From the NCBI GenBank assembly GCA_017619835.1, contig JAFZRN010000021.1, positions 1-64,000 of the forward strand: 64,000 nucleotides of DNA, written 5' to 3'. Shown here piece after piece: positions 1 through 64,000 of this stretch. How positions within the stretch are numbered: position 1 is the stretch's first letter; every line of letters begins with the position of its first letter. The position numbers were made by a program, and so were the translations under genes. The stretch comes from Eubacterium sp. GTDB taxonomy: Bacteria; Bacillota; Clostridia; Lachnospirales; Lachnospiraceae. Below the pieces are notes generated by a model that was not told the DNA's origin, ran no database searches, and worked only from the letters and a program-made list of their open reading frames with translations.

Positions 1-1
1 C

Positions 2-3000
2 AGGACATCAGGTAAGAAAAACAGCCGGAATATAACATCGATCATAGATGATGCAGAGATAATAGAGATGCCGGATATCGCATCTCCCATACATGAGATA
101 ATAAAAGAAGATTCCGGACTTAACTGGGATATCTATTCTTCATATAAGAATTACGGCAGTGATGAGATCAAGCTTGATAAGAACATATATGTTAAGGACG
201 GAGTATCCTTTAATGGAACAAGTTTCAGTACATCCGGAATGATAGTTGCCAAAAAGGATGTAAACTTTAATATTCATAAGACTGAGCCTGTTACAGATGA
301 AACCATCTTTATATCGTCTGAAAAGGGCGACATCAATATCAACGGCAGCAGCATCTATATGAATGCTGTAATCTATGCTCCCAAGGGAACAGTACGTGTA
401 AGTGCAAACGAGTTCCATCTGAACGGAAGGATCATAGCTAAAGAAGTTGTGATCAACGGAACAGTGATTGAGATAAATGCAGGAAGTCATGATTATGATA
501 TGTTAGATAATCTCGGTCTATTTAATCATGATGAAGAGCCTACGGCAACACCTTCACCAACGACAGAACCTACAGAGGCACCAACAGTAGCACCTATAGC
601 AACGGCAACGCCGAGTGCAACACCTACAGCAACGGCAACAGCAACGCCGTCAGCAACACCTACAGCAACAGCAACGGCGACTCCGAGTGCGACACCGACA
701 AAGGCACCAACGGCAACCCCAAGTGCAACACCTACAGCGACAGCAACACCAAGCGCGACACCGACAAAGGCACCAACGGCAACGCCGAGTGCAACACCGA
801 CGGCGACAGCAACGCCAACTGTGAGACCAACAGCAACACCGAAGCCAACGCCAACTCCTGAATTTATTAAATGCTTTGACACCAGAGAGGATTTTAAAAC
901 ATCTTTAAATAGTTCAGGTATTGATTCTGATGCTGAGTTTATTAGTACACATATCAGTGATGAAAACATATATTCTGCGAATAATGATAATGATCCTGCC
1001 GGAATCATATTAGACAAAGAAAAAGTAGACAATATAAGCATCGATAAGAGTTATGATTTTGGGAATATAAGTATATCAGAAGAGTTTAATGGTTTGTTTG
1101 ATTCTGAAAATGTAGGATCATTTTCCGGTGAAATGAAACTTACATTAACATCAAAATCAAATCGTATAAAACATGTTAGTTTCAATAAAAACCATGCATA
1201 TGCTGTATCCGAGGACAAGCTTAAGTGGAAAGATGCCCAGACAGTATGTGAAACCATGGGAGGCCATCTTGCAGTAATAGATGATGAAAAGGAAAATGAA
1301 TTTGTAAGACAGCTAGCGGAAGATACAGGGAAAAAAGGTTATGTTGCCATAGGGTACACTGATGAAATAAATGAAGGAAGATGGAACTGGATCAATGGTT
1401 CTGACAGTAAGTATACTAACTGGGATAATAGAGAACCTAATGATGGTCTAAATATATATGATCACCAGAATTATGCATACATGCTCGAATCAGGAAGATG
1501 GGATGATGGCGTTGAATTTGAGAATTATTATTATGTATGTGAATGGGAAGATGTAAATGAATTTGCATTATATAGTATTAATTCTGTAATAGTAAAAATG
1601 ACTGTTCCTGCTGATGCAGTAATAAAGAATGAAGGTTCTGATCTTGAGCTGTTTGATGATAACAGTTCTGAAAAAATCATCGTCTGGAAGACGACCATAG
1701 ATGAAGAAAGCAGCATAAATATCCCGATAGAAATCAATACTGAAGATGGTGAGACAGATATCATAAAGGATATAGCTGTATATTATAACGAAAATGGCGA
1801 GATCCGTTCAGAAAAACTTGAAGATGTCGTTATCAAAAACAGTAAATATTCTGATCTGGGAACATGGATAAGTGTTTGCGATGCAGGTGTGATAGGATCC
1901 AAGTGGTCATATTTTGATATGGAAGCATTATATCCAAATGATGGAAGTGTCGAAGTATATGCGTTTGCATCAGATGATCTGGAAAAAGTACTATCATTTG
2001 AAGATGTAAATGAACTAAAGAGGATTGATACTGATGAAGTATATAAAGTATATGGATTAAGGAATCTGGTTGGAAGATATCTGCTTTTAAAGGTTGTACT
2101 AAACCCATCAAGTGAGGGAAGAACTCCTTACATTGATAAGATTTTCGTAGGGGCAAATACATATAAAATACCTGTGAAAAAAGATACAGTGTTCATTCAA
2201 AAGGATATCGTGGGAAATGACATCCTGAATATAGGAGAGCAGGCTTCATTTGAATATAAAACTGTTACCACAGAAGAAGTGCTTTCAAATGTTGAATGGT
2301 ATATAGATGGCGAAAAGACTTTTGGTGAAGAAAGATGGGGAAGCAGGATATATGCAATATTTGAAAACTCCGGTAATCATACGGTAAAAGCAAAATATGA
2401 AGAAGTACCGTCAGGATCCGCATCAAAAAAGATTTCGGTATTATCACCTATTGATCATATCAACTTAGATGATCTTATATCGCCTATAATAGAGTATCCG
2501 TTTTTTAATATGCAGCTTGATAAAACTTCTTATGTAAGTGGTGATGATGTTCAGGTCATTACCGATATAAAAGAAGAGTACATAAGCAGGGTCTTTTATG
2601 ATGATAAAATCTCTGAAGAGGGATTATCAGAAGGGAAAGCTGTAATAAAAGACGTGACAGAAGGAACTCACTCAATCCGTATAGAAACTGAAAATTCATA
2701 TGGCAATAAGTATTCCGGAACGATAGAGTTTAATGTTTATAAAGCTTCTCCGGATGTAAAGACATGGTTTGATAAGGATAAATATTTTGAAGGTGATGAT
2801 GTCCTGCTTTTTATAGAAGAAGGGTACACCATTACCGGGTGTCTTCTGGATGATTCTGATGAAAATATTACTATAAATGAAAGTGATTGTGTTACATTTA
2901 AATCTCCGTCAGCCGGGAATCACCTGATAACACTTAGATTTAAAAAAATGGATACAGAAGAAACAGAGACTTTGGATTTATATCTATTTGTAAATCAGGC

Positions 3001-6000
3001 TCCGATACTTTTGTATAGTGATAATGTTCCGCCGACAGCGATTATATCAGATCCTCAACCCGGAGCTGTATTAAGTGATGATATAAACATCGTAGGTTCT
3101 GTTAAAGATGATGCAGAGTTTGATAGTTATACACTGTCATATAAGAAGGATGGAAATGATGAGTATCATCTGTTTGCTTCGGGAAAAGAAGAGATAGAAA
3201 ATGGACTCCTTGGCATCTTAAATACCGCGGAACTACTTGCAGGTACATATGAAATAAAACTTGAAGCAGCTGACAGGGCGGGAAATAAAAAGATTTACAA
3301 GATAGGTATAAGTGTAGATAAATCCGGATGGGATGGAAACACAGATGATAATAATCCGATTTCCTTAACCCTTTCACATTCTCACACAATGGTTGGAACA
3401 GAGGTTACAGCTCAGGTAAATCTTGCGGAAGGTATGAAACTGGATAACCTGAAACTGTATAAGGATGACATGCTGTTATCTGAAAAAGAACTGATGTCTC
3501 ATTTTACTTCTGAAAAGGCCGGAAGAGTAGTAATCAAAGCAGTATATACACCTGATGAACCGGAGGAAGAACTGGTTTCGACAGCAGAGTGTACTTTTTC
3601 TGATGGTTCTGATAAAAAGAAGCCCATAGCAGAGATAATATCACCTGATTTCATTGATCCGATAAAGGTTCCTACAGAAATAATAGGCACAGTGTCAGAT
3701 GAAACTGGGCTGGATTTCTGGCGCCTTGAATACAGAATGATCCCTTATACTGATTATATATCAATAAACGAAGGGACAGAAGAGATTGAGAACGATATCC
3801 TGGGAGAACTGGATCCATCGATTCTGATAAACGGAAATTATGAGCTTAGATTATGTGCACAGGATAAAGGTGGAAATATCACCAAAGTAACAAAGAAGTT
3901 TATTGTAGAAGGAAATCTCAAGATTGGTGACTATCATATAGGTTTTACTGATGTTACGGCATCAATGGGCGGAACAACTGTCAATGTCAACAGAATATAT
4001 GACAGCAGGAACAAAAAAAGAGGTGATTTCGGATATGGATGGTCGATGGATGTGACAGGAATGAGACTGTCAGAAAGTAACAGCCTCGAAGACGGATATA
4101 CAATGACGAAAACGGGATCAGTACTTACTTCTTCGTATCGGCTGACGGAATCGCTCAGTCATGATGTGGTCATAACTTATGGGGATGGGTCCAGTGACAG
4201 GTTTTCACTCGTTATCTATAATGGGTTCAGTGTTATGACTCCTATCTATGATGTAAGTCTTGGATACAGATGTGTCACAAATCAGAATGTGAAACTGGAG
4301 ATACTGGCAGATACAACTGCTTTTTATGAAGGAGGACGATTGGCATTTCTGGATGAGTCAGTATATGGCGTGCTGAATTACAAACTCACTACTGACGAGG
4401 GAAATGAGATATATCTGAATAAGAATATCGGTGTTTATAAGATGGTAGATCCATCCGGACATGAAATAAGAATTGATAAAGATGGTTTTCATTCCGATGA
4501 CGGTAAAAACATAGAGTTTGAAAGGGACAGAAAAGGAAGGATAGTCAGGATAACTGACCCTTTAAATAATGAAACGAGATATACATATGATAAAAACGGT
4601 GATCTGATCGAGGTAACAGATAGTGCAGACAGAACTGTATCATATACCTATGATAAGGAGCACAATCTGATTTCAATCACTGATCCAATGGGTATTGCTG
4701 TTTCCAGAAACGAGTATGATGACGAAGGACGTCTTGTGGCAATCATTGATGCTGAAGGGAACAGAATGGAGTTTTCTCATGATGTTGATGGAAGACAGGA
4801 AGTCATAAAGGACAGACGTGGTAATCCGACAGTTTATGTATATGATGATAACGGAAATGTACTCCAGACAACAGATGCACTTGGAAATATTACAAAGAAT
4901 ACTTATGATGAATTCAATAACTGTACATCAACAACTGATGCCAATGGCCATACAACGGAGTATTCTTACGATGCAAACGGGAATAACACTTTGATAACGG
5001 CTCCGGATGGAACAAAGGTAGAAAAGCAGTATTCTGAAGAGAATTATATAACAGGTATAAAAAATGTTGATCTAACAGTCATGGCAATGACATATGATAA
5101 TAATGGTGCTCTTACATCTGTTTCTGATGCAAAAAGAAACAAAAAAATGTATGAGTATAATGCGGATGGCAGATTAACGGGAATGACAGATTCCATAGGC
5201 GTATACCAGAAGCTGACTTATGATCCGGATGGAAATGTTGTTTCATCAGAGAATGGTGCCGGAGAAAGTGTGTATTATACTTATGATGATAAGAACAGAT
5301 GCACAGGAGTGACAATCAAAAGAATAGAAGATGGAAAAGAAGTATCGCTAACCAGCAGATATACATACGATGAAGCAGACAACAAAATCCAGAGTATTGA
5401 TAATGCCGGTAATGTAACTTTATACGAATATGATGCAAATGGTAATCAGACCGCAAGCGTTGATGCAAAGAACAGACGAACAACCTATAAATATGATGAT
5501 CGAAGTAATCTTATAAGAATTGTATATCCAGATGGTACTTCTGAGGGCTTTGAGTATGATGCTAATGGTAACAATATTACCGCAATCGACAGAAGCGGAC
5601 TTAAAGTCAACATGACATATGATAAGCTTGACAGAATAGTATCAAAGACATATGCAGATGGAAATAGGGAAAGCTACACTTATGATGCGGTTGGTAATCT
5701 GATAGAGCAGATAAGTGTGACAGGAGCTAAGACTACATACACTTATGATGAATGCAACAGGAATACATCTATTACGGATGCATTTGGTAATACGACATCA
5801 TTTCAATATGATGAACAAAGCAGACTCAGTATTAAATCAGATGCAAAGTATAATTGTACATATTACAAGTATGATTACAATGGAAATATTACAAGTACCC
5901 AGTATCCTATGGGACAATCAGTAAGTGCATGGTATGATGAAAGAAACAGGGTGATTCAACAGTCGGATCAAAGGGGGCATTTAACTAATTATGAATATGA

Positions 6001-8338
6001 TGCGGCAGATAAACTTACGAGAGTTACGGATGCGTATAAAAACAGCTACACATATTCATATAATGAAAATGGCAATCTGATAAAGGTAACAGATCCTCTG
6101 GGACATTCGACAGAGTATACTTATGATGCGGTGGGGCATGTCGCATCTGTTAAGAATGCGGCTGGAAAAACTGCAACATATGAATATGATTCGACCGGAA
6201 ATCTTATCTCGGAAGTTGATTTTGCAGGACATGAGACAAAGTATTCCTATGATGAGATGGACAGGATTATCAGTAAAAAAACTGCTGATAACAGTATAAC
6301 ATATAATTATACAGAAACTGGACGTATCAGCAGTGTAAGAGATGATAATGGAACTGTAAGTTATAAGTATGATAAATATAACAGACTCATATCATATACA
6401 GATGCTGATAATGTGACCGTATCATATACCTATGATAAATACGGCAACATAGAAAGCATAGATAACGGTTTCAATAAGACAAAGTATGAATATGATATCC
6501 TGAACAGACTGACGAAAGTCATTGATCATAATGAAAAAGCAACTGAATATGAGTATGATGAATTTGGCAATCTAAGTATAATGCGTTACCCGAATGGTAA
6601 TTCAATATACTATAAGTATGATAAGAATCAGAGGCTCACATCAGAAGAGATAAAAGATGCATCAGATAATAAGCTGGCAGGGTATTTTTATTCGCTAGGA
6701 GCTTGTGGAGAGAGGACGCTTGTCACTGAAGAGGATAGTTCAAAAAGAATAAAGACAACAAGATCATACACATATGATAGCCTGAATCGCCTTACCAAGG
6801 AGATAATAACCAGAGATAATACAAAACTTATTCAGGAATATACTTATGATGCAGTAAGTAACAGGATATCTAAGGAGACTTCGGTAACAGGAGATATATC
6901 AGTTCTTGCCGATACAGATCTTGATGAGATAGAAGTCAAGACGGGGACGACATACTATACTTATAACGAACTGAACCAGCTGGTGTCTGAAACTAATGGA
7001 TCAGATACGATCATTTATACATATGATGATAATGGTAATCTTATCAGCGAACAGGGAGATAAGCGGAAAAACTATGTTTATGATTCCGAGAATCATCTTA
7101 TATCAGCAACGGTTCAGAAAGGCAGCAATGTTACTAGTGAATCTTACACATATGACTATGCCGGAAACAGAACATCAAAGACAGTAAATGAACTTGATGT
7201 CACAAACTATGTTAACGATATCAGTAGTGACCTCACATATGTCTATGCAGAAACGGATAAAGATGGTAAACTTAAAAAGTCATATACCAGAGGACATGAA
7301 CTGATATCAGTTGAATCAAAGTCAGCTATAACAGGTCAAAAAAATGCCATTCATTATTACATTAATGATGGACAAGGCAGTGTAAGATTACTTACAGATT
7401 CAGAAGGAATTATTACAGACAGGTATTCATATGACGGCTACGGGATTCTGTTAGAGAAAGAAGGAGACACAGAGAACGACTTCCTGTATACAGGAGAACA
7501 ATACAACTACATAACAGAGCTATATTATCTGAGGGCAAGATACATGGACCCGTCAACGGGAACATTTATCAGCATGGACAGCTATGCTGGTTCTCTTAGT
7601 GATCCAATATCACTGCATAAGTATCTCTATGCAAATGCCAATCCTGTGATGAATACAGATCCGAGTGGATACTTATCGGCTACTGAATTAGTTGGTGGTT
7701 TGGCAATAGCTTCAATTTTAGTGGTTGCATATAGCTCTTTTGCATCAATGAATATGCAACGCTCATTAAAAAAGATGGCACTGACGAGTGAGGCAAATGC
7801 GACAATTAGTTATAACAGTTTTTCAGTTATTCTAGTTGAAGTAATTGGGATAAAACTGTTTTTGGAAATGTCTGCAAAAGAAATAAAGGATATAGCAGAA
7901 GATAAATATGTCAAAGAATATAAAAAAGAAGAAGATGATACTAAAGGAAATTATTTTGTTTATACTTTAGTTGATGCAGATGGAATAGTCAGGTATGTTG
8001 GAAGAACAAAAGACTACGAAAGACGTATGAGGGAACACGCAAATAATGGTAAAATAAAACAGTACAATTTATATAGAGGCCCATATTATTCTGGATTAAC
8101 AAAAGAAGAGGCTAGAGGAATAGAGCAGAAACTGATGTTGTTTTATCATACTTTAAATACTGCTAAAGATCCGGATGTAATGTTTTATAATTTTGTAAAT
8201 GGTGTGAATAATAATAATAAAGCCATTGATATCTATAAAAGAGAAACAATTAAATATTTCAAAAAATATCCGACGTATTTTGAAAATCAAGTGGATAATG
8301 AGTATGATAATATTACAGAAGAAATAGAAGGGTGGTAA
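2..8338 (+). CDS. Giant RHS/YD-repeat surface protein with C-type lectin-like domain and GIY-YIG toxin tip (5' end outside window)
   Basis: Polymorphic-toxin type RHS protein. The frame is open from base 2, so the gene starts upstream; an internal ATG at 68 gives 2756 residues, used for numbering here. In order: a beta-rich N-terminal part; a Thr/Pro/Ala-rich linker (about 155-264); a C-type lectin-like domain (about 372-494) with EPND and a late WDD; several Ig-like segments; an RHS entry region near 1290; many YD repeats (about 1490-2460); and the RHS core ending in [14 protein letters not shown] and NTDPSG (about 2470-2535). After a hydrophobic stretch comes a GIY-YIG-like nuclease (about 2626-2700: [15 protein letters not shown]). 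By family knowledge the YD repeats form a shell around the C-terminal toxin. The lectin-like domain may bind a target surface, which is inference. The next gene is the likely immunity partner. Confidence 0.93.
536..858 (+). repeat. Degenerate Thr/Pro/Ala-coding tandem repeats
   Basis: Short repeats built from units like GCAACGCCGAGTGCAACACC encode a proline/threonine linker ([10 protein letters not shown] type) inside the RHS gene. They separate the N-terminal beta domain from the lectin-like part. Such linkers are common in secreted proteins of Lachnospiraceae, where they act as flexible wall-spanning stalks. Length change by slippage is plausible. Long open frames on both strands here come from the composition and are not genes. 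Confidence 0.9.
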
Positions 8339-8344
8339 TAAGTT

Positions 8345-9169
8345 ATGAGAGATGGAAAAAAAATCCTTTTTGACCAGTTTTGGGGGGGAGGAGGATGGAA
8401 AAATTATTATCATCTAAATATATCTGAAGAAGAATTTAATCTTGCTAAAGAAAAAGGATATATGTTTGATTATCCTGATGCTATTACGCATCAGGAGTAT
8501 TTGGAGAGATTGAAAAAGAATGTTGAAGTAATCGATGTTAAAGATGTTGCTGATTCATTTTTATATAGTCTATCCACAAGAAAGCTTGAATATAGATCTG
8601 TGTTAGGTAGTTATTGGTATGCTATAGCCATGCCTCAACATGAATATAAAGGCGATGGGGTCTGTCCTGTTTGTAGGTGGTTTGCTTGGGAGAAATCACC
8701 TGATAATAAGGAAATCATACAAGGTCTAAATACTTACAGTTTTGAAAGATACAAATGGGGTGGCATAAGATATAATGCTCATTCATATGCTTTATTCGAT
8801 TTGGAACAATTCTTAAAGCTTGAAAAACATGATCATACTGAAGAGGATGAAAAAATATTACATGATATACTCGCTTGCGTTTATGAATTATCACCGAAGA
8901 ATAAAGCCGGAGCTTTACGTGATTTAATAAGTAAGAAAAAAATCTTTAAAACTAACAAACAGGAAATATCAACGATATTAGATGCATTGGGAGTATGCGG
9001 AATATTATCATCAAAAGAATTTCCATGTTATTATGATGATTTTTATCATGACAGAGATTGCGAAGAGTTAACCAATGACTTCTTATATCCTACTAATAGA
9101 TGGCGGGCATCTGATGGAATTAATACAGAGTGTTATGAAAGGGTATTTGGTAAACCATTTGTCTTATAA
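8345..9169 (+). CDS. Putative immunity protein for the GIY-YIG tip of the RHS protein
   Basis: A 274-residue soluble protein that I do not recognise. It starts 6 nt after the RHS stop, downstream of a GGGTGG ribosome binding site, so it is co-transcribed with the toxin tip. That position is the classical place for an immunity gene, and the function is inferred only from position. Features: a GWKNYYHLNI segment near the N-terminus, one CPVC pair (about residues 106-109), no signal peptide and no membrane segment. A run of seven G (8382-8388) and a run of eight A lie in the first 15 codons. The DNA is AT-rich like the rest of the cassette. Confidence 0.7.
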   Translation: MRDGKKILFDQFWGGGGWKNYYHLNISEEEFNLAKEKGYMFDYPDAITHQEYLERLKKNVEVIDVKDVADSFLYSLSTRKLEYRSVLGSYWYAIAMPQHEYKGDGVCPVCRWFAWEKSPDNKEIIQGLNTYSFERYKWGGIRYNAHSYALFDLEQFLKLEKHDHTEEDEKILHDILACVYELSPKNKAGALRDLISKKKIFKTNKQEISTILDALGVCGILSSKEFPCYYDDFYHDRDCEELTNDFLYPTNRWRASDGINTECYERVFGKPFVL

Positions 9170-9239
9170 ATATAGATTATATATTCCATTTCATTTTTCT
9201 TTAAAGTAAAATTCTGTAACTGCATAGCATGGCAATAGT

Positions 9240-10478
9240 GTGATAAGTGAAGACTACACCTATGACTATGCCGGAAATAGAACATCAAAGACAGTTAATG
9301 AGCTTGATGTAACTAACTATGTAAACGACATCCACAGTGACCTTACATATGTTCTTTCGGAGACAGATAAAGATGGAAAGCTGAAGAAAAGTTATACAAG
9401 AGGAGAAGAACTGATCTCATCTGAGATTGGAACACAGTCTTCAAGCAATAATTCAACTGCAAGCGATAACACTGTCCGTTATTTCATAAATGATGGTCAT
9501 GGAAGTGTAAGACTTCTTACTGATTCAGAAGGAAATATCACCGACAGATATTCATACGATGGCTATGGAAATCTACTCGAAAAAGAAGGCGATACAGAGA
9601 ACGATTATCTATATGCAGGAGAACAGTATAACTATACAACTGAGCTTTATTATCTCAGGGCCAGATATATGGATCCGTCAACGGGAACATTTATCAGTAT
9701 GGATAGCTATGCAGGGACATCTGATGAGCCGATATCTTTACACAAATATCTCTATGCAAATGCAAATCCTATAATGAATACTGATCCGAGTGGTAATACC
9801 GCAAGATTGGATGAGCAAACAACTGCTTCTGCTGGAAGAGTAAGTGTTTCTTCTGCTGTGGCTCGTCATGATCAAACAGTTCTTATAATATTAAATAATT
9901 TGAGAAATAAATTGATGACGGCTGAGACTCAAATGATTCTTACCTCGGCAATGGCTACAATAATTTCAGAATATTTACTAGAAGAGGCAAATGCTTTAAC
10001 GATTCAAAATGTTGATACAGAGAAAAAAATCAAAAGCTATGCTGTTGCCTATCAGAAAGAAGATAAAAAAATTTGGGATGTTTATACTGTATATACATTA
10101 AGAGATGATAATGGGATTGTTAGATATGTAGGAAGAACTAAGGATTATGATAGAAGAATGACTGCCCATGCTAGACCTGGTGGTAAAATGCAAAGATATG
10201 GATTAATACCAGGAGAACGTTATGATGGCTTATCTTGGGAAGAATGTAGAGCTCTTGAACAAACATTAATGGTTGCTTATCATTCATTAAACAGAACGAA
10301 GGATATGGGCAATTTGGGTGTAAATTTTGTTAATGGAATTAGTATATTAAATAATAATAAGATAATATATTACAATGCTTTTAAAGATTATTATGATAAA
10401 TATCCTGACTATTTTGAAAACCAGATTCAAAATGAAATAAGTAATATTTTGGAGGATATGGATTGCTGGTGGGATTAG
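9240..10478 (+). CDS. Orphan RHS C-terminal cassette with a second GIY-YIG toxin
   Basis: Displaced RHS tip. Its first about 190 residues repeat the end of the large RHS protein ([20 protein letters not shown] through the MDPSTGTF core), with many synonymous differences. Homology starts abruptly near 9231, just after an in-frame stop at 9225-9227. The only start is GTG 9240, with no ribosome binding site, so it is probably silent unless recombined into the long gene. The C-terminal part (about residues 285-400) is a GIY-YIG domain ([18 protein letters not shown] near 345) homologous to the tip of the main protein, with a different connecting segment. Orphan toxin cassettes are a known feature of RHS loci. 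The next gene is the likely immunity partner. Confidence 0.8.
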   Translation: MISEDYTYDYAGNRTSKTVNELDVTNYVNDIHSDLTYVLSETDKDGKLKKSYTRGEELISSEIGTQSSSNNSTASDNTVRYFINDGHGSVRLLTDSEGNITDRYSYDGYGNLLEKEGDTENDYLYAGEQYNYTTELYYLRARYMDPSTGTFISMDSYAGTSDEPISLHKYLYANANPIMNTDPSGNTARLDEQTTASAGRVSVSSAVARHDQTVLIILNNLRNKLMTAETQMILTSAMATIISEYLLEEANALTIQNVDTEKKIKSYAVAYQKEDKKIWDVYTVYTLRDDNGIVRYVGRTKDYDRRMTAHARPGGKMQRYGLIPGERYDGLSWEECRALEQTLMVAYHSLNRTKDMGNLGVNFVNGISILNNNKIIYYNAFKDYYDKYPDYFENQIQNEISNILEDMDCWWD

Positions 10479-10517
10479 TATTATGATTATATAATAATGC
10501 AAAAGGAGATAATAGAA

Positions 10518-11384
10518 ATGTCAGAAACATGGGGAGCAGGAATATTTCAGAATGCATCCGGAGAAGATATAAAAAATTATTATATGGCTATGCTAAAAAG
10601 AGGGGCTTCAGATGATGAGGCATATGATGCATCTTTAAAGGTGTTAAAAAACTTCACGGATGAAGAGAGTAGAAGTAATGCCATAATTGGATTGGCATAT
10701 ACAATGTGGAAATATGGGAGAATAAACGATAATGTTAGAGACTTACTTAATGAAGCGCTCGGTTACGAGAATAGAAGGGTGTGGAATAGTAAAAATAAAG
10801 AAAAACAAAGAAGTAAGAATATTGTCAAACTACAAAATGACTTATCAGTAGATGTTGAGAGAAAGAAGGTTCCAATATATAAGCCTTTTATAACAGACTG
10901 GAAAGCAGGAGATGTTTATTATTTTAAGTTAAATGAAGATGGTGTTTATGTTCCAGATGATTTTAAAGGATATTATGTGATTATGTTAATAGTATCTGTG
11001 TATCAAAAAGATTGGGATGTAAGATACATTAATAGTGATATATCCCAGGTAAGATTTTATATGTTAAATCATAAGCCTCTCAATGTAGAAGAAATACATG
11101 ATTCAGTTCCGATTTGTTTTAGAAAGCCGCTTATAGATCCTATAGGAATAAACCATTCGGTGGTTTTTTCGGGATATTTTTGTGAAAGATCTAAGAATAA
11201 GAGACCAAAAGATTTAACGTTTTTAGGTAGATATGATGAGAATGATCGTATTAAACAATTATATCAAAATAATGCGTTGATTTTATTTTGGGGTGATTTA
11301 CTTGAAAAAGAGCTTATACAGGGGTTTGGAAATACTATTGATCTAATAAAAGAGCATAAGAATAAAACTGACGGATTAAAATAA
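10518..11384 (+). CDS. Putative immunity protein, DUF4259-like N-terminus
   Basis: A 288-residue cytoplasmic protein following the orphan GIY-YIG cassette. I start it at ATG 10518 because AAGGAG at 10503-10508 lies 9 nt upstream; an in-frame ATG at 10497 has no such site. The opening SETWGAGIFQN resembles the start of DUF4259 proteins (GAWGxGxFxND), followed by a helical region and then a beta-rich half with WKAGDVYYFKL. DUF4259-type proteins often sit in toxin-immunity loci. The role as immunity to the 9240 toxin is inferred from position. It does not resemble the immunity candidate at 8345, although the two toxins are homologous. Confidence 0.65.
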   Translation: MSETWGAGIFQNASGEDIKNYYMAMLKRGASDDEAYDASLKVLKNFTDEESRSNAIIGLAYTMWKYGRINDNVRDLLNEALGYENRRVWNSKNKEKQRSKNIVKLQNDLSVDVERKKVPIYKPFITDWKAGDVYYFKLNEDGVYVPDDFKGYYVIMLIVSVYQKDWDVRYINSDISQVRFYMLNHKPLNVEEIHDSVPICFRKPLIDPIGINHSVVFSGYFCERSKNKRPKDLTFLGRYDENDRIKQLYQNNALILFWGDLLEKELIQGFGNTIDLIKEHKNKTDGLK

Positions 11385-11451
11385 AATTTAAATTCGTTAA
11401 AAATTTATGTCATGTATTCATTAATACTTTAGAGGATATATGACGCTGTAT

Positions 11452-11489
11452 AACCCCGTTATGATTCGTTATTTTTTCTTAACGGGGTT
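11452..11489 (+). terminator. Hairpin at the orphan RHS junction
   Basis: Perfect 10-bp inverted repeat: AACCCCGTTA at 11452-11461 and TAACGGGGTT at 11480-11489, with an 18-nt AT-rich loop. There is no U-run after it, so it is a weak terminator at best. Its right arm coincides with the first base of homology to the RHS core, which suggests it marks or formed at the recombination junction. Confidence 0.45.
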
Positions 11490-12382
11490 CTGTTAGAGAA
11501 AGAAGGAGAAACAGAAAACGACTTCCTGTATACGGGAGAACAGTACAACTACATAACAGAGCTATATTATCTGAGGGCAAGATACATGGACCCGTCAACG
11601 GGAACATTTATCAGCGTGGACAGCTATGCGGGAACCATCTATGATCCGGTATCACTGCATAAGTATCTTTATGCAAATGCAGATCCGATCAATAATACGG
11701 ATCCGAGTGGAAATATGACCATGACTGAAGCAATAGGATCATTAGCTATAGCAGCAATATTGACTGTAGCGATGATTTCGGTTATGTCTCAGTTTAAGGA
11801 AAACACTCTAAAATCCGGACCAATTATTGGGTTTCCGTATAATTTAAGAAGGGATTTGGAAAAAATGATTGAGGCTTTCCCTGCATATAAGGAAGAGCTT
11901 GGAAATCTAATAGAAATAATCCCTAGAATAATTCTTGAAATAAAAATATTTGAAATAATATTTAAAACTTGTATTTATACTGTATTGATAGAAATCTTTC
12001 CTGCAACAAGTGAAAAAGAACCGATTTTTATTACGATTGAAAGTGATAGTGAACCAGTAGATGTTAAAATATCAAAAAAGAAGTATCCGGAATCAGCTAA
12101 ACATAAAGAAGAAGCAGTTAAAAATGGTCAGCCAGATACTTTAACTATAGATAGAAAAGGCGCATCAGAACGTAGAAAAAAATCCTTGCAAGGAGTTGAT
12201 ACTATTCCTGGTTCGGATAGAGATGAATACCCCCCCCGGCTATGTCTGAAGAAGGGGGAGAAGGGGCAAGTGTAAGGCACATTAGTCCTTCGGATAATAG
12301 AGGCTCAGGATCTTCAATATCTCATCAATTAAGAAAATATCCCGATGGAACAAAATTTAGAATTGTTATAGTAGAGGATTAA
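11484..12382 (+). pseudogene. Orphan RHS tip with NucA/NucB-type nuclease toxin, frameshifted in a C8 run
   Basis: Second displaced RHS tip. Bases 11484-11700 match the RHS core of the first gene closely (about 7 differences in the first 165 bases by eye). Then comes a hydrophobic linker like that of the main protein (TEAIGSLAIAAIL), then a NucA/NucB-like nuclease: YPESAKHKEEA, DTLTIDRKGASERRKKSL, GSDRDEYPP. At 12230-12237 there is a run of eight C. The current frame runs into unrelated residues and stops at 12275. Reading the other frame from 12239 restores the family C-terminus (AMSEEGGEGASVRHISPSDN, then GSGSS and the LRKYPDGT segment) and stops at 12382, 3 nt before the next gene. There is no own start codon with a ribosome binding site. 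It is either decayed or a slippage-switchable silent cassette. Confidence 0.85.
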
Positions 12383-12385
12383 AGT

Positions 12386-13003
12386 ATGAAGACTATATGG
12401 AAAGAAATCGTTGACATGGCAAATAAATCGAATAGAAATATTTTGATTATTGATGGAGATGATGAATTAGGAAAAAAAGAGTGTGATAAACTTAATATTC
12501 CATCTAATTCTGTCTTGTATTCAGTTGTATCAAATTCAAGCGGCATAGTAATAGATAACTGGATTAGATTTTGGGGACAAAGTAGTACAGATAATAAAGG
12601 AATATACCATTATAATAGTAAATATATTGATCATATTTCTGGATTGATTCTTGTTGCAAGTGATGTTGTAGGCGGATTGTTTGCAATTAATATTAATAGG
12701 TTTGATGAATTAGATAACTTGGTATGGTATTATGCGCCTGATACCCTTGAATGGGAATGTATGGATATGCAATACAATGAGTTTTTAGCATGGACTATGC
12801 AAGGCAATGTAGATGAGTTTTATTCGTCAATGAGATGGAGTGGTTGGAAGGGAGATCTTAAAAATGTTGGTATAAATGATGCGTTATTTATTTATCCGTT
12901 TTTATGGGCTAAAGAATGTGATATAGAAAAAGCCACAAAGAAAATTGTTGACTTTGAAGAAATAGTGGGAATTAATTTTGAGTTTAATGATAATAATTTG
13001 TGA
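12386..13003 (+). CDS. DUF2625-family protein, putative immunity for the NucA/NucB-type toxin
   Basis: A 205-residue soluble protein. The central part matches my memory of DUF2625: GLILVASDVVGGLFAIN, WYYAPDTLEWE, EFLAWTMQGNVDEFY, then FIYPFLWAKE. DUF2625 has no established biochemical role that I know of. The ATG lies 3 nt after the restored stop of the broken toxin frame, which argues that the two were translated together. It is probably the immunity partner by position. It is AT-rich like the surrounding cassettes, with no signal peptide. Confidence 0.75.
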   Translation: MKTIWKEIVDMANKSNRNILIIDGDDELGKKECDKLNIPSNSVLYSVVSNSSGIVIDNWIRFWGQSSTDNKGIYHYNSKYIDHISGLILVASDVVGGLFAININRFDELDNLVWYYAPDTLEWECMDMQYNEFLAWTMQGNVDEFYSSMRWSGWKGDLKNVGINDALFIYPFLWAKECDIEKATKKIVDFEEIVGINFEFNDNNL

Positions 13004-13101
13004 AAAAGGAATAATTAATCGGGTTTATGAAATGGTTAATGGTCGTCATAGATGGATAAATGGTTATTCTTTTGCAAAAATTTTATATAGAAAAAATATA
13101 T

Positions 13102-13179
13102 AAAAAAGCAGTTGATATCTGGATAGAAATCTTTCCGTCAGCTGAAGAACAGGGATTTATCTATATTTTGACAGTATAG
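13102..13179 (+). pseudogene. Decayed remnant of another RHS toxin linker
   Basis: A 25-codon open stretch ending in TAG reads KKAVDIWIEIFPSAEEQGF, close to the linker of the NucA/NucB cassette (VLIEIFPATSEKEPIF). It is followed by TGTCATGTATTAATTTA, which echoes TGTCATGTATTCATTAATACT at 11408-11428. Upstream (13008-13100) a short frame NRVYEMVNGRHRWINGYSF ends in a stop. The stretch between the DUF2625 gene and the acyltransferase therefore looks like worn-out cassette debris. Confidence 0.45.
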
Positions 13180-13243
13180 CTGAAATCTAAATTTGTCATG
13201 TATTAATTTAAGATATAAAAGTGAAGGTTAAAGGGAAAAAGTA

Positions 13244-14344
13244 ATGTCTAAAAAATTTAATAGCAGCAGAAATACAATCTTAGAATTGCTAAGATTTGTT
13301 TTTGCGTCATATGTCATCTTTTTTCATTTGGATAAAGATGTATTAGGACCTGATTCCGTTATTGTTTCTTTATGGAAAGCGGATATCACGTTTTTTCGTA
13401 ATGGCTTTATAGGGGTAGAGTTCTTCTTTATATTGACAGGTCTTTTTATGGCTGAAAAAGTGTATAAGCTGAATGAACTTGAGGGACCGAAAAAGATAGG
13501 AGAAGAAACGATCGATTATATCTTCCGTAAAGCTAAAGCGGTCTGGCCTGTTTTTGCTGTAGTGGCAGTGATCAAGGTGGTTCTGCATATTTTAGGGGGG
13601 GGTAGTACCGAGTGGATCATCGTTAATTTTCCGTCTCTATTTTTCCTTCAGAGGACGGGATTATGCCCCAGGTCATATGTATATGAATCCTGGTATATCA
13701 GTTCCATGCTGATTGCCCTGTCAGTCCTATATCCGTTATGCAGAAAGAATTACCAGCTGTTTACTGATCTGATTGCTCCGGTTATCGGAATAATGTTCTG
13801 TGGCATATTGATATCTCAATTTGGAAATCTTGGAACACTACATACACATAAGTTATTCTATATCTATGCATCAAACTACAGGGCTGCTTCGGATATCGCT
13901 CTTGGAGCTTTCTGCTTTGGGCTGATCAGGAAGATAAATGATAGAAATTGGAATAGGCGAGTCTTGATATCCATAGAGTTGTTATGCTTTATTGCCATAA
14001 CATTTCTTGCGGTAGAGTTTAAAGGAAGAAATGCATGTGGCCTTCTTGTATTATTGATATTTATTATGGTCATGATCGAATACAGCAGGTATGGTTTATC
14101 GGATAATGTTCCGAAAAAAACAGGGGCAGTCTTTACTTATCTTGGCAGGATCAGTCTTCCAATGTATCTGGTCCAAAGTGTATTTCGAAAGATAAGACCA
14201 TATGTATTTGACAGCTTCAGATACAGAACTCAGATAATAGTTTTATTTATCTGTATAGTTTTAAGCGCAATGCTTTTAGATATTATATTCAATCGTTTTT
14301 CTGCTTTATATAAGAATAAAAGGGTAACAAATGAAAATGTATAA
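13244..14344 (+). CDS. Membrane acyltransferase (acyltransferase 3 / OafA-like family)
   Basis: A 366-residue integral membrane protein with about ten hydrophobic segments. The N-terminal ILELLRFVFASYVIFFHL pattern is typical of acyltransferase 3 enzymes, which O-acetylate or otherwise acylate cell-surface glycans or polymers. It lies at the edge of a glycerol-phosphate polymer gene group, so a wall polymer or exopolysaccharide is the likely substrate (inference). A run of eight G at 13595-13602 encodes Gly118-Gly120. The frame is intact here, but slippage would truncate the protein to about a third. The ribosome binding site is a weak purine stretch. The last bases overlap the next gene. Confidence 0.85.
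   Translation: MSKKFNSSRNTILELLRFVFASYVIFFHLDKDVLGPDSVIVSLWKADITFFRNGFIGVEFFFILTGLFMAEKVYKLNELEGPKKIGEETIDYIFRKAKAVWPVFAVVAVIKVVLHILGGGSTEWIIVNFPSLFFLQRTGLCPRSYVYESWYISSMLIALSVLYPLCRKNYQLFTDLIAPVIGIMFCGILISQFGNLGTLHTHKLFYIYASNYRAASDIALGAFCFGLIRKINDRNWNRRVLISIELLCFIAITFLAVEFKGRNACGLLVLLIFIMVMIEYSRYGLSDNVPKKTGAVFTYLGRISLPMYLVQSVFRKIRPYVFDSFRYRTQIIVLFICIVLSAMLLDIIFNRFSALYKNKRVTNENV
13595..13602 (+). repeat. G8 homopolymer inside the acyltransferase gene
   Basis: Eight consecutive G in codons 118-120 of a membrane acyltransferase, in otherwise AT-rich DNA. Such runs are classic slippage sites in phase-variable surface-modification genes. The sequence given is in the ON frame. Confidence 0.8.
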
Positions 14345-15179
14345 AAGATCTGTTTTATTTTTTCTCATATTAGTCATATTGGTTTCGACGATCAGTCCGG
14401 ACTTAAATGTCATGGCCGGCAGCAAGCTTTTCAAGCTGGATACTGAAAAGGAGATAGAGCTGTATGGTCACAGAGGCTTTTCGGATTCTTATATCGAGAA
14501 TACGATGGCTGCATATAAGGGTGCAGTGAAAAATGGCTTCAAAGGAATTGAGATAGATCTCTGGGAGTCCGAAAATGGTGATATCATGGTCTTCCATGAC
14601 AGCAGGACCAAGAGGCTCAGCAAAAGGAATTCATATATCTGGAAGGTAAATAAAAAGAACAGGAAAAAGTATCTTCTTTCAAGTGACAAGGGAAAAAATC
14701 AGCTCATTCCCACATTTGAAGAGGTTATGAAATATGCTTCAAAGAATAACATCACGGTACTCTGTCATCTGAAGAATCATAAGAAATATAACCTCAGTAA
14801 AAAGGGTGTTAAAAAGATAATCAAAACCATCAAGAAATATAAGATGCAGAAAAAAGCAGTTATCTTTGCATCAAAAACAAGCGAAGTTAAACCATTTGTC
14901 GGTAAAGGTGTTCGCGTGGGACTCTGTGCCGGTGAGCTGGACATATCAAAGGTAGATAAGAAGATCAAATGGCTTGTAAAGAACGGCGGTGATACTCTTA
15001 TCATCACAAAGACTACATCTTTGAAAAGAGAAGATTTCGGGGAAGCACTTGTGAATAAATGTCATAAGAAAGGGATTATGATCGGAACTTACTGGACATA
15101 TAACAAAGCCGAATTCGAGTATCTTAAAGAAATAAATGCGGACTTTGCAATGTCGGATTATAACCTGCTCGCCGAATAA
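14331..15179 (+). CDS. Secreted glycerophosphodiester phosphodiesterase
   Basis: A 282-residue GDPD-family enzyme expected to hydrolyse glycerophosphodiesters, releasing sn-glycerol-3-phosphate. The hydrophobic N-terminus (residues 7-23) looks like an export signal. Catalytic signatures: GHRG and ENT (about 46-60), EIDLWES (about 71-77) and VFHD. It overlaps the acyltransferase end by 14 nt with a ribosome binding site (AAAAGGG) inside that gene, so the two are translated together. Its stop is 3 nt from the end of a convergent GDPD-like gene. A role in trimming glycerol-phosphate polymers of the envelope is inferred from the neighbouring tag-type genes. Confidence 0.88.
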   Translation: MKMYKRSVLFFLILVILVSTISPDLNVMAGSKLFKLDTEKEIELYGHRGFSDSYIENTMAAYKGAVKNGFKGIEIDLWESENGDIMVFHDSRTKRLSKRNSYIWKVNKKNRKKYLLSSDKGKNQLIPTFEEVMKYASKNNITVLCHLKNHKKYNLSKKGVKKIIKTIKKYKMQKKAVIFASKTSEVKPFVGKGVRVGLCAGELDISKVDKKIKWLVKNGGDTLIITKTTSLKREDFGEALVNKCHKKGIMIGTYWTYNKAEFEYLKEINADFAMSDYNLLAE

Positions 15180-15182
15180 AGA

Positions 15183-16010
15183 TCAGTTCTTAATAAGCTT
15201 ACGTTTGATCTTTCTGAGAGCTTTGACAGGTAAACTGTTTTTAAGCTTTAGCTTTGAATCAAGCTTTGGATTTAGGGTGTTGGTACATATCGTATCGACA
15301 CCCATTTTATATAGTCTGTCTGCGGTCTTTTGTTTATCGGTAGAATAAACGAGAAGACAGAGGCCGGCATTCTTAATTGTTCTGATGTATTCTTCGCTGG
15401 CATCCTTCATACTGAGAGCAATGGAAATGATTCCGTTCGCTTTACAGAACTCAATAGCTTCCTTCAGCTTTTCGGGAGTGGTTCCCTTATAAAGAAGATA
15501 CTGATAATACTTAAAATGCTTAACACTGTCTATCCCATCAAACATTTCCCTTGAATTGACCTGGACAAGAAAACGATCGAAGAGTTCTTCATCGTTATGG
15601 AAGTCATTTACCACAGCCTTAGTGATCTCTATCGCAGCTTCCTTCTTAAGTCCGTGAAGATCAAGCTCCCAATAGAAATCCTTATGCTTTTTCATATAAG
15701 AATAAAGCAGTTCTGTATCCATGGTAGGCATACCATGAACAGTCTGCTTAAGAAAAAGCTCTTTTGTCATGTTTTCGAATTCGGGGGAGTAGGGCATGCC
15801 GCATCTTTCGGCATTGGCGGGAGTCCAGCCGTGTGAAGGAACTACGTGGCCATCTTTGGTAAGGCATAGGTCGATCTCATAATACTTATGGCCTTTCTTT
15901 ATGGCTTCCTTCAGGGCGGGCTCGTTATTCAGATATTTATGTCCCTCATATCCGCCCAGCGCGTGGGCGAGATATTTGTTTTTAAACATGGGTGGGATGT
16001 TATTCTTCAT
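15183..16010 (-). CDS. Glycerophosphodiesterase-like (PLC-like TIM barrel) phosphodiesterase
   Basis: A 275-residue GDPD-fold protein without a signal peptide. Seen: AHALGGYEGHKYLNNEPAL in place of the usual HRG/ENT box, YEIDLCLTKDGHVVPSHGW, then a barrel with WELDLHG. The His and Asp/Glu residues for metal-dependent hydrolysis appear present but the first motif is divergent. It follows tagD by 4 nt on the same strand, as the last gene of a tagF-tagD-GDPD group, suggesting action on glycerol-phosphate or CDP-glycerol intermediates or on released polymer (inference). It ends in a basic tail. Confidence 0.82.
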   Translation of the reverse strand: MKNNIPPMFKNKYLAHALGGYEGHKYLNNEPALKEAIKKGHKYYEIDLCLTKDGHVVPSHGWTPANAERCGMPYSPEFENMTKELFLKQTVHGMPTMDTELLYSYMKKHKDFYWELDLHGLKKEAAIEITKAVVNDFHNDEELFDRFLVQVNSREMFDGIDSVKHFKYYQYLLYKGTTPEKLKEAIEFCKANGIISIALSMKDASEEYIRTIKNAGLCLLVYSTDKQKTADRLYKMGVDTICTNTLNPKLDSKLKLKNSLPVKALRKIKRKLIKN

Positions 16011-16014
16011 CTTT

Positions 16015-16416
16015 TTATTCCTGAGGGCGTGCGCCGTCCTCTTTGATCTTAGTTGTGCTTATCTCGGGAGTTCTCTCAAGATATACTACTTCGACTCCTT
16101 CTTCCTTGAGGAAGTCGAACTTACCCTTCCAGTCATCACCGATAACGAAGGTATCAATATGATATTCATGCACATCGGATTTCTTCTGCTCCCAGTTCTC
16201 CTCGGGAATCACAAGATCCACATATCTTATCGATTCGAGAAGCATCTTACGCTGCTCGTAGCTGAAGTAGCATTTTTTCTGCTTCTCATTCCAGTTGAAA
16301 TCATCTGTAGAGAGTGCGACGATGAGATAGTCTCCCAGTGCCTTAGCTCTTTTCAGAAGATTGATGTGACCATAGTGGAGCAGGTCGAATGTTCCGTATG
16401 TGATTACTCTTTTCAT
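16015..16416 (-). CDS. tagD: Glycerol-3-phosphate cytidylyltransferase
   Basis: Makes CDP-glycerol from CTP and sn-glycerol-3-phosphate for wall or lipoteichoic-type polymers. The 133 residues fit the usual length. Nucleotidyltransferase motifs: [10 protein letters not shown] with HYGH at 14-17, and RTPEISTT (115-122), equivalent to the RTxGISTT box. I start at ATG 16416 because a GAGGA ribosome binding site precedes it; the longer open frame to 16476 has none and runs through a palindrome. It lies between the polymerase and the GDPD-like gene on the minus strand and supplies the polymerase with substrate. Confidence 0.93.
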
Positions 16417-16444
16417 TTTCAAGTCCTCGTTTATAGTTTTCAGG

Positions 16445-16479
16445 AATGTGACAAACTGATCTGAACTGTTTGTCACATT
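16445..16479. repeat. Palindromic repeat, copy 1
   Basis: Arms AATGTGACAAAC (16445-16456) and GTTTGTCACATT (16468-16479). Read on the minus strand, its central 33 nt differ from the copy at 41267-41299 at only two positions. It overlaps the TGA stop of the tagF-like gene and lies just before the tagD ribosome binding site. There is no U-run. Likely a small REP-like interspersed palindrome. Confidence 0.8.
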
Positions 16480-18362
16480 TTGTCCAGTAATTCGGTGATG
16501 GCATCAGCGTTCTCGAGAACGGACACGTTTCCGGCCCAGTCCTGAGGAAGTATTTTCTCGGCTTCTTCCTTGAAGTGGGGGTCGGTAACTGCGATGACAG
16601 TCATATATTCCGACGCAAATCTAACTGCGTCTTCCATGAACTTATCACCGGATTTGATATTTGCGATCATATCCTCTGTCATGAACAGTATCCTGTTCTT
16701 TGCAGATGAAAGTGCAAATGATATCACAAGCTCGGGATATACACAGTCGTATACAGTCAGAACATCAAAGTCGGTATAGCCATACCACTGAATCGGGATA
16801 AGTCCGTATTCATATTTCAGATACTTGATGGCTGTTTCAAAGTCAAGCTTTCCTTCAAGGTAAAGCTCCTTGATCGGAGCACCGATCGAGGAAAGTCTTA
16901 TATCATCCTCGGAGGATATATTCTGATTATCATGCAGCATCGGATATGCGCTTGCCACATGGCTCTTTGTCTTCATGCTGTCACAGCCGATCCAGTAATC
17001 GTAAGAATCCTTATCGATCGTATCGGATATATCATTAAGAAGATCGGTCTCTTTACCTTCTCTTAAGCAGTCGCTGTAGAAGATGACTTTCTTCTTGTCA
17101 TTATGAGGATGGTCTTCTAGTACCAGGCCTTCCTCATCGTCCCTGAAGAGCTGGCAGAGCTTTTCGGGATTATCCGGATCATCATAAGCACACATGCTTT
17201 CCCTGATGGTGGTATCATCATAATCCTTGCCGCGATTCAGCATATCGATGACTTCCTGCTTGGAATGAGCCATGTCAAACGGAAGACCGCGGATATCCAT
17301 ATTCAGTCCCTGGAAGGATGAATAGGTATCATAGTCTTCGATATAAAGTATTATCTGCTTTCCGAGTACGAGATAATCGAAGAATACACTGGAATAATCA
17401 GATATCAGTGCATCTGTTGCGGTAAGCAGTTCATAGCTGTCAATTAAAGGTGGAAATGTTTCTATATGGTCGAATTCCGAAGTATCAAGAGCCTGTCCGA
17501 TATGATGATGCAGGTTTACATAAAGTATCTGGTTATCATTCAGCTGCTCATCGAGATAGCTTAAGAATTCCTTTTCTCTCTTGATCGATTCCTCATCATT
17601 CAGATAGCCTCTGAAGGTAGGCATATAAGCATAAACCTTCTCACCGTAAGGCGCCAGGATCTCTCTTATCTCGGCAGTCCTTTCCTTACTCACCTTAAGG
17701 ATTCCGGCAGTCCTGGGATATCCCAGCATAAGTGCCTTACCCTTCATAAGAGAGGCAACATCGTAAGACTTGAACATTATATCCTTTGTGAAATCATTTG
17801 GATAAAGGAAATAATCCGTGCAGAGGAAATTCTTCTGCTGCTTGGACTGAAGATGGGCCTTGTTTCCGTTCTTTATAACGCCCAGCTTTTTAAGCGGAGT
17901 TCCGTGCCATATATCGATAAAGACCTGATCCTTCTTTTTGATCCACTGATAAGGAACATAGCTTTCGGTAAAGACATACTTGCAGCTCTCAAGCACCTTA
18001 TAGTAGCCCTTCGGTACCGTGGTGGTCCTGGTCCAGTTGTTCTGCTTGATGTATTCCTTTACGGTCTCATCGGAATGATCCTTAGTCCTGACATAGATTT
18101 TATAATTCGCAAATCTCTTGTCATAATTAAGCTCATTAAGGATATATTGCATGCTTCCGCGCACGCTTACTCCAAGCCCCTGAAGTACTATTGCATTTTC
18201 ATTGATCTTCTCATCATAATAGTGATCGATAACTGTCTTCGATCCTATGGCTCCCCCGAGTTTTTTGATGAGCTTCGCATACTTTTTTCTGAGCCTTAAG
18301 GCTTCTTTTTCATATACGATAAAGGAAGATCTTTTTTTATTGATATAATAAGATTCAGCCAT
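16473..18362 (-). CDS. CDP-glycerol glycerophosphotransferase family polymerase with C-terminal extension
   Basis: A 629-residue TagF/TagB-type enzyme that transfers glycerol phosphate from CDP-glycerol to a growing envelope polymer. Family motifs: [22 protein letters not shown], and [19 protein letters not shown]. About 200 further residues at the C-terminus (from [13 protein letters not shown]) form an extra domain that looks glycosyltransferase-like but that I cannot name. Start chosen at ATG 18362 ([13 protein letters not shown]), which has GGAGAAAGG upstream; 23 upstream codons lack a site. It is the first gene of the minus-strand operon with tagD and the GDPD-like gene, divergent from the metallophosphoesterase. 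Confidence 0.88.
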
Positions 18363-18466
18363 ACCTTTCTCCGTCCCCCGAATAGGTCTGTAGTTCACTA
18401 TTTCACTAATGATTATAAAAAAGAATAACACAAATAAAAAACATCGGCAAGGGCTGGCTCATATTT

Positions 18467-18496
18467 TTGACATCCGCTACCCGTAAATGCTATACT
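18467..18496 (+). promoter_or_regulatory. Promoter of the metallophosphoesterase gene, predicted leaderless
   Basis: TTGACA at 18467-18472 and TATACT at 18491-18496 with an 18-nt spacer. The -10 box ends 7 nt before ATG 18504, so transcription would begin at or next to the A of the start codon, and no ribosome binding site is present. The opposite strand of the same 141-bp gap must hold the tagF operon promoter. Confidence 0.75.
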
Positions 18497-18503
18497 AGGC
18501 ACT

Positions 18504-20759
18504 ATGTATTTTATAGTAGGAAGCCATTTGGCATTAAAACTGAATACGCCGCTCGGAAAGCTCATGAAGGATAAAGCCGAAAGCTATCTGTTTTTGGATG
18601 AAGGAGAAACAGTAGAAGGCTATCTTCAGAGGATGATGGCTGCGATAAAAAAGGCGCTTAAGGATGCTGCTCCGGATCTTATGGTGATCGAATTTCAGAC
18701 ACTGCTTGATCTGGCTCCTTTTGATGTGGAAAATGACGATGTTAAGGCTAAGACTGATGAACTTATCAGTGTGATAAAGGAAGGCATAAAAGAATCTCCT
18801 ATCTATATGATAAGGACAAATGTGCCGCAGCGCTATATTACTCAGAGAATGGTATTCGATGATTCCTCTAAAAATCTCTTTCCGATAAGAAAGGTCGTAT
18901 CACCGAATCCGAACTTTGAATATGAATCTGATAATGTTTCCTATGTAAATAAGTTTGAAGAATACTTTGCCGAGAAGACCGGTGCCAAAGTGATCGACTC
19001 CACAGCACACTATCTTTATAAGAAGAGAAACGGATATAAGCTTAATTACTGGACCTATGAGGATGAATGCTATAAGGATATAAGTAATGAGATAATAAGT
19101 AAGGTTAAGGCAGAGAGAAAAGCTCCCGAACTTACCCTAAAGAACAGCTATAAAGATAGTCTTACGTCTGAAGATAATATTATTATCTCAGAAAACAAAA
19201 ATTCAAAATACAGACTCGGCGATGATAATGTTATATATATAGTTCCTGCGGAGGAAGAGGCCGAAACAGAAAAAAGTACTGACGGCTATACCATTGATAT
19301 TTCCCGCTTTTTCATTCCGGAATCCCGTGATGACGACGGACTTAGCTACGGCGAAGAGTATGATAAAGAAGTAAAGAGGATCATCGAAAAGATTAGAACC
19401 CAAAATCCTGAACAGAAGGTCTTTAATTCGATAGACCCCATGGTAAGAGCTGGATATCTGGCAAAGCTTGTTTCATATAATCCTGTTTCTGTTCTGAAAG
19501 AGATATATGATACGCCGCTTGATAAGATAGTGCTTTCGCTTCCGGCTCCGGTCATAAGAAAGAATCTTAAGAAGATCGCAGGCTGGTATAAAAAGAATTA
19601 CCAGACCAGAGAAGAGATAATGAAGAACTTAAGGTTCTCATTTAATAAGGAACTTAAAGAAAGCATTGCGGCAGCTCCCGTAAATGACCTTATGATCATT
19701 CCCGAGCTTCCGAAGGGATATATAAATGAACCGTGGCCGGGCCATTTGAAAAAATATAATGATCCGGTACCGACAGCTCCCCAGTTTTATATGAGGGATG
19801 AGGTGGAGGATACGATAAGGAAGGTTAAGAAGCTTTCATCACCTGAAAGTCTTACATTCCTCCTTGTTACGGACATTCATTATAAGAGTGTGAATAAGAA
19901 GAGTAAGAAGCCGACCGAGATAACCTTCCAGAGGATGCTTGCCAATATGAAGGCTGTCCTCGATAAGACGGATGTAAGCTTCGTTGTTAATCTCGGAGAT
20001 GATTCGGATGGCAACTTCCAGGATAAGGATGACCTGATGAGGGCTTCGAAATATGTGACCGAGGAAATGCTTAAGCTCAGTAAACCTTACTACAGAGTTC
20101 TCGGAAATCATGATACGAATCATTATGCGAAGAAGCTTCTCAGTGCCGAAGAGATGAGGGATTTCTATCTTTATTATATAGACAGGTATGAATATCTTAC
20201 CTTTAATCCCGATTCGAATAATACCGAGTATTATCTGGATTTCCCGGAGCAGAAGATCAGGATGATCGTTCTTAATACAGAGTACGGCGAGATATTTGCT
20301 TATTCCGAGAGCACAGGCAAGTGGCTTAATGAAAAGGCACTTGATACAGATTACACGATCCTGCTTGCAGAGCATCTTTCATGTCTTACGACTATGAACA
20401 TGAATGCAAGTCCGCTTAAGAATCGCGAGAGCGTGATCGAGGCTCTTAAGGAACATAAGAGAGGGCCGATAGTCCAGCTCTGCGGACACAGTCACTGCGA
20501 CTACTCATTTACGGATAATGATCCCGAGTACAGCCCATGGCTTACGGTATTCTCGAACCTTCAGAGATGTACCAGAAGAAGGCAGTATGATATCGGGGAC
20601 ATCACTGTGGGACATACAAAGGGATGGTTCGGCTGCCCTCACAGAACGGGCGGAAAGCTCTCCGAAGACTGCTGGGAGATCGTGATATTTAACCCCGTAA
20701 AACGGAAAGTGAATCTCGTAAGATTCGGTGCGGGGGAAGATCGTGAATTTTCTTATTGA
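18504..20759 (+). CDS. Two-domain protein with C-terminal calcineurin-like metallophosphoesterase
   Basis: 751 residues. The N-terminal about 220 residues look SGNH-like and resemble DUF6270-type domains found beside wall-polymer genes (VGSHLAL start; FEEYFAEKTGAKVID; NYWTYEDECYKDI). This is followed by a linker and a metallophosphoesterase: VTDIHYK (about 455), NLGDDSDGN (about 496), GNHDTN (about 534), GHSH (about 662). The set gives the expected dinuclear metal ligands, so it should hydrolyse a phosphoester; the substrate is unknown. It has no signal peptide. It is divergent from the glycerol-phosphate polymerase, which suggests an envelope connection. If translation does start at 18504 the mRNA is leaderless; the alternative in-frame ATG at 18564 also lacks a good site. 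Confidence 0.8.
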   Translation: MYFIVGSHLALKLNTPLGKLMKDKAESYLFLDEGETVEGYLQRMMAAIKKALKDAAPDLMVIEFQTLLDLAPFDVENDDVKAKTDELISVIKEGIKESPIYMIRTNVPQRYITQRMVFDDSSKNLFPIRKVVSPNPNFEYESDNVSYVNKFEEYFAEKTGAKVIDSTAHYLYKKRNGYKLNYWTYEDECYKDISNEIISKVKAERKAPELTLKNSYKDSLTSEDNIIISENKNSKYRLGDDNVIYIVPAEEEAETEKSTDGYTIDISRFFIPESRDDDGLSYGEEYDKEVKRIIEKIRTQNPEQKVFNSIDPMVRAGYLAKLVSYNPVSVLKEIYDTPLDKIVLSLPAPVIRKNLKKIAGWYKKNYQTREEIMKNLRFSFNKELKESIAAAPVNDLMIIPELPKGYINEPWPGHLKKYNDPVPTAPQFYMRDEVEDTIRKVKKLSSPESLTFLLVTDIHYKSVNKKSKKPTEITFQRMLANMKAVLDKTDVSFVVNLGDDSDGNFQDKDDLMRASKYVTEEMLKLSKPYYRVLGNHDTNHYAKKLLSAEEMRDFYLYYIDRYEYLTFNPDSNNTEYYLDFPEQKIRMIVLNTEYGEIFAYSESTGKWLNEKALDTDYTILLAEHLSCLTTMNMNASPLKNRESVIEALKEHKRGPIVQLCGHSHCDYSFTDNDPEYSPWLTVFSNLQRCTRRRQYDIGDITVGHTKGWFGCPHRTGGKLSEDCWEIVIFNPVKRKVNLVRFGAGEDREFSY

Positions 20760-20783
20760 AAACTTGACGATTAGTGTTACAAT
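20756..20783 (+). promoter_or_regulatory. Probable promoter of the DUF1858 gene
   Basis: TTGAAA at 20756-20761 overlaps the preceding stop codon; TACAAT at 20778-20783 follows after 16 nt. The transcript would have a leader of about 50 nt with AAGAGG before ATG 20838. Confidence 0.5.
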
Positions 20784-20837
20784 AACAGAAGTTTATTTTT
20801 CGAAAATTCTCTATTAATAGAAAGAAGAGGTTTTATC

Positions 20838-21149
20838 ATGGCAGAAGAAATCTATAACGCAGGCAATGCGGATCTTGAAAATATAAATGCCTTCCCGGTT
20901 GATGAGGACGGCATCATTCAATACGTTAATAAGGACATGCTGATCGGTGATATCTTAAAGCAGTATCCCGATGCTGCACTTGTTCTTATGAAGTGCGGTA
21001 TGCACTGCATCACCTGCAGTGTTTCCACATATGAGTCACTGGATCAGGCCTGTGCGGTTCACGGTCTTTATACCGATGACATCACAAAGGTTCTGAATGA
21101 TTTCCTGACGCAGACTCTCGCAGGAGAAGCTGCAGAAGCTCAGGAGTAA
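20838..21149 (+). CDS. DUF1858 domain protein
   Basis: A 103-residue small acidic protein with a full DUF1858 domain (about residues 27-93): DMLIGDILKQYPDAALVLMK, GMHCITCSVS with a CxxC pair, then ESLDQACAVHGL and a final helix. DUF1858 proteins are related to the N-terminal domain of hybrid-cluster-associated and ScdA-like proteins; the CxxC may bind metal or be redox-active (family knowledge, unproven here). It has its own promoter and a good ribosome binding site. The next gene, ileS, has a separate promoter. Confidence 0.85.
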   Translation: MAEEIYNAGNADLENINAFPVDEDGIIQYVNKDMLIGDILKQYPDAALVLMKCGMHCITCSVSTYESLDQACAVHGLYTDDITKVLNDFLTQTLAGEAAEAQE

Positions 21150-21165
21150 AGAAAAATACCCCGTT

Positions 21166-21195
21166 TTGACAGTATATACAGAATAATGGTATACT
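21166..21195 (+). promoter_or_regulatory. ileS promoter
   Basis: TTGACA at 21166-21171, 18-nt spacer, TATACT at 21190-21195. The leader before ATG 21228 would be only about 26 nt and carries AAAGGA, so there is no room for the T-box leader that often controls this gene in Firmicutes. Confidence 0.8.
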
Positions 21196-21227
21196 AAACA
21201 AATTCTATATCGAAAGGATAATCGGTT

Positions 21228-24200
21228 ATGTACGACAAGGTTTCGACTAAGCTGAACTTTGTGGAAAACGAGGCAAAGGTCCTCGATTTCTGGAAAAATG
21301 AAAATGTATTCGAAAAGAGTATAGATGAGAAGCAGGATCTTCCTACCTATACATTTTATGATGGCCCGCCAACTGCAAACGGCAAGCCCCATATAGGTCA
21401 CGTTCTTACACGTGTAATCAAGGATATGATCCCTCGTTATCAGACAATGAAGGGTCATAAGATCATAAGAAAAGCCGGATGGGATACCCATGGACTTCCC
21501 GTTGAGCTCGAAGTCGAGAAGGAGATCGGAATCGACGGCAAGGAGCAGATAGAGGAGTACGGAATCGAACCATTTATCGGCAAGTGTAAGGAATCCGTAT
21601 GGAAATATAAGGGTATGTGGGAGCAGTTCTCAGGCAAGGTTGGCTTCTGGGCTGACATGGATGATCCTTATGTAACATACCATAACAGCTATATCGAATC
21701 CGAGTGGTGGGCTCTTAAGAAGATCTGGGATATGGGTCTTCTCTATAAGGGCTTTAAGGTTGTGCCTTATTGTCCGAGATGCGGAACTCCGCTTTCATCT
21801 CATGAGGTTGCTCAGGGCTATAAGGCTGTTAAGGAGCGTTCCGCAGTCGTACGTTTCAAGGCTAAGGTTAATGATGGTGAAGAGCAGTACTACTTCCTTG
21901 CATGGACAACAACACCCTGGACACTTCCTTCAAACCTTGCACTCTGCGTTAACCCCGAAGAGACCTACAGCAAGGTTAAGGCCTGTGACGGATATACATA
22001 TATCATGGCAGATGCTCTTCTTGACACTGTTCTCGGACCTCTTGCAGAAGAGAAGGTTAAGAATGAAGCGGGCGAGCATGTAAATAAATATGATACTTCT
22101 GCTACAGAAGGTAAGGCATATGTAAGGCTGGAATCCTACAAGGGAACAGACCTTGAGGGAAGAGAGTATGAGCCGCTTTATGACGGAGCTGCAGCAGGTG
22201 CTGCAAAGCAGCATAAGAAGGCACATTTCATCGTTGCAGATGACTATGTAACAATGTCAGACGGTACCGGTATCGTTCATATCGCTCCCGCCTTCGGTGA
22301 GGACGACGGACGTGTAGGCCGTAAGTATGACCTTCCTTTCGTACAGTTTGTTGATGCAGAAGGTAACATGACAGATGATACACCTTTTGCAGGACTTTTC
22401 GTTAAGGATGCAGATCCGAAGGTACTTGTTGATCTTGATTCAAGAGGACTTCTTTTCTCTGCACCTAAGTTCGAGCATGACTATCCTTTCTGCTGGAGAT
22501 GCGATACACCGCTCATCTACTATGCTAGAGAGTCATGGTTCATTAAGATGACAGAAGTCAGCGACAAGATGGTTGCTAACAATAATACAGTTAACTGGAT
22601 CCCCGAGGGTATCGGTCAGGGACGTTTTGGCGAGTGGCTTAAGAATGTTCAGGACTGGGGTCTCTCACGTGACCGCTACTGGGGCACGCCTCTTAATGTA
22701 TGGGAGTGCGAGGACTGCGGTAAGAGAGATGCGATCGGTTCTATCGCAGAGCTTCGTGAGAAGGGTAAGATGGAAGACGGAAGTGCGGTTCCCGAGGATA
22801 TCGAGCTTCACAGACCGTTCGTAGACGGCGTTGTCCTTACCTGTCCCGATTGTGGAAAGCCGATGAGAAGAGTACCCGAGGTTATCGACTGCTGGTTCGA
22901 TTCGGGAGCAATGCCCTTTGCACAGTGGCATTATCCGTTTGAGAATAAAGAGATATTCGAAGAGAATTTCCCTGCAGACTTTATATCCGAAGCTGTTGAC
23001 CAGACACGTGGATGGTTCTATTCACTTATGGCTATCTCCACGCTTCTCTTCGACAAGGCTCCATATAAGAACGTAATCGTTCTCGGTCACGTTCTTGATA
23101 AAGACGGTAATAAGATGGCTAAGTCCAAGGGAAATGCCGTCGATCCGATGGAGGCTCTCGAGAAGTTCGGTGCCGATGCCATAAGATGGTATTTCTACAC
23201 CAATTCACAGCCATGGCTTCCTAACAGATTCCATGAGGATGCCGTGCTTGAGGGACAGCGTAAGTTCATGGGTACTCTCTGGAATACCTATGCATTCTAT
23301 ACACTTTATGCAGAGATCGATCAGTTTGATCCGACCAGGTATACACTTGATAAGGCAAGCCTTTCCGCAATGGATAAATGGCTTCTCTCCAAGCTGAATA
23401 CAGCAATCAAAAAGTTTGATGAGTACCTTGGCGCTTATAAGATTCCGGAGTCTGCGGCAGTCCTCAGTGATTTTGTGGATGACCTGAGTAACTGGTATGT
23501 AAGACGCTGCCGTGAGAGATACTGGGCAAAGGGTATGGAGCAGGATAAGATCAATGCTTACATGACTCTTTATACTTCGATCGTTACTATCTGTAAGATA
23601 GCTGCTCCTATGGTTCCGTTCCTTACAGAAAGTATATACCAGAATCTGGTAAGAAACGTTGATAAGGATGCTCCTATCAGCGTACATCTCTGTGACTATC
23701 CCGAGGTTGATGAGTCAATGATCGACGCAGACCTTGAGAAGGCTATGCAGGAGGTTCTTACTATCAAGACCTTCGGTAGTGCAGCACGTAATGCTGCAAA
23801 TATCAAGAACCGTCAGCCTATCGCAAATATGTATGTTAAGGCTGATACCAAGCTTGATGACTTTTATATTGATATAGTGAAGGATGAGCTTAACATCAAG
23901 AATGTTGAGTTCAGAGATGATATGTCTTCATTCTCATCCTACAGCTTCAAGCCTCAGCTTAAGACAGTAGGTCCTAAGTACGGAAAGCTTGTAGGCGGAA
24001 TCCGTCAGTATCTCGGTGATATCGAGGATGGAAATAAGGCATATGCATCACTTAAATCAGAGGGGGCTCTTAAGTTCGAGATCGACGGTCAGCCGGTTGA
24101 ACTTACAGAGGAGGATCTTCTTATCGATGTCGTTGAGAGCGGCAACTATGCAACCTTCGGCGACAACAATGTTACTGTTGTAATCGATACCAACCTTACA

Positions 24201-24461
24201 CCGGAGCTTATCGAGGAAGGTTTCGTCAGAGAAATCATTTCCAAGGTACAGTCCATGCGTAAGGAAGCCGGTTTTGAGGTTACAGACAGGATAACTCTTT
24301 ACATTGACAAGAACGATAAGATATCCGAGATCATTACCGCAAATGATGAAAAGATCAAAGCTGCTGTGCTTGCCGACGAGATCCGTCTCGGAGAGATGTC
24401 CGGCTTCACAAAGCAGTGGGATATTAACGGCGAGGAAGTTACCTTCGGCGTTGAAAAGTAA
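21228..24461 (+). CDS. ileS: Isoleucyl-tRNA synthetase
   Basis: Charges tRNA-Ile in the cytoplasm. 1077 residues, longer than the about 930 of the E. coli type and matching the long eukaryote-like class (IleS2-like) found in many Clostridia, a class often linked with low mupirocin sensitivity (family knowledge). Motifs: PPTANGKPHIGH with HIGH at 55-58; editing-domain WTTTPWTLPSN; the KMSKS equivalent KMAKSKGN near 630; then the anticodon-binding domain and a C-terminal extension. Its own sigma-A-like promoter drives it. glgP follows 16 nt downstream and may be co-transcribed. Confidence 0.97.
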   Translation: MYDKVSTKLNFVENEAKVLDFWKNENVFEKSIDEKQDLPTYTFYDGPPTANGKPHIGHVLTRVIKDMIPRYQTMKGHKIIRKAGWDTHGLPVELEVEKEIGIDGKEQIEEYGIEPFIGKCKESVWKYKGMWEQFSGKVGFWADMDDPYVTYHNSYIESEWWALKKIWDMGLLYKGFKVVPYCPRCGTPLSSHEVAQGYKAVKERSAVVRFKAKVNDGEEQYYFLAWTTTPWTLPSNLALCVNPEETYSKVKACDGYTYIMADALLDTVLGPLAEEKVKNEAGEHVNKYDTSATEGKAYVRLESYKGTDLEGREYEPLYDGAAAGAAKQHKKAHFIVADDYVTMSDGTGIVHIAPAFGEDDGRVGRKYDLPFVQFVDAEGNMTDDTPFAGLFVKDADPKVLVDLDSRGLLFSAPKFEHDYPFCWRCDTPLIYYARESWFIKMTEVSDKMVANNNTVNWIPEGIGQGRFGEWLKNVQDWGLSRDRYWGTPLNVWECEDCGKRDAIGSIAELREKGKMEDGSAVPEDIELHRPFVDGVVLTCPDCGKPMRRVPEVIDCWFDSGAMPFAQWHYPFENKEIFEENFPADFISEAVDQTRGWFYSLMAISTLLFDKAPYKNVIVLGHVLDKDGNKMAKSKGNAVDPMEALEKFGADAIRWYFYTNSQPWLPNRFHEDAVLEGQRKFMGTLWNTYAFYTLYAEIDQFDPTRYTLDKASLSAMDKWLLSKLNTAIKKFDEYLGAYKIPESAAVLSDFVDDLSNWYVRRCRERYWAKGMEQDKINAYMTLYTSIVTICKIAAPMVPFLTESIYQNLVRNVDKDAPISVHLCDYPEVDESMIDADLEKAMQEVLTIKTFGSAARNAANIKNRQPIANMYVKADTKLDDFYIDIVKDELNIKNVEFRDDMSSFSSYSFKPQLKTVGPKYGKLVGGIRQYLGDIEDGNKAYASLKSEGALKFEIDGQPVELTEEDLLIDVVESGNYATFGDNNVTVVIDTNLTPELIEEGFVREIISKVQSMRKEAGFEVTDRITLYIDKNDKISEIITANDEKIKAAVLADEIRLGEMSGFTKQWDINGEEVTFGVEK

Positions 24462-24477
24462 GGAGGAATGATACCCC

Positions 24478-26919
24478 ATGAAGAAGATCGCAAAGATTAA
24501 CAAGGAGGCCTTCAAGAAGGAGATTGCGGCAAATGTCAAGATGCTTTTCCGTAAGCCTATCGAAGAGGCATCTCCGCAGGAGATCTACCAGGCAGTAAGT
24601 TATTCTGTCAAGGATGACATCATCGACAGATGGATTGCGACACATAAGGTTTATAAGGAGAAGAACGTAAAGAAGGTTTACTATCTTTCGATGGAATTCC
24701 TGATGGGACGTGCTCTCGGAAATAATCTCTTAAACCTTGGTTATTACAAGGAAGTAAAGAAGGCTCTCGATGAGATGGGTCTTGATATCAACTTTATCGA
24801 GGATCAGGAGAGAGATCCCGCACTTGGTAACGGTGGTCTCGGAAGACTTGCAGCATGCTTCCTTGATTCACTTTCAACTCTCGGATATCCGGCTTACGGC
24901 TGCGGTATCAGATATCACTACGGAATGTTCAAGCAGGCCATTGTTGACGGCTATCAGCTTGAGGAGCCGGATGACTGGTTAAGAAACGGCTTCCCGTTTG
25001 AAATCAAGAGAAATGAGTACGCTACGGAAGTTAAGTTCGGCGGATATGTCCGCGTTGAGAATAAGGACGGACGTAACCACTTTATCCAGGAAGGATATCA
25101 GTCGGTTCGTGCAGTACCTTATGATATGCCTATCGTTGGCTATGGCAATAACATTGTCAATACGCTTCGTATGTGGGATGCAGAGGCAGCCCAGCAGTTC
25201 AACCTGAACTCATTTGACAAGGGTGAGTATGCAAAGGCTGTTGAGGAGCAGAACCTTGCCAAGACTATCTGCGACGTTCTCTATCCTAACGATAATCACT
25301 ATTCAGGTAAAGAGCTTCGTCTGAAGCAGCAGTACTTCTTCGTATCTGCTTCTATCCAGACAGCTATAAAGAAGTTCAAGGAAAGAAACAAGAAGATCCA
25401 GGATCTTCCGAAGAAGGTTACTTTCCAGATGAACGATACACATCCGACTCTTACTGTTCCGGAGCTTATGCGTATCCTTATGGATGAGGAAGGACTTGAG
25501 TGGGATGAAGCATGGGATATCACAACAAAGACCTGTGCTTATACAAATCATACGATCATGTCAGAGGCTCTCGAGAAATGGCCTATCGAGCTCTTCTCCA
25601 GACTTCTTCCGAGAATCTATCAGATCGTTGAGGAGATCAACCGCCGCTTCATTCTTAAGATTGAGGAGACTTATCCCGGTGATCACGATAAGGTTAAGTC
25701 AATGGCTATCCTCTATGACGGACAGGTTAAGATGGCTCACCTTGCAATCGCAGGTTCATATTCGGTTAACGGTGTTGCAAGACTCCATACCGAGATTCTT
25801 AAAAAGAGAGAGCTTAAGGATTTCTATGAGCTGAATCCTAAGCAGTTCAATAATAAGACTAACGGTGTTACTCAGAGAAGATTCCTTGCTCACGGTAATC
25901 CGCTTCTTGCAGACTGGCTCAATCGTAAGATCGGTCAGGAGTGGATAACAGATCTTTCACAGATCAGCAAGCTTAAGACTTTTGTTGATGATAAGAAATA
26001 TCAGCAGGAGTTCATGAATATCAAATACCAGAATAAGCTCCGTCTTGCAGAGTATATCAAGGAGCATAACGGAATCGATATTGATCCTAACTCAATCTTT
26101 GATGTTCAGGTTAAGAGACTTCATGAGTATAAGAGACAGCTTCTCAATATCCTTCATGTAATGCATCTTTACAGCGAGCTGAAGGAGAATCCTCAGTTCG
26201 ATATGTATCCGAGAACATTTATCTTCGGTGCAAAGGCTGCTGCAGGTTATAAGAGAGCTAAGCTTACTATCAAGCTTATCAATTCCGTAGCTGATGTGAT
26301 CAATAACGATCCTACGATCAACAATAAGATTAAGGTCGTATTCATTGAGGACTACAGAGTGTCCAACGGCGAAATCATTTTCGCTGCTGCTGATGTATCA
26401 GAGCAGATCTCTACAGCTTCACGTGAGGCATCCGGTACTGGTAACATGAAGTTCATGATAAATGGTGCTGTTACTATCGGAACCATGGATGGTGCAAATG
26501 TCGAGATCGTTGAAGAGGTTGGTAAGGAGAACGCATTCATCTTCGGACTTTCAGCCGACGAGGTTATGAAGTACGAGCGTGAGGGCGGCTACAATCCTTG
26601 GGATATCTTTAATGATAACCAGAATGTGAGACGTGTTCTTACACAGCTTATCAATGGTACATATAATGAGGATACGGAGCTCTTCCGTGACCTCTATGAT
26701 TCACTTACTAAGGAAGATATCTACTTCATTCTTAAGGACTTCGATTCCTATGCCGAGGCTCAGGCAAGAGTTGATGAGGCATATAGAGATGAGAGAAGAT
26801 GGGCTAAGATGGCTATGATGAATACCGCATGCTCAGGCAAGTTCTCATCTGACAGAACTATTGAAGAATATGTAAAGGGAATCTGGAAGCTTAAGAAGGT
26901 TGAAGTGGAGCTTGCGTAA
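24478..26919 (+). CDS. glgP: Glycogen/maltodextrin phosphorylase
   Basis: Phosphorolyses alpha-1,4-glucans to glucose-1-phosphate with a pyridoxal phosphate cofactor. 813 residues, normal for GH-like GT35 phosphorylases. Seen: EDQERDPALGNGGLGRLAAC near the N-terminus, FQMNDTHPTL, VQVKRLHEYKRQ, and the PLP motif EASGTGNMKFMINGAVTIGT with the Schiff-base Lys near 658, followed by DGANVEI. AAGGAGGAATG lies upstream of ATG 24478, and the gap to ileS is only 16 nt. Highly expressed codon use. Consistent with glycogen storage in rumen-type Clostridia. Confidence 0.96.
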   Translation: MKKIAKINKEAFKKEIAANVKMLFRKPIEEASPQEIYQAVSYSVKDDIIDRWIATHKVYKEKNVKKVYYLSMEFLMGRALGNNLLNLGYYKEVKKALDEMGLDINFIEDQERDPALGNGGLGRLAACFLDSLSTLGYPAYGCGIRYHYGMFKQAIVDGYQLEEPDDWLRNGFPFEIKRNEYATEVKFGGYVRVENKDGRNHFIQEGYQSVRAVPYDMPIVGYGNNIVNTLRMWDAEAAQQFNLNSFDKGEYAKAVEEQNLAKTICDVLYPNDNHYSGKELRLKQQYFFVSASIQTAIKKFKERNKKIQDLPKKVTFQMNDTHPTLTVPELMRILMDEEGLEWDEAWDITTKTCAYTNHTIMSEALEKWPIELFSRLLPRIYQIVEEINRRFILKIEETYPGDHDKVKSMAILYDGQVKMAHLAIAGSYSVNGVARLHTEILKKRELKDFYELNPKQFNNKTNGVTQRRFLAHGNPLLADWLNRKIGQEWITDLSQISKLKTFVDDKKYQQEFMNIKYQNKLRLAEYIKEHNGIDIDPNSIFDVQVKRLHEYKRQLLNILHVMHLYSELKENPQFDMYPRTFIFGAKAAAGYKRAKLTIKLINSVADVINNDPTINNKIKVVFIEDYRVSNGEIIFAAADVSEQISTASREASGTGNMKFMINGAVTIGTMDGANVEIVEEVGKENAFIFGLSADEVMKYEREGGYNPWDIFNDNQNVRRVLTQLINGTYNEDTELFRDLYDSLTKEDIYFILKDFDSYAEAQARVDEAYRDERRWAKMAMMNTACSGKFSSDRTIEEYVKGIWKLKKVEVELA

Positions 26920-26940
26920 GCTGACAAATTATATGGTAAA

Positions 26941-27123
26941 ATGACGGATATCAGCGGAAGGCTTTCGAAGCTTTCCGGCAGCAGACTCCAGATGCTGGAG
27001 GAGACCGAGGCCATGAGTGAGCTTACCCGGGATGTGGATGCGATAAAGCAGTTTGTTCCGTGGTATGAAAGCGTGGCCGGAGATACTTCTTCTTGCGAAG
27101 AGAAGAAATCTATGATACCATAA
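26941..27123 (+). CDS. Possible 60-residue small protein
   Basis: An open frame between glgP and the SCIFF gene with neighbour-like codon use (AAG, CTT, GAG) and a plausible amphipathic helical product (SGRLSKLSGSRLQMLEE). There is no recognisable ribosome binding site and no family that I know. It may equally be untranslated spacer whose end holds the SCIFF promoter. No membrane segment. Confidence 0.35.
   Translation: MTDISGRLSKLSGSRLQMLEETEAMSELTRDVDAIKQFVPWYESVAGDTSSCEEKKSMIP
27093..27121 (+). promoter_or_regulatory. Candidate promoter of the SCIFF peptide gene
   Basis: TTGCGA at 27093-27098 and TACCAT at 27116-27121 with a 17-nt spacer. Both boxes deviate from consensus. The predicted leader of about 35 nt carries GAGGAG before ATG 27162. 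Confidence 0.45.
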
Positions 27124-27161
27124 CGTAGATAATTATTTTGAATATACGAGGAGAATTAGTT

Positions 27162-27311
27162 ATGGAGAGAATAAAGACTCTTGAAACAAGGGACCTCTGT
27201 GAAAGCGCTAAGACAGGCGGATGCGGTGAGTGCCAGACATCATGCCAGAGTGCTTGCAAGACCAGCTGTGGTGTTGCTAATCAGAAGTGTGAGAACTCAT
27301 CAGAGGAGTAA
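27162..27311 (+). CDS. SCIFF (six cysteines in forty-five) ranthipeptide precursor
   Basis: A 49-residue peptide with Cys at 13, 21, 24, 28, 32, 36 and 43 and the hallmark CGECQTSCQSACKTSC core followed by VANQKC. SCIFF peptides are near-universal in Clostridia and are cross-linked by a dedicated radical SAM enzyme that makes Cys-to-Thr thioethers; their cellular role is unsettled. GAGGAG precedes the ATG. Odd point: after Cys36 the residue is Gly37, where the peptides I recall (CteA type) have Thr37, the acceptor for Cys32. An intrinsic terminator follows immediately, and the maturase lies 635 nt downstream beyond a repeat element rather than directly adjacent. Confidence 0.95.
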   Translation: MERIKTLETRDLCESAKTGGCGECQTSCQSACKTSCGVANQKCENSSEE

Positions 27312-27318
27312 GAGGATG

Positions 27319-27345
27319 CGCCGCCACCCACGTGGCGGCGTTTTT
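27319..27345 (+). terminator. Intrinsic terminator of the SCIFF gene
   Basis: CGCCGCCAC (27319-27327), loop CCAC, GTGGCGGCG (27332-27340), then TTTTT. It starts 7 nt after the SCIFF stop, so the peptide can be made from a short transcript separate from the maturase. Confidence 0.88.
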
Positions 27346-27361
27346 CGTACACCTGATAGTT

Positions 27362-27500
27362 GAAGCGGATCTATAGAGGTGCACCTGATATTTGAAGCGG
27401 GTATACCGCAACCATGTTCCCCTTCGAAGCGCCGGAGAAGGCGCTCGAAGTGAAACAGATTGCGCCCTCCCGCGCTTACCGAATTGGAGACGGACGGTGC
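27362..27500. repeat. GC-rich palindromic module, copy A1
   Basis: A 139-nt non-coding module nearly identical (3 differences) to 27772-27910. Terminal pairing TGCACC (27380-27385) with GGTGCA (27496-27501); internal hairpin TTCGAAGCGCC (27423-27433), loop GGAGAA, GGCGCTCGAA (27440-27449); then the conserved string TGCGCCCTCCCGCG. Related copies at 48457-48580 keep the pairing with base changes on both sides. No protein product is credible. Confidence 0.85.
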
Positions 27501-27534
27501 AAGTGATATATATGCACAGAGAAGAGTGGCAAAA

Positions 27535-27728
27535 AGCTAACAAATCAATTGTTTTATTGAAAATGTTAGCCATATATGATGAAAACTATAGTAATTTAGT
27601 TTGATTTAATAGAGTAGGGCTAATAAAAACTGAAAAATCAGAAAAATGTTAGCTTGATTCTATAAATATATATAGTTTATAAGGATAAGCGGCTAACAGA
27701 AACATTGTTTTGCTAAAGAATATTAGCT
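27535..27728. repeat. Three AT-rich GCTAA/TTAGC hairpins (module B)
   Basis: Three successive inverted repeats: GCTAACA 27536-27542 with TGTTAGC 27564-27570; GCTAA 27619-27623 with TTAGC 27649-27653; GCTAA 27692-27696 with TTAGC 27723-27727. Some have a second inner stem (CTG...CAG, CAAT...ATTG). The same three hairpins in the same order occur at 48621-48814. No open frame of interest. Confidence 0.8.
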
Positions 27729-27771
27729 GTAGCATTAATACTTATGTGTATAAGAGGTGCAGCTGTGAGTC

Positions 27772-27910
27772 GAAGTGGATCTATAGAGGTGCACCTGATA
27801 GTTGAAGCGGGTATACCGCAACCATGTTCCCCTTCGAAGCGCCGGAGAAGGCGCTCGAAGTGAAACAGATTGCGCCCTCCCGCGCATACCGAATTGGAGA
27901 CGGACGGTGC
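27772..27910. repeat. GC-rich palindromic module, copy A2
   Basis: Direct repeat of 27362-27500 with three base differences over 139 nt. Hairpin arms at 27833-27843 and 27850-27859. It is followed by CACGTGGTGGCGGCGCAT (27911-27928), which is the reverse complement, bar one base, of the SCIFF terminator start at 27316-27334. The maturase gene starts 36 nt after the module. Confidence 0.85.
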
Positions 27911-27946
27911 CACGTGGTGGCGGCGCATAAAGAAGGATAAAATTAA

Positions 27947-29395
27947 ATGGTACATCAGTATAAATTGAATGGTTATAATATAGTGCTTGATACGTGCTCG
28001 GGGTCGGTGCATAGAGTGGATGACGTCGCGTATGATATCATTGAGCTTTTTAAGGAGAAGAGTGAGGATGAGCTGGTTGACATAATCCTGGAGAGATATG
28101 GTGACCGGGAGGATGTCACTGAGGAGGATGTGCGTCTTTGCATAGATGATGTGCGTGCTCTTGAGGCTGCTAATAAGCTCTATACTCCGGATACTTTCGA
28201 ACCACTCGCAGGTGAGTTTAAGAGAAGGAGTGGTGATGTTATCAAGGCGCTCTGTCTCCATGTTTCTCATACCTGCAACCTTAACTGTGAATACTGCTTT
28301 GCAAGCCAGGGCAAGTATAACGGTGAGAGGGCTCTGATGAGTCTTGAGGTTGGTAAGAAGGCGATTGATTTTCTTGTTGAGCACAGTGGTAAACGCCACA
28401 ATCTTGAAGTGGATTTCTTCGGCGGCGAGCCTCTTATGAACTGGGAGGTCTGCAAGGATATCGTAAGATATGCCCGTTCGATAGAAAAAGAGGCGGGAAA
28501 GAATTTTAGATTTACTCTTACTACCAACGGAATGCTGATAGATGATGATGTGATAGATTTCTGTAATAAAGAGATGAGCAATGTTGTTCTTTCGCTCGAT
28601 GGTCGTAAGGAGGTTCATGACAGGACCCGTGTCGATTATCTCGGAAACGGAAGCTTCGAGAAGATAATCCCGAAGTTCCAGAAGCTTGTTAAGGCAAGGG
28701 GCGGAAAGAACTATTATATGAGAGGGACATTTACCCATCTCAACACTGATTTTACAGAGGATATATTTACGATGGCGGATCTCGGCTTTAAGGAGCTTTC
28801 GATGGAGCCGGTAGTTAGTAAGCCCGGAGACAGCCTGGCGCTGACTGAGGAAGACCTTCCGATCCTGAAGGAGCAGTATGAGATACTTGCCAAGGAAATG
28901 TTAAAGAGAGATATCGAGGGTAACGGCTTTACGTTTTATCATTACATGATAGATCTTAAGAGCGGACCCTGTATATATAAGAGAATCTCGGGCTGCGGCT
29001 CGGGTACCGAATATATGGCTGTTACTCCATGGGGTGACCTCTATCCCTGCCATCAGTTTGTAGGTGATGAAAGCTACAAGCTGGGTAATCTCTGGGAGGG
29101 TGTCACGAACCATGACAGACAGGAAGAGTTCCGTGTATGTAATGCCTATGCACGTCCCGACTGCAGGAACTGCTGGGCTATGCATTACTGCTCGGGTGGA
29201 TGTGCCGCTAATGCATATCATGCAACGGGCGATGTGAAGGGTATCTATGAATATGGATGTGAGCTCTTCAGAAAGCGTATGGAATGTGCGATAATGATCC
29301 AGGTGGCTCATGATGCACTCGGACTTGCTCCGGTGAGCGGAGCGACTGCGGGCGGAACCGATGCCTGTGACGGCTGCGAAGAAACCTGTGAATAA
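27947..29395 (+). CDS. SCIFF radical SAM maturase (thioether-forming, SPASM)
   Basis: A 482-residue radical SAM peptide maturase of the CteB type, expected to join a SCIFF Cys thiol to a carbon of a nearby acceptor residue. N-terminal about 85 residues: a winged RiPP-recognition-like domain. Radical SAM CNLNCEYC with Cys110, 114 and 117 binding the [4Fe-4S] cluster, then FFGGEPLMN. The C-terminal SPASM/twitch region has Cys residues around GPCIYKRISGCGSG, LYPCHQF, and CRNCWAMHYCSGGC for auxiliary clusters. The tail ends DGCEETCE. A purine-rich AAGGATAAA ribosome binding site precedes the ATG. Its partner peptide is upstream across the repeat element. Confidence 0.95.
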   Translation: MVHQYKLNGYNIVLDTCSGSVHRVDDVAYDIIELFKEKSEDELVDIILERYGDREDVTEEDVRLCIDDVRALEAANKLYTPDTFEPLAGEFKRRSGDVIKALCLHVSHTCNLNCEYCFASQGKYNGERALMSLEVGKKAIDFLVEHSGKRHNLEVDFFGGEPLMNWEVCKDIVRYARSIEKEAGKNFRFTLTTNGMLIDDDVIDFCNKEMSNVVLSLDGRKEVHDRTRVDYLGNGSFEKIIPKFQKLVKARGGKNYYMRGTFTHLNTDFTEDIFTMADLGFKELSMEPVVSKPGDSLALTEEDLPILKEQYEILAKEMLKRDIEGNGFTFYHYMIDLKSGPCIYKRISGCGSGTEYMAVTPWGDLYPCHQFVGDESYKLGNLWEGVTNHDRQEEFRVCNAYARPDCRNCWAMHYCSGGCAANAYHATGDVKGIYEYGCELFRKRMECAIMIQVAHDALGLAPVSGATAGGTDACDGCEETCE

Positions 29396-29424
29396 AGTTA
29401 CCGGGTTGCGTATGGAGAAAAGGT

Positions 29425-30117
29425 ATGAAATATAATTGTCTTATCGTGGATGACGAGCTTGAGCTCGCAAAGATGACAACAGAATATTTTCAGATGTTCG
29501 ATGTGACTTCGGCTTATGTTGGAAGTGCAAAGGAATGCTATGAGTTCTTTGAAACCAATACTGCCGAACTGATACTCTTGGATATCAATCTTTCGGACGG
29601 TTCGGGCTTTGAGGTATGTAAAAAGCTCAGAGAAGAATATCAGCTTCCGATCCTTTTCATCAGCGCAAGGCAGAGTGATGATGATGTGCTTATCGCGCTC
29701 AGCATCGGCGGAGATGATTATATCAAGAAGCCTTACAGTCTTTCAGTTCTTCTTGCCAAGGTAAAGGTTAATCTTAAGAGAGCACGCCAGATAAGTGAGA
29801 CTCCTGCTGCGGAGGATATGCCGAAGGAAACAGGCGGAGTGATAGAGCTTGATGAAGGCACTATGTCCGTTCTCTATAAAGGAGAGAAGATATCACTTAA
29901 GGCAAAGGAGTATGCGCTCCTTGAATCTCTTTATAAGCACAGGAATACTATCGTTACGAAGGATAAGCTTTTCGAAGAGGTCTGGGGCGATACATTTTAC
30001 AGTGACGGCACACTGAATGTGCATATAAGAAAGCTTCGCGAAAAGCTGGAGGATGATCCGAATAATCCGAAGCTTATCAAGACTATATGGGGAACTGGTT
30101 ACATACTGGAGGTCTGA
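29425..30117 (+). CDS. OmpR-family response regulator
   Basis: A 230-residue two-domain regulator: receiver with acidic pair Asp9/Asp10, phospho-acceptor Asp53 in LLDINLSDGSGF and the late KKP; then a winged-helix DNA-binding domain (about 130-230) with TLNVHIRKLREKL and a GTGYILEV end. It pairs with the kinase that starts 2 nt after its stop and precedes a BceAB-like exporter, the usual arrangement of peptide-antibiotic sensing systems. Likely binding sites are the 11-bp-spaced TTTAAG boxes at 31453-31492. Confidence 0.95.
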   Translation: MKYNCLIVDDELELAKMTTEYFQMFDVTSAYVGSAKECYEFFETNTAELILLDINLSDGSGFEVCKKLREEYQLPILFISARQSDDDVLIALSIGGDDYIKKPYSLSVLLAKVKVNLKRARQISETPAAEDMPKETGGVIELDEGTMSVLYKGEKISLKAKEYALLESLYKHRNTIVTKDKLFEEVWGDTFYSDGTLNVHIRKLREKLEDDPNNPKLIKTIWGTGYILEV

Positions 30118-30118
30118 A

Positions 30119-31426
30119 ATGAAGCATATGAAAATGCTGATCCTCGTGTTTACGGTTTTTATGATCGCATCGCTGATCACGATCTTAAGAGTAAACAGGG
30201 ATACAGACTATAAGGGAAGAGATCTCTCTACCTATAATGACATGCTTTATAAGATAAATGATGAATATAAAAAGGGCGATGCCATCGAGGATATCGAGAA
30301 GCGTTATGGCTGTACGATAGTCCTCAGTAATGAGCTGGTCAACTCAGACATTTCCGAGCTCTATTCGAAGGGGGCCTTTGTGCTGGACCTTGCCCCGGAG
30401 GGTGAGATCATCGGCAAGATTGCATGGAATGATAAGGAAGAGGGTTATCAGAATAAGGTAAATGAGCTCTTTAAGACAATGATCATCATATGGATCATCA
30501 TGCTGATCATAGGTTATCTTTTTATAGCTCTGATCTACTTCAGTATCCTAAGGCCGATAAAGGAATTCGAGAGATTCTCGGGTGAGGTCTCGAAGGGGAA
30601 TCTCGATGTGAAGCTTCCGATAAGAAGGTTTAATCTTTTCGGTAATTTCACCGAAAGCTTCGATATGATGAGAGAGTCCTTAAGGTCTTCGAGGAAGCGT
30701 GAGGCTGATGCGGAGAAGGCAAAGAGAGAGCTTGTGGCTGAACTGAGCCACGATATCAAGACACCGGTCTCTACGATCAAGGCTACCTGCGAAGTCATGG
30801 ATGTGAATTTAAGGAAGAAGCTTGAGAGTATACCGGACGGTGACGAGAAGAAAGATTTAGAGGATTCTCTTGAAAAGGTCGGCTATATCTCTTCCAAGGC
30901 AGAGACCATTAGTCAGCTGGTTAATAACATGTTCCATCTGACTATCGAGGAGATTGATGAGATAAAGGTAAATGCCACCGAAAAGAGTGCTGCTCAGATA
31001 GAGGAGTATTTCCGATATCTTAAGGACTATGGAAATATCATCCTGGATAATCATATTCCGGGGATCCTCATATATATGGATTCCCTCAGGATGGAGCAGG
31101 TCATCGATAATATCGTCGGCAATTCCTATAAATATGCCGGCACCGATATCCATGTCAGTTTCGAAGAGACTGAGGAGATGGAGGATAAGGACGGAAAGCC
31201 GCTTAAGTTCTTAAGGATAAGAGTAAAGGACAGCGGTCCCGGAGTGGACGAGGAAGAGCTTCCTCTTATCACCGAAAAGTTTTACCGCGGTAAGAATTCG
31301 GAGGATAAGAACGGTTACGGTCTCGGACTCTATCTTGTAAGATGGTATATGGAGAAGATGGGAGGCGGAATGGAATGCTACAATGATGACGGCTTCGTTG
31401 TCGAACTGCTCCTGAGAAAGGTTTAG
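30119..31426 (+). CDS. Sensor histidine kinase
   Basis: 435 residues from ATG 30119, chosen because GGAGGT lies 10 nt upstream; a longer frame to 30053 overlaps the regulator gene. Two membrane segments (about 3-22 and 117-141) enclose an about 95-residue extracytoplasmic sensor domain; then HAMP, HisKA with ELSHDIKTPVSTIKA (His211), and a HATPase with DNIVGNSYKYAG, DSGPGVDEEELP, and GYGLGLYLVRW. It is not the very short-loop BceS type, so it may sense ligand directly. Partner of the regulator upstream. Confidence 0.95.
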   Translation: MKHMKMLILVFTVFMIASLITILRVNRDTDYKGRDLSTYNDMLYKINDEYKKGDAIEDIEKRYGCTIVLSNELVNSDISELYSKGAFVLDLAPEGEIIGKIAWNDKEEGYQNKVNELFKTMIIIWIIMLIIGYLFIALIYFSILRPIKEFERFSGEVSKGNLDVKLPIRRFNLFGNFTESFDMMRESLRSSRKREADAEKAKRELVAELSHDIKTPVSTIKATCEVMDVNLRKKLESIPDGDEKKDLEDSLEKVGYISSKAETISQLVNNMFHLTIEEIDEIKVNATEKSAAQIEEYFRYLKDYGNIILDNHIPGILIYMDSLRMEQVIDNIVGNSYKYAGTDIHVSFEETEEMEDKDGKPLKFLRIRVKDSGPGVDEEELPLITEKFYRGKNSEDKNGYGLGLYLVRWYMEKMGGGMECYNDDGFVVELLLRKV

Positions 31427-31452
31427 AATCTGCCGATAAAAGAAAAAACTGA

Positions 31453-31492
31453 TTTAAGAATCATTTAAGGAATAAAGAAGAATCAGATTAAG
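31453..31492 (+). promoter_or_regulatory. 11-bp-phased TTTAAG boxes, probable regulator binding site
   Basis: TTTAAG at 31453-31458 and 31464-31469, a weaker AAGAAG at 31475-31480 and ATTAAG at 31487-31492. One-helical-turn direct repeats are the usual target of OmpR/PhoB-type regulators, and such a regulator is encoded just upstream. A -10-like TATATT lies at 31513-31518. Confidence 0.6.
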
Positions 31493-31548
31493 ACTTTCGT
31501 AAAGGCTTGTTGTATATTAACATCAACAAGTAAGCGAAAGTCTTTTTT
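31490..31548 (+). promoter_or_regulatory. Nested inverted repeat before the ABC exporter genes
   Basis: AAGACTTTCG (31490-31499) pairs with CGAAAGTCTT (31535-31544), and inside it CTTGTTG (31506-31512) pairs with CAACAAG (31524-31530); a T-run follows. It can be a terminator for the kinase transcript, or, because a -10-like box sits in its centre, an operator spanning the exporter promoter. Confidence 0.6.
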
Positions 31549-31565
31549 GATGAAGGAGAATTGAT

Positions 31566-32399
31566 ATGAATAAAGAAACAATCTTAACAGCAAAAGATTT
31601 ATCGAAGACATTTTCAAATGAATCGGTTCAGCAGCATGTTTTGAAGAACCTGAACCTCACAATATATAAAGGTGATTTCACCGTAATAATGGGTAACTCC
31701 GGATCGGGCAAGAGCACACTTCTATATGCACTCTCCGGAATGGACAGACCATCACTCGGAACCATCACCTATCAGGTTGAGGATAAGCCGCTCAGCAAAA
31801 AGTCGGATGAGTTCGGAATCGAGATATCGAAATTCTCAAACGACAAGCTGGCACTCTTCAGAAGAAACCATTGCGGATTCGTCTTCCAGCAGAATTACCT
31901 GAATGATTCGATGAGCGCACTTGACAATGTAATGGTAAGCGGCCTCTTAAGATCAAAGGACAGAAAAGCTCTTTCCGACAGAGCAAAGTCCCTCCTGGAA
32001 AAAGTCGAGATTACGGAGACCGACTGGAGAAAGTTCCCGACACAGCTTTCCGGCGGACAGCAGCAGAGAGTTGCTGTTGTAAGAGGAGTCATCAATCAGC
32101 CTGAAGTACTTTTTGCTGATGAGCCAACCGGAGCACTTAATTCGCAGAATACGTTAAATGTTCTCGATATACTTACCGAGCTCAATGATCAGGGCCAGAG
32201 CATCGTGATGGTAACACACACGGTAACAGCCGCTGAGAGAGCAAACAGAGTTATCTATCTCGCTGATGGTGTGATCACCGACGAGATCGACCTCGGACCA
32301 TATGTAGGAGATTATAAGGATGAGAGCAATCCGAAGAAAGAGGAAGCACTCATAAGACATAGAAAGCTTAAGGATTTCCTTGCAGAGATGGGGTGGTAA
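31566..32399 (+). CDS. ABC transporter ATPase, BceA-like
   Basis: A 277-residue ATPase of the MacB/BceA class. Walker A GNSGSGKST (43-51), Q-loop FVFQQNYL, signature LSGGQQQRVAVVRG (about 160-173), Walker B EVLFADEPTGAL, H-loop MVTHT. It works with the 800-residue permease next door. BceAB-like systems remove or release cell-wall-active peptides from their lipid targets; the two-component genes upstream fit such a resistance module (inference). Good AAGGAG ribosome binding site. Confidence 0.93.
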   Translation: MNKETILTAKDLSKTFSNESVQQHVLKNLNLTIYKGDFTVIMGNSGSGKSTLLYALSGMDRPSLGTITYQVEDKPLSKKSDEFGIEISKFSNDKLALFRRNHCGFVFQQNYLNDSMSALDNVMVSGLLRSKDRKALSDRAKSLLEKVEITETDWRKFPTQLSGGQQQRVAVVRGVINQPEVLFADEPTGALNSQNTLNVLDILTELNDQGQSIVMVTHTVTAAERANRVIYLADGVITDEIDLGPYVGDYKDESNPKKEEALIRHRKLKDFLAEMGW

Positions 32400-32447
32400 A
32401 GATTTTGTTGCCGGGGATTGATGTGATAATCGATAAGGAGTTGTAAT

Positions 32448-34850
32448 ATGTATAAATTATATTTCATCGCCAAAAATAATATGAAAAAGCAGAAGGGTGA
32501 TATGATAACATTTTTCATCCTCACATTCATGGCCACATTCTTGATCTTCGAATGTTTATCGACTATCCTGGGTATGGGCAGGATCTTCGACGAAAGATAT
32601 GATGAAGTAAATGGTGTGGATATCATGCTTCTTACCGGCGATTCCGAAGAAGAAAATGAATGTGCCGAGAAGGCATTTAAGGATGATGAGCATATCACCG
32701 GTTATGAGAGAACGGATAATTACTCGATGCAGGGTGAGTACAGAAAAAAGGGAGACGAGGATTACAGTCAGTATTCATTCTTTATGGAAAGCTATGATGA
32801 AGAACCTGAATATATGAATATGAGGATCGATCAGGATAAGCTTTCGAAAAATGATATCCTGATCCCGCTTTATCTTAAGACTACATATCAGGTAGGCGAT
32901 ACTATGCAGATCAAGCTTGATAAGGATGTATACGACTTTAACGTTGCAGGTTATGCTGAGAATCCTTATTTCTGCTCTTCGGTCAATATAACTGTTTACT
33001 ATGTATATATGTCTCAGGAAATAATAGATGAGCTTATAGAAGATCATCCGGGGATCATTACGGAAAGATCTCTTCATAAGGGAAAAGCAGATGATACTGA
33101 TTTTACACTCAGTTATACGACCGCCGATCTTGAACATGATATTACCGAAACATATAAGAAGCTTATAAAGCCTTATTCAGCGGAGCATCCGGAAAAGTCG
33201 TATTTTAATTACATGGCTGTCAACCGTCAGTGGATGAAAGGCGGATCCGAATTCCTTCCGATGATCCTGATTGCTATCGTACTGCTCTTTGCGATTCTGA
33301 TATTCATTATAGCTATCGTAATCATTTCCTTCAGTATCAAAAACTTCATTCAGAGAAATATGAAGAATACGGGGATACTTGAAGCCAGCGGCTATACGGT
33401 GAAGGAACTCAGAAATGCACTTACTGTCCAGATACTCGTTGTTGCAGGACTTGGTTCTATAGCCGGAGTGATCCTGGGAGTCTTATCCATGGATTCATTC
33501 GGAGATATAGTCAGCATGGTTTCCGGTATGAGCTGGAATCAGCCCACAAATGTATTCGCTATAGTTATCACGATCCTGGGAATACTTCTTACAGTATTCT
33601 TAGTTGCAAGATCTATCAGCAGAACATATAACAGGATAACTGTTCTCGATGCATTAAGAGGCGGGATCAATACGCATAACTTCAAAAAGAATTTCTTCTC
33701 CTTTGAGAAGACACCGCTTCCTATCTCTGTAGTGCTTTCGCTTAAGGACACATTTGGCGCTGCAGGAAGAAATATAGTAATAATCCTGATCACGGTCGTT
33801 CTCACGATCTCAGCACTGGTAAGCTTCGGTATATATGAGAATTTCGGAAGAGACGGCGATGCGCTTATAGATTTCATGGCTATGGAGCTTGGTGAAGTTG
33901 CTCTTCAGGGTGACACAGAAATGGGCGATGACTTAAGAAAGCTTGAAGGAGCGGATGTTGTTCTCGGATATTATGGAATCGAGCCTACTGTTTACCATGG
34001 CGATGAAAAAGAGACAATCTATACATATGTTTATGATGATGCTAAAAATGCCATCAAGACAAGAGTTGTCGAAGGAAGGCTTCCCGAACATGATAACGAG
34101 ATAATGATAACCGGTGCGTCTGCCGGAGATATCGACGCAAAGCTGGGCGACGTGGTTGAGCTCGAGATAGGAGATACGAAGGAAGACTACCTTATAGTCG
34201 GGATCAATCAGAGAGTAGAGAGAACCGGACGTTCCATTATCATGAATATGGATGCTGCAAACAGGATAGTTCAGCAGACTCCGGTCCTTACATATATCAT
34301 CAATACTGAGGATGGTGTCTCATTTGACACAATGAGAGAAAGGATTGAAGATTACGCAGAGGAAAATGATATCGATATAGAGTCACTTGGTATTACAAAC
34401 AGCGCAAAGCTGATGGCATCCACCACGGATTCCGTTACAGGTGCAATGAAAGTTCTTTGTGTAGTGATCGCTTTTCTTACCGCAGTCATTGTTATCTTCG
34501 TTGAGTCCCTTATCATAAGAGCAAAGATAACGAGAGAGTGGCGCGGAATGGGAATCAGCAAAGCGCTCGGAATGACAAGCGGCGGCCTTATATCACAGAT
34601 AATCCTCTCTAATGCTCCTGCAATAATCACTGGACTTCTGATAGGGATTCTTTTGAGCCAGCCAGCAGGATCCGGTCTTACATTGATAGTATTTTCAATC
34701 TTCGGAATGAAGTCAATGGACTATAAGCTTCCGTTTATCTGGATAGCGATTACTGCAGTAGTGATACTTGCATCCGCAGTATTTACATCAGGTATCCTCG
34801 GAATGAAAGTAAAGACACTTAAGCCCGTTGAGATGATCACGGAAGAGTAA
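32448..34850 (+). CDS. ABC transporter permease, FtsX-type, large
   Basis: An 800-residue membrane protein: an N-terminal transmembrane helix (about 18-40), a long extracytoplasmic domain, an FtsX cluster of three helices (about 270-410), a second extracytoplasmic domain (about 460-660) and three C-terminal helices (about 665-790). Duplicated FtsX architecture as in LolE/MacB-like and VexP-type permeases. It pairs with the ATPase 48 nt upstream. Ends in a strong terminator. Confidence 0.92.
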   Translation: MYKLYFIAKNNMKKQKGDMITFFILTFMATFLIFECLSTILGMGRIFDERYDEVNGVDIMLLTGDSEEENECAEKAFKDDEHITGYERTDNYSMQGEYRKKGDEDYSQYSFFMESYDEEPEYMNMRIDQDKLSKNDILIPLYLKTTYQVGDTMQIKLDKDVYDFNVAGYAENPYFCSSVNITVYYVYMSQEIIDELIEDHPGIITERSLHKGKADDTDFTLSYTTADLEHDITETYKKLIKPYSAEHPEKSYFNYMAVNRQWMKGGSEFLPMILIAIVLLFAILIFIIAIVIISFSIKNFIQRNMKNTGILEASGYTVKELRNALTVQILVVAGLGSIAGVILGVLSMDSFGDIVSMVSGMSWNQPTNVFAIVITILGILLTVFLVARSISRTYNRITVLDALRGGINTHNFKKNFFSFEKTPLPISVVLSLKDTFGAAGRNIVIILITVVLTISALVSFGIYENFGRDGDALIDFMAMELGEVALQGDTEMGDDLRKLEGADVVLGYYGIEPTVYHGDEKETIYTYVYDDAKNAIKTRVVEGRLPEHDNEIMITGASAGDIDAKLGDVVELEIGDTKEDYLIVGINQRVERTGRSIIMNMDAANRIVQQTPVLTYIINTEDGVSFDTMRERIEDYAEENDIDIESLGITNSAKLMASTTDSVTGAMKVLCVVIAFLTAVIVIFVESLIIRAKITREWRGMGISKALGMTSGGLISQIILSNAPAIITGLLIGILLSQPAGSGLTLIVFSIFGMKSMDYKLPFIWIAITAVVILASAVFTSGILGMKVKTLKPVEMITEE

Positions 34851-34856
34851 AATACT

Positions 34857-34884
34857 AAAAAGGAGGGTCAGCCCTCCTTTTTTT
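34857..34884 (+). terminator. Intrinsic terminator after the ABC permease
   Basis: AAAGGAGGG then TCAG then CCCTCCTTT, continuing as a run of seven T. It closes the two-component/ABC operon. Confidence 0.9.
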
Positions 34885-34979
34885 GTGTTAAAATGATTTC
34901 GTATTTCGTCTTATATATGAGATCTCAAAAATCAGACTAATTTTCAGTGACCAAAAAGAAACAGTGAGGAAGTAATTAA

Positions 34980-35453
34980 ATGCAGGAAAGTGAAGTTATC
35001 AGGCTGTATGATCTATATTCTGACAGCATATACCGTCTGGCATATTCTTATCTCGGATCAATGCATGATGCCGAGGATATAGTTCAGGACATATTTCTAA
35101 AGCTTGTCCAGAGGAATATCCGTATCGGCGAAGGAAAAGAAAAATCTTATCTGATGTCCATGGCAGCAAATGCCTGTAAGGACTTATTCAGATCCGGAAG
35201 GATGAAGCTTACGGTCCCATTTGAAGAGGTAGCAGACAGAGCGTTTGATTATTCACTTGAAGAGCAGGATATAAGCCTTTTCGAGGCGCTTAAGAAACTG
35301 CCGGAGAATTACAGGGCAGTTATCCATCTTCACTATTTTGAAGGCTATAAGGTTAAGGAAATTTCAAAGATATTAAGGATATCCCAGTCAGGAGTTACGA
35401 TGAGGCTTACAAGGGGAAGGGATATGCTGGCAGATCTGCTGAAGGAGGAATAG
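34980..35453 (+). CDS. ECF-type RNA polymerase sigma factor
   Basis: 157 residues, typical for ECF sigma factors. Region 2: YRLAYSYLGSMHDAEDIVQDIFLKL (about 18-42, -10 recognition); region 4: LPENYRAVIHLHYFEGYKVKEI with the following helix-turn-helix (about 105-150). GAGGAAG ribosome binding site upstream. It is followed after 2 nt by a membrane protein that is probably its anti-sigma factor. The regulon is unknown; autoregulation is likely by family knowledge. Confidence 0.93.
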   Translation: MQESEVIRLYDLYSDSIYRLAYSYLGSMHDAEDIVQDIFLKLVQRNIRIGEGKEKSYLMSMAANACKDLFRSGRMKLTVPFEEVADRAFDYSLEEQDISLFEALKKLPENYRAVIHLHYFEGYKVKEISKILRISQSGVTMRLTRGRDMLADLLKEE

Positions 35454-35455
35454 AT

Positions 35456-36178
35456 ATGCGGGACAAATATAATGAATCATTTGAGAAAATCAAAATGGAT
35501 TCGGGAAGAAAGGACGAAATACGAAATATGATTACAGAAAGTTCAGTTACACCGAAGAAAAAAACAGGATATATAGGTTTACTTGTGGCTGCTGCGGCTA
35601 TAATAGCAGTGCTTGCGGTTCCGCCTTCAAGGGAAGCTGTTTTTGCGGCAGCAAGATATATCAGGAATAAATTCACTACGGCTAACGGATCGACCGTGGA
35701 AATATCCAGCCAGGATCTGGATGGAGGCACTTCGATGATAAAAGAAATATCCGTCAGTACCAGCGTGGGTGAAGCTAAAGACATCGTAAAAGTGGAAGAC
35801 GGAAAGATTTTATTCGTTGCTGACGGAAAGAATAAGGATATAACCAATAAGATCAGCGAGGATAAGTATTACAAATATGAAAAAGAGATCGAAGATGGTC
35901 AGCGCTCCGCTTTATATGTAGGAGGCACACCGGATAACGCAAAATGGATCGAGGTCATATATGATAAGAATGGCTCAATACTTATGCAGACCATGTCACT
36001 TTCTGAACAGGAAGTTAAAAATACCGAATGGGCTAAAAAGGCATTAAAGGACGCAGGCTCAGATGAGGGATCTATCATACTTATCATGAACGATGACGGA
36101 ACCATCATAGCAGGGGAAATAACAACTTCAGATTCAGATACCTCAGTGGAAACATCAACCGAGACATCAACTGATTAA
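35456..36178 (+). CDS. Probable anti-sigma factor, single-pass membrane protein
   Basis: 240 residues: a short cytoplasmic N-terminus (1-37), one transmembrane helix (about 38-56), then an AVFAAARYIRNKF segment and an extracytoplasmic domain ending in a Ser/Thr/Asp tail. The layout resembles DUF4179/RsgI-like regulators encoded behind ECF sigma factors. The N-terminus would bind the sigma factor (inference from position and topology). Ribosome binding site AAGGAGGA lies at the end of the sigma gene. Confidence 0.75.
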   Translation: MRDKYNESFEKIKMDSGRKDEIRNMITESSVTPKKKTGYIGLLVAAAAIIAVLAVPPSREAVFAAARYIRNKFTTANGSTVEISSQDLDGGTSMIKEISVSTSVGEAKDIVKVEDGKILFVADGKNKDITNKISEDKYYKYEKEIEDGQRSALYVGGTPDNAKWIEVIYDKNGSILMQTMSLSEQEVKNTEWAKKALKDAGSDEGSIILIMNDDGTIIAGEITTSDSDTSVETSTETSTD

Positions 36179-36196
36179 GTGATACTAAGAAGAGAT

Positions 36197-36244
36197 GGGT
36201 CGGATCACATTACGGATAGTAATGGGGTCTGACCCCCTTTTTTG
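36197..36244 (+). terminator. Terminator after the sigma/anti-sigma pair
   Basis: GGGTC (36197-36201) pairs with GACCC (36231-36235), enclosing an ATTAC/GTAAT hairpin; CCTTTTTT follows. Confidence 0.75.
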
Positions 36245-36260
36245 TTGTATTCTCTTGTGC

Positions 36261-36266
36261 TATAAT
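36261..36266 (+). promoter_or_regulatory. Extended -10 promoter of the DMT transporter gene
   Basis: TGCTATAAT: perfect TATAAT at 36261-36266 with an upstream TG. No convincing -35 box at the usual distance. It drives the transporter-CorA pair. Confidence 0.5.
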
Positions 36267-36301
36267 ATAAAGGTTATAATCGGAGGAAAGAGATAAGAGA
36301 C

Positions 36302-37168
36302 ATGAAGGGTCAGTTAAAGGGAATAATCTGTATAGTTTTTGCGGCCATAGGCTTTTCATTTATGACCTTTTTTGTAAGACTATCCGGAGACCTTCCTACG
36401 ATGCAGAAGGCATTTTTCAGAAATGCCGTCGCACTCGTTATTGCGATCATAACGCTTCTTTCAAAGAAGGAGAAATTCGAGATTCCGAAGAATGCAAGGC
36501 TGGATGTTTTTCTTAGATGTCTGTTTGGAACAACAGGGCTTATCGCTAACTTCTATGCGATAGATTATCTGGATCTTGCCGACTCGAATATGCTGAATAA
36601 ACTGTCTCCGTTTTTTGCGATTCTTATCTCGATACCGGTGCTTAAGGAAAAACCATCAAAGGTGGATATAATAGCGACCATAACGGCATTTATTGGTGCG
36701 CTTTTCATAATCAGGCCTACGGGCAGCAACATGCAGCTGGTTCCGTCGCTGATCGGTCTATATGGAGGCTTCGGTGCGGGAACTGCATATGTGTTTGTAA
36801 GAAGTGCTACGGGAAAGGGGACGAAGACTCCGGTCGTCGTCATATGCTTTTCACTCTTTTCCTGTCTTTTAACGCTGCCGTTCCTGATAATTGGTTATGT
36901 GCCGATGACTCCGAAACAATGGCTGATACTTATAATGGCAGGAGCATCTGCTGCAGTCGGACAGTTCTCCATAACAACTGCCTATAAGTATGCTCCGGCA
37001 AAGAAGCTTTCGGTATTTGATTATCTTCAGGTTATCTTTGCAGCGCTCTGGGGGATCATCTTCTTCGGAGAGGTTCCGGTGCCGCTCAGTATAATCGGCT
37101 ATGTCATAATAATCGGTGTAGCTGTTATAAGATGGGAAAAAACAAGGAAACAAGCGGAGGAAGGGTAA
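36302..37168 (+). CDS. DMT-superfamily (EamA) transporter
   Basis: A 288-residue membrane protein with ten predicted helices in two EamA repeats. Starts KGIICIVFAAIGFSFMTFFV; the second repeat has a SVFDYLQVIFAALWGIIFFGE signature typical of drug/metabolite exporters. The substrate is unknown. Its stop codon abuts the start codon of the CorA-like gene, so both are translated from one mRNA. Confidence 0.9.
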   Translation: MKGQLKGIICIVFAAIGFSFMTFFVRLSGDLPTMQKAFFRNAVALVIAIITLLSKKEKFEIPKNARLDVFLRCLFGTTGLIANFYAIDYLDLADSNMLNKLSPFFAILISIPVLKEKPSKVDIIATITAFIGALFIIRPTGSNMQLVPSLIGLYGGFGAGTAYVFVRSATGKGTKTPVVVICFSLFSCLLTLPFLIIGYVPMTPKQWLILIMAGASAAVGQFSITTAYKYAPAKKLSVFDYLQVIFAALWGIIFFGEVPVPLSIIGYVIIIGVAVIRWEKTRKQAEEG

Positions 37169-38092
37169 ATGTATTATAGGATAAAAGAATCTCTTGAAGA
37201 ATGTTCCTTTGAGGATCTTAAAAACCCCGACTATCAGTATGTCGCAGTGGTGACACCTGCCGAATGGCATGAAAAACAGGAACAGTTCGATCTCGGTATC
37301 GATATCGATCTTGTTGTGGATGAGGCAGAGATCCACAGTACGAAGGCGGAGGTGAACTATGATTCGCTGACCGGTACATTTTCCATACCAAGCAGACGTG
37401 ACATAACCGGAAAGGATTATAAATATGCTTTCGCACTTGATGAAAAGGGTATTGTCTTTATTGATTCCACAGGTGTTGTAAGCAGGATGCTGAAAAGGAT
37501 ATCAAGATATAAAAAGTGGAGAATGCCAAGTCTTGAGCGATTCTTATATGACTTCCTCGAACTTATCATAACGAGAGACCTTCACATTCTTGAAGGCTAT
37601 GAGAAGGAGCTTGATAAGATCGAGATCGATATAATGGATGATGCTGTCGAGGCGGATCTCGGCCGTGTAAATGATATCCGGGGCGATATCAGGGATCTCA
37701 GGATCCATTACGATCAGCTGATAGATCTGGGACAGGAGCTCCAGGAAAATGAGAATAACTTTTTTAAGCCCGAAAATGTCAGATACTTCGGGCTGTTTAT
37801 AGACAGGATGACAAGACTCTATGATACAGCCACATCTCTTCGTGATTACACGATGCAGATCCGAGATCTCTATCATACCCAGATGGACGTTAAGCAGAAC
37901 CGTATCATGACTCTGCTTACGGTCGTAACGACAATCTTCATGCCGCTTACTCTCATCGCAGGCTGGTATGGAATGAACTTCTATAACATGCCTGAACTGA
38001 GATCGAGATGGGGCTATCCGGTAGTTATCATTGTCAGCCTTCTCATCATCGTCGGAAGTCTGATATTCTTCAAGAAGCGTAAGTGGCTGTGA
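37169..38092 (+). CDS. CorA-family divalent cation transporter
   Basis: 307 residues, with a large cytoplasmic N-terminal domain and two C-terminal helices. The signature GMN is seen in LIAGWYGMNFYNMPE (about residue 270), followed by a final helix and a KKRKWL tail. CorA proteins form pentameric Mg2+ (or Co2+/Ni2+) channels. It starts immediately after the transporter stop with GGAGGAAGGG as the ribosome binding site. Confidence 0.92.
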   Translation: MYYRIKESLEECSFEDLKNPDYQYVAVVTPAEWHEKQEQFDLGIDIDLVVDEAEIHSTKAEVNYDSLTGTFSIPSRRDITGKDYKYAFALDEKGIVFIDSTGVVSRMLKRISRYKKWRMPSLERFLYDFLELIITRDLHILEGYEKELDKIEIDIMDDAVEADLGRVNDIRGDIRDLRIHYDQLIDLGQELQENENNFFKPENVRYFGLFIDRMTRLYDTATSLRDYTMQIRDLYHTQMDVKQNRIMTLLTVVTTIFMPLTLIAGWYGMNFYNMPELRSRWGYPVVIIVSLLIIVGSLIFFKKRKWL

Positions 38093-38131
38093 TCTTAAGT
38101 TTGGGGTGACAGAGGTTTAAGGAGGTAGGCC

Positions 38132-39559
38132 ATGTCGATAGTAGCTTCATATATGGTACCGCATCCGCCGCTCATAGTTCCCGAGGTGGGACGCGGAAGC
38201 GAGGGGCAGGTACGAAAAACAATAGAATCATATAAGAGGGTTGCGGAGGATATAGCAAAAATGAAGCCCGAGACTATCATAATCTCGAGTCCTCATGCGA
38301 CCATGTATTCGGACTATTTTCATATATCACCGGGAAAATCTGCGAAGGGCTCCTTTGCAGATTTTAGTGCGTCTAAGGTAAAGTTCGCCGAGGAGTATGA
38401 TACAGAGCTTGTTTCAAGGATCGAGCTTCTCGCAAGAAGAGAAGATTTTCCTGCCGGGACAATGGGGGAGAGAAAGAGAGAGCTGGATCACGGCACTATG
38501 GTCCCCCTATACTTTATTCGTCAGAAATACAGTGACTTTAAGATAATCCGCATCGGTCTTTCTGGTCTTTCGCTTACAGATCACTATAAGCTTGGAACAA
38601 TAATCGCCGAAGCTGTCCGGGATACGGGCAGGCGTGCTGTTTATGTAGCAAGCGGAGACCTTTCGCATAAGCTTCAGGAGTACGGCCCCTATGGATTTGC
38701 AAAGGAAGGTCCGGAATATGATGAAAGGATAATGGACGTAGCTTCAAGAGGCGCCTTCGGAGAAATGCTTGACTTCGAGGAAACCTTCTGTGAGAAGGCC
38801 GCAGAATGCGGACACCGTTCCTTTGTCATGATGGCCGGTGCTTTGGACGGACTTTCGGTAGACATAGAGACTCTCTCACATGAGGATGTGACAGGAGTCG
38901 GCTACGGCCTATGCATTTTCCATGTTAAAAGGGATGATGCCGGAAATGTGGTGGAGGACGAAAGCCGCCGCTTCCTTGAGATCCATCTTAAGAAAGAACT
39001 TAAAAGGCTTGCCGATATGAGGTCCGGTTCGGATGCTTATGTCCGCCTGGCAAGAAGGTCGCTTGAGACCTATATAATGAACGGAAAGACTATATCGACT
39101 GCGGAAGGAATGGAAGGCTTCAGTGATGAGGAGAAGGCAGAGCTTATGTCAAATCAGGCGGGCGCATTTGTCTCGATCCATGAACATGGAATGCTTCGGG
39201 GCTGTATCGGTACGATCCTTCCTACAGAGGATTCGGTGGCTGAGGAGATAATCCATAATGCGATAAGCGCATCCACCAGAGATCCGAGATTCGAGCCGAT
39301 AATTCCCTCCGAGATCCCGTATCTCGAGGTAAATGTCGACGTTCTCGGAAAACCGGAGCCGATAAAGTCAAAGGCCGAGCTGGATGTAAAGAGATATGGG
39401 GTCATCGTGACCTGCGGAATGAAAAGAGGACTTCTGCTTCCCGACCTTGACGGAGTGGATACCGTGGATCAGCAGGTATCCATCGCTATGAGAAAGGGCG
39501 GGATAAAAGAGAGTGACAGATACAGCCTCGAAAGATTCGAGGTTATAAGACATATATAG
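38132..39559 (+). CDS. AmmeMemoRadiSam fusion: Memo-like (B) plus AMMECR1 (A) domains
   Basis: 475 residues. The N-terminal about 265 residues are Memo-like, a class related to extradiol dioxygenases and metal-binding (MVPHPPLIVPEVGRG, LDHGTMVPLYF, SGDLSH). The C-terminal about 185 residues are AMMECR1 (LARRSLETYI, GAFVSIHEHGMLRGCIGT, SASTRDPRF). The cognate radical SAM protein follows after 17 nt. The three proteins form a widely conserved set of unsettled function. Here A and B are one polypeptide. AAGGAGG ribosome binding site. Confidence 0.93.
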   Translation: MSIVASYMVPHPPLIVPEVGRGSEGQVRKTIESYKRVAEDIAKMKPETIIISSPHATMYSDYFHISPGKSAKGSFADFSASKVKFAEEYDTELVSRIELLARREDFPAGTMGERKRELDHGTMVPLYFIRQKYSDFKIIRIGLSGLSLTDHYKLGTIIAEAVRDTGRRAVYVASGDLSHKLQEYGPYGFAKEGPEYDERIMDVASRGAFGEMLDFEETFCEKAAECGHRSFVMMAGALDGLSVDIETLSHEDVTGVGYGLCIFHVKRDDAGNVVEDESRRFLEIHLKKELKRLADMRSGSDAYVRLARRSLETYIMNGKTISTAEGMEGFSDEEKAELMSNQAGAFVSIHEHGMLRGCIGTILPTEDSVAEEIIHNAISASTRDPRFEPIIPSEIPYLEVNVDVLGKPEPIKSKAELDVKRYGVIVTCGMKRGLLLPDLDGVDTVDQQVSIAMRKGGIKESDRYSLERFEVIRHI

Positions 39560-39576
39560 ATCTTATGGGGGACGCT

Positions 39577-40437
39577 ATGCCAAAGTGTGAGGTCTGTTTC
39601 AGACATTGTGAGATAAAGGAAGGCGCACGGGGTTTCTGCGGTGTAAGAAGCTGCAGGAACGGAGATATCGTGCCGCTTAACTATGGCAAGGTGACTTCAC
39701 TTGCACTTGATCCGATAGAGAAAAAGCCTTTAAGCCGTTTCCATCCCGGAAGCAACATTCTTTCGGTGGGAAGCTACGGCTGTAATCTTCGCTGTCCCTT
39801 CTGTCAGAACAGTGAGATATCCTGGTCCGACAGGGCTTACCTTTTTGAAGAGGAAGCCGAGGACTGGACTCCGGAGGCGCTTGCCCGCGCCGCAGACTTT
39901 TATAAGAGGCAGGGAAATATCGGAGTGGCATTTACCTATAACGAGCCGCTTATCGGCTATGAATTCGTACGGGATACGGCAAAGCTGGTCCATGAGATGG
40001 GCATGGTAAATGTCCTCGTTTCCAACGGCACCGCTGACCTTAAGGTGCTTGAGGAGATCGGGCCCTATATCGATGCAATGAATATCGATCTTAAAGGATT
40101 TACCGAGAGGTATTATAACGGTACTCTCGGCGGAAACCTTCAGATGGTGAAGTCATTTATCGAAGAAGCAGTTAAGATATGTCATGTGGAGCTTACGACG
40201 CTCATAGTTCCCGGTGAAAATGATTCCGAGGATGAGATGAGGGCGATAAGCTCATATATCGCCGGCCTTAGGGATGCCGACGGAAATGTGATCGGCGAAA
40301 ATGTGCCGCTTCATATCTCGAGATTCTTCCCGAGATTCCATATGACAGATAGAAGTGCGACCAAAGTTTCGCTGATATACCGCCTTGCTGATGTTGCAAG
40401 GGAAAAACTGAAGTATGTTTATGAGGGAAATGTCTAG
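39577..40437 (+). CDS. amrS: AmmeMemoRadiSam system radical SAM enzyme
   Basis: 286 residues from ATG 39577, preferred because GGGGGAC sits 5 nt upstream; the in-frame ATG at 39565 has no site. N-terminal CEVCFRHC and GFCGVRSC cysteine motifs, then the radical SAM CNLRCPFC (Cys69, 73, 76), with NEPLIGYEF and IDLKGF further on. It resembles pyruvate-formate-lyase-activating enzymes by fold. The partner is the upstream A/B fusion. Substrate and product are not established as far as I know. Confidence 0.92.
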   Translation: MPKCEVCFRHCEIKEGARGFCGVRSCRNGDIVPLNYGKVTSLALDPIEKKPLSRFHPGSNILSVGSYGCNLRCPFCQNSEISWSDRAYLFEEEAEDWTPEALARAADFYKRQGNIGVAFTYNEPLIGYEFVRDTAKLVHEMGMVNVLVSNGTADLKVLEEIGPYIDAMNIDLKGFTERYYNGTLGGNLQMVKSFIEEAVKICHVELTTLIVPGENDSEDEMRAISSYIAGLRDADGNVIGENVPLHISRFFPRFHMTDRSATKVSLIYRLADVAREKLKYVYEGNV

Positions 40438-40457
40438 CCCCCTCGAAAAGGAATGTT

Positions 40458-41267
40458 ATGAGTGATAGAAAAATCTTTCTGTCCGATCTGGACGGAACAA
40501 TACTTACGGATGAAAAGAAGATAAGCCCCGGAACGAAAAAGGCACTTACCGATTTCGTGAACAGGGGCAATACATTTGCCGTGTGCACGGGCAGGGATAT
40601 AAACAGCGCGCGTGCGGCCTACAGAAGCCTTGAGCTGGATGTGAGAGGAAGCTTTGCGATAGCTTATAACGGCGCCCAGATCTACGATATCGATAACGAG
40701 AAGACTGTCTACAGGACGGGGGTTGAGATCTCTCTGGTGGCCGAGATCCTCGCTCTCGCGAAGGAGTTCGGTATCCACGTTCATACCTATAATGATGACT
40801 TCATCCTGTCGCCGGCATATAACGAATGCATGGATTTCTACAGGAGAGTGATAAAAACTCCTTTAATTGTAGCTGATGATATAGTAAAATTCTTGGATAA
40901 AGCGCCCGGGAAGCTGATATGTATCGAGCTTCATGATCACGCGAAGCAGGAGAAGTTCAGGGAGATGATCGAAGAGAGATACGGGGACATCCTTAATCTC
41001 ATGTATTCAAACGATTACTACCTCGAGCTTATCCCGAAGGAGTCCGGAAAGGGAAATGCGCTTCTCCGCCTTGCAGAGTACCTGGGTGTAAAGACCGAGA
41101 ATACGATCGCCGCAGGTGATGCGGATAATGATATTTCAATGATACAGGCTGCCGGCCTGGGTGTCGCAATGATAAATGCTTCCGACACCACCAAAGCCGC
41201 TGCCGATGTTGTGACAGAATCTGATAATAACCATGACGGCCTTCAGGCCATACTCGAGAATGCTTAA
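40458..41267 (+). CDS. Cof-type HAD-IIB phosphatase
   Basis: 269 residues. Motif I LSDLDGTIL (Asp10, Asp12), motif II CTGRD, motif III Lys with the late AAGDADNDISMI (motif IV), and a C2B cap domain between. Cof-type enzymes dephosphorylate sugar phosphates or cofactors such as PLP or HMP-PP; the substrate here is not predictable. AAGGAA site 5-6 nt upstream. The stop overlaps a palindromic repeat. Confidence 0.9.
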   Translation: MSDRKIFLSDLDGTILTDEKKISPGTKKALTDFVNRGNTFAVCTGRDINSARAAYRSLELDVRGSFAIAYNGAQIYDIDNEKTVYRTGVEISLVAEILALAKEFGIHVHTYNDDFILSPAYNECMDFYRRVIKTPLIVADDIVKFLDKAPGKLICIELHDHAKQEKFREMIEERYGDILNLMYSNDYYLELIPKESGKGNALLRLAEYLGVKTENTIAAGDADNDISMIQAAGLGVAMINASDTTKAAADVVTESDNNHDGLQAILENA

Positions 41268-41299
41268 TGTGACAAACAGATCAGATCTGTTTGTCACAT
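41267..41299. repeat. Palindromic repeat, copy 2
   Basis: Perfect palindrome: ATGTGACAAACAGATC (41267-41282), one A, GATCTGTTTGTCACAT (41284-41299). 31 of 33 bases match copy 1 at 16446-16478 read on the other strand. Its first base is the last base of the HAD stop codon. No U-run. Confidence 0.88.
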
Positions 41300-41315
41300 A
41301 ATGAGGTAACTTTGA

Positions 41316-42710
41316 ATGCAGGAAAGCAGCATCTCCAACTTCATAGATGAATATTCGGCTTCCGGGATGCTGCGCCTACATATGCCGGGGCATAAGGGTG
41401 CTTTTGGAAATGATTTCGATATCACGGAGGTTACCGGAGCGGACTCTTTATATGAGGCCGAAGGAGTGATCCTTGAGAGCGAGAATAAGACCTCGGAAAT
41501 ATTCAAAGCAAGGCATACTTATTACGGGACCGAGGGGTCTACGCAGATGATAAAGGCTATGTGCAGTCTTGCTGTTCGGAATGCGGGCTCTGAAAAGATA
41601 GCGATTGCTGCATCAAGGAATGCTCATAAATCCTTTATACATGCCGCTATGCTGCTTGATTTTGATATCATATGGCTTCCGTCGGAGGATGAAGATTATT
41701 CCCTCTGCAGATCTATAGTTACACCCGAAGGCTTGAAGAGATTTCTGGAATCAGATGCCGGCAAAAAAGATATTGCGGCTGTATATATCACTTCACCCGA
41801 CTATCTCGGTAATATGCTCGATGTAAGAGGACTTGCCGAGGTGGCACACAGCTTCGGTAAAATGCTGCTCGTGGATAATGCGCATGGCGCATACCTTAAG
41901 TTTATAGATAGAACGGATGGGTTGGAGCGTGATGTGACTGACCTGCATCCGATAACTCTCGGAGCTGATATGGCAGTTGATTCTGCTCATAAGACTCTGC
42001 CTGTCCTTACAGGAGGTGCATATCTTCACATATCAAAAAATTCGCCTGAATTCAGCGATACGGATATAAGAGATACTCTTCTTATGTTCGGTTCGACAAG
42101 CCCGTCATATCTTATCTTAAGATCACTTGATGAGATGCCCGAAAGAGTATCGAAAGAGCTTTACATGGAATGCGCCGAAAAGGTAACCGGTGTAAAGAAA
42201 GCACTTGAGAATTCTGGCTGGAGGTTCTCGGGAGATGAACCGCTTAAGATGACATTTGACTTATCGGAACTTAAGGTAAGCGGAAAAGAACTTCTTGCCA
42301 TCCTGCATGATAAAGGGATAGAATGCGAATATGCCGACCGGGACTATCTGGTCACGATGTGGAGCCCTTACCTTCCCGAGGATGCGTATGAAACCTTCAC
42401 GAAAGTGATGAAAGATATATCAGCCGACATGTTGAAACCGGCAGATTCAGAAAAAACAAAACTAAGCTTCAGGCTTCCGGAGGTCGTATGCAGTCCCCGG
42501 GAAGTCATGTATAAAAATCATGAGACCCGCGAGGTTTCAGACGACCTGATCGGACTCATCGCAGCGGACACCTATATGGGCTGCCCGCCCGCCGTAAGCC
42601 CTGTCGTGGCCGGAGAAAAGATAACCAAAGAAATCGTAGACATTCTAAAGTATTATGAAGTAAAGAGAACTAATATAATAGCGGAGGAAAAGTATGGTAG
42701 TAAAAGATGA
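41316..42710 (+). CDS. PLP-dependent Orn/Lys/Arg decarboxylase family protein
   Basis: 464 residues, matching the short YaaO-like members that lack the E. coli inducible-enzyme wing domain. Seen: MLRLHMPGHKGAFG, TGADSLYEAEGVI, DNAHGAYLKF, and the PLP lysine in SAHKTLPVLTGG (Lys226). Expected to decarboxylate a basic amino acid for polyamine synthesis; which substrate is unclear. Its 3' end overlaps proA by 17 nt, so expression is coupled. Confidence 0.9.
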   Translation: MQESSISNFIDEYSASGMLRLHMPGHKGAFGNDFDITEVTGADSLYEAEGVILESENKTSEIFKARHTYYGTEGSTQMIKAMCSLAVRNAGSEKIAIAASRNAHKSFIHAAMLLDFDIIWLPSEDEDYSLCRSIVTPEGLKRFLESDAGKKDIAAVYITSPDYLGNMLDVRGLAEVAHSFGKMLLVDNAHGAYLKFIDRTDGLERDVTDLHPITLGADMAVDSAHKTLPVLTGGAYLHISKNSPEFSDTDIRDTLLMFGSTSPSYLILRSLDEMPERVSKELYMECAEKVTGVKKALENSGWRFSGDEPLKMTFDLSELKVSGKELLAILHDKGIECEYADRDYLVTMWSPYLPEDAYETFTKVMKDISADMLKPADSEKTKLSFRLPEVVCSPREVMYKNHETREVSDDLIGLIAADTYMGCPPAVSPVVAGEKITKEIVDILKYYEVKRTNIIAEEKYGSKR

Positions 42711-43986
42711 AGTAAGAAAAATGAAGCAGGTGGCACCGCTTGTTGCCGCTATGGATAATGAGACAAGATGCAAGGCTCTCGAGATAGTTGCCGAGAGACT
42801 TGTTGAAAAGCAGGACGAGATCTTTGCCGAGAATAAAAAGGATCTGGATGCGGCTGCAGAAAACGGTGTCGCAGACCAGATCGTAAAGCGTCTTAAATTC
42901 AATGAAGCAAAGCTTGCTGACGTGGTTGCCGGAATAAAGCAGCTGATAAGTCTTGAGGATCCCATTGGAAAGGTTACTCTTCACAGAGAACTTGATGCAG
43001 ATCTTGTGCTTACGAGAAAGAGCTGCCCCATCGGAGTTATCGGAGTTATCTTCGAGGCACGTCCTGACGCACTCGTTCAGATATCCTCTCTTTGTATCAG
43101 GAGTGGTAACTGCCCGGTTCTTAAGGGCGGTAAGGAGACTACGTTCACTAACCGAATTCTGTTCGGTATCATTTATAATGCCGTTCTCGAGGCAGGCTTC
43201 CCTGAGGGCTGCATGCTTCAGGTGGAGCAGCATAATGAGATAGATGAGCTTCTTACATGCGACGGTCTTGTAGACCTTCTTATCCCGAGAGGCTCGAATA
43301 AATTCGTTCAGTACATAATGAATAACACCCGCATCCCGGTCATGGGCCATGCTGACGGCGTCTGCCATATCTATGTTGATAAGGATGCCGATTTTGAAAA
43401 AGCAATCCCGATCATCGTTGATGCGAAGATCCAGTATACCGCAGCCTGCAACGCAGTTGAGACACTTCTCATCCACAGGGATATCGCCAATCAGTTCCTT
43501 CCGATCCTCATGAAGGCTCTTAAGGAAAACGGTGTTACACTCCGCGGCACGAAGGAGGTTACGGATATCCTCGATAAGGCTGCAACAGACGGCTATGAGA
43601 CGATTGATGAGTCCGAGTTTAAGGAGTACCTCGCCCTCATCGTTTCCGCAAAGATAGTAAATGATGTTGACGAAGCAATCGCCCACATCAATCTCAGGGG
43701 CTCCCATCATACAGATGCTATCATCACCGAAAATGACGCCGCTGCCGAGAGATTTCTCCAGCTGGTTGATTCCGCCGGAGTCTATAGAAACTGCTCGACG
43801 AGATTTGCGGACGGCTTCAGATACGGATTCGGAGCTGAGGTCGGCATAAGCACAAGCAAGATCCATGCAAGAGGACCTGTAGGTCTCGAAGGTCTTGTGA
43901 CCTATAAGTATCTGCTTTCGGGCAAGGGACAGATAGTAGGCGATTATGCAAGCGGCAAGAACTCATTTCACTTTAAAGACTTATAA
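42694..43986 (+). CDS. proA: Gamma-glutamyl phosphate reductase
   Basis: NADPH-dependent reduction of glutamyl-5-phosphate to the semialdehyde in proline synthesis. 430 residues. Seen: VIGVIFEARPDALVQI, GGKETTFTNRIL, the catalytic Cys in TAACNAVETLLIH (about Cys252), and the end RGPVGLEGLVTYKYLLSGKG. GCGGAGG ribosome binding site inside the decarboxylase gene. proB is not adjacent in this window. Confidence 0.97.
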   Translation: MVVKDEVRKMKQVAPLVAAMDNETRCKALEIVAERLVEKQDEIFAENKKDLDAAAENGVADQIVKRLKFNEAKLADVVAGIKQLISLEDPIGKVTLHRELDADLVLTRKSCPIGVIGVIFEARPDALVQISSLCIRSGNCPVLKGGKETTFTNRILFGIIYNAVLEAGFPEGCMLQVEQHNEIDELLTCDGLVDLLIPRGSNKFVQYIMNNTRIPVMGHADGVCHIYVDKDADFEKAIPIIVDAKIQYTAACNAVETLLIHRDIANQFLPILMKALKENGVTLRGTKEVTDILDKAATDGYETIDESEFKEYLALIVSAKIVNDVDEAIAHINLRGSHHTDAIITENDAAAERFLQLVDSAGVYRNCSTRFADGFRYGFGAEVGISTSKIHARGPVGLEGLVTYKYLLSGKGQIVGDYASGKNSFHFKDL

Positions 43987-44025
43987 GACCGGCAAAAAGA
44001 ATTAGGGAAATAGAAAAGGAAAAAC

Positions 44026-44688
44026 ATGAATTTTAAAAACACTAAAAGCATTATCTTTGACATGGACGGAATCATCTTCGATACCGAAAGACTCTATGTG
44101 GACTGCTGTGTTGAAGTCGGAAACAAGTACGGTATCGAGCATGTCGAGGAAGCATGCTACAAATGTATAGGAATAACAAGCGAAGAATCCAGGAAGGTCA
44201 TGCTGAGTTTTTATGGAAATGATTTCGACCTCGAAAGATTCAGAAAGGAAGTCGACGTACTGTTCGCTGCAAGATTCGAAGCCGAGCCGCTGGTCAAGCC
44301 CGGCGTAAGAGAGCTTCTCACTTATCTTAAGGGGGAAGATAAGAAGATAGCTATTGCATCCTCCACCAAAAAAGAAAGCGTGGAAAGAGAATTAAGGATG
44401 GTCGGCATCATCGATTATTTCGATGAGATCGTCTGCGGCGATATGGTCGGGAAAAGCAAACCCGCACCGGACATATTTATCGAAGCGGCTCACCGCCTCG
44501 GAAGTGAGCCCGAAGAGTGCGTGGTCATAGAAGATTCATTCAACGGGATCAGGGCGGCACATGCTGCCGGTGCCTTCAGCATCATGGTCCCGGACATGCT
44601 GAGTCCGGATGATGAGATGAAAGAGAAGGCATCGATCATCTTAAATTCCCTTCTTGAGGTGAGAGACTACCTCAAAGACCAGAATTAA
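44026..44688 (+). CDS. HAD-superfamily phosphatase/phosphomutase (beta-PGM-like)
   Basis: 220 residues. Motif I FDMDGIIFDTE (Asp12, Asp14), helical cap (DxxR region), motif II ASSTKK, motif III KSKPAPDIF, motif IV VIEDSFNGIRAA. Typical subfamily IA hydrolase with beta-phosphoglucomutase-like cap. The substrate is unknown. It is downstream of proA after 39 nt with AAAGGAAAA as ribosome binding site. Confidence 0.9.
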   Translation: MNFKNTKSIIFDMDGIIFDTERLYVDCCVEVGNKYGIEHVEEACYKCIGITSEESRKVMLSFYGNDFDLERFRKEVDVLFAARFEAEPLVKPGVRELLTYLKGEDKKIAIASSTKKESVERELRMVGIIDYFDEIVCGDMVGKSKPAPDIFIEAAHRLGSEPEECVVIEDSFNGIRAAHAAGAFSIMVPDMLSPDDEMKEKASIILNSLLEVRDYLKDQN

Positions 44689-44735
44689 GGAAAAATTAAG
44701 ATTATCATATTGTTATCATAAGTATTCTTATGATA
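44684..44735 (+). promoter_or_regulatory. 11-bp-spaced ATTAAG boxes and inverted repeat before the MacAB-like operon
   Basis: ATTAAG at 44684-44689 and 44695-44700, spacing 11 bp, the same motif and phase as before the exporter at 31566. Just downstream TATCATAAG (44714-44722) and CTTATGATA (44727-44735) form a 9-bp inverted repeat that includes a -10-like TATGAT. Confidence 0.5.
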
Positions 44736-44780
44736 TCCTTTAGCATGTCAAAATTTACTAATCTATGAAAGGAAACAGTG

Positions 44781-46268
44781 ATGGAAGAAAGTAACACTCC
44801 AAACACTCCGGAGGTTGATACAACCAAAGTATCCTGGGAGGAAAAATACGGTAAAAAGAAAAAGGGTAAGAAGGTAAACAAGGCTATAATAGCGCTTATT
44901 TTAGTTGTTGCTTTAGCTGCTCTCGGTGCAGCCGCATATGGCTATACGAGGCTTATAAAGAAAACTACCGAAGGACTCGGAACAGAGACTCTTGTCGAAA
45001 GCTACGGCGAACAGGATCTTACGGCTTATATCAACAGTACAGGTACTATTGAAAGCCAGGAGGTTCAGAGTGTTGTCACGACTCTCCAGTACCCTATAAA
45101 GGAGATAAAGGTTGAAGTCGGTGACAGAGTAAAGGCCGGCGATACTGTCTGCATCATCGATGATAAGGATATAAATGAGAGGATTGATGCTCTCGAAGCT
45201 CAGGCATCCGATGAGGAAAGACGTGAGGCTAAGGAGATTGAAATATCAAATCGTCAGCTGAATCAGACAAAGGAATCCTCGGGCAGAAATATCAACAAAG
45301 CCAAGAACGGTGTAAATGAGGCAGAAGAGGATTACAACGAGGCAGTTGATGAATACGAAAAGGCCAAGAAAGCATATAAAAAGGCAGTTAAGAAGCTGAA
45401 GAAAGCTACCGAGACTGATGCCATCAAGAAGAAGTCCACTACTGTTACCGAGAAGAAGGCGGCACTTGATGCGGCAGAGATGGCAATGAACGAAAAGGAA
45501 TCCATCTATAAGAGTACAAAGGACAGCTACGATCAGGTGGTTGAGGGACAGAAGGAAGCGGTTCAGAGCGCTCAGAATTCAAACGAGCTGACTCTGTCAA
45601 ACATTTCCTCTTATTCCGCAATCGCTTCAGAGCTGGCAAGCTGCTACGAGATGAAGGAGAAGACCATAATAAAGGCCGAGCATGACGGTATCGTTACATC
45701 TGTCAGCGCAACCGAGGGTCTTGTTCCGACAGGAATCATCCTTCAGATCGAGAATGATCAGAAACTTCGCGTCATTGTTGATATAAAGGAAAGAGATATC
45801 TTCAAGATAAAGGAAGGTATGGATGTAGATCTTTCAAATGATACACTCGAGGATGTTACCGGAAAAGGAAAGGTTTCCAAGGTGATCAACTTTGTAATGG
45901 GAACTTCCAGCGAGCAGTCCGTCCTCGGCATGCAGAGTACCGATTCCGGCTACAATGCAGTGATAGATATAAATGAGCAGACTAACATGCTTCTCGGAAT
46001 GAATGTTAAGACCAAGATAGCTACCGGAAATGAGATGTCCGTTATGGCTGTTCCATATACCGCCATCATGACGGATGATGACGGCGATTATGTATATGTT
46101 GCCAAGGAAACATCAGGCTTCTATATGGCTGAGAGAAGAAATATTGAAACCGGTGAGACCGGTGACTATTATACAGAGATCACAGGCGGTGACCTCGAGC
46201 CGGGTGACAAGGTCATCCTGTACCCCGATACGGTTGCAGAAGGCGGCATTGTCAAGATAAAAGAATAG
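44781..46268 (+). CDS. MacA/HlyD-like membrane fusion protein
   Basis: 495 residues. Start at ATG 44781 (AAAGGAA upstream), with a GTG immediately before it as an alternative. A cytoplasmic Lys-rich N-terminus, one transmembrane helix (about 33-55), then half of a biotinyl-lipoyl domain, a long coiled coil (about 135-270, rich in Glu/Lys/Ala), the second lipoyl half (IIKAEHDGIVTSV), and a beta-barrel domain. It is the periplasm-facing adaptor of a MacAB-type exporter in Gram-positive form, and precedes the ATPase and permease. Confidence 0.92.
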   Translation: MEESNTPNTPEVDTTKVSWEEKYGKKKKGKKVNKAIIALILVVALAALGAAAYGYTRLIKKTTEGLGTETLVESYGEQDLTAYINSTGTIESQEVQSVVTTLQYPIKEIKVEVGDRVKAGDTVCIIDDKDINERIDALEAQASDEERREAKEIEISNRQLNQTKESSGRNINKAKNGVNEAEEDYNEAVDEYEKAKKAYKKAVKKLKKATETDAIKKKSTTVTEKKAALDAAEMAMNEKESIYKSTKDSYDQVVEGQKEAVQSAQNSNELTLSNISSYSAIASELASCYEMKEKTIIKAEHDGIVTSVSATEGLVPTGIILQIENDQKLRVIVDIKERDIFKIKEGMDVDLSNDTLEDVTGKGKVSKVINFVMGTSSEQSVLGMQSTDSGYNAVIDINEQTNMLLGMNVKTKIATGNEMSVMAVPYTAIMTDDDGDYVYVAKETSGFYMAERRNIETGETGDYYTEITGGDLEPGDKVILYPDTVAEGGIVKIKE

Positions 46269-46280
46269 GAGATGTGCGAA

Positions 46281-47081
46281 TTGGATAGTAGAGTAGTTAT
46301 CGACATGCAGCACATCAACAAGAAGTATTATGAAGGACTTGAAAATGAGCTGCATATACTTCACGACATAGATCTTACGGTCCATGACGGTGAGTTTGTT
46401 GCACTGGTCGGTGAATCGGGAAGCGGCAAATCCACGATGATGAATATAATCGGCGCGCTGGACAGACCTACTTCGGGAAAGTATTATCTCAGCGGTGAAG
46501 ACATCTCCGAAATGGATGATGATTATTTGAGCGAGATAAGAAATCAGGAGATTGGTTTCGTGTTCCAGAGTGCATACATGATCCCCCGTATCTCTGCGGT
46601 TGAAAATGTCGAGGTACCGCTTATGTACAGCGGCATGTCCCGTAAAGAGAGAAGGGAAAAGGCCATGCACATCCTTGAGATGGTTGGCATGTCGGACCGT
46701 TATAAGCATAAGGCAAATGAGCTCTCGGGCGGACAGAATCAGAGAGTCGCAATAGCAAGAGCACTTGCCTGCAACCCGTCCATCATACTTGCGGACGAGC
46801 CTACAGGTGCCCTGGATTCAAAGACAGGTCATCTTATCATGGATATCTTCCACAAGCTTCATGATGAGCAGGGAAAGACAATAGTACTCATCACTCACAG
46901 TAAGGAACTTGCCTCCGAAACTCAGAGGATAGTTACGATCAGTGACGGATACATCATTTCAGATGAGAATAATGCGATGTATAAACTCAGAAGAGATGCA
47001 AGGAAAAAGGATCCGAATGCTGATAAGATGAGCTACAGTACAACTGAAGTAGAAGAGGGAGGTGCACAGAATGAACTTTAG
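46281..47081 (+). CDS. ABC transporter ATPase, MacB/LolD-like
   Basis: 267 residues from TTG 46281. I prefer TTG because AGGAG (46267-46271) lies 9 nt before it, whereas the in-frame ATG 46272 is directly against that site. Walker A GESGSGKST, Q-loop FVFQSAYM, signature LSGGQNQRVAIARAL, Walker B IILADEPTGALDS, H-loop LITHS. The C-terminal tail is Lys- and acid-rich. The middle gene of the exporter operon, overlapping the permease gene by 11 nt. Confidence 0.9.
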   Translation: MDSRVVIDMQHINKKYYEGLENELHILHDIDLTVHDGEFVALVGESGSGKSTMMNIIGALDRPTSGKYYLSGEDISEMDDDYLSEIRNQEIGFVFQSAYMIPRISAVENVEVPLMYSGMSRKERREKAMHILEMVGMSDRYKHKANELSGGQNQRVAIARALACNPSIILADEPTGALDSKTGHLIMDIFHKLHDEQGKTIVLITHSKELASETQRIVTISDGYIISDENNAMYKLRRDARKKDPNADKMSYSTTEVEEGGAQNEL

Positions 47082-48366
47082 TGAAAACCTCCGTCTTGCA
47101 TGGTCCTGCGTAAGGGCCAATAAAATGCGTTCCATCCTCACAATGCTTGGAATCATTATCGGAATCAGTTCCGTTATCACGATATCCACAATAGGAAGTT
47201 CCTTAAGACAGACGATCCAGAAGACATTTTCAGATCTGACGGGAACTAACCAGCTGGGTGTAACATGGATGGATCCTACCTATAAGTACGAAACAGAACA
47301 GCCCATGTTCACGCTTGATGATATGTATAAATATAAGCAGGCATTTTCGGGCATGGTCTCTGATGTAAATATGGATTACAGCCTTGGTGAAACCATTTAT
47401 ACGGATGGCGACAATGAAGCCAATGTAAATGTTATCGGAACCACTGAAGCATATTGTAAAACGATGAATTATGAGATCGTCTACGGACGTGATATCAATT
47501 TCGATGACAGCTTCGGTAAGAAGAGGGTCTGTGTTGTTTCCGAGAATTTTGTCAAATACGGTCTCGGCGGAATGGATAATCCGATAGGTGAACATATTGA
47601 GATGACTCTTTCCAACAAAGAGGTCATGGATGCATATATCATCGGTGTTTATAAGCAGACAAGAACCCAGATGGCAAATCTCGGACAGCAGAGTAAGGAC
47701 GAGAAGGATCAGGCCACGGAAATGATACTCCCGGTTCAGTATGCATGGGATCTTGCAAATGAGCCTGAGTTTAACAGAAACTTCTGGGCATTCTATTTCT
47801 TTAATGAGCCCGGTGTTGATGTCAGCATGCTTAAGGAGAATACAAAGGCCTACTTTGAGAGGACTAACAGAGATACCAATTACGAGATCCTGGTACAGAG
47901 TCTTGAAGAGCAGCTGAAGATGATCAATACAGTTCTTAATGTCATCACAGCCGCTATATCGATAATTGCTGCCATATCACTTATCGTTGGTGGTATTGGT
48001 GTTATGAATATCATGCTGGTTTCGGTTGTTGAGAGAACCAAGGAAATCGGTATCAGGAAGGCGCTCGGAGCCAAGAACAGGGTTATTGAGATGCAGTTTC
48101 TTGTAGAAGCTGTTTTAATCTGTGCGATCGGTGGTATAATAGGGATACTTCTGGGACTGGTGAACGGTGGAATTATATCTTTCGTCGTTAAGCAGATCGT
48201 GCAGTCGCAGGAAAGTCTCAGCATGCTTACTGTAGCGGTGAGTCCGCCATACGGAGCGATCATTATTTCGTTCCTGTTCTCGTCGCTCGTAGGGGTGGTC
48301 TTTGGACTTTATCCGGCACGTCGTGCCGCACGCCTGAGCCCTATCGATGCACTTCGTTATGAGTAA
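47071..48366 (+). CDS. ABC transporter permease, MacB-like (FtsX domain)
   Basis: 431 residues from ATG 47071 (GGGAGG 8 nt upstream; an in-frame GTG at 47062 overlaps that site). The N-terminal NFSENLRLAWSCVRANKMRS and TMLGIIIGISSVI mark MacB permeases; then a MacB periplasmic core and three C-terminal helices with GGIGVMNIMLVSVVERTKEI, GIRKALGAK, and the end PARRAARLSPIDALRYE. It works with the two genes upstream to export a peptide, lipid or antibiotic of unknown identity. Confidence 0.94.
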   Translation: MNFSENLRLAWSCVRANKMRSILTMLGIIIGISSVITISTIGSSLRQTIQKTFSDLTGTNQLGVTWMDPTYKYETEQPMFTLDDMYKYKQAFSGMVSDVNMDYSLGETIYTDGDNEANVNVIGTTEAYCKTMNYEIVYGRDINFDDSFGKKRVCVVSENFVKYGLGGMDNPIGEHIEMTLSNKEVMDAYIIGVYKQTRTQMANLGQQSKDEKDQATEMILPVQYAWDLANEPEFNRNFWAFYFFNEPGVDVSMLKENTKAYFERTNRDTNYEILVQSLEEQLKMINTVLNVITAAISIIAAISLIVGGIGVMNIMLVSVVERTKEIGIRKALGAKNRVIEMQFLVEAVLICAIGGIIGILLGLVNGGIISFVVKQIVQSQESLSMLTVAVSPPYGAIIISFLFSSLVGVVFGLYPARRAARLSPIDALRYE

Positions 48367-48378
48367 GGTGTAGAGGAA

Positions 48379-48495
48379 AGTGCAGCTATGAATTGAAGCG
48401 GGTATAGCGCAGCCGGGAGTGCAGCTACGAATTGAAGCGGGTATAGCGTAGCCGAGAGTGCAGCTACGAATTGAAGCGGGTATAGCGCTACCATG
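48379..48495. repeat. Three 39-nt tandem units leading into a GC-rich module
   Basis: Units start at 48379, 48418 and 48457, each reading AGTGCAGCTAYGAATTGAAG then CGGGTATAGCG. The third runs on into the hairpin module. They follow the permease stop by 12 nt. A degenerate two-unit version precedes copies A1 and A2 at 27 kb. Confidence 0.85.
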
Positions 48496-48580
48496 TTCCC
48501 CTTCGAGTGCCGGAGAAGGCCCTCGAAGTGAAACAGGATTGCGCCCTCCCGCGTTTACTTTATTAGAAACGTACGCTGCA
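48457..48580. repeat. GC-rich palindromic module, copy A3
   Basis: Homologue of 27362-27500. Terminal pair TGCAGC (48459-48464) with GCTGCA (48575-48580), a compensated version of TGCACC/GGTGCA at 27 kb. Hairpin TTCGAGTGCC (48502-48511), loop GGAGAA, GGCCCTCGAA (48518-48527). The string GCGCCCTCCCGCG is conserved. Confidence 0.83.
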
Positions 48581-48620
48581 AGAAAGAAAATGAAATGCCA
48601 GGACGTGAATCCATTGAAAA

Positions 48621-48814
48621 AGCTAACAAATCAAATATATAAGAAAAAATATTAGCTGATTATATAGATAAATATATCAATTAGATGTTTTAAGAGAAGA
48701 ACTAAGCTAATAAAATGAGATATATTGAAAATTTATTAGCTGTAAGATATAAAAATCCATGTTTTAAGGAGAAAATCGGCTAACAAAAACCGTTTTAAGC
48801 ATAAAATATTAGCT
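48621..48814. repeat. Module B, copy 2: three GCTAA/TTAGC hairpins
   Basis: GCTAA 48622-48626 with TTAGC 48652-48656; 48716-48720 with 48736-48740; 48779-48783 with 48809-48813. Order and flanking words (AAAAAGCTAACAAATCAA, CGGCTAACA, ATATTAGCT) match 27535-27728. No gene seen. Confidence 0.8.
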
Positions 48815-48832
48815 TACGAAAAATATGGGACA

Positions 48833-48872
48833 GCGCCCTCCCGCGTTTACTTTATTAGAAACGTACGCTGCA
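48833..48872. repeat. GC-rich module, partial copy A4
   Basis: Exact 40-nt copy of 48541-48580 (the 3' end of copy A3), placed after module B as A2 is at 27 kb. The 5' half with the hairpin is missing. The remaining 107 nt to luxS are AT-rich with a TATAAT at 48924-48929. Confidence 0.85.
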
Positions 48873-48979
48873 AAAATGAAAGATTAATAAAGTAGAATAA
48901 AATATATAGAAAAAAAGATTGATTATAATATAAAGATAGAGTATAACAAGAAGAACAGTTTGAGTGTAAGGAAGTTGAT

Positions 48980-49447
48980 ATGGAAAGAATAGCAAGTTTT
49001 TCGGTTAATCATCTGAATTTGTTTCCAGGGTTATATGTGTCCAGGAGGGATAAGAAGGAGAATGTGGTGATAACCACGTTTGATATGAGAATGACGGCGC
49101 CTAACAGGGAGCCGGTCATGGATATGCCGGCTTTGCATACAATCGAGCATATGGGTGCGACTTATCTCAGGAACTGTGACAGGAAGGATGATATAGTTTA
49201 TTTCGGACCCATGGGCTGCCGGACGGGATGTTACATTGTTATGTTCGGTGAGCTGGAGTCGGAGGATATATATCAGATGGTGGTTGATATGTGTGACTTC
49301 ATCATCGGATATGAGGGTGAGATTCCTGGAGCTAAGCCGGAGGAATGCGGCAACTATTCGGAGCAGAATCTGAATATGGCTAAGTTCTACATAAAAAAAT
49401 ATAGAGATGAATTGGTAAGTAATAAGAGATTCATTTATCCATTATAA
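48980..49447 (+). CDS. luxS: S-ribosylhomocysteine lyase
   Basis: Cleaves S-ribosylhomocysteine to homocysteine and the AI-2 precursor DPD. 155 residues, the usual length. Metal ligands HTIEH (His53, His57) and the later Cys123 in EECGNYSEQN; catalytic region GPMGCRTG with Cys80. Start with GGAAG upstream. It is preceded by a 600-nt repeat region, so its regulation may depend on that element. The antiporter gene follows after 18 nt. Confidence 0.96.
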   Translation: MERIASFSVNHLNLFPGLYVSRRDKKENVVITTFDMRMTAPNREPVMDMPALHTIEHMGATYLRNCDRKDDIVYFGPMGCRTGCYIVMFGELESEDIYQMVVDMCDFIIGYEGEIPGAKPEECGNYSEQNLNMAKFYIKKYRDELVSNKRFIYPL

Positions 49448-49465
49448 AAATTCAGGGAGAGAGTG

Positions 49466-50644
49466 ATGGATAAGCTGACTATCCTAAGGGATATTTCAAT
49501 CATTATCATTACAGCTAAGTTTTTCGGACTTGTTGCAAGGAAGCTTAAGATGCCCCAGGTTGTGGGCGGAATTATAGCAGGTCTTCTTATAGGTCCAAGC
49601 GTTCTCGGTTTCGTGGAGCTTTCGGATTTTATATCCGGAACGGCAGAGATCGGTGTCATACTTCTTATGTTCAGTGCCGGTCTTGAAACAAGCATAACTC
49701 AGCTGAAAAAAACAGGAATAAAGGCGACACTTATCGCATGTGCAGGAGTATTTGTTCCGCTTGTCTGCGGAACGATACTCTATATGTGTTTTTATGGTTT
49801 TTCTTCTTTCGGAAATGAAGCTTTCTTAAGAGCGGTCTTTATCGGAACGATCCTTACGGCGACTTCCGTAAGCATTACAGTCCAGGCTTTAAAGGAGCTT
49901 GGCAAGCTGACCGAGGAGACGGGGACAACGATCTTAAGTGCCGCGATCATTGACGATGTTATCGGTATCCTTGTGCTTACGATCGTAATAAGCTTCAGGG
50001 ATCCGAATAATAAAGTATCTGATGTATTCCTCAGGACTGCAGGATTCTTTGTCCTTGCAGTGGTCTTCGGAATTGTCATATTTAAGATTCTCAAGGTGAT
50101 CGATAAGAAATATCCTCACACGCAGAGAATCCCTATCATAGGGCTTGCCCTTGCGCTCGCACTTTCGTATGTGGCTGACAGGTACTTCGGGATTGCGGAT
50201 ATTACCGGCGCATTTGTGGCAGGTATCATTATGAGCTCTCTTGATGACTCAAAATATATAGACAGAAAGATGGACGTTAATTCGTACATGATCTTCGGTC
50301 CCGTGTTCTTTGCGAGCATCGGACTTCAGACGGATCTTCATACGATTGATACCACGATCCTTCTGTTCTCTCTTTGCTTTGTCATCGTGGGACTTCTTTC
50401 CAAGATCGCAGGCTGCGGACTTGTGGGAGAGCTCAGTGGCTTCAAGGGGAAAAATGCTCTTAAGATCGGAGTCGGCATGATGACCAGAGGAGAGGTTGCC
50501 CTGATCGTATCAAAGAGAGGACTCGAGGCCGGAATGATGGAGAGCAAATTCTTCACATCGGTCATTCTTCTTATTGTCGTAAGTTCCATACTCACACCGG
50601 TTTTCTTAAAACTCCTGTATAAAGAGAGTAAAAGTGTGGTATAA
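49466..50644 (+). CDS. CPA2-type cation:proton antiporter
   Basis: A 392-residue membrane protein with about twelve helices, starting LTILRDISIIIITAKFFGLVARKL. Typical family features: KMPQVVGGIIAGLLIGPSVL and an acidic AAIIDDVIGILVL in the transport core. There is no C-terminal TrkA domain. Expected to exchange Na+ or K+ for H+. Start at ATG 49466 (GGGAGAG upstream); a GTG directly before it is the alternative. Confidence 0.92.
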   Translation: MDKLTILRDISIIIITAKFFGLVARKLKMPQVVGGIIAGLLIGPSVLGFVELSDFISGTAEIGVILLMFSAGLETSITQLKKTGIKATLIACAGVFVPLVCGTILYMCFYGFSSFGNEAFLRAVFIGTILTATSVSITVQALKELGKLTEETGTTILSAAIIDDVIGILVLTIVISFRDPNNKVSDVFLRTAGFFVLAVVFGIVIFKILKVIDKKYPHTQRIPIIGLALALALSYVADRYFGIADITGAFVAGIIMSSLDDSKYIDRKMDVNSYMIFGPVFFASIGLQTDLHTIDTTILLFSLCFVIVGLLSKIAGCGLVGELSGFKGKNALKIGVGMMTRGEVALIVSKRGLEAGMMESKFFTSVILLIVVSSILTPVFLKLLYKESKSVV

Positions 50645-50645
50645 T
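50640..50645 (+). promoter_or_regulatory. Extended -10 promoter of the SGNH/Ig-like gene
   Basis: TGGTATAAT at the very end of the antiporter gene; TATAAT overlaps its stop codon. No clear -35 box. The leader to ATG 50705 is about 53 nt and AT-rich. Confidence 0.45.
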
Positions 50646-50704
50646 ATAATTTACGAATCTTTTTATAAAACGATCCAAAGATATATATTTAAAGGTTATA
50701 GCAT

Positions 50705-52054
50705 ATGAAGAAAAGACTTTTAGCTCTTCTTCTGACAGCATGTCTCGTTTTTACAGTCGTTCTGTCGGAATATACAACTGCATATGCTGAGGGCAGCACG
50801 GCTCAGAAGACCGTGAAGGTTCTTTTTGTGGGCAACAGCTTTACGAAAAGAAACAGACTTCATAAGATCTTTAAGGGTATAGCCAAGGCGGACGGTGTCA
50901 AGGTCAAGGCCAAGAGACTTGCGTTCGGCGGCTATAAGCTGAGAAAGTTTGCAAGCTCAAAGACTAAGGCCGGAAAGAAGCTGAGAAAGCTTCTCAAGAA
51001 GGACTGGGATTATGTTGTCCTTCAGGGTTATTCCAGTGAGTTTGTAAAGAGCTATAACAAGAATACCTACAAGGCTGTGTCGAAGCTTATCGGAATGGTC
51101 CGGGACAGCGGAGCAGAACCTGTCCTGTATATGACCTGGGCAAAGGAAAGCGGAATGAAGGTCGATAACCGTACCATGCAGGTCACCATGGATAAGGCAG
51201 AGGCAACAGAGCTTGTATCCGACATTTATTACAAGGTCGGAAATGAGTTCGGTATAAAGGTTGCTCCTGTTGGCCAGAATTTCCTCAGATGCTCCGAGGA
51301 ATATCCCGAGGTCAATCTCATTACGGATGACCTGAAGCATCCTACGTTTGCGGGCAGTTATCTTGCTGCATGTACGATCTACGAAACCATTTTCAATAAA
51401 TCCGTACTTGGAAATGAGTACTATTCCAAGAGCGAGAAGAAGGTGGGTATAGGTAAGAAGAAGGCGACAAAGCTTCAGCATATCGCTGATGTCAGGATGC
51501 AGATCGACAAGAATTATATATATCTGGAGCCGGGAAAGTCGGCAAGTATCGATGCAAAGATCAAGGTTTCGGCCGAAAATGATGTCTATCTCGATAAGTA
51601 TAACGGGAAGGACCATATCATGTATACCTCGAACGATCCTTCAATCGCAACCGTCGATGAGTACGGAACCATCACGGGCGTAAGCAAGGGCGAGACCTAT
51701 ATCAGGGCCCAGTCGGACAGCGGCCTTTCGATAGTGACCACGGTCGAGGTAAAGAGCAGGAACACATTTGAACTGTTCGTAGGCTCCGAAGATTCGGTCT
51801 ATGGCAGGGACTTTATCAATTACACCGTCAGCTGGCCTAAGCAGGGAAATGACACGGTTTCGGAAGTTTACCGAAGCATTCTGAATAAGAATCATTTTGT
51901 CCTGATCGGCCGTACAAGCGGTGATATATATTCCGACCTGAATGTACTGAAGGGTAAGAAGTACATTTATAAGGTCGTATGCTACAAGAAGACAGACGGG
52001 GTTCTTAAGTATTCGGGGGAGAGTCTCACAAGAACTGTACATAATGAGAAGTAG
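50705..52054 (+). CDS. Secreted SGNH-hydrolase-like protein with bacterial Ig-like domain
   Basis: 449 residues. Signal peptide MKKRLLALLLTACLVFTVVL with cleavage likely after AYA (about 28). The SGNH-like domain (about 36-230) has LFVGNSFTKRN as block I, VVLQGYSSEF, and a late DDLKHPTFAGSYLAA that supplies the Asp/His pair. A Big_2-like Ig domain (about 265-350: YTSNDPSIATVDEYGTITG) and a C-terminal fibronectin-like domain follow. Probably an extracellular carbohydrate esterase or lipase; substrate unknown. A GH3 glycosidase follows after 9 nt, supporting a role in glycan use or wall remodelling. Confidence 0.85.
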   Translation: MKKRLLALLLTACLVFTVVLSEYTTAYAEGSTAQKTVKVLFVGNSFTKRNRLHKIFKGIAKADGVKVKAKRLAFGGYKLRKFASSKTKAGKKLRKLLKKDWDYVVLQGYSSEFVKSYNKNTYKAVSKLIGMVRDSGAEPVLYMTWAKESGMKVDNRTMQVTMDKAEATELVSDIYYKVGNEFGIKVAPVGQNFLRCSEEYPEVNLITDDLKHPTFAGSYLAACTIYETIFNKSVLGNEYYSKSEKKVGIGKKKATKLQHIADVRMQIDKNYIYLEPGKSASIDAKIKVSAENDVYLDKYNGKDHIMYTSNDPSIATVDEYGTITGVSKGETYIRAQSDSGLSIVTTVEVKSRNTFELFVGSEDSVYGRDFINYTVSWPKQGNDTVSEVYRSILNKNHFVLIGRTSGDIYSDLNVLKGKKYIYKVVCYKKTDGVLKYSGESLTRTVHNEK

Positions 52055-52063
52055 GAGGTATGT

Positions 52064-54307
52064 ATGGATATTAAGGGTATTGTTGAGAGGATGACTCTCG
52101 AGCAGAAAGCGTCATTTGTATCGGGACATGATATGTGGACCACCGAGGAATTTAAAGAGCTGGGGGTTCCGGCCATATTCATGTGCGATGGCCCTCACGG
52201 ACTCAGAAAGCAGGAGATCACTCCGCAGGATCAGACGGACATCTATAATTCGATAGATGCTGTATGTTTCCCAACGGCCTGCGCCACAGCTGCATCTTTC
52301 GATAAACAGCTCATGTATGACATGGGTGTTACTTTAGGTAAGGAGTGCCAAGCAGTTGATGTATCGACCATCCTCGGCCCGGCTATCAATATAAAGCGTT
52401 CGCCTCTCTGCGGACGTAACTTCGAATATGTTTCCGAGGACCCGTATCTTACGGGTGAGATGTCGGCATCATATATAAACGGTGTCCAGTCTCAGAATGT
52501 GGGAACGTCGCTTAAGCATTTTGCCGCAAATTCCCAGGAAACCGAGAGAATGTATGCAGACGATATAGTTGATATGAGAACCTTGAGAGAGATATATCTC
52601 GCAGGTTTTGAGATTGCTGTTAAGAAGTCCATGCCATGGACGATTATGGCTTCCTATAACCGTATCAACGGCGAATATTCATCAGAGAATAACTGGCTCC
52701 TTAATGAAGTCCTGAGAGATGAGTGGGGCTTCGACGGAGTGGTAATGTCCGATTGGGGAGCAGTTTCTGACAGGATAAAGGGTATCGCATCCGGACTTGA
52801 TCTTGAGATGCCCGGAAGCCAGGGTGTAAATGATGCTTCCATAGTTGAAGCTGTTAAGAGCGGTGCTCTGTCACAGGAAGACCTGGATAAGGCAGTTACA
52901 AATATCCTCAAATGGATTGAAAAGTTTATAGAGCATAGGCAGACCGAGACATTTGACAGAGACATCGATCATGAGAAGGCAGTACGTGCAGAAGAAGAGT
53001 GTATAGTACTTCTTAAGAATGAAAATGTTTTGCCTCTCGGAGATGCCGAGAAGATAGCAATCATTGGCGGCTTTGCCGAATCACCCAGATTCCAGGGTGG
53101 CGGAAGCAGCCATATAAATGCTCATAACATTGTATCCGCAGTTTCCGTTAAGGATAACTATTCGGATAATATCTCCTTTGCGGAAGGCTTCCCTTATGAT
53201 GCCGATGTAAAGGATGAAGCTAAGTATGCCGAAGCTTTAAATAAGGCTGAAGCAGCAGATAAGATCATCGTATTTGCCGGACTTCCCGATGTATTCGAAT
53301 CGGAAGGCTATGACAGAAGCCATATGAGACTTCCCGACTGCCAGAACGAGCTTATCGCAAAGCTTATCGAACTTGGCAAGCCGGTTATAGTTGTTCTTCA
53401 CAACGGTTCACCTGTTGAGATGCCATGGGCTGATAAGGTATCCGGTATCGTAGAAGCTTATCTCGGCGGAGAGGGCGTGGGAGAAGCTGTGATGAATGTG
53501 ATTTACGGAAAGGTTAATCCATCCGGAAAGCTTGCCGAATCCTTCCCGATTAAGCTCGAGGATAATCCGAGCTTCCTCAACTTTCCTGTTGCAAGACATA
53601 AGGTTAATTATGCCGAGGGAGTTTTCGTAGGCTACAGATATTATGATACAAAGAAGATGGATGTCCTCTTCCCGTTCGGATACGGACTTTCATATACAAC
53701 CTTTGAATACAGCAACCTTAAGGTAGATTCCGAAGTGGTTGACATAACATCAGAAACTAGGGTGTATGTAGATGTTACAAATACCGGCGATGTTAAAGGT
53801 AAGGAGATCGTTCAGCTCTATATCTCTGATAAGACAAATGCTGTAAACAGACCTGTTCACGAGCTTAAGGGCTTTGAAAAGGTAGAGCTTGAGCCGGGTG
53901 AGACTAAGACAGTAAGCTTCACCCTCGATAAGAGAAGCTTTGCATGGTTTTCGGAAGAACTGAATGACTGGTATGCAGCAAACGGAAGCTATGTTATCGA
54001 GATCGGAAAGTCTTCAAGAGACATAGTTCTCACAAAAGAAATAAAATTAACCGGAAGCTTTCAGATACCTCCGGTTATAGATCATGATATTCAGTTAGGT
54101 GAGCTTCTTGCATATGATAAGACACGTGCCTTTACCGAGCAGCAGTTTGCAAAAGCATCAACTCAGTTCTCCGGTGAAGGCGGTGAGCTGGACGAGATGA
54201 CAAAGGCAATGATGGAATATATGCCTATCCGTACGTTACGTTCCTTTGGCGGAATGACCAACGAAGCAATAGCCCAGATTCTTGATGAATTAAAGAAGCT
54301 TATCTAA
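52064..54307 (+). CDS. Glycoside hydrolase family 3 beta-glycosidase
   Basis: 747 residues without signal peptide, so cytoplasmic. The N-terminal TIM barrel has LGPAINIKRSPLCGRNFEY, SLKHFAANSQE, and the nucleophile in VVMSDWGAV (about Asp230). The alpha/beta sandwich has GGSSHINAHN and LPDCQNELI. A C-terminal fibronectin III-like domain (about 575-650) starts at the VTNTGDVKGKEIVQLY segment, with an extra tail. Expected beta-glucosidase or beta-xylosidase activity on oligosaccharides. AGGAGGT ribosome binding site. Confidence 0.94.
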   Translation: MDIKGIVERMTLEQKASFVSGHDMWTTEEFKELGVPAIFMCDGPHGLRKQEITPQDQTDIYNSIDAVCFPTACATAASFDKQLMYDMGVTLGKECQAVDVSTILGPAINIKRSPLCGRNFEYVSEDPYLTGEMSASYINGVQSQNVGTSLKHFAANSQETERMYADDIVDMRTLREIYLAGFEIAVKKSMPWTIMASYNRINGEYSSENNWLLNEVLRDEWGFDGVVMSDWGAVSDRIKGIASGLDLEMPGSQGVNDASIVEAVKSGALSQEDLDKAVTNILKWIEKFIEHRQTETFDRDIDHEKAVRAEEECIVLLKNENVLPLGDAEKIAIIGGFAESPRFQGGGSSHINAHNIVSAVSVKDNYSDNISFAEGFPYDADVKDEAKYAEALNKAEAADKIIVFAGLPDVFESEGYDRSHMRLPDCQNELIAKLIELGKPVIVVLHNGSPVEMPWADKVSGIVEAYLGGEGVGEAVMNVIYGKVNPSGKLAESFPIKLEDNPSFLNFPVARHKVNYAEGVFVGYRYYDTKKMDVLFPFGYGLSYTTFEYSNLKVDSEVVDITSETRVYVDVTNTGDVKGKEIVQLYISDKTNAVNRPVHELKGFEKVELEPGETKTVSFTLDKRSFAWFSEELNDWYAANGSYVIEIGKSSRDIVLTKEIKLTGSFQIPPVIDHDIQLGELLAYDKTRAFTEQQFAKASTQFSGEGGELDEMTKAMMEYMPIRTLRSFGGMTNEAIAQILDELKKLI

Positions 54308-54316
54308 TCATCGAAG

Positions 54317-54348
54317 GATAGTTATCTTAATTATCTGAATAAACTATC
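54317..54348. terminator. Weak inverted repeat between GH3 and pyrC
   Basis: GATAGTT (54317-54323) and AACTATC (54342-54348) with an 18-nt loop, in the 19-bp gap between the convergent genes and inside the pyrC end. Possible bidirectional terminator; weak. Confidence 0.35.
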
Positions 54349-55625
54349 TTTCCACTGCAGATCGTATAATGCACCCTTCCCGGGAGTTTCCACCCCGTGA
54401 AGGGTGTATTTTTGGCTTTAGAGGCAAAGTTTCCGACGATCCATTCATCATCTTCACCGAAAATGACGATGTCAGCGGCTTCACCTTCTTCAATACTTCC
54501 GGGGATCATCCTGTAAAGCTCTGCGGGATTCTTACTCATAAGCTCCATCAGCTTAAGGAGAGTGATATGTCCCGGCTTTACAAGTGAAAGGATCCCGAGT
54601 CCGAGAGAAGTCTCGAGACCGGTTATACCGCTTGGTGCTTCGGCCAGCGGTCTTGATTTCTCTTCTTCTGAATGAGGTGCATGGTCGGTAACTATCATAT
54701 CGATGGTGCCGTCCTTGATCCCTTCTATTATCGCAAGTCTGTCTTCCTCTGTTCTGAGAGGAGGGTTCATCCTTGCGTTAGTTCCGTACTTAAGTACGGC
54801 TTCTTCAGTAAGTGTAAAATGATGTGGCGTTGCTTCGGCATGAACATCTCCGCCCAGCCTTTTTGCGGCTCTAACATATTCCACGCTGTTCTTTGAACTT
54901 ATATGCTGGATGCAGAGTGCGGCGCCGGTTTCAACCGCAAGAGCGGTATCCCTTGCCACCATGACATCCTCTGCGGCAGCGGCAGCTCCGCCGTAACCGA
55001 GCTCTTCGGAAACCTTTCCCATATTTACTCCGGGTTGCTTTACAAACTGAGGGTCCTCTTCATGAAGGCTTATCGGCATATCCAGATCCTTTGCCTTAAC
55101 AAGTGCCTCATAAAGAACCTTCTCATCCATTATCGGAAGTCCGTCATCGGTAAAGCCCATGGCTCCTGCCTCGGCGAGAGCATCCATATCCACGAGCTCT
55201 TTACCTGCCATCCCTTTAGTCACGGTAGCGGTCTGAAGTACATGGATGCAGGCCTTCTCGCCCTTATCCTGAATATATTTAAGGGTATTAAGGTTATCTA
55301 CCGGAGGCTTTGTGTTAGCCATGCAGACAACGGTTGTGAAACCACCCCTTGCGGCAGCCCTTGCGCCGGTTTCGATATCCTCTTTATATTCGAAGCCCGG
55401 ATCCCTGAAATGTACATGAGTATCCACCAGTCCCGGAGCAACGACCAGACCCGTCGCATCGATCACATCAATCTCGGCATCCGATATATCATACTTTGCC
55501 TTAACCTCGTCGAGGTCCATATCCGGACCTGAGCCGATGATCATGTTATCCTTGATTGCAACATCCCCGGGCCCGTCATATCCGGTCACACTATCAACAA
55601 TCCGTCCGCCTTTTATATATAACAT
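54327..55625 (-). CDS. pyrC: Dihydroorotase
   Basis: Third step of pyrimidine synthesis, interconverting carbamoyl aspartate and dihydroorotate. 432 residues, class I Gram-positive type. Zn ligands in DTHVHFRDPG (His70, His72), then EDIETGARAAARGGFTTV, HLxE region, HISSKNSVEY, and IVTDHAPHSEEEK. A minus-strand AGGA site precedes the ATG. No other pyr genes are nearby. TATATT in TGTTATATTAT upstream (minus strand) is a candidate -10. Confidence 0.96.
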   Translation of the reverse strand: MLYIKGGRIVDSVTGYDGPGDVAIKDNMIIGSGPDMDLDEVKAKYDISDAEIDVIDATGLVVAPGLVDTHVHFRDPGFEYKEDIETGARAAARGGFTTVVCMANTKPPVDNLNTLKYIQDKGEKACIHVLQTATVTKGMAGKELVDMDALAEAGAMGFTDDGLPIMDEKVLYEALVKAKDLDMPISLHEEDPQFVKQPGVNMGKVSEELGYGGAAAAAEDVMVARDTALAVETGAALCIQHISSKNSVEYVRAAKRLGGDVHAEATPHHFTLTEEAVLKYGTNARMNPPLRTEEDRLAIIEGIKDGTIDMIVTDHAPHSEEEKSRPLAEAPSGITGLETSLGLGILSLVKPGHITLLKLMELMSKNPAELYRMIPGSIEEGEAADIVIFGEDDEWIVGNFASKAKNTPFTGWKLPGRVHYTICSGKIVYSDN

Positions 55626-55740
55626 TTCAATTTGTCCTTTCTTACCACATTTACCACTTTAAATAATATAACACAAACTGCGGTCATATGCATAGAGGAA
55701 TCATGGGGCTCCGTGGGTATATATGATATATGCTTGCAGT

Positions 55741-55897
55741 CACGAGCAGTTTACCTGAGAGGACTCTGCTCTCGCACGGTTTGGGCACCCCTAGCGGACG
55801 CTCCGCATTGCGTCGCTCGCTAAGCTCTCACTTCGTCTTCGACTCGTGAATCGCTAAGCGCCGAGACCCAAAACGGTCCCTCAGGCAAACACTCGTG
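55741..55897 (+). ncRNA. Structured element D1 (+ orientation), possible RNA or palindromic mobile element
   Basis: A GC-rich 157-nt foldable unit: CACGAG with CTCGTG at the ends, then GTTT/AAAC, CCTGAGAGGAC/GTCCCTCAGG, and TTTGGG/CCCAAA, closing on an internal hairpin. Conserved words: GGGCACCCCTAG 55783-55794, GCTAAGCTCTCA 55819-55830, TGAATCGCTAAG 55847-55858. The same words occur inverted in D2. No credible protein. The class is not recognised; the ncRNA label is tentative. Confidence 0.5.
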
Positions 55898-55929
55898 CCC
55901 GCTTCGCATGTTCCGGTTGAGACAAGAAA

Positions 55930-56083
55930 GGAATTCGTGCAACCTCCTCCCGGGGACCTTTCGGGTCTGTTCACTTAGCGATTCAGCCAGTTACGAAGTA
56001 ATTGGCTGAGAGCTTAGTGAGCCTAGGGGTAGCCCGAAACAGAGGCGCGAGCCGTGCCCCGGGAGGAGGTCTGCACGAATTCC
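55930..56083 (-). ncRNA. Structured element D2 (inverted relative of D1)
   Basis: 154 nt, read on the minus strand. End stem GGAATTCGTGCA/TGCACGAATTCC (55930-55941, 56072-56083), then CCTCCTCCCGGGG/CCCCGGGAGGAGG (55943-55955, 56057-56069), TTTCGGG/CCCGAAA, and an inner CAGCCA...TGGCTG hairpin with a TTCG loop. Conserved words as in D1: GGGCTACCCCTAG (56035-56023), CTAAGCTCTCA (56017-56007), TGAATCGCTAAG (55985-55974). The stems differ in sequence from D1 but keep pairing. Confidence 0.5.
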
Positions 56084-56093
56084 GTATTATGAC

Positions 56094-56122
56094 AAAAAGG
56101 AACACCCCGTCAGGGGTGTTCC
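56094..56122 (-). terminator. Rubrerythrin terminator
   Basis: On the minus strand: GGAACACCCC, loop TGAC, GGGGTGTTCC, then TTTTT (56098-56094). Strong intrinsic terminator 19 nt after the stop codon. Confidence 0.92.
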
Positions 56123-56140
56123 CAATCTGATTTTGATGAT

Positions 56141-56791
56141 TTAGTAATTCTCAGCGTGTACTTCGAAGAAGCTCTGTGGATGATCGCATGCCGGGCATAC
56201 ATCAGGAGCCTTGGTTCCGACTACGATATGACCGCAGTTACGGCACTCCCAAACCTTAACTTCACTCTTCTCGAATACCTGCTTGGCCTCTACATTACTG
56301 AGCAGTGCACGATATCTTTCTTCATGATGCTTCTCGATAGCAGCAACAAGTCTGAACTTTTCTGCCAGCTCAGGGAAGCCCTCAGCATCTGCTGTCTTAG
56401 CGAAGCCGTCATACATGTCGGTCCACTCGTAGTTCTCGCCGTCAGCGGCAGCAGCAAGGTTTGCAGCTGTATCGCCAAGTCCGCCGAGCTCCTTGAACCA
56501 CATCTTAGCGTGCTCCTTCTCATTGTCAGCAGTCTTAAGGAAAAGAGCTGAGATCTGCTCATAGCCTTCCTTCTTAGCTACTGAAGCGAAGTATGTATAC
56601 TTGTTCCTTGCCTGTGACTCGCCTGCAAATGCAGTCTGAAGATTCTTCTCTGTTTCTGTTCCTGCATATTTGTTTGCCGGAGCAGCATCTTCGATAACTT
56701 CGAAGCAGTCAGTCTGCTTACACTTCGGACATACTTCAGGCATGGAATCGGATTCGATGATTTCCCCGCATATCTTACATCTGTACTTCAT
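56141..56791 (-). CDS. Rubrerythrin with rubredoxin-like domains at both ends
   Basis: 216 residues from ATG 56791, which has AAAGGAGG upstream; the longer frame has no site. The N-terminal rubredoxin-like domain has Cys5, Cys8, Cys21 and Cys24; the four-helix diiron domain (about 40-170) has [18 protein letters not shown] and EKHHEERY; the C-terminal rubredoxin domain has CRNCG and CPAC. Rubrerythrins reduce hydrogen peroxide in anaerobes. The double rubredoxin layout may allow alternative electron donors. Own promoter and terminator. Confidence 0.93.
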
Positions 56792-56835
56792 AAATGTAAC
56801 CTCCTTTGTCAGTTGTTTTTTACTTATGCCTCTAT

Positions 56836-56866
56836 AGTATAACCCGAACGACGGGGGTTTAGTCAA
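56836..56866 (-). promoter_or_regulatory. Rubrerythrin promoter
   Basis: Minus strand: TTGACT (56866-56861), 19-nt spacer, TATACT (56841-56836). The spacer carries the imperfect inverted repeat AACCC/GGGTT, a possible operator. Confidence 0.6.
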
Positions 56867-56905
56867 CACTAATCAGATTTAATTGTGAAGGGGGTGTGTA
56901 AGCAC

Positions 56906-56933
56906 TTGAATTATTCTATAAAAATGTTACAAT
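56906..56933 (+). promoter_or_regulatory. azlC promoter, predicted leaderless
   Basis: TTGAAT (56906-56911), 16-nt spacer, extended -10 TGTTACAAT with TACAAT at 56928-56933. The -10 ends 7 nt before ATG 56941, the same geometry as the promoter at 18467, with no ribosome binding site. Confidence 0.7.
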
Positions 56934-56940
56934 CAAAGCT

Positions 56941-57684
56941 ATGTTGAAGAATTATAAGAGGGGACTTCTGGCCGGAATTCCGATCGCACTCGGATATCTG
57001 TCGGTGTCCTTCACATTTGGAATAATCGGAATTAAATATGGACTTACCTGGTGGGAGACGGCTCTTATCTCCATGACCTGTGTGACCTCGGCCGGACAGT
57101 TTGCCGGCGTACAGATAATGTGCGTGCCCGGACTGTGGGTTGATATGCTGATCGCACAGCTCACGATAAATGTCCGTTATTCTTTTATGTCGATCGCTCT
57201 GTCGCAGAAGCTGGATGATAAGGTGAAAGGAATCTGGAGATGGCTGATGAGCTTTACCGTGACGGACGAGATATTTGCAGTCGGCATAACAGAGGAGAAG
57301 ATCACGAGGAGCTTCTGGTTCGGCCTTTCAACTCTTCCCTATATCGGATGGGCTGTGGGTACGATCCTCGGTGCCATTCTCGGAAATGTCCTCCCGGCCA
57401 GCGTAATGAGCGCCCTTGGTCTTGCTCTCTATGGAATGTTTATCGCTATAGTGGTACCGGTCATGAAGGAGGAAAAGCCGGTTGTCTTTGCGGTTATCAT
57501 CGCGGCACTTCTTTCGATATGCTTTACCTATGTGCCTGTTCTTTCCAAGGTATCCACAGGTATCGCGATCAGTCTATGTGCGATAATCAGTGCAGGTATC
57601 ATGGCCGTTATCAGTCCCGTTAAGGACGGCGGGGAAAATGATGCCGAAATGGGTTCTAATATTGAGAAGGGAGGCGCAGCATGA
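56941..57684 (+). CDS. azlC: Branched-chain amino-acid exporter large subunit
   Basis: A 247-residue AzlC-family membrane protein: LLAGIPIALGYLSVSFTFGI, TSAGQFAGVQ, and INVRYSFMSIAL are family signatures. With AzlD it forms an exporter for branched-chain amino acids or analogues. Its end overlaps azlD by 4 nt. If the start is ATG 56941, the mRNA lacks a leader. Confidence 0.93.
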   Translation: MLKNYKRGLLAGIPIALGYLSVSFTFGIIGIKYGLTWWETALISMTCVTSAGQFAGVQIMCVPGLWVDMLIAQLTINVRYSFMSIALSQKLDDKVKGIWRWLMSFTVTDEIFAVGITEEKITRSFWFGLSTLPYIGWAVGTILGAILGNVLPASVMSALGLALYGMFIAIVVPVMKEEKPVVFAVIIAALLSICFTYVPVLSKVSTGIAISLCAIISAGIMAVISPVKDGGENDAEMGSNIEKGGAA

Positions 57685-57998
57685 ATATAAAAGTCTTCCT
57701 GATCTATCTTTTACTAATGGCAGTATCAACCTATCTCATAAGGGCAATTCCCTTTGTACTGGTGAAACGTCAGATTGAGAATACATTTGTAAGATCATTC
57801 TTACATTACATACCATATGCGGTTCTTACCGCAATGACGGTTCCGGCCATATTTGTGGCAACCTCGAGCATAATCTCCGCGACAGTCGGATTCATCGTGG
57901 CGGTGATCCTTGCTCTTAAGAATAAGAGTCTTACAACGGTTGCTCTTTTCTCATGTCTTGCAGTATATGTAACGGAACTTATCATAGGATTCTTTTAA
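57681..57998 (+). CDS. azlD: Branched-chain amino-acid exporter small subunit
   Basis: 105 residues with three or four helices; AVSTYLIRAIPFVLVKR and VRSFLHYIPYAVLTAMTVPAI match AzlD. The ATG overlaps the azlC stop (ATGA), with GGGAGGCGC upstream, so it is translationally coupled. Confidence 0.92.
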   Translation: MNIKVFLIYLLLMAVSTYLIRAIPFVLVKRQIENTFVRSFLHYIPYAVLTAMTVPAIFVATSSIISATVGFIVAVILALKNKSLTTVALFSCLAVYVTELIIGFF

Positions 57999-58010
57999 AG
58001 GAAAGATACA

Positions 58011-58802
58011 ATGAACAAACTGTTGATCTTATTATTCCTCTTCTCGTCCGGAAGTGTGACGGGCTGGGTCATAGAGCTCTTCTTCAGAAGATATCTTGAT
58101 CCTGTTGAAAGAAAAAAGAAAAAATGGGTTAATCCGGGATTCTTTGTCGGTCCTTATCTTCCCATCTACGGAAGCGGACTTATAGTTCTCTATCTTCTGG
58201 GTCATATATCCATTCCCGCTATCGGTGCGGTGCATCCCCTTCTCGAGAAGCTTGTCATCTTTGTCATCATGGCTGCATGCATGACACTTCTGGAGTTTAT
58301 AACGGGAATGATCTTTATCAATCATTTTCATCTTCAGCTATGGGATTATTCTCCGTACTGGGGCAATATCAAGGGTGTCATCTGTCCCCTTTTCTCATGT
58401 ATCTGGTATGCTCTTGCGGCATTTTATTATCTGGTGCTGCATCCCCAGGTGCTGGATGCTCTGGAATGGCTGTCGCAGAATCTGGCATTTTCATTCTTCA
58501 TAGGATTTTTCTATGGGATTTTCTTCCTGGATATAGTTTATTCCTTACAGCTCATGGTTAAGATAAAAGCTCTTGCCGATGAGTACCAGGTTGTGGTCAA
58601 GTATAATGAATATAAGAATAAGCTGATAGATTTAAGGGAAGAGGCAAAGGAGAGAAGCTACTTTTTCTTCTCCTCCAGACTCAGCTCCATATCACCGAGA
58701 GAAGTATTTGACAGATATCGTGAAAATTTTTCCGTAAAGAGGATCGTGGTTGCCCCGATCATCAAGGTTGCGGACAAGGTTAAGGGAAAAGATAACTCTT
58801 AA
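58011..58802 (+). CDS. PF06541-type membrane protein (putative ABC permease family)
   Basis: 263 residues, five or six helices. The N-terminal SSGSVTGWVIELFFRRY and NPGFFVGPYLPIYGSG are the hallmark of this family, annotated as putative ABC transporter permease (CmpB-like) but without proven function. The C-terminal about 85 residues are cytoplasmic and charged. It follows azlD by 12 nt with AAAGGAAAG as ribosome binding site. Confidence 0.85.
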   Translation: MNKLLILLFLFSSGSVTGWVIELFFRRYLDPVERKKKKWVNPGFFVGPYLPIYGSGLIVLYLLGHISIPAIGAVHPLLEKLVIFVIMAACMTLLEFITGMIFINHFHLQLWDYSPYWGNIKGVICPLFSCIWYALAAFYYLVLHPQVLDALEWLSQNLAFSFFIGFFYGIFFLDIVYSLQLMVKIKALADEYQVVVKYNEYKNKLIDLREEAKERSYFFFSSRLSSISPREVFDRYRENFSVKRIVVAPIIKVADKVKGKDNS

Positions 58803-58818
58803 AAACTGCCGATATCAT

Positions 58819-58847
58819 TTGCAAAACTTCCCATAAAAAAGTATAAT
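58819..58847 (+). promoter_or_regulatory. Promoter of the SbcCD/YhaON-like operon
   Basis: TTGCAA (58819-58824), 17-nt spacer, TATAAT (58842-58847). Transcript start about 35 nt before ATG 58888. Confidence 0.75.
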
Positions 58848-58887
58848 TAATAAGTTAAAGTTAAATCGAAGAAAAGGACTGCATACT

Positions 58888-59952
58888 ATGAAGTTTATCC
58901 ATATAGCAGATGTTCATCTCTTTGCCTGTCCGGATAAGGATAAGCCCTGGGGAGAACACAGAACAGCCGAGATAGAGGAAACATTTGACAGGATCATCGA
59001 TGACTGTAATGAGAAGGATATCGACCTTCTTCTTATTGCAGGTAATCTCTTTGACAGATCACCTTCGGTGGATGATCTTATATATGTTGATGAGAAGCTT
59101 AAAAGGCTGACCAAGACAAGGACTGTAATGCTTTCCGGACCGGATGATTATATTCCGGTAGGAAGCGAAAGTGCGGCTTATAAATTCTCATCCAGAACTG
59201 TCATCCTTCCTCCCGACAGAACAACAAATGCATACTTAAGAGGTATCAATACCTGTGTCACCGGCTTCAGCTACGGAAAACCCGAGTATACCGGAAGGAT
59301 AATCGAGAGCATCGATCCCGGTAGAGAGGATGCGATCAACATCATGATCGCTTCGGGCGGTGATAAGAACCATATGCCTTTTAAGAAGGACAGGATTGCC
59401 GCAAAGGGTTATGACTATGTGGCGATGGGTTATATCAGAAGACCTGTCCACATCCTCAGAAACAGGATGGCTTATGCAGGTTCACCCGAGCCTCTCGGTC
59501 CGAAGGAGACCGGACGTCATGGCTATGTTATCGGTGAGATAAATGACGAGGGTACGAAGATCACATGGTGCCCTGTTGCCAAGAGGAATTATGTGGATGT
59601 GAGTATCACCATGAGCCCCGAGCTTTCTCCGGAGGAGATAGTAAGGAATCTCGAGAACAAGCTTCTTAAGCTTGGAAATGAAAACATTTACAGCATTACC
59701 TTAAAAGGTTTCTCAAAGGATAATACAGACCTTGATCTGACCAGGATAAACAGCAGATTCAATATCTATGAATATCTTAATATGACCATATCCGATGAAG
59801 ACGAGAATATTCTTCGTGTTGAAAATGAGAACAACATGATGGGAAGCTTCATAAGAGAGGTCAACGAAAGCTACACCTTAAATGAGAGTGTGAGAAGCAG
59901 AGCCTTAAGATACGGAATGGAAGCGTTAATACTTGCAGGAGAAGAAAGATAA
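58888..59952 (+). CDS. SbcD/YhaO-like metallophosphoesterase (DNA repair nuclease family)
   Basis: 354 residues. KFIHIADVHLF gives the Asp-x-His metal motif, IAGNLFDRSP replaces the usual GDxxD (Asn for Asp, so one metal ligand may be changed), and the YAGSPEPLGPKETGRHG segment is typical of Mre11/SbcD-like proteins. The canonical GNHD is replaced by LSGPDDYIP, so nuclease activity may be altered or lost. It abuts the SbcC-like ATPase gene directly. AGAAAAGGA ribosome binding site. Confidence 0.85.
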   Translation: MKFIHIADVHLFACPDKDKPWGEHRTAEIEETFDRIIDDCNEKDIDLLLIAGNLFDRSPSVDDLIYVDEKLKRLTKTRTVMLSGPDDYIPVGSESAAYKFSSRTVILPPDRTTNAYLRGINTCVTGFSYGKPEYTGRIIESIDPGREDAINIMIASGGDKNHMPFKKDRIAAKGYDYVAMGYIRRPVHILRNRMAYAGSPEPLGPKETGRHGYVIGEINDEGTKITWCPVAKRNYVDVSITMSPELSPEEIVRNLENKLLKLGNENIYSITLKGFSKDNTDLDLTRINSRFNIYEYLNMTISDEDENILRVENENNMMGSFIREVNESYTLNESVRSRALRYGMEALILAGEER

Positions 59953-61683
59953 ATGTACCTGACTAAACTCTTAGTAAGAGATTTTGGCAAATTTCATAAT
60001 AAAGGCATGGACCTTGATACGGGTATCAATCTTATAGTCGGAGGACCCGAAAGCGGAAAGTCCACACTCAGGGACTTCCTTATCGGAATGATCTATGGTA
60101 TCCCCAGAAGAGAGGGTATCACCAAGGTAAGATCCAACTATGAGCTGAGAAAGCCCACCGGCAGCACCGGTTATTCGGGTACTGCTTATATCAAGAGCGA
60201 CGAGAATACATTTCTCGTAGACAGGACATTTCTTGCAGGTGCAAAGAAGGCCTCTGTCCTTGATGTGGATTCGGGAAGGGAAGTAAGGCTTGAATATAGT
60301 GACACCTTAAGCGGAACTCTCTGTGAGACCGACAAGAATACCTACCTTGATACAAGATGCATAATCGAATCGGATACGATCGATGCAAAGGCGGACCTTA
60401 AGAAATATCTTACCAACATCGCACTTACCGGTACCGCAAACATCAATAAGTCCGAGGCTGTCAAATATCTTGAAAACGAAAAGAAGAATCACATCCCCCG
60501 TCCTCTTATCAGAAGACTGGACGAGCTGGATGAGAGAATATCCGAATATGACGGAATAGATGAAGAGATAGAAGCCGTTGAGACCGAGATAAAGGCTCTC
60601 AACGAGGAGTTCGTCATGGAGGCCGAGAGAAGAAAGAGAGTAGCAAGACGTCTTGTTGAAAATGAGGACGGAAGCGTAAGCTACGAATCGGATTCCGATC
60701 TCGAGGAAAAGATCGATAAGCTGACCGAAAGAGAAAGAGGCTACTCTTCAGCTCCGGAACCTAAGGAAGATTATATAAAAGAAAAGAAGGAAAAGGAAAA
60801 GGTTGAGAAGCCATTTACCGACAGGATCCCTGTCATCATCGGAACAGGTATCTTTGTAATCCTCGTCATCGCAGCTGTAGTTTATATGCTGCCGTTTGAA
60901 GATATGATAAGAAAGCTTTTCATAGGCTTTACCGCTCTTTTTGTATTCCTTACGATAATCGACGGCTTTAAGGAAAAGGGAGTATTTGAAGGAAAGAAAT
61001 CAGAAGATGAGCTTCCGGATGAAGAAGAGTTCAATAAGGTTATCGAAGAACTGAAGGCCGAGGCCGAGCAGCAGGAAGAGCTTGACTTCGACATGACATT
61101 TGCAAAGGAATTCCAGGAGAAGAAGGCTGTTCTTAAAGAGAAGGAGGATGCACTCCTTGTAAGAAGAAATGAGAGAGCAAAGCTCAGAGCCGAATTCGAC
61201 CAGGTATTCAAGAAGAAGAGCGAGCTTGAAGAAGAGATTCAGGCTATCGACTTCGCGATCAACAAGATCAATCAGCTTTCAAAGGGCTTCAGAGAAGACG
61301 CATTCAAAAAGCTGTTCGTACACATTTCCGAATATATAAGCAAGCTTACCATGGGAACCTTTACCCACCTCAGCTTTGATGAGAACGGAGAGATCATCCT
61401 TGAAGGTGACAGACTCTACGTTCCCCTGGCACAGCTTACAGAGGAAGATGCGGGCAAGGTATTCATGGCAGTGAGACTCAGTATCGCAAAGCATCTGGCC
61501 AAGGAGAGGCTGCCACTCATAATCGACGGAACCTCCATGCTGGACAGCGTATCCGAGATCACATCATTTACGGATGTATTAAGATCAATGAAGGAGGAGC
61601 AGATCATCATCTTCACCGAGGATCTGGGAATGGCCTCCGTACTTAACAGCAAGGGCATTGACTTTAATCTGATAAGGCTTTGA
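59953..61683 (+). CDS. SbcC/YhaN-like AAA ATPase with membrane-spanning insert
   Basis: 576 residues. Walker A GGPESGKST (about 31-39) after DLDTGINLIV; a coiled coil (about 190-290); two hydrophobic helices (about 294-316 and 321-338); a second coiled coil; and the C-terminal LPLIIDGTSMLDS Walker B region. It matches the YhaN type rather than soluble SbcC because of the membrane helices. It pairs with the upstream phosphoesterase; start and stop codons abut. Role: membrane-tethered DNA or nucleic-acid processing (inference). Confidence 0.85.
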   Translation: MYLTKLLVRDFGKFHNKGMDLDTGINLIVGGPESGKSTLRDFLIGMIYGIPRREGITKVRSNYELRKPTGSTGYSGTAYIKSDENTFLVDRTFLAGAKKASVLDVDSGREVRLEYSDTLSGTLCETDKNTYLDTRCIIESDTIDAKADLKKYLTNIALTGTANINKSEAVKYLENEKKNHIPRPLIRRLDELDERISEYDGIDEEIEAVETEIKALNEEFVMEAERRKRVARRLVENEDGSVSYESDSDLEEKIDKLTERERGYSSAPEPKEDYIKEKKEKEKVEKPFTDRIPVIIGTGIFVILVIAAVVYMLPFEDMIRKLFIGFTALFVFLTIIDGFKEKGVFEGKKSEDELPDEEEFNKVIEELKAEAEQQEELDFDMTFAKEFQEKKAVLKEKEDALLVRRNERAKLRAEFDQVFKKKSELEEEIQAIDFAINKINQLSKGFREDAFKKLFVHISEYISKLTMGTFTHLSFDENGEIILEGDRLYVPLAQLTEEDAGKVFMAVRLSIAKHLAKERLPLIIDGTSMLDSVSEITSFTDVLRSMKEEQIIIFTEDLGMASVLNSKGIDFNLIRL

Positions 61684-61706
61684 TCATCACTTGAAAGGGA
61701 GTTTAT

Positions 61707-63356
61707 ATGGGAGACATTTCAAGACCGATATATGTAATAGGTCATAAGAATCCTGATACAGACTCTATAGCTGCGGCCATTTCCTATGCAGCATTAAAGA
61801 ATCAGAAGGATGAGGGAAACTTCGTTGCGGCCCGCTGCGGTAACGTCAATTACGAGACCCAGTATGTCCTCGATAGATTCAATTTCAAGGCGCCTTCCTT
61901 TATCGGTGATGTCCGTACTCAGGTAAGAGATATGGAGATCAGAGATATCGCGGGCGTTGACGAAGGCATGTCCCTTAAGGATGCCTGGAATATCATGAGG
62001 GAAAATGGCGTCGTTACTCTCTGCATTACCGAGGACAAACTGTTAAGAGGCCTCATCACTATCGGTGATATAATGGGAGCTTATATGGGTTCGAATGAGT
62101 CGGATACTCTTGCGACAGCCCATACAAGCTATAAGAATATAGTAGAGACTCTGGACGGAGAGCTTCTGGTCGGAAATATCGATGATGTTCAGACCGAAGG
62201 AAAGGTGCTGGTGGGTGCCGGAACTCCGGATGTGCTTGAGGAATATATATCTCCGCATGATATAGTTCTCTTAGGTGACAGATATGAGTCACAGCTCTGT
62301 GCGATCGAGATGGAGGCTGATGCCATCATCGTCTGTGCCGGAGCAAAGGTCACTACTACTATCAAAAAGCTTGCGACCGAAAAGGGGTGCAGGGTGATAA
62401 GCACGCCGCACGATACATTTACGGTAGCAAGACTTATATATCAGAGTATGCCTATCGGGCACTTTATGAAGGATAAGGACCTGATCACATTTAAGATGGA
62501 TGACTATATCGAGGATGTGCTTCCGGTAATGGCATCCACAAGACACAGATATTTTCCTGTTGTAGATGCCGCAGGCAGATATAAGGGAATGGTAAGCCGC
62601 CGTAACTTCCTCGGTGCTTCGAAGAAAAAGCTTATCCTTGTGGATCATAATGAGAAGTCCCAGGCAGTAAACGGAATGGAGACTGCCGAACTGCTTGAGA
62701 TAATAGATCATCACAGACTGGGTACTGTAACTACGGCTAGACCTGTTTACTTCAGAAATCAGCCGTTGGGTTCGACCTGTACCATCATCTATCAGATGTA
62801 TCAGGAGGCAGGCGTCGAGCTTAGTCCGGATATGGCAGGGCTTATGCTTTCCGCAATCATTTCCGATACATTGCTTTTCAAATCCCCGACCTGTACCGAG
62901 GTGGACAAGATGTCGGGCAAGCTTCTTTCGATGATCGCGGGAGTGGATATTGAGGAACTTGCAAAGGAAATGTTTGATGCAGGAAGCAACCTTGCAAACA
63001 AGTCACCTGAGGAGATAATCCATCAGGATTACAAGAAGTTCAACGTGGGTAAGCAGGTTGTGGGGATCGGACAGATTAGCTCGATGGACTCCAACGAGAT
63101 GGAGAATATCAAGGAAAGTATCCTTCCCGAGATGGATGCCCAGAGAGAAAAGGACGGCGTAGACCTTCTCCTTCTCATGATCACAAATATCATGAAGGAA
63201 TCTTCGGAGGTTCTCTTCTCCGGCTCCAATGCCGAGGTAGTCCTCGAAAGCGGCTTCAGTGTTACTTCGAAGAATCATAAGAGCGTCTATCTTCCGGGAG
63301 TCGTGTCCAGAAAGAAACAGATGGTTCCTACTATCATAAATACATTAGGTGGTTAG
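61707..63356 (+). CDS. Manganese-dependent inorganic pyrophosphatase with CBS and DRTGG domains
   Basis: 549 residues, the usual length of regulated family II CBS-PPases in Clostridia. DHH fold: GHKNPDTDS (12-20), ILVDHNEKSQA, IIDHHRLG (about 334). Between them lie two CBS halves (MSLKDAWNIMRENGVVTLCI; DVLPVMASTRHRYFPVVD) and a DRTGG domain, which in characterised enzymes bind AMP/ADP or diadenosine polyphosphates to control activity. AAAGGGAG ribosome binding site. Confidence 0.94.
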   Translation: MGDISRPIYVIGHKNPDTDSIAAAISYAALKNQKDEGNFVAARCGNVNYETQYVLDRFNFKAPSFIGDVRTQVRDMEIRDIAGVDEGMSLKDAWNIMRENGVVTLCITEDKLLRGLITIGDIMGAYMGSNESDTLATAHTSYKNIVETLDGELLVGNIDDVQTEGKVLVGAGTPDVLEEYISPHDIVLLGDRYESQLCAIEMEADAIIVCAGAKVTTTIKKLATEKGCRVISTPHDTFTVARLIYQSMPIGHFMKDKDLITFKMDDYIEDVLPVMASTRHRYFPVVDAAGRYKGMVSRRNFLGASKKKLILVDHNEKSQAVNGMETAELLEIIDHHRLGTVTTARPVYFRNQPLGSTCTIIYQMYQEAGVELSPDMAGLMLSAIISDTLLFKSPTCTEVDKMSGKLLSMIAGVDIEELAKEMFDAGSNLANKSPEEIIHQDYKKFNVGKQVVGIGQISSMDSNEMENIKESILPEMDAQREKDGVDLLLLMITNIMKESSEVLFSGSNAEVVLESGFSVTSKNHKSVYLPGVVSRKKQMVPTIINTLGG

Positions 63357-63357
63357 T

Positions 63358-63540
63358 ATGAATAACGGTGCATCGTGCGAGACCTGTGCATATTACTATT
63401 TTGATGAGGAATATGACGGTTACATATGCGATATAAATATTGATGAGGATGATTATTCCAGACTTATGGAGGGGCATTTTAAGGAATGCCCCTATTATAC
63501 GAATGGAGATGAATATAAAGTTGTAAGACATCAGATGTAG
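63358..63540 (+). CDS. Small Cys-rich acidic protein (DUF6472-like)
   Basis: 60 residues: CETCAYYYFDEEYDGYICDI and HFKECPYY. Four Cys (two CxxC/CxxxC-like pairs) suggest a small metal-binding fold; the spacing fits DUF6472 as I recall it. It starts 1 nt after the Mn-PPase stop with GGTGG as a weak ribosome binding site, so it is part of that operon. Confidence 0.8.
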   Translation: MNNGASCETCAYYYFDEEYDGYICDINIDEDDYSRLMEGHFKECPYYTNGDEYKVVRHQM

Positions 63541-63563
63541 TTGAGTCTTGCAGGGAGGAGATT

Positions 63564-64000
63564 ATGCAGAAGTTTTATCTTGAAAATCTAAGACTTAAGG
63601 TAGTGATAAGTGAGCAGGGAGCGGAGCTTTGCAGTATCCTTTCAAAGGAAAACGGTCATGAGTATCTGTGGAATGCCGATGAGACCTACTGGAAGAGACA
63701 TGCACCCGTGCTTTTTCCGATCGTAGGAAGCCTGAATAAGGGCGCCGTTAACATTGACGGAACCTATTATCCGATGTCGCAGCACGGCTTCGCCAGGGAT
63801 ATGGATTTTAAGATGGTTAAGCAGCCGGATGGAAAAGAGATATTGTTCAGGCTTGAATATAATGAAGAAACCCTTAAAAACTATCCATATAAATTTGCAC
63901 TTGAGATAGGCTATAAGCTGGATGGATACAAGATCGAGACCACATGGAGGGTCATCAATCTTGATGATAAAGAAATACATTTCCAGATCGGAGGTCATCC
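63564..64000 (+). CDS. Aldose 1-epimerase family protein, LacX-like (3' end outside window)
   Basis: First 145 residues only. YLENLRLKVVISEQGAELCSI, then EYLWNADETYWKRHAPVLF and PIVGSLNKG, MSQHGFARDM: typical of the LacX/galactose mutarotase-like branch. Catalytic residues further on are not in the window. GGGAGGAG ribosome binding site. Likely interconverts sugar anomers; exact substrate unknown. Confidence 0.9.
   Translation, partial: MQKFYLENLRLKVVISEQGAELCSILSKENGHEYLWNADETYWKRHAPVLFPIVGSLNKGAVNIDGTYYPMSQHGFARDMDFKMVKQPDGKEILFRLEYNEETLKNYPYKFALEIGYKLDGYKIETTWRVINLDDKEIHFQIGGH

Follow-up and report, generated by a model that had tools for sequence, protein, structure and literature searches.

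A folded, dispersed repeat found sense-wise behind stop codons in Eubacterium sp., and its mosaic between the SCIFF and maturase genes

The block between the SCIFF and maturase genes

The window, that is, the whole 64,000-nt stretch of Eubacterium sp. DNA analysed here (contig JAFZRN010000021.1, positions 1 to 64,000), carries on its forward strand a gene for the SCIFF (six-cysteine ranthipeptide) precursor at 27162..27311 (TIGR03973, 78.8 bits, E 2.1e-22) and, further downstream on the same strand, the SCIFF maturase gene at 27947..29395 (TIGR03974, 752.9 bits, E 1.1e-226). The SCIFF start was picked by eye from an upstream ribosome-binding site; the frame is also open from a TTG at 27138, from which the TIGR03973 scan was run. 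SCIFF is followed by a terminator-like hairpin (27318..27341, + strand), and a block of ~570 nt lies between this hairpin and the start of the maturase gene. This block contains two full copies of a module, here called A, on either side of a middle region, B. The first full copy (27377..27504, + strand) and the second (27787..27914, + strand) each cover positions 1-128 of the covariance model described below, and in the first the terminal stem pairs 27381-27385 with 27496-27500. Directly upstream of both, on the same strand, stands an incomplete 5′ end of A (27347..27376 and 27757..27786, respectively), an arrangement that is also seen at other copies. The B region holds three GCTAAY...RTTAGC inverted repeats, to which no strand applies, at 27536..27570, 27619..27653 and 27692..27727. 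These features agree with the first-pass annotation, which had described two GC-rich 139-nt modules of about 98% identity flanking three AT-rich GCTAA/TTAGC hairpins between the SCIFF terminator and the maturase: positions 27362-27500 and 27772-27910 are equal at 136/139 positions (97.8%); between the 124-nt cores, 27377-27500 versus 27787-27910, 122/124 letters agree, and a longer, 154-nt version of the repeat shows 95% identity. The G+C content is 58-59% in the module cores and 24% in the middle. No sigma-70-like promoter site was found in 27100-27960, where shuffles give a mean of 1.7.

At the right-hand end of the block, the sequence CCACGTGGTGGCGGCGCAT (27910..27928, − strand) overlaps the last positions of the second module A model and is, as had been noted, the reverse complement, less one G, of the left-hand portion of the SCIFF terminator (27316-27335). 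The 13-nt perfect core of this outer inverted repeat is reached in 0/2000 mononucleotide shuffles of the right flank. Two origins had been proposed for it, namely that the block had entered the terminator palindrome or had duplicated part of it. Entry is not favoured, because the SCIFF terminator upstream of the block is intact and because, among the relatives' SCIFF gaps inspected by eye, most have a terminator-like hairpin and one (locus L021) has a downstream inverted copy. The segment at 27910-27928 instead looks like an inverted partial duplication of the terminator, and this duplication may have happened in the same event by which the block arrived. In the one relative concerned (G040), the inverted terminator-like copy lies, by eye, 3′ of a different block, in a position like that of 27910-27928 in the window. 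Positions 27316-27928 form a local mosaic of two A modules, extra partial 5′ ends, a B spacer and an inverted terminator scrap.

A second composite is located near 48 kb. It begins with two partial 5′ ends of A in tandem (48372..48455, + strand, start set by eye) at 39-nt spacing, followed by a full module A identified by the covariance model (48456..48583, + strand), a second B region (48622..48813, no strand assigned) and a partial 3′ end of A that closes the composite (about 48828..48875, + strand). The three inverted repeats of this B region (48622-48656, 48706-48740 and 48779-48813) have a spacing that matches the 27 kb composite. When the two B regions are aligned, all GCTAA/TTAGC boxes are conserved and the sequence between them has drifted, so that conservation is limited to the outer motifs; compared with mononucleotide shuffles, the 27 kb copy folds with a z of −5.1 and the 48 kb copy hardly does (z −1.5). 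The claim that the module arms co-vary with the copy at 48 kb holds for the terminal stem, in which GCACC/GGTGC at 27 kb becomes GCAGC/GCTGC with both sides changed, but not for one inner pair, which turns U.U.

The A-B-A layout, which the first-pass annotation had taken as the element, occurs only twice in the genome, the second time degraded and ending in a partial A, whereas A stands without B at the 8 other loci. The real unit is module A and not the composite. The GCTAA pattern occurs at 8 places in the genome: the two composites account for 6, and contigs C9 and C38 each have a single match close to their start; B-like boxes thus also exist without A. On C38, a second, similar inverted repeat lies beside the match (by eye). 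GCTAA matches in other genomes were rejected as B, since by eye they look like repressor operators, coding sequence or other arrays, and 81 stretches of the B-array pattern in viral contigs were taken as chance. An array of GGCTAAT...ATTAGCC inverted repeats that resembles the B boxes by eye is present in another genome (G034, contig C7, locus L076). Repeats of another kind, which look YD (Rhs-type) by eye, lie in a large open frame of the window (68-8338 and 7354-11695), parts of which recur at 9479 and 11396.

Copies, fold and placement of module A

Module A is a dispersed repeat of ~120 nt with 11 full copies at 10 loci of its own genome, identified by DNA search and by a covariance model (R1) built from these 11 copies. 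R1 gave 22 own-genome matches, the other 11 being the opposite strand of the same copies or the partial copy at 48.8 kb. In other genomes of the genus, R1 recognised a single copy in G022 and another in G052. A second model (R2), built from 13 distinct sequences, found 7 diverged copies at E <= 0.01 in four same-genus genomes (G052, 3; G013, 2; G022, 1; G037, 1), with E <= 3.3e-5 for six and 0.003 for the weakest; all align over model positions 1-128. With its own genome included, A is therefore carried by 5/61 genomes of the genus, in which 56 candidates were scored per genome under stricter filters than in the family search. A model search across 397 Lachnospiraceae genomes recovered A in its own genome only, an absence that is weak because 8 candidates were scored per genome. 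A BLAST-type search of the 61 same-genus genomes returned the own copies and two short matches (G029, which is a SCIFF terminator, and G011); the diverged copies were found by the covariance models and not by this search. With a covariance model the family is easily recognised. The G022 copy is also present in a public contig, JAFZXD010000291.1, from Eubacterium sp. isolate RGIG8178 of the water buffalo rumen. Pattern scans for A gave one match in viral contigs and another in Bacterium HR40, neither of which the model confirmed. Rfam release 15 holds no family matching A at the gathering cut-off, nor at E <= 1 for 27100-28000. As found so far, module A is confined to this genus.

The fold of A consists of a terminal stem, an internal loop with conserved letters, a GCGGG/CCCGC stem and a long apical hairpin. 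Covariation was assessed for 34 pairs in a plain alignment of the 11 own copies that was not fitted to the structure. In this alignment, 97.6% of the cells are paired, versus 36-51% with the partner slid by 1-3 columns, and both sides are changed at 10/34 pairs (23 cells); 0/500 shuffles, which ignore the relatedness of the copies, reach either count. One of the five covariation measures, the number of further pair types, does not rise above the shuffles (155/500 reach it). Covariation across the 11 copies is strong beyond the pair of modules at 27 and 48 kb with which it had been noticed. When the G022 copy and one G052 copy are added, 18/34 pairs are changed on both sides, in an alignment that was model-fitted and leans toward the model. 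The 5-nt terminal arms vary among copies (GCAGC, GCACC, GCGCC, ACGCC, ATGCC and GCGGC) and pair fully inside 15/18 copies, with one mismatch each in L053, L235 and L236. The loops contain letters that are invariant among the own copies. The most diverged copies are those of G013 and G037, and the GCGGG stem is missing or poor in L232, L233 and L235.

The two strands are not equivalent in this fold. Sense-strand folding exceeds dinucleotide shuffles in 6/6 copies tested (z −1.9 to −4.7, weak for G022). The antisense strand folds better than the sense strand in 11/13 copies, because two conserved C.A oppositions (in 10 and 11 of 11 copies) become G.U. In contrast, the wobbles within structure pairs point to the sense strand, opposite to the comparison of folding energies: 9 cells are G.U in sense, a single weak pair supplying 7 of these, versus 3 that would be G.U in antisense. 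Of the proposal that the block could be a structured RNA, the fold with paired changes is borne out for module A, and the better antisense folding speaks against a simple sense-RNA reading.

With respect to genes, A lies in sense with the upstream gene at 17/17 loci (10 own, 1 in G022, 3 in G052, 2 in G013 and 1 in G037), a result with a probability of 2^-17 if orientation were random and the loci independent. Among the upstream calls, def before fmt was assigned by eye and SCIFF by TIGR03973. The downstream genes are co-directional at the 15 loci that have a clear one; of the other two, L236 has no clear downstream gene and the L232 locus ends at a contig edge. Co-directionality alone is unsurprising, as 21/26 window gaps of at least 20 nt are co-directional in a crude gene call. 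The sense orientation is surprising unless it follows the direction of replication, which it may partly do. The model start lies 10, 2, 2, 6, 1 or 5 nt from the stop codon and in one case overlaps it by 3; at the remaining loci A begins ~20-90 nt past the stop codon, and the interval often contains a partial 5′ unit or a terminator-like hairpin. Family models applied to 10 proteins identify functionally mixed neighbours: dnaN, ribD, ribE, fmt, folC, clpB, infB, a pyrimidine-nucleoside phosphorylase, a type II topoisomerase B subunit and a YicC-type gene. The topoisomerase gene, on which both the gyrB and parE models score, is cut by a contig end, and clpB is also cut. ABC transporter genes, a histidine kinase and def were assigned by eye. 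A separate palindrome family of ~31 nt, TGTGACAAA...TTTGTCACA, also occurs near gene ends (window 16447-16477 and 41268-41298; L003, L007 and L086 by eye), and at L003 and L007 a version of it stands, by eye, directly 3′ of module A.

Sites without module A, and the possible origin of its copies

To compare filled sites with their counterparts, the corresponding loci of same-genus relatives were inspected. In the own genome the dnaN-S4 gap is 230 nt long and includes A and a TGTGACA hairpin. Its counterparts in the four relatives closest in dnaN measure 8, 12, 95 and 10 nt, and 12/13 relatives examined have 0-95 nt. In the exception (G032, locus L094), a gap of 225 nt holds what by eye looks like a different tandem palindromic repeat. 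With R2 at E <= 1, no A was detected in 56 relative loci (29 at SCIFF, 13 at dnaN and 14 at folC). At the folC site the relatives have gaps of varying length; clear short empty sites are seen at one locus, dnaN-S4. Filled and empty sites, a trait of miniature inverted-repeat elements (MITEs), are both present there, and A is absent from the relatives' SCIFF, dnaN and folC sites. A is also, like MITEs, short, non-coding and dispersed; with 50-61% G+C, its matches are not A+T-rich. In the loci read, no gene lies within any full copy, nor is any gene bracketed by full copies in the manner of a larger element's termini. None of the three results that the first-pass annotation had named as refuting its reading arose: related genomes carry further copies, the stems covary, and relatives do not have this sequence as a constant feature of the SCIFF-maturase gap. 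The suggestion of a non-autonomous mobile element is partly borne out for the unit A, if not for the composite. The A family looks young, since its sites differ between species.

For the SCIFF locus, 29 loci were fetched from 52 relatives with a SCIFF match, and 28 remain when one without a maturase in view is set aside. The SCIFF-maturase gap is 61-200 nt in 20 of these and 357-711 nt in the other 8 (L016, L017, L019, L021, L022, L023, L025 and L029), which hold folding blocks without A. All 8 large gaps, terminator included, fold far better than 40 mononucleotide shuffles each (z −6.1 to −17.9), and one such block family is itself dispersed, with matches in 11/61 genomes and 16 pieces in G029. 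The absence of A from the relatives' SCIFF-maturase gaps argues that A is not a SCIFF regulator, and the presence of non-A blocks there places the peculiarity of the locus in the site and not in module A. These results point to the SCIFF-maturase gap as a recurrent landing place for unrelated folding blocks. The block at SCIFF is built from a repeat family that is not special to the SCIFF or maturase genes.

Further features are found at the ends of the copies. By eye, a repeat of the copy's own 5′ end (~27-39 nt) lies directly upstream in 6/11 own copies, the one at L045 degenerate, and these partial units break off close to where the long hairpin starts. A partial 3′ end follows A at 2 loci (L004 and L008). 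A 5′ partial is also present in G052 (L234); in G013 the unit is doubled in tandem at L232, and short stretches of the ends are repeated at L235. The motif ACGKAC precedes both the 5′ and the 3′ arms in 3/18 copies (L066, L232 and L235), with GGACG shared by L233; it may be what is left of a tandem unit, or else a repeat of the target. No constant target duplication is found among the 18 copies tabulated, and TA follows no rule at the tabulated copy ends, whose exact positions are uncertain by a few bases. A transposase search confined to PF01797 gave a single Y1 match in the own genome (L140, G000:C2:75239-75565), which by eye resembles a RAYT; it is flanked by GGGGTCTGACCCC and GGGGTCAGACCCC palindromes, and the 3.3 kb around it contain no module A. 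A RAYT as mobiliser of A, in the manner of REP/BIME, is unsupported, as A does not flank the one Y1 gene. Identity with integron attC sites was dropped by eye from a comparison with their core motifs.

The dispersal of A, its absence from the relatives' dnaN, folC and SCIFF sites, the paired changes in its stems, its sense orientation and its closeness to stop codons are probably best accounted for by a non-autonomous dispersed repeat of ~120 bp that settles in sense behind stop codons and is likely co-transcribed as an interrupted hairpin. Such a repeat would move as DNA with help in trans, and the partial 5′ ends may arise by slippage or template switching at replication stalled on the hairpin. 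Because A lies in sense and close behind stop codons, it is probably transcribed with the operon, where it could be tolerated as an intercistronic hairpin and might, by analogy with what is reported for ERIC, affect how the operon mRNA is processed or how stable it is. At the SCIFF locus, where SCIFF ends in its own terminator-like hairpin, the block would mainly lengthen the space between the terminated SCIFF transcript and the maturase. The same copies could instead be single-stranded DNA hairpin cassettes moved by a recombinase or an HUH-type enzyme, with the fold kept for DNA recognition and not for RNA. The better antisense folding, the conserved oppositions that stay unpaired on the sense strand, the ACGKAC motif before both arms and the tandem unit in G013 would fit such a cassette, but the PF01797 search found no fitting enzyme, its lone match lies among other palindromes, and the terminal arms, which change from one copy to the next but keep their pairing inside a copy (fully in 15/18), are unlike fixed recognition ends; this alternative is considered unlikely. 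That variability of the arms also allows a bolder and similarly doubtful proposal, in which a self-spreading folded cassette is aimed sense-wise behind stop codons, grows by truncated 5′ units and spreads via its fold, as transcript or single-stranded DNA, and not via fixed ends. If true, a folded cassette with variable arms that pair within nearly every copy would be a new class of non-autonomous element.

A functional role was also weighed, in which A is a cis-acting RNA, or a protein-binding site, that coordinates a set of operons. The covarying stems, the invariant loop letters and the uniform sense orientation are what such an RNA would show, yet the neighbours are functionally mixed, the sites of the model matches differ between species and Rfam holds no family for A, which together make a coordinating role rather improbable. 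Far less credence is given to a SCIFF-specific regulatory device, such as a switch between the terminator and a long-range stem ATGCGCCGCCACC/GGTGGCGGCGCAT. The exact 13-nt outer inverted repeat and the terminator-like inverted copy after a different block in G040 are in keeping with it; A, however, recurs at 9 other loci of its own genome and in none of the SCIFF loci of 29 relatives, and the distal arm of the long-range stem would be made only past the termination decision. The draft state of the assembly (44 contigs) raises the question of assembly artefacts or chance palindromes, an explanation of negligible probability given that the copies lie inside contigs of 52-239 kb with different flanks and that related copies occur in four other assemblies, one of them also as a public MAG contig.

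Comparison with known short repeats

Enterobacteria, Neisseria and streptococci have well-characterised short structured repeats (PMC2267715, PMC3049150 and PMC2229807). For Lachnospiraceae, none of the titles listed in a search confined to the open-access literature dealt with such elements. The first-pass annotation knew of no named element with the A-B-A layout. This agrees with the Rfam result, but the BOX element of Streptococcus pneumoniae is modular in what may be a comparable way: in the sections of PMC3049150 used, it is built as boxA-boxB-boxC, with boxB absent or in several copies, its ends are paired in the fold, it is spread in one species and sparse in relatives, and some copies are transcribed. 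By description, A resembles BOX in being short, with paired ends, and in being spread through one genome and sparse in relatives; its build, A-B-A at one locus and A-B-partial A at a second, may be modular in a similar sense. Unlike BOX, A rarely forms its composite and usually stands without B. The orientation also differs: the same sections give BOX a mild coding bias (60.8% on the leading strand) and an overrepresentation between convergent genes, whereas A is in sense behind the upstream gene at every locus.

The ERIC/IRU repeats of enterobacteria, as summarised in portions of PMC2229807 and PMC2267715, are 127 bp long and form one long hairpin, and TA termini and target duplications are listed for them. 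In Yersinia, a portion of PMC2229807 reports that ERIC copies are co-transcribed inside operons, with an orientation-dependent effect on the upstream mRNA. A is similar to ERIC in size and in its one long hairpin, and the co-transcription in operons reported for ERIC is predicted for A; it differs in that its tabulated ends show neither a TA rule nor a constant target duplication. YPAL/RU-2 of Yersinia is described in the same portion of PMC2229807 as 168 bp long, not A+T-rich, without TA termini and with internal inverted repeats, its targets spanning or adjoining dyad symmetry. A is like YPAL, by description, in not being A+T-rich, in the lack of TA termini and in its inner inverted repeats. 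At some loci (SCIFF and, by eye, L067 and L236) a terminator-like hairpin precedes A, which is reminiscent of YPAL's dyad targets. In contrast to YPAL, most copies of A follow a stop codon without a hairpin, and the length differs. A is also similar, judged by the table entry in PMC2267715 and not by sequence, to bcr1 of Bacillus, a family of intergenic repeats from another Firmicute whose members are 147-167 long and share a conserved stem-loop.

The best reading of A is a BOX/ERIC/YPAL-like non-autonomous structured repeat, likened to these elements by description and not by sequence, and A represents a new family within a known broad type of element. Its placement, in sense and behind stop codons, is unusually strict. 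This strictness makes the family a test case for whether such hairpins are tolerated gene-end parasites or parts of operon control.
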